NCBI GenBank assembly: GCA_001303705.1
Contig: LJUI01000080.1
Coordinates: 1-11,121, forward strand
Origin: a candidate division TA06 bacterium SM23_40
GTDB taxonomy: Bacteria > LJUI01 > SM1-40
Length of the DNA: 11,121 nucleotides
Direction of reading: 5' to 3'
Below are positions 1 through 11,121 of the stretch, piece after piece. The first letter of the stretch is position 1. The number at the start of each line of letters is the position of its first letter. The notes beneath the pieces were generated by a model. It saw only the letters and a list, made by a program, of their open reading frames with translations. It was not told the origin of the DNA and searched no databases. Made by a program: the position numbers and the translations under genes.

Positions 1-88
1 ACCCGCTCGTCATCCTTCAAGCGGCAGTCGGATGTGACCACCCTCGATCCAGTGGCACGACGGCGGGGCGATGTGTCCCACTTTCATA

Positions 89-104
89 GGGCGCACTCGC
101 GCCC
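89..104 (-). terminator. hairpin just after the histidine kinase stop codon
   Basis: Perfect 6-bp inverted repeat GGGCGC/GCGCCC with a 4-base loop, starting 7 bases past the kinase TAG stop. There is no T-run after it on the minus strand, so it is not a canonical intrinsic terminator. It could stabilise the 3' end or mark a Rho-dependent stop. Bases 1-88 beyond it hold no gene I can support. Confidence 0.3.
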
Positions 105-111
105 CGCCTTG

Positions 112-2532
112 CTAGCCTCGATCAGTGGCCACCGGAAGGAAGACCGACACGGTCGTCCCCACTCCCACGGAGCTCTCCACCCGGGCGAACCCGCCGTGAG
201 TCTTGAGGACCCGATCCGCCCCAGCCAGCCCAAGACCAGTGCCGCACTCTTTCGTGGTGTAGAATGGGGTGAATATCTTGGAGATGTCTTTGGAGGGAAT
301 GCCGACGCCGGTGTCGCAGATATCGATGCGCACATAGCTGCCGGTCATCGCTTCACTCCGCACCCGCTGCCCGACCGGCGCTGCACTTGCTGTTGCAGCG
401 TCGAAACCCTCCTGTACCGTCCAGACGGTGGCCGCCTCATCCCGCCTGGAAGCGGTGATGTCGTCGGCGCTCGCTCTGCCAGCGTACGCAATCAGTTCGC
501 CGCCGTCCGGCATCGCCTGAATTGCGTTGATGATGATATTGAGCAGCACTCCGACGATCTGCGCCTCATTCATCATCACCATGTGGAGATCCTCTCGGAA
601 ATCCCTGTGCACGAGGATCTTCCGCTCCTCCAGTTCATCTGCCACCAGAGAGAGTGCCTGCTCGACGGCGGCCCGTACGTCGCCGCGGTGCATTGCATAA
701 CGATGTGGCTTGGCATATTGCAGTAGCTCGTCGACGAGGCCGTTCAGTCTCACCACCTCGTCCGAAAGGATCCGCAGAGACTCCTCACGACGCCCTTCGA
801 TATGCCACTCCCTCTCAAGGAGACGGAGGTAGTTCTTCATGATCGTCATCGGGTGCCGGAGATCGTGGGCAATCTCGGAGACCATCTCTCCCATTGTTGC
901 CAGCTGACGGGCCTTCGAGATCTCACTCGATTGCTCGTACAGCGATACGGCCTGGGAGGCCACGATCGAGAGGAGCTGACGGTTTTCGTCGGAGAATGCC
1001 CGCGGATCCGAACTTCCCACCCAGAAGATCCCACGCAGCCGACCCTGTACCACTACGGGTGCGGCCACAAATGATCGCAGCCCGGGATCTTCCCCTGCCG
1101 CTTCCTGCAACAGATGCTCCACCTTGAGCGTGACGGGCGAACGAGCCGATCCGCCCCGCATCCTGTTGAAGAATTCACAACAGGAACAATCCTTGACGCA
1201 CCCCACACCCTCGGCGGGGACGGCACCGATCCACCTCGGTCGTGCAACAAGCCAACAGGCCCGGCCCAGCCGGAGCCTGAACGCGGGGCAGTGCTCCCGC
1301 CTGTTCGAAGTGCACCCCATCTCCTCCCAGCAGTTAGCGCCGAGATCGCCCCGGTCCTCCATCTCCAGCGTCAGACCTTCAATCTGGCGCAGCGAACGCT
1401 GCGAGACACCGCGCGCAAACTCGGTCTCCAATCGATCCGTCTCCTCATCCCAGGCCAGCCACATGCACTGCTCCACGGGAGCAATTTGTTCCAGGCCGGC
1501 CACAATGATGTCGATCGTCTTCTCCAGCGTATCGACCGACCCGATGGCGCACGCGATCTGGTACAGCGCCGAGAGCTCGGTCAACCTCCGATTCATGGCG
1601 GCGAAGAGTTCCGCACGCTCCACAGCCATGGCCGCCTGAGCGGCGAAGGTCGTCAGCATCCTCAGATCGTCTTGTGTGAACGAACCCCCGGAAACCTTGT
1701 CCGACATGTTGAGGACGCCGAGCACGCGATCCCCAACCCGGAGGGGTACGGACATGAGAGACCGAGTCTCATACCGAGGTCGATTCTTCCGCCCGAATCG
1801 TGCATCAGTCTCCACATCCTCAATCAGCAGGGGCGTGTTCGCATCCGCTACATACCCCGCAATCCCCTCACCAGGGCGCACTATCGTCTCCCGCACCGTC
1901 TCATCATCGAGTCCGACGGCGGCCCGGATCATCAGTCTCTCGCCAGGCTCATCGAGCAGCATCACTGACCCCATCCGTGCTGATACCACGCTCGCTGCAA
2001 GGTCGACGACGTTCGCCAGGAGGCGGTCGACATCGAGTGTAGATATCAGGGCCGCGCCGGCCCGGTGCAGGGCATCGAGATCGGTGAGCTTCTCCGCCAG
2101 CTCAACGTTCCTGGTCTCAAGAGCGCCGAGTAGCTCCTTCTCCCGGGCCTCGGCACGCCTCACCTCCACTGCACGCTCTACAGCAGTCAATACATCGCGA
2201 ATCGCAACAGGCTTCACAAGGTAGTCGAACGCCCCCTTCTGCACAGCCCGAATCGCTGATCCGAGGGAGGCGTACCCGGTAACGATAATAACCCGTAGCC
2301 GAGGATCGGTACGGGCGATGTGGTCAAGGAGGCCGAGCCCGTCGGTCCCCTCCAGTTTCAGATCGGTGAGGACGACGTCGAACGCACGGGTGTGGAGCAG
2401 CTCGATCGCGCTGCCCGCATCGCCGACCGTCGAGACCTCGTACCCTTCATCTTCGAGGATCCCGCCCAGGCTCTCGCAACTGGCCGGGTCATCGTCCACG
2501 AGAAGAACCCTACCCGCATGCTCTTGCTCCAT
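112..2532 (-). CDS. sensor histidine kinase with N-terminal receiver domain, two GAF domains and a cysteine cluster
   Basis: Soluble 806-aa signalling kinase; no membrane segment is visible, so it is probably cytoplasmic. Domain order: receiver (about 8-122; acidic DDD at 13-15, phosphoacceptor D57 in LTDLKL, T85, K107); coiled linker (125-155); GAF (about 160-308); second GAF-like region (about 320-532) that contains a CW/Cys cluster; HisKA with H556 in IAHDLRHP; HATPase with N-box N665/N669, G1 box DTGVGIP (740-746), F-box FTPFYTTK and G2 box GTGLGL. The ATG at 2532 is chosen because GGAGG lies 4 bases upstream; a start 12 codons earlier is possible but has no ribosome site. The receiver in front of the kinase suggests that another kinase can feed into it. 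No output domain or DNA-binding domain is present, and its partner regulator is not in the window. A stretch of about 45 extra residues interrupts the ATPase domain. The ligands of the GAF domains are unknown. Confidence 0.93.
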   Translation of the reverse strand: MEQEHAGRVLLVDDDPASCESLGGILEDEGYEVSTVGDAGSAIELLHTRAFDVVLTDLKLEGTDGLGLLDHIARTDPRLRVIIVTGYASLGSAIRAVQKGAFDYLVKPVAIRDVLTAVERAVEVRRAEAREKELLGALETRNVELAEKLTDLDALHRAGAALISTLDVDRLLANVVDLAASVVSARMGSVMLLDEPGERLMIRAAVGLDDETVRETIVRPGEGIAGYVADANTPLLIEDVETDARFGRKNRPRYETRSLMSVPLRVGDRVLGVLNMSDKVSGGSFTQDDLRMLTTFAAQAAMAVERAELFAAMNRRLTELSALYQIACAIGSVDTLEKTIDIIVAGLEQIAPVEQCMWLAWDEETDRLETEFARGVSQRSLRQIEGLTLEMEDRGDLGANCWEEMGCTSNRREHCPAFRLRLGRACWLVARPRWIGAVPAEGVGCVKDCSCCEFFNRMRGGSARSPVTLKVEHLLQEAAGEDPGLRSFVAAPVVVQGRLRGIFWVGSSDPRAFSDENRQLLSIVASQAVSLYEQSSEISKARQLATMGEMVSEIAHDLRHPMTIMKNYLRLLEREWHIEGRREESLRILSDEVVRLNGLVDELLQYAKPHRYAMHRGDVRAAVEQALSLVADELEERKILVHRDFREDLHMVMMNEAQIVGVLLNIIINAIQAMPDGGELIAYAGRASADDITASRRDEAATVWTVQEGFDAATASAAPVGQRVRSEAMTGSYVRIDICDTGVGIPSKDISKIFTPFYTTKECGTGLGLAGADRVLKTHGGFARVESSVGVGTTVSVFLPVATDRG

Positions 2533-2536
2533 CTTT

Positions 2537-2541
2537 CCTCC
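2537..2541 (-). promoter_or_regulatory. ribosome binding site of the histidine kinase gene
   Basis: GGAGG on the minus strand, 4 bases before the ATG at 2532. It decides between this start and the in-frame codon 36 bases upstream, which has no such site. Confidence 0.7.
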
Positions 2542-2579
2542 ATTGATGGCATGATGCACGGAGGACAAGGCCCATGCAC

Positions 2580-2608
2580 ATAGTAACCAGAGTCTCTCCG
2601 CCTGTCAA
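2580..2608 (-). promoter_or_regulatory. sigma-70-type promoter of the histidine kinase gene
   Basis: On the minus strand, TTGACA (2608-2603), a 17-base spacer, then TACTAT (2585-2580). This is a perfect -35 box and a -10 box with one mismatch to consensus. The predicted transcription start is near 2573, leaving a leader of about 40 bases before the ATG at 2532. Confidence 0.75.
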
Positions 2609-2627
2609 TATCGAAATGCCTCCGGAT

Positions 2628-2690
2628 TTGATGATCCATATCTATTAAGAATACAGTGCCTTATATGATCGAGTTAATGCTGATCATCAA
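2628..2690. repeat. 9-bp inverted repeat in an AT-rich patch between divergent genes
   Basis: TTGATGATC (2628-2636) is repeated as the perfect inverted copy GATCATCAA (2682-2690). The arm centres are 54 bases apart, about five helical turns. The patch between the arms is markedly more AT-rich than the surroundings. It lies upstream of the kinase -35 box, at roughly -55 to -117, where an activator or architectural protein could bind. Operator function is inference. Confidence 0.4.
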
Positions 2691-2818
2691 CTATCGGCCC
2701 GGGCGGTATGTCGGGCGGCTGCAGATTTTCGGAAGGGAAACGCATACCGGCCGGCTCTTGCCCGGCGCGCTGTCGAGGACGAGGATCCGGGCGAAATAGA
2801 GGCCGAAGAAACATCTAC

Positions 2819-2847
2819 TTGACGAACCCCCTCTGGTATGGTAGGAT
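2819..2847 (+). promoter_or_regulatory. sigma-70-type promoter of the MshEN-like gene
   Basis: TTGACG (2819-2824), a 17-base spacer, then TAGGAT (2842-2847) preceded by TG one base away (2839-2840), an extended -10. The predicted transcription start is near 2854, giving a leader of about 85 bases. The leader contains a small AGAGA-CTA-TCTCT hairpin at 2884-2896. The stretch 2691-2818 further upstream is GC-rich and I see no gene in it. Confidence 0.65.
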
Positions 2848-2937
2848 ACAGCCAACAACTCTCGTGGCACAGGATCAGGCTTCAGAGACTATCTCTCACA
2901 GTGCCGCTATTACAGCACCAGATCGGGGGTGAGGATC

Positions 2938-3144
2938 GTGGCGATTAGGAGGAAGTTGCTGGGAGACATCCTGGTCTCTACGGGTGCCGTCCAGGTCGGG
3001 GATCTGACCATGGCCCTTGAGACGCAGAAGGCAATGCGCTCTCAGGGGGTCGAGATGAGAATCGGCGCAATACTTCTCGAGGCCGGGCACATCAAACGCC
3101 ATCAGCTCGACGAAGCGCTCCGCCTCCAGGGTACCGTGGCATAG
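2938..3144 (+). CDS. stand-alone MshEN-like (type II secretion ATPase N-terminal type) small protein
   Basis: 68-aa protein built almost entirely of two 24-residue repeats: residues 7-30 (LLGDILVSTG...DLTMALETQ) and 41-64 (RIGAILLEAG...QLDEALRLQ). Both follow the pattern xLGxxLVxxGxIxxxxLxxALxxQ of the MshEN domain found at the N-terminus of MshE/PilB/GspE ATPases, where it binds cyclic di-GMP. In the first repeat the leading Arg is Leu, and the spacer is 10 residues rather than the 5 I recall as typical. There is no ATPase domain, signal peptide or membrane segment. The GTG at 2938 is preferred over the GTG at 2929 because GGGGGTGA lies at a suitable distance before it. It is transcribed divergently from the histidine kinase, with its own promoter. 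The family assignment is from the repeat pattern; ligand binding is inference. Confidence 0.75.
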   Translation: MAIRRKLLGDILVSTGAVQVGDLTMALETQKAMRSQGVEMRIGAILLEAGHIKRHQLDEALRLQGTVA

Positions 3145-3222
3145 GCGAGATCAAGGGGTGAATGGCCTGTTCTGTACGCGGGGAGGAGAGCGCCCCTGAC
3201 TGCGGATCGGGATCTCGGCAGG
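3145..3222. other. convergent intergenic region with inverted repeats
   Basis: Gap between the 3' ends of the small plus-strand gene and purM. CGAGATC (3146-3152) pairs with GATCTCG (3211-3217), and a GGGG/CCCC pair (about 3180-3195) lies inside, so a branched hairpin is possible. No T-run follows on either strand, so a bidirectional terminator is only a weak suggestion. Confidence 0.25.
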
Positions 3223-4254
3223 TCAACGGAGGACTACCTGCCCATCCCCTTCGGTTATCCGTCCGATGACCTGAGCCCGTTCGCCGTGCCGCTCAAGTTC
3301 GGCGCACACCAGAGGTACCTTCTCCGGCTCCACGGTGAGCACAAATCCGATACCCATATTGAAGACCCGGAACATCTCCTCTTTTTCGACCGGACCATGC
3401 TCCGCGAGAAAGGAGAAGATCTTCGGGGTCTCCCATGAATTGGTGTCCAACTCCGCGCTCAGACCCGAGGGGAGAACCCTGGGGAGGTTCTCTACCAGAC
3501 CGCCGCCGGTGATGTGAGCCATCCCGCTGACCATCCCCCTGTCGAGAAGCCCCAGGACAGAATCCCCGTACCAGCGATGGATCTTGAGCAGTTCCTCCTT
3601 CACCGAGCAGTCCCAGCCCTCAGGCACATCGTCAAGACCGAGTCTCTGACGCTCAAACAGTATCGCCCGGGCGAGCGAGTATCCATTGGTGTGCAGGCCG
3701 TTGGAGGCGAGCCCGATCACCTTGTGCCCACTGCGGATAGCAGTGCCATCGATGATCTTCCTACCGTCCACGATGCCCACTATGAATCCGACGAGGTCGT
3801 AATCCTTCCCCTGGTAGAATCCAGGCATCTCGGCCGTCTCGCCGCCGATCAATGCACACCCGACGGTCTGACATCCCGTGACAAAGCCCCTCAGTACGCC
3901 CGCCGTCGTCTCTTCGTCCAGCTTCCCGCTCGCCACATAGTCCAGAAAGAAGAGCGGGCGGGCACCGTGGACAAGGATGTCATTCGCGCAGTGATGAACG
4001 AGATCCTGCCCCACGGTATTGTGAATACGGGCAGCGAAGGCGACCCTCAGCTTCGTCCCCACACCATCGACGCTGGCGGCGAGAACAGGAACCTCGAGGT
4101 CGCCAAGATCTGCACGATACAGACCGGCGAAGCGGCCGACGGCTCCGAGGACTCGATCATCGAATGTCTTCGCTATCTCCGCCTTCATGCGGGCCATCGC
4201 CGCATGCACGGTATCGCGGTCAACACCAGCATCCCGGTACCGCAGTTCCCTCAT
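3223..4254 (-). CDS. purM: phosphoribosylformylglycinamidine cyclo-ligase (AIR synthetase)
   Basis: Catalyses the ATP-dependent ring closure of FGAM to 5-aminoimidazole ribonucleotide in de novo purine synthesis; cytoplasmic dimer. The 343-aa length matches the family. Recognisable blocks: N-terminal YRDAGVD, DGVGTK at 63-68, NDILVHGARP at 91-100, GGETAEMPGFY at 136-146, and C-terminal HITGGGLVENLPRVLP and FNMGIGF. I take the ATG at 4254 because GGGGAGG sits 6 bases before it; the in-frame ATG at 4260 abuts that site, and starts further upstream add a tail without homologous features. It lies 111 bases downstream of the hypothetical gene on the same strand and probably shares its promoter, although a run of seven Ts in between could attenuate transcription. 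No other purine gene is nearby. Confidence 0.97.
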   Translation of the reverse strand: MRELRYRDAGVDRDTVHAAMARMKAEIAKTFDDRVLGAVGRFAGLYRADLGDLEVPVLAASVDGVGTKLRVAFAARIHNTVGQDLVHHCANDILVHGARPLFFLDYVASGKLDEETTAGVLRGFVTGCQTVGCALIGGETAEMPGFYQGKDYDLVGFIVGIVDGRKIIDGTAIRSGHKVIGLASNGLHTNGYSLARAILFERQRLGLDDVPEGWDCSVKEELLKIHRWYGDSVLGLLDRGMVSGMAHITGGGLVENLPRVLPSGLSAELDTNSWETPKIFSFLAEHGPVEKEEMFRVFNMGIGFVLTVEPEKVPLVCAELERHGERAQVIGRITEGDGQVVLR

Positions 4255-4260
4255 GATCAT

Positions 4261-4267
4261 CCTCCCC
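4261..4267 (-). promoter_or_regulatory. ribosome binding site of purM
   Basis: GGGGAGG on the minus strand, 6 bases before the ATG at 4254. It settles the start between two ATG codons six bases apart. Confidence 0.7.
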
Positions 4268-4285
4268 ATTCCCAGGGATGGAGCC

Positions 4286-4330
4286 AAAAAAAGGAGTCCC
4301 TCGGGTGAGGCCATACGCGGCGGCCGCCGC
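4286..4330 (-). other. 14-bp palindrome and seven-T run between the hypothetical gene and purM
   Basis: Reading leftwards, the perfect palindrome GCGGCGGCCGCCGC (4330-4317) is followed by a weak CCTC/GAGG hairpin (4310-4302) and then seven Ts (4292-4286). The layout vaguely resembles an intrinsic terminator or attenuator ahead of purM, but the hairpin has only 4 bp and sits 6 bases from the T-run. Confidence 0.25.
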
Positions 4331-4365
4331 TGCTCACGCGAGGAATTGCCGGAACTACGATATGC

Positions 4366-5034
4366 TCATTCGCTCGATTTGACTGTGAGGACCCCCATGT
4401 ATCTGTTCACAGCATCGAGTGTCGCCGAAGCCGATGCCTCATGAGGATCGCGACGTACGATCGATGCCCCGACGAGATCCATCCTGGCCCGCGGCAGTAT
4501 GATGGTGAGCGGCACCACAACGACCTTCTGGCTCCCCATGGTGAGGGACGCCACATCGTTGATGACGAAACAGCACTCCTCAGTAAGATATCCCTTGAGT
4601 GCCGCAGCGGTGGCATGTGCAGTCAGCTTCAGGATGGTTTCCCCGTCGCTCGGCCCCGTGGTGGTGGCGACAGACTCCTTCCCATTGAACAGAAGCCGCA
4701 CCTGCACCCGACAGATCAGACCTGACATCCAGAGCTCGACATTGCCGAGCTCGACCCTGCCCACGCCCGGGAGAGCGCGGACCTTGCCATCCCTCGGCCC
4801 GACCTGGGCGACGCTCACGATCCTGTGATTTATGCGCAATCCCAGCTGCGTGAGAAGAGCAGATTCGACATCCCGCACGATCTGCTTGGGGGGCCGATCG
4901 ACTCCGGAGAGGATGTGTATCTCCTTCAGATCACCGTCGTTATCAACGACAACACGAGCTTCTACCACGTCGCTCAACTGGCAGATAGCTCGCTCAATAT
5001 CCCCTGCATCGAGCTCGATGCGTTCGTCGGACAT
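4366..5034 (-). CDS. conserved hypothetical two-domain protein upstream of purM
   Basis: 222-aa soluble protein of unknown function; no signal peptide or membrane segment. The N-terminal domain (about 10-80) has a beta-alpha pattern with EARVVVDNDGDLKEIHIL followed by DRPPKQIVRDVESALL (46-61) and a strand RIVSVAQV (71-78). After a linker, the C-terminal domain (about 105-215) has strands around VQVRLLFNGKES, a helix LTAHATAAALKGYL (137-150), further strands, then the similar helix SATLDAVNRYM (203-213), suggesting an internal alpha/beta repeat. The RPPKQIVRDVES block and the final ATLDAVN block look like those of uncharacterised proteins I have seen in other bacteria, but I know no function. 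The ATG at 5034 follows an AGAGGAG site about 11 bases upstream. Its own promoter sits just after argS, and purM follows on the same strand. Confidence 0.85.
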   Translation of the reverse strand: MSDERIELDAGDIERAICQLSDVVEARVVVDNDGDLKEIHILSGVDRPPKQIVRDVESALLTQLGLRINHRIVSVAQVGPRDGKVRALPGVGRVELGNVELWMSGLICRVQVRLLFNGKESVATTTGPSDGETILKLTAHATAAALKGYLTEECCFVINDVASLTMGSQKVVVVPLTIILPRARMDLVGASIVRRDPHEASASATLDAVNRYMGVLTVKSSE

Positions 5035-5119
5035 CAGGGCACCGCTCCTCTGGAATAGCCGACCGTACCTCCGCTCCCGCCCAACTACCGATAGAACTGC
5101 CGCGCGATCCCATCGGGGC

Positions 5120-5148
5120 ACTCTACCACACTACCCTCAGCTTGTCAA
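5120..5148 (-). promoter_or_regulatory. sigma-70-type promoter for the hypothetical gene and purM
   Basis: On the minus strand, TTGACA (5148-5143), a 17-base spacer ending in TGG, then TAGAGT (5125-5120): a perfect -35 and an extended -10. It begins 20 bases past the argS stop, and no terminator is visible between, so read-through from argS may add to it. The predicted start is near 5113, with a leader of about 80 bases. Confidence 0.75.
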
Positions 5149-5167
5149 GAAATGTTTGCCCGCCGCG

Positions 5168-6811
5168 TCACATCGACTCTGGAGCGCTGACGCCGATGAG
5201 CGAAAGCCCGTTCCGCAACACCTGAGCGACACACTTCACGAGCACCACCCTGGCCTGGGTGAGCAGAGCTTCGTCCGTCACGACCCGGTGGCGATGATAG
5301 TAGTTGTGAAAGTGAGCTGCCAGGTCCATGAGGTAGAAGGGAATCCGGTGAGGCTCGAGCGTCTCCGCGCTCCTCCTCACTATGTCGGGGAACCGGGCCA
5401 TCCATTTGATCAGGATCGTCTCCTCGGGCTCGGTCAGCAGGGAAAGGTCCGCGCTCGATCCAGGCACTACCTCCACGCCGACTCTCCCCGCATGTTGTAG
5501 GATGGACGATATGCGCGCATGTGCGTATTGCACATAGTAGACGGGGTTTTCGTCAGATTCCCTTTTCGCCAGCTCGATATCGAAGTCCAGATGGGCGCTC
5601 GCCTTGCGCAGCAGAAAAAAGAACTTGACGGCATCTACCCCGACTTCGTCTATGAGCTCATCGAGGGTGACGAATGCCGCCTTCCTGGTGGACATCCGTA
5701 TGCGCTTCCCCTCGCTCACCAGGGTCACGAATTGATGGAGGAGAACCTTCACCCGCTCCGCATCGAGATCGAGTGCCCTGATACCGGCAAGCACGTAGGG
5801 AACCTGACCGTGGTGATCTGCTCCCAGCACGTCGATCATCGTGCTGAATCCGCGGTTGTATTTCTCCCGGTGATAGGCGATATCCGGCAGCAGATAGGTC
5901 GGTTCGCCGGTCCCTTTGACTACCACCCGATCGTTCTCTTCACCGAGGTCCGTAGCCTTGAACCAGAGCGCACCATCTTTCTCATAGGTCAGGTCCTTGC
6001 CTGCCAGCTCGTTCAGCACCTCAGTAAGCTTCCCCGAGTCGTGAAGAGAGTTCTCGTTGTAGAACACGTCGAAGACGATCCCGAGCCTCGCCAGTGTGCT
6101 CCTGATATTGCGGAATATCGCTGCCTCGGCGTCTCTCTTGAACAGCTCGAGATCGCCATCCGTAAGATGACCGCCCCGCTGCCCCCGGATCTCCCGTGCT
6201 ATGTCGACGATGTACTCTCCTTCGTATCCACCTTCCGGGAAGACCGCCTCCTCCCCCATCACTTGACGATATCGACAGTACACGGATTCGGCCAGGAGAC
6301 GCATCTGGGCGCCCATGTTGTTGAAGTAGTACTCCCTGGTAACATCGTACCCGCACCGCTCAAGTATGCAAGCGAGCGACTCCCCGAGCACAGCCTGGCG
6401 CCCGTGCCCCACGGTGAGCGGGCCCGTGGGGTTCGAACTGACATACTCGAGCAACACCGTCGTTCCTCGACCGAAGTCCCACGCTCCGTAGCCCTCACCT
6501 TCGCGGTCGATCGTCTTCACCAGCTCACTGAGCCACGAACGATCGAGAAAGAGATTGACGAATCCAGCCCCGGCCGCCTCCGCCCGCGCGACCGGATTGC
6601 GCCCGGTGGCAAACGTCGCTATTCTGGAAGCTGCCTCGCGCGGCGTCAACCCCAGTCCGGGGGCAATAAGAAACGCGACGTTCGTCGTGAAGTCCCCGTG
6701 CTCTTCCACCCTGGAGACGTCGATGTCGAACGGCGGCACATCCTCAGCTGCGATCCCCAGTTGACAGATCGCGTCGAAGACTATCTCTCTCAGTGCAGTC
6801 TTGACGGCCAT
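5168..6811 (-). CDS. argS: arginyl-tRNA synthetase
   Basis: Class I synthetase that charges tRNA-Arg with arginine in the cytoplasm. 547 aa, a usual length. Domains: N-terminal Arg-specific domain recognising the tRNA elbow (about 1-85), Rossmann catalytic core with the HIGH-region SSNPTGPLTVGHGR (125-138), the substrate-loop region YLLPDIAYHREKYNRG, a degenerate KMSKS loop GKRIRMSTRKA (368-378), and a C-terminal DALR anticodon-binding helical domain with NPVYYVQYAHARISSIL and the family-typical end LIGVSAPESM. The first His of HxGH is Thr (T133). The start at 6811 has GAGGGG upstream and matches the usual N-terminus. It follows rsfS by 49 bases and is the last gene of the right-hand cluster. 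Confidence 0.97.
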   Translation of the reverse strand: MAVKTALREIVFDAICQLGIAAEDVPPFDIDVSRVEEHGDFTTNVAFLIAPGLGLTPREAASRIATFATGRNPVARAEAAGAGFVNLFLDRSWLSELVKTIDREGEGYGAWDFGRGTTVLLEYVSSNPTGPLTVGHGRQAVLGESLACILERCGYDVTREYYFNNMGAQMRLLAESVYCRYRQVMGEEAVFPEGGYEGEYIVDIAREIRGQRGGHLTDGDLELFKRDAEAAIFRNIRSTLARLGIVFDVFYNENSLHDSGKLTEVLNELAGKDLTYEKDGALWFKATDLGEENDRVVVKGTGEPTYLLPDIAYHREKYNRGFSTMIDVLGADHHGQVPYVLAGIRALDLDAERVKVLLHQFVTLVSEGKRIRMSTRKAAFVTLDELIDEVGVDAVKFFFLLRKASAHLDFDIELAKRESDENPVYYVQYAHARISSILQHAGRVGVEVVPGSSADLSLLTEPEETILIKWMARFPDIVRRSAETLEPHRIPFYLMDLAAHFHNYYHRHRVVTDEALLTQARVVLVKCVAQVLRNGLSLIGVSAPESM

Positions 6812-6860
6812 GAAAGCGATTTCCCCTCTGCGCCCCCGGGCCGCTCACTCCACCACCGGG

Positions 6861-7232
6861 CTAAACGATCTCCTCCCGGGCCGCATCCCCCCACAGTCTC
6901 TCGAGTGCGTAGAAGCCACGTGCATCTGATCGAAAGATGTGAACGACGAAGTCGACATAATCGAGAAGGACCCAGCGTCCATACCTGTACCCTTCGACGT
7001 GCCAGGCCGTGACGCCTCGCTCGCCGAGTCCGTCGACGATCGCATCGGCGATCGCTCGCACCTGGATGTCAGATCCCCCGGTCGCAATGACAAAGAAGTC
7101 GACGAGCGGAGACAGCTTCCGGAGGTCGAGGACAACGACATCCTGGGCCTTCTTGGACAGAGCTAACGTACCGGCCAGTCTTGCTGCCTCCTGTGGTGTT
7201 TCTCCCAAACAGATCCCCCTGCGGAATGCCAT
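6861..7232 (-). CDS. rsfS: ribosomal silencing factor RsfS (Iojap family)
   Basis: Binds ribosomal protein uL14 and blocks joining of the ribosomal subunits when nutrients are scarce. The Iojap fold is seen in DVVVLDLRKLSPLVDFFVIA (31-50) with the following TGGSD, then EGYRYGRWVLLDYVDFVVHIF and the end FYALERLWGDA. It is 123 aa from the ATG at 7232, which has no ribosome site. A TTG at 7208, in frame, has AGGGGG 6 bases upstream and would give a 115-aa protein whose N-terminus fits the family better, so it may be the true start. It lies 22 bases (or 46 from TTG) after the LytR_C gene and ahead of argS. rsfS next to a LytR-type gene recurs in other bacteria. Confidence 0.95.
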   Translation of the reverse strand: MAFRRGICLGETPQEAARLAGTLALSKKAQDVVVLDLRKLSPLVDFFVIATGGSDIQVRAIADAIVDGLGERGVTAWHVEGYRYGRWVLLDYVDFVVHIFRSDARGFYALERLWGDAAREEIV

Positions 7233-7254
7233 AGTGAAACGGAGCGGAGGGCCG

Positions 7255-7716
7255 CTAGCGATGGGGCTCCTCGTCGAAGAACTCGCGGAAGTCCCGGCCC
7301 ACAATGAGAGTCACATCGATGTACCGTAATGAATCAATATCCTGGACGACACGCGGGCATCCGATTGTGCGTGCGAGTCTCCTCGCGTGAAGCAGATCAG
7401 GGGAGAGGCGCTCCACAACCACAGTCTTCTCGAAGTCAGGCCGCTCTGCATTGCCGATCGCGACGACATCGAACCCCCTCCCCCGCAGAATGCCGGCTAC
7501 CCTCCGGGCCATTCCATCCTCACCCGAGCCGTTCAACACCTCGACACGCATCGATTTCGGGTCCGGCAGTCTCGTCCCGACCCGCGGAAGCTGGCGGAAC
7601 GCAAATGACATGAGGAGTATCGCCAGGAGGGTCATGACCATCGCGGTCACGAACGTGCTGACGATGAGCCTTCCCGTTCCCTGCTTTCTGCTCTTCTTTC
7701 CCATCACTCGACCCAT
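7255..7716 (-). CDS. membrane-anchored LytR C-terminal (LytR_C) domain protein
   Basis: 153-aa protein (from ATG 7716) with a basic N-terminus, one membrane segment (about residues 17-37, LIVSTFVTAMVMTLLAILLM) and an outside domain of LytR_C type: MRVEVLNGSGEDGMARRVAG, RGRGFDVVAIGNAE, KTVVVER, then IDVTLIVGRDF. This domain is usually the tail of LytR-CpsA-Psr enzymes that attach glycopolymers to peptidoglycan; here the catalytic LCP domain is absent, so it is probably a cell-envelope accessory protein of unknown role. Starts at GTG 7719, ATG 7716 or ATG 7704 are all possible; none has a strong ribosome site. It sits between a glmU-like gene and rsfS on the same strand. Confidence 0.85.
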   Translation of the reverse strand: MGRVMGKKSRKQGTGRLIVSTFVTAMVMTLLAILLMSFAFRQLPRVGTRLPDPKSMRVEVLNGSGEDGMARRVAGILRGRGFDVVAIGNAERPDFEKTVVVERLSPDLLHARRLARTIGCPRVVQDIDSLRYIDVTLIVGRDFREFFDEEPHR

Positions 7717-7762
7717 CACGTCACGGTCTGTTATGTTCCGGTGACATCCGGGTTCGTGTCAG

Positions 7763-7784
7763 GCGGAGAATGCTCTGGCTCCGC
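7763..7784 (-). other. hairpin after the glmU-like gene
   Basis: Perfect GCGGAG/CTCCGC inverted repeat, 6 bp with a 10-base loop, starting 8 bases after the glmU-like stop at 7793. No T-run follows. It could be a weak terminator or an mRNA-processing or stability element separating upstream from downstream cluster genes. Confidence 0.3.
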
Positions 7785-7792
7785 GAGACCTC

Positions 7793-8551
7793 TCATCGAT
7801 ATTTCCTGGATGCCCCCACACGTGATCGCAGAATCGCCTCTGCCTCAGCGAGTTGCTCCGGCGTGTTGATGCCTGATATCTCAGCGGCATCCTCGGTGCG
7901 GACGGCGGCAACTCGTTCCCCATCCTCCACGAATAGACCGATTGCGTCCGTCAGGTAGTATTCCTCCTGGCGGTTGTCCGGCCGGATCCTCTCGAGCACC
8001 GAGAAGAGCTTACGAGAGTCGAAGACATAAATGCCCGAGTTGATCTCCTTTGTCAGACGCACTTCTTCGGACGCGTCGGCATCTTCAACGATGGCCGACA
8101 CCTCACCGCTTTCACCCCTCAGTACACGTCCGTAGCCCTCCGGGTGATCAACCTCTGCAGTCAGCACCGTTGCCGCGGCCCCAGTCTGACTGTGCGCGTC
8201 GAGCAGTAGTTCGAGCGTGCCGATGCGGAGGAGCGGCACGTCCCCGTACAGCACGAGCAATCCCCCATCGAAGGAGCCCAACGCCTCCCTGGCGACCGAT
8301 ACTGCGTGTCCCGTCCCCAGTTGCTCTTCCTGCTCGACGAACTCGACCGGATGACCTGCACACGCATCCCTCACGCGGTCGGCCTGATGTCCGATGACGA
8401 CGACGGTGCGCTGGAGATCGATCTGCTCCACCGTGCGAAGAAGGTGGAGCAGCATCGGTTCGCCGCAGAGCTCATGGAGCACCTTGGCCAGCGTGGACTT
8501 GAACCGCGTCCCCTCCCCGGCAGCCAGTATCAGAGCGGCCCGATGACTCAT
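7793..8551 (-). CDS. GlmU-type N-acetylglucosamine-1-phosphate uridyltransferase, uridyltransferase domain only
   Basis: 252-aa nucleotidyltransferase, homologous to the N-terminal half of GlmU, which makes UDP-GlcNAc from GlcNAc-1-P and UTP for peptidoglycan and lipopolysaccharide. Seen: LAAGEGTRFKS (9-19) with K23 in AKVLH, EQLGTGHAV (76-84), YGDVPLL (102-108) with metal ligand D104, EGYGRVLR, KEINSGIYVFD, YYLTDAI and GINTPEQLAEAEAIL with N229 (the second metal ligand position). Normal GlmU has about 450 aa; the left-handed beta-helix acetyltransferase half is missing, and no hexapeptide repeats occur downstream. The usual PKVLH is AKVLH here. Start ATG 8551 lies 2 bases after the panD stop, with AGGGAG inside the panD end, so translation is coupled. 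A related sugar-phosphate substrate cannot be excluded. Confidence 0.93.
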   Translation of the reverse strand: MSHRAALILAAGEGTRFKSTLAKVLHELCGEPMLLHLLRTVEQIDLQRTVVVIGHQADRVRDACAGHPVEFVEQEEQLGTGHAVSVAREALGSFDGGLLVLYGDVPLLRIGTLELLLDAHSQTGAAATVLTAEVDHPEGYGRVLRGESGEVSAIVEDADASEEVRLTKEINSGIYVFDSRKLFSVLERIRPDNRQEEYYLTDAIGLFVEDGERVAAVRTEDAAEISGINTPEQLAEAEAILRSRVGASRKYR

Positions 8552-8553
8552 CG

Positions 8554-8904
8554 CTACTCCCTGACTCTGTTGTCCGGACCGACGATGATCTTCCTCGTCG
8601 TGTAGTTCCGAGCATCGACCGTATCCATGAGAGCGCTCGACATCACGATCAGCTCATCTCCCACCTCACCCAGACGAGCAGCTCCCCCATTGAGATATAC
8701 CACGCCGGAGCCGCGCTCTCCCTTAATGATGTAGGTTTCGAACCGTACTCCGCTGTTCAGGTTGATCACCTGAACCATCTCGTTCGGGAGAATATCCGAC
8801 GCAAGGAGGAGGTCTTCGTCGATCGTAATGCTGCCTTCGTATTCCAGGTTCTTCCCCGTGACATGCAGACCATGGAGCTTCGACTTGCAGATGATGCGTT
8901 GCAT
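8554..8904 (-). CDS. panD: aspartate 1-decarboxylase
   Basis: Pyruvoyl enzyme that converts aspartate to beta-alanine for pantothenate and CoA. At 116 aa it is slightly shorter than the E. coli protein. It shows the start MQRIICKSKLHGLHVT, the self-cleavage site G24-S25 in YEGSIT, NGERFETY-like SGVRFETYII, and NGGAARLGEVGDELIVMS. The ATG shares one base with the panC stop codon (TGATG), so the product is made right beside the enzyme that uses it. No maturation factor (PanM or PanZ) is seen in the window. Confidence 0.97.
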   Translation of the reverse strand: MQRIICKSKLHGLHVTGKNLEYEGSITIDEDLLLASDILPNEMVQVINLNSGVRFETYIIKGERGSGVVYLNGGAARLGEVGDELIVMSSALMDTVDARNYTTRKIIVGPDNRVRE

Positions 8905-9788
8905 CAGCCCTTCCCTTTCTTGTTCTCGATCGTAAAGACCATATTGTCGATCAGTCTGGCTTTGCCGAACCAGACCGCGAGTGCAATGAGTACCTCGCCA
9001 TCGAGACGCGTGACTTCCTTAAGCGTCTCGGAGTCGACAATCGAGATATAGTCGACGCGAGCAGCTGGTTGGCTCTCTATCATCTGACGCATAGCGGCGA
9101 CGATGGCCGCGACGTCTCTCTCGCCCGCTTCGATCATCTTCTTTGCCGTGACAAGACTCCGGTAGAGCGCAGAGGCTTGAACGCGCTCATCACCCGAGAG
9201 ATACATGTTACGTGAGCTGACGGCGACACCGTTCTTCTCTCGTACGGTCGGTCCGATCACGATCTCGACATCCATGTCGAGATCCTTCACCATCCTGCGT
9301 ATGATGACGCTCTGCTGGGCATCCTTCTGGCCAAATACGGCACACTGAGGCTGGACGATATTGAGGAGCTTCGCCACCACAGTCGCCACGCCCCGGAAAT
9401 GTCCGGGACGACGCTCTCCACACAAGAGATCACTCAATCCCTCCACATAGACGTACGTGGCGTATCCTTCTGGATACATCTCCCCTCCATCGGGCACGAA
9501 GAGTACGTCACATCCGGCTTCCCGCGCGAGGACTGCGTCTCGCTCGAGGTCCCGGGGATAGCGCTCGAAGTCCTCCTCAGGGCCGAATTGCGTCGGATTG
9601 ACGAAAATCGATACAACAACCAGATCAGTGCATTCCCTCGCTAGGCCGATGAGGCTTGTGTGTCCTTCGTGGAGCCAGCCCATTGTGGGCACAAATCCGA
9701 TCCTCTGGCCGTTTGCTCTCGCTCTCCCGGCCACCTCCCTCATCGCGCCTATTGCCCGTATGATCTCCACTGCTCGCCCCTCGCTCAT
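8904..9788 (-). CDS. panC: pantothenate synthetase (pantoate--beta-alanine ligase)
   Basis: Joins pantoate and beta-alanine with ATP via a pantoyl-adenylate; cytoplasmic dimer. 294 aa, a typical length. Seen: PTMGWLHEGH (34-43) with the HxGH nucleotide motif, FVNPTQFGPEEDFERYPR (62-79), GHFRGVATVVAKLLN (129-143), FGQKDAQQ (152-159) and the loop VREKNGVAVSSRN (182-194), where the common GLAMSSRN is GVAVSSRN. The start ATG overlaps the stop of the preceding kinase gene (ATGA), and panD follows with a 1-base overlap. panB, the other pantoate-supply gene, is not in the window. Confidence 0.97.
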   Translation of the reverse strand: MSEGRAVEIIRAIGAMREVAGRARANGQRIGFVPTMGWLHEGHTSLIGLARECTDLVVVSIFVNPTQFGPEEDFERYPRDLERDAVLAREAGCDVLFVPDGGEMYPEGYATYVYVEGLSDLLCGERRPGHFRGVATVVAKLLNIVQPQCAVFGQKDAQQSVIIRRMVKDLDMDVEIVIGPTVREKNGVAVSSRNMYLSGDERVQASALYRSLVTAKKMIEAGERDVAAIVAAMRQMIESQPAARVDYISIVDSETLKEVTRLDGEVLIALAVWFGKARLIDNMVFTIENKKGKG

Positions 9789-10426
9789 CTCTTGCTGATA
9801 GGCGCATAGTAGCGGATTCCATAATGTGGCCGACAGATTTCAGCCACCAGATCGTCAAAGTCATTCTCATTGTTGATGAAATCGATCTCGTCTACCCTGA
9901 CGACGAGTATCGGTGCCTCGCGGTAGTGAAACATGAATCTGTTGTACGCCTCTGCAAGGCCCTCCAGATACTCCCGGGAGATATCCCTTTCGAACGTCCG
10001 GCCTCGCTCCCTTATCCTCTTGATGATGAGATCGATCTCGGCCTGAAGGTACACCACCAGATCAGGATGCACGATGTCCTGCTGCAGGTGCTGGTGAAGG
10101 TTGTCGTACAACCGTACCTCATGTTCATCGAGATTGAGGTATGCGAAAATCCGGTCCTTGAAGAAGCAGTAGTCACTCACTATCTTCTTGGCAAACAGAT
10201 CCTGCTGTCGAAGCTCTCTCTGCTGCCTGTGCCTGGCGAGGAGGAAGAATATCTGAGTCTGAAACGCATATCCTCGCTGATCCCGATAGAAATCGGAAAG
10301 GAATGGATTCCCCTCCGCATCTTCCAGTACGAGCCGCGCACCCAGGCGCTCGGAGAGCTTAGTCGCCAGACTCGTCTTGCCGACGCCGATGACCCCTTCC
10401 ACGGTTATGTAGCGAGGTTCTTCCAT
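9785..10426 (-). CDS. deoxynucleoside kinase (deoxyadenosine/deoxyguanosine kinase family)
   Basis: 213-aa P-loop kinase that phosphorylates deoxynucleosides at the 5' position for salvage. Seen: Walker A GVIGVGKT (11-18), the catalytic glutamate E35 with NPFL (40-43) and FY, the helix FQTQIFFLLARHRQQREL, the SDYCFFKDRIFAYLNL block with the DR motif, and the lid-like arginines in RIRERGRTFERDIS. The sequence fits the bacterial dAdo/dGuo kinase group of the dNK family better than thymidylate kinase; exact base preference cannot be read. The ATG at 10426 has GGGAG 6 bases upstream and lies inside the end of folK (22-base overlap). Its stop overlaps the panC start. A deoxynucleoside kinase placed between folate and pantothenate genes suggests shared expression rather than a shared pathway. 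Confidence 0.93.
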   Translation of the reverse strand: MEEPRYITVEGVIGVGKTSLATKLSERLGARLVLEDAEGNPFLSDFYRDQRGYAFQTQIFFLLARHRQQRELRQQDLFAKKIVSDYCFFKDRIFAYLNLDEHEVRLYDNLHQHLQQDIVHPDLVVYLQAEIDLIIKRIRERGRTFERDISREYLEGLAEAYNRFMFHYREAPILVVRVDEIDFINNENDFDDLVAEICRPHYGIRYYAPISKR

Positions 10427-10941
10427 CGATCACTCCCATAGAGCCTCACCCCCTGCCGGCCCTCAACCCTGTCGAGAAGCGTCGAGATCGGAAGCCCGCA
10501 GCGGGGATGAACGAAATCCGCAGCGATCTCCGCGAGGGGAACGAGCACGAATGCTCGCTCACACATTCGAGGATGAGGGATGACGAGTGCATCCTCCTCA
10601 ACCAGCATGGTCCCATACAAGAGTATGTCGAGATCGAGAGTCCTCGGCTCGAACCGTCTGTGCGGCCGCCTCCCCAGAGCGCGCTCGATGTCGCGGAGAA
10701 GAGCAAGAAGCTCTGTCGGCCTCAGGACTGTCTCAATGCTGACAACTGCGTTGAGATACTTGCACTCCGGAGGCCCTCCCACAGGTTCTGTCTCGTACAG
10801 CCTCGATCGACCTATGAGCGACACACTCGGATTCCTGGCCAGTCTCACCACGCCATCCTCGAGGTTGGCGAGGCGATCGCCCATGTTCGATCCCAGGCCA
10901 ATAAAGGCGATTGAAGCCTCCTGATCCGACTCATCCGACAT
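10405..10941 (-). CDS. folK: 2-amino-4-hydroxy-6-hydroxymethyldihydropteridine pyrophosphokinase (HPPK)
   Basis: Transfers pyrophosphate from ATP to 6-hydroxymethyl-dihydropterin in folate synthesis. 178 aa from the ATG at 10941, which has GGCGGAGG 7 bases upstream; a longer start at 10986 is less likely. Seen: AFIGLGSNMGDR near the start, SRLYETEPVGGPPECKYLNA, and the HPPK signature RRFEPRTLDLDILLYG with the two Mg-binding aspartates, then IPHPRMCERAFVLVPLAEI. It overlaps the end of folB by 11 bases in another frame, so the two consecutive pathway steps are translationally coupled. Confidence 0.96.
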   Translation of the reverse strand: MSDESDQEASIAFIGLGSNMGDRLANLEDGVVRLARNPSVSLIGRSRLYETEPVGGPPECKYLNAVVSIETVLRPTELLALLRDIERALGRRPHRRFEPRTLDLDILLYGTMLVEEDALVIPHPRMCERAFVLVPLAEIAADFVHPRCGLPISTLLDRVEGRQGVRLYGSDRWKNLAT

Positions 10942-11121
10942 CGGCGCGCCTCCGCCGCACTTCGACCTCGACCCCATCGAGACCACACTCCCTCGCGGCC
11001 CACGGCTTTCCCACCCTGACGACGACGTCGTGTAGATCGAACTCCTTGAGCAACGACCGCGCCACTGTCTCGGCCAATGCCTCCATCAGTTGAAACTCGC
11101 TTCCGCCCACGATCTCCTCCA
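10931..11121 (-). CDS. folB: dihydroneopterin aldolase, C-terminal part (runs off the window)
   Basis: The last 62 residues of a reading frame entering from the right edge, ending at the TGA at 10933-10931. The end pattern is that of FolB: FQLMEALAETVARSLLKEF, then VVVRVGKPWAARECG with the conserved KP, and VEVEVRR near the stop. FolB cleaves dihydroneopterin to 6-hydroxymethyl-dihydropterin, the substrate of FolK encoded next. The 5' end and promoter lie outside the window. A FolB-like epimerase or other tunnelling-fold enzyme is less likely given the folK neighbour. Confidence 0.9.
   Translation of the reverse strand, partial: EEIVGGSEFQLMEALAETVARSLLKEFDLHDVVVRVGKPWAARECGLDGVEVEVRRRRADVG

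Follow-up and report, generated by a model that had tools for sequence, protein, structure and literature searches.

A short gene in the 11,121-nt contig of candidate division TA06 bacterium SM23_40 analyzed here (the window) encodes a 68-aa protein that is an MshEN_N domain and essentially nothing else. The type of pocket is already known, and the stand-alone form is recurrent but has rarely been noted. A role as a receptor for cyclic di-GMP (c-di-GMP) is plausible, and our overall best reading, which draws on analogy and to which we give a probability of about 0.55, is that the protein would be a single-domain c-di-GMP receptor working as a small adaptor, much as single-domain PilZ proteins do.

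An MshEN_N domain with nothing attached

The reading frame opens with GTG, and an in-frame GTG at 2929 is an alternative start that would extend the product to 71 aa. Its codon log-odds of +0.38 per codon compare with 0.34 ± 0.11 for the true frames of neighboring genes and −0.23 ± 0.25 for wrong frames; it is a real gene with codon usage like that of its neighbors. A gap of 369 bp separates it from a divergent hybrid kinase gene, and 78 bp lie between its stop codon and convergent purM (Table 1). No continuation of the MshEN_N domain was seen in any frame of these 78 bp, and the protein carries no T2SSE ATPase domain such as would place it with PilB or GspE. Because the gene stands alone between a divergent kinase and a convergent purM, there is no ATPase or other domain that could be attached to it. 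A promoter-like site about 90 bases 5′ of the GTG start is a candidate from a consensus scan only. An Rfam search of the intergenic regions of 2400–3400, with E values up to 1 admitted, yielded neither a c-di-GMP riboswitch nor any other RNA. Elsewhere in the window, a 251-aa protein encoded in the purM–argS interval (4366–5121, −) has no Pfam or NCBIfam match, and a GlmU-like nucleotidyltransferase (7793–8551, −) is only 252 aa long and lacks the hexapeptide acetyltransferase part.

Table 1. Location of the gene, its motifs and neighbors, and the host PilB pair (window positions unless a locus is given)
Feature	Position	Strand	Basis
68-aa open reading frame, GTG start; stop codon 3142–3144	2938–3144	+	
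MshEN motif I, residues 7–30, LLGDILVSTGAVQVGDLTMALETQ	2956–3027	+	Sequence
10-residue spacer KAMRSQGVEM, residues 31–40	3028–3057	+	Sequence
MshEN motif II, residues 41–64, RIGAILLEAGHIKRHQLDEALRLQ	3058–3129	+	Sequence, aligned to MshE
Divergent neighbor, response receiver-GAF-GAF-HisKA-HATPase hybrid kinase	112–2568	−	Pfam
Convergent neighbor, purM	3223–4314	−	Pfam AIRS/AIRS_C
Promoter-like site TTGACG-17-TAGGAT, extended −10	2819–2847	+	Consensus scan, 9/12 matches
Two host PilB ATPases with MshEN, side by side	L048 (contig C101) 4156–5862, 5918–7705	−	

A profile search, which the initial annotation had proposed as a check of MshEN membership, came out positive in one collection and negative in the other. 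NCBIfam NF053729 (MshE-related c-di-GMP-binding motif), a 53-position model of the tandem motif itself, scores the protein at 43.9 bits (cut-off 38, E 1.4e-11), and the match is split into two stretches, for which the long spacer is probably responsible; in a whole-genome search with this model the protein fell short of E 1e-6. A profile built from 43 MshEN_N sequences of larger proteins, which excluded the window protein and whose loci were first found by searches using that protein and then picked by the general motif, scored 54.6 bits, compared with 13.9 bits for the best of 20,000 residue shuffles and 2.2 bits for the next best reading frame of the window. The Pfam model named MshEN (PF05157), in contrast, gave no match over the gathering score, and Pfam assigns the protein no family. 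In the two PilB proteins of the host, PF05157 spans residues 57–142 and 89–175, and the tandem motif occupies residues 4–56 and 36–88, respectively; at least in the proteins scanned, the Pfam model describes the C-terminal subdomain. It misses the 68-aa protein because it covers this post-motif subdomain, which is lacking here, and the Pfam result, at first an apparent refutation, is therefore technical. As a membership test PF05157 is misleading, since the model begins where the motif ends. Matches to DUF4388, DUF2551, and PPR_3 were weak and under cut-off, and were rejected. The weak DUF4388 matches of free-standing proteins are explained by the ability of DUF4388-type proteins to embed the c-di-GMP motif; such an arrangement is found at L087:4224–4634 (+), where NF053729 scores 53.4 bits, and at L088 (G267:C1).

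An AlphaFold2 model of the protein (pLDDT 88.6) predicts four helices, at residues 8–14, 20–35, 42–48, and 54–66, and matches Vibrio cholerae MshE with bound c-di-GMP (PDB 5htl) with a Z-score of 10.6 and an rmsd of 1.8 Å over 60 residues. The nearest solved structures are c-di-GMP-bound MshE and the GSPII-B domain of Thermus thermophilus PilF (Z 10.6–8.3), below which come a PilB N-domain of the non-binding type (Z 8.0) and unrelated folds at 4.6 and lower; Foldseek also returned MshE and PilF GSPII-B as top matches (best E 0.045, probability 1.00). The two profiles, the four-helix model, and the nearby purM bear out the earlier proposals that the protein belongs to MshEN, stands free, and would fold as two linked helical repeats. 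The MshEN_N of MshE shares with it two 24-residue motifs, a four-helix bundle, and most contact residues. MshE differs in that both of its motifs begin with Arg, its spacer is 5 residues long, and it also carries an MshEN_C subdomain and an ATPase. The fold is likewise shared by PilF GSPII-B, wild type and K167L (8pdk, 8pe0), in which a motif also begins with Leu, but this domain is one of three GSPII domains in an ATPase of 889 aa and has a C-terminal subdomain.

The tandem motif and probable c-di-GMP binding

The two 24-residue motifs and their spacer account for 58 of the 68 residues, the rest being short ends, so that the initial annotation was right to see tandem MshEN motifs filling nearly the whole protein. 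It was also right that the first residue of motif I is Leu and not Arg and that the spacer has 10 residues rather than the 5 of MshE, but these features are not the anomalies it took them for. Both occur in attached domains: among 53 attached MshEN domains in the fetched loci, a sample biased toward relatives of the query, a motif begins with Leu in 10, and spacers of 5 to 11 residues are found. In PilF GSPII-B the first motif positions are Lys and Leu, and its KD for c-di-GMP is 6 nM; the engineered K167L, which puts Leu at the position it has in the window protein, lowers this to 2 nM, and the consensus (R/K/L)LG has been proposed (PMC11731258). Given this affinity and consensus, the Leu at position 1 of the window protein is expected, by analogy, to help and not to harm binding.

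The protein agrees with the original consensus at 12 of the 14 contact or turn positions, and the conserved Gly, Leu, and Gln are present in the tandem motifs. Apart from the first-position Leu, it departs from the motif in having Ile for Leu at position 2 of motif II and Ala/His at position 11. Motif I fits the extended consensus (R/K/L)LG... (PMC11731258) apart from the Ala at position 11, and because this consensus admits Leu at position 1, the sole unmatched contact or turn position is the Leu to Ile of motif II; in a PilF construct, exchange of large hydrophobic contact residues (Ile/Leu) costs only 2.4-fold. PilF GSPII-C, with a spacer of 7 residues by our own count from the alignment, binds c-di-GMP at about 500 nM, and we found no measured affinity in the literature for an MshEN domain with a 10-residue spacer. 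The isolated VcMshEN_N (residues 1–62) binds c-di-GMP with a KD of 0.35 μM (PMC5013675), so the C-terminal subdomain is dispensable in that protein.

XpsE_N and PilF GSPII-A, in which the MshEN fold carries modest changes and c-di-GMP is not bound, count against binding here. By their example, the 68-aa protein could be an MshEN-fold protein-interaction module that has lost the ligand and docks, for instance, to a pilus or secretion component, and on contig C101 the host does encode a pair of PilB ATPases, next to which lie PilT- and PilC-like genes. We nevertheless consider such a module unlikely, since the Gly, the Gln, and most of the Leu contacts that XpsE_N and GSPII-A have lost are retained in the window protein. 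Binding of c-di-GMP by the 68-aa protein, judged from its motifs, is probable.

Free-standing copies in other lineages

Free-standing MshEN_N proteins occur in six lineages among the genomes searched (G030/G177/G313/G386; G003/G291; G129/G267, with two copies each; G303; G053; and the window). Those outside the window are 52 to 81 aa long and 29 to 40% identical to the window protein, and like it they have nothing attached. NF053729 matches were found in 91 of the 107 genomes searched, and free-standing proteins are a minority, because among the best matches listed only that of G053 (a 53-codon frame) is free-standing; the architecture is nonetheless recurrent in distant bacterial lineages. 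A dedicated description of a stand-alone or single-domain MshEN was not found in the literature, and the supplementary tables of PMC5013675 may list some.

The gene order era, free-standing MshEN_N, DUF192-like gene is kept in all four genomes of one phylum (G030, G177, G313, and G386; loci L043, L079, L080, and L096, with gene names read from the sequences). Like the window protein, this group has Leu at position 1 and a spacer of 10 residues. The window protein scores 31.6 bits against the group and 31.9 bits against an attached domain, and because these scores are equal they lend no support to common descent of the two free-standing forms. Within the group synonymous sites are saturated and dN is 0.20 to 0.55, values that are only consistent with purifying selection.

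The neighbors of the free-standing relatives differ from those in the window and include era and the DUF192-like gene, NAD(P)HX-repair-type, CRP-like, and lexA-like genes, and metabolic genes; no partner gene conserved beside the free-standing copies was found across different lineages. The functional link to the divergent kinase suggested in the initial annotation is an adjacency in one genome, the host's own being the one genome of its phylum in the set compared. Among the other free-standing copies that were examined, none had a kinase next to it, and the link is unsupported.

The same motif also appears in other small proteins. Two 106-aa proteins (L090:4200–4517, +; L089:4023–4340, −) have a ribbon-helix-helix-like N-terminus followed by the NF053729 c-di-GMP motif, with RHH_1 above cut-off in L090 only; from this arrangement they are possible c-di-GMP-responsive DNA-binding proteins. 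In a 124-codon frame at L091:300–479 (+) (G291:C4), an MshEN_N-like tandem motif comes after an N-terminus that is hydrophobic and membrane-like.

A proposed role as adaptor and its alternatives

The host genome (2.88 Mb, about 90% complete) encodes 9 GGDEF domains, 8 HD_5/HD-GYP-type domains, and 1 PilZ domain, and at that completeness no EAL domain was found in it. The GG[DE]EF signature is intact in at least five distinct GGDEF loci. Since both GGDEF and HD-GYP-type domains are encoded, c-di-GMP is probably made in this organism, and its production and removal are likely from the gene content. In the protein, the two half-sites of the four-helix bundle would jointly hold one c-di-GMP molecule, each guanine stacking on a leucine cluster and being hydrogen-bonded to the backbone at the motif glycine. 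Action through a separate protein, which would be bound or released according to the level of c-di-GMP, is most likely because the 68-aa protein has no output domain of its own. PlpA, a single-domain PilZ protein of Myxococcus xanthus (PMC8316039), offers an analogy in manner of working, being a small protein with one domain of c-di-GMP-receptor type and without an output domain, although the fold and binding motif of single-domain PilZ proteins are unrelated to those of MshEN_N. If c-di-GMP is bound, an adaptor role argued from this likeness would be a little more probable than the binding itself.

The lack of an output domain would also suit a sponge or buffer that binds c-di-GMP tightly without a partner and lowers the free messenger, as would the very tight binding that a position-1 Leu favors in PilF GSPII-B and the lack of a neighbor conserved across lineages. 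We regard this as improbable: a sponge would need abundance, and the fixed place after era in one phylum suits a specific role at least equally. The least likely alternative is that the gene is a functionless, perhaps transcribed, remnant of a truncated pilB or gspE gene, in keeping with an N-terminal (M)AIRRK that resembles the MAIRQK of a Nitrospinaceae PilB-like ATPase and with the transcribed 60-aa pilB reported in Paenibacillus thiaminolyticus B-4156, which likewise encodes a free-standing MshEN_N of about this length and stems, by its description, from truncation of a pilus operon that other strains keep intact (PMC9765702), but the frame is intact and its codon usage normal, no trace of the remaining ATPase lies downstream, identity to the host's own PilB is only 44% over 36 residues, and the closest relatives include free-standing copies with identical spacer length and Leu.

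For the adaptor reading, a broader form can be considered, in which free-standing MshEN_N proteins would make up a recurrent class of one-domain c-di-GMP adaptors, a counterpart of the single-domain PilZ proteins, missed by Pfam and tied to era in one phylum; we hold this to be doubtful. If the tie to era were true, it would link c-di-GMP to ribosome assembly or translation through the gene of a ribosome-assembly GTPase. A one-domain receptor of about 65 residues would also lend itself to measurements of the dependence of affinity on spacer length and on the first motif residue. Widespread receptor domains for c-di-GMP are few, and MshEN is one of them; surveys of such receptors commonly begin with Pfam or with attached effectors. 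Because PF05157 would miss free-standing copies, receptors in little-studied phyla may be undercounted.
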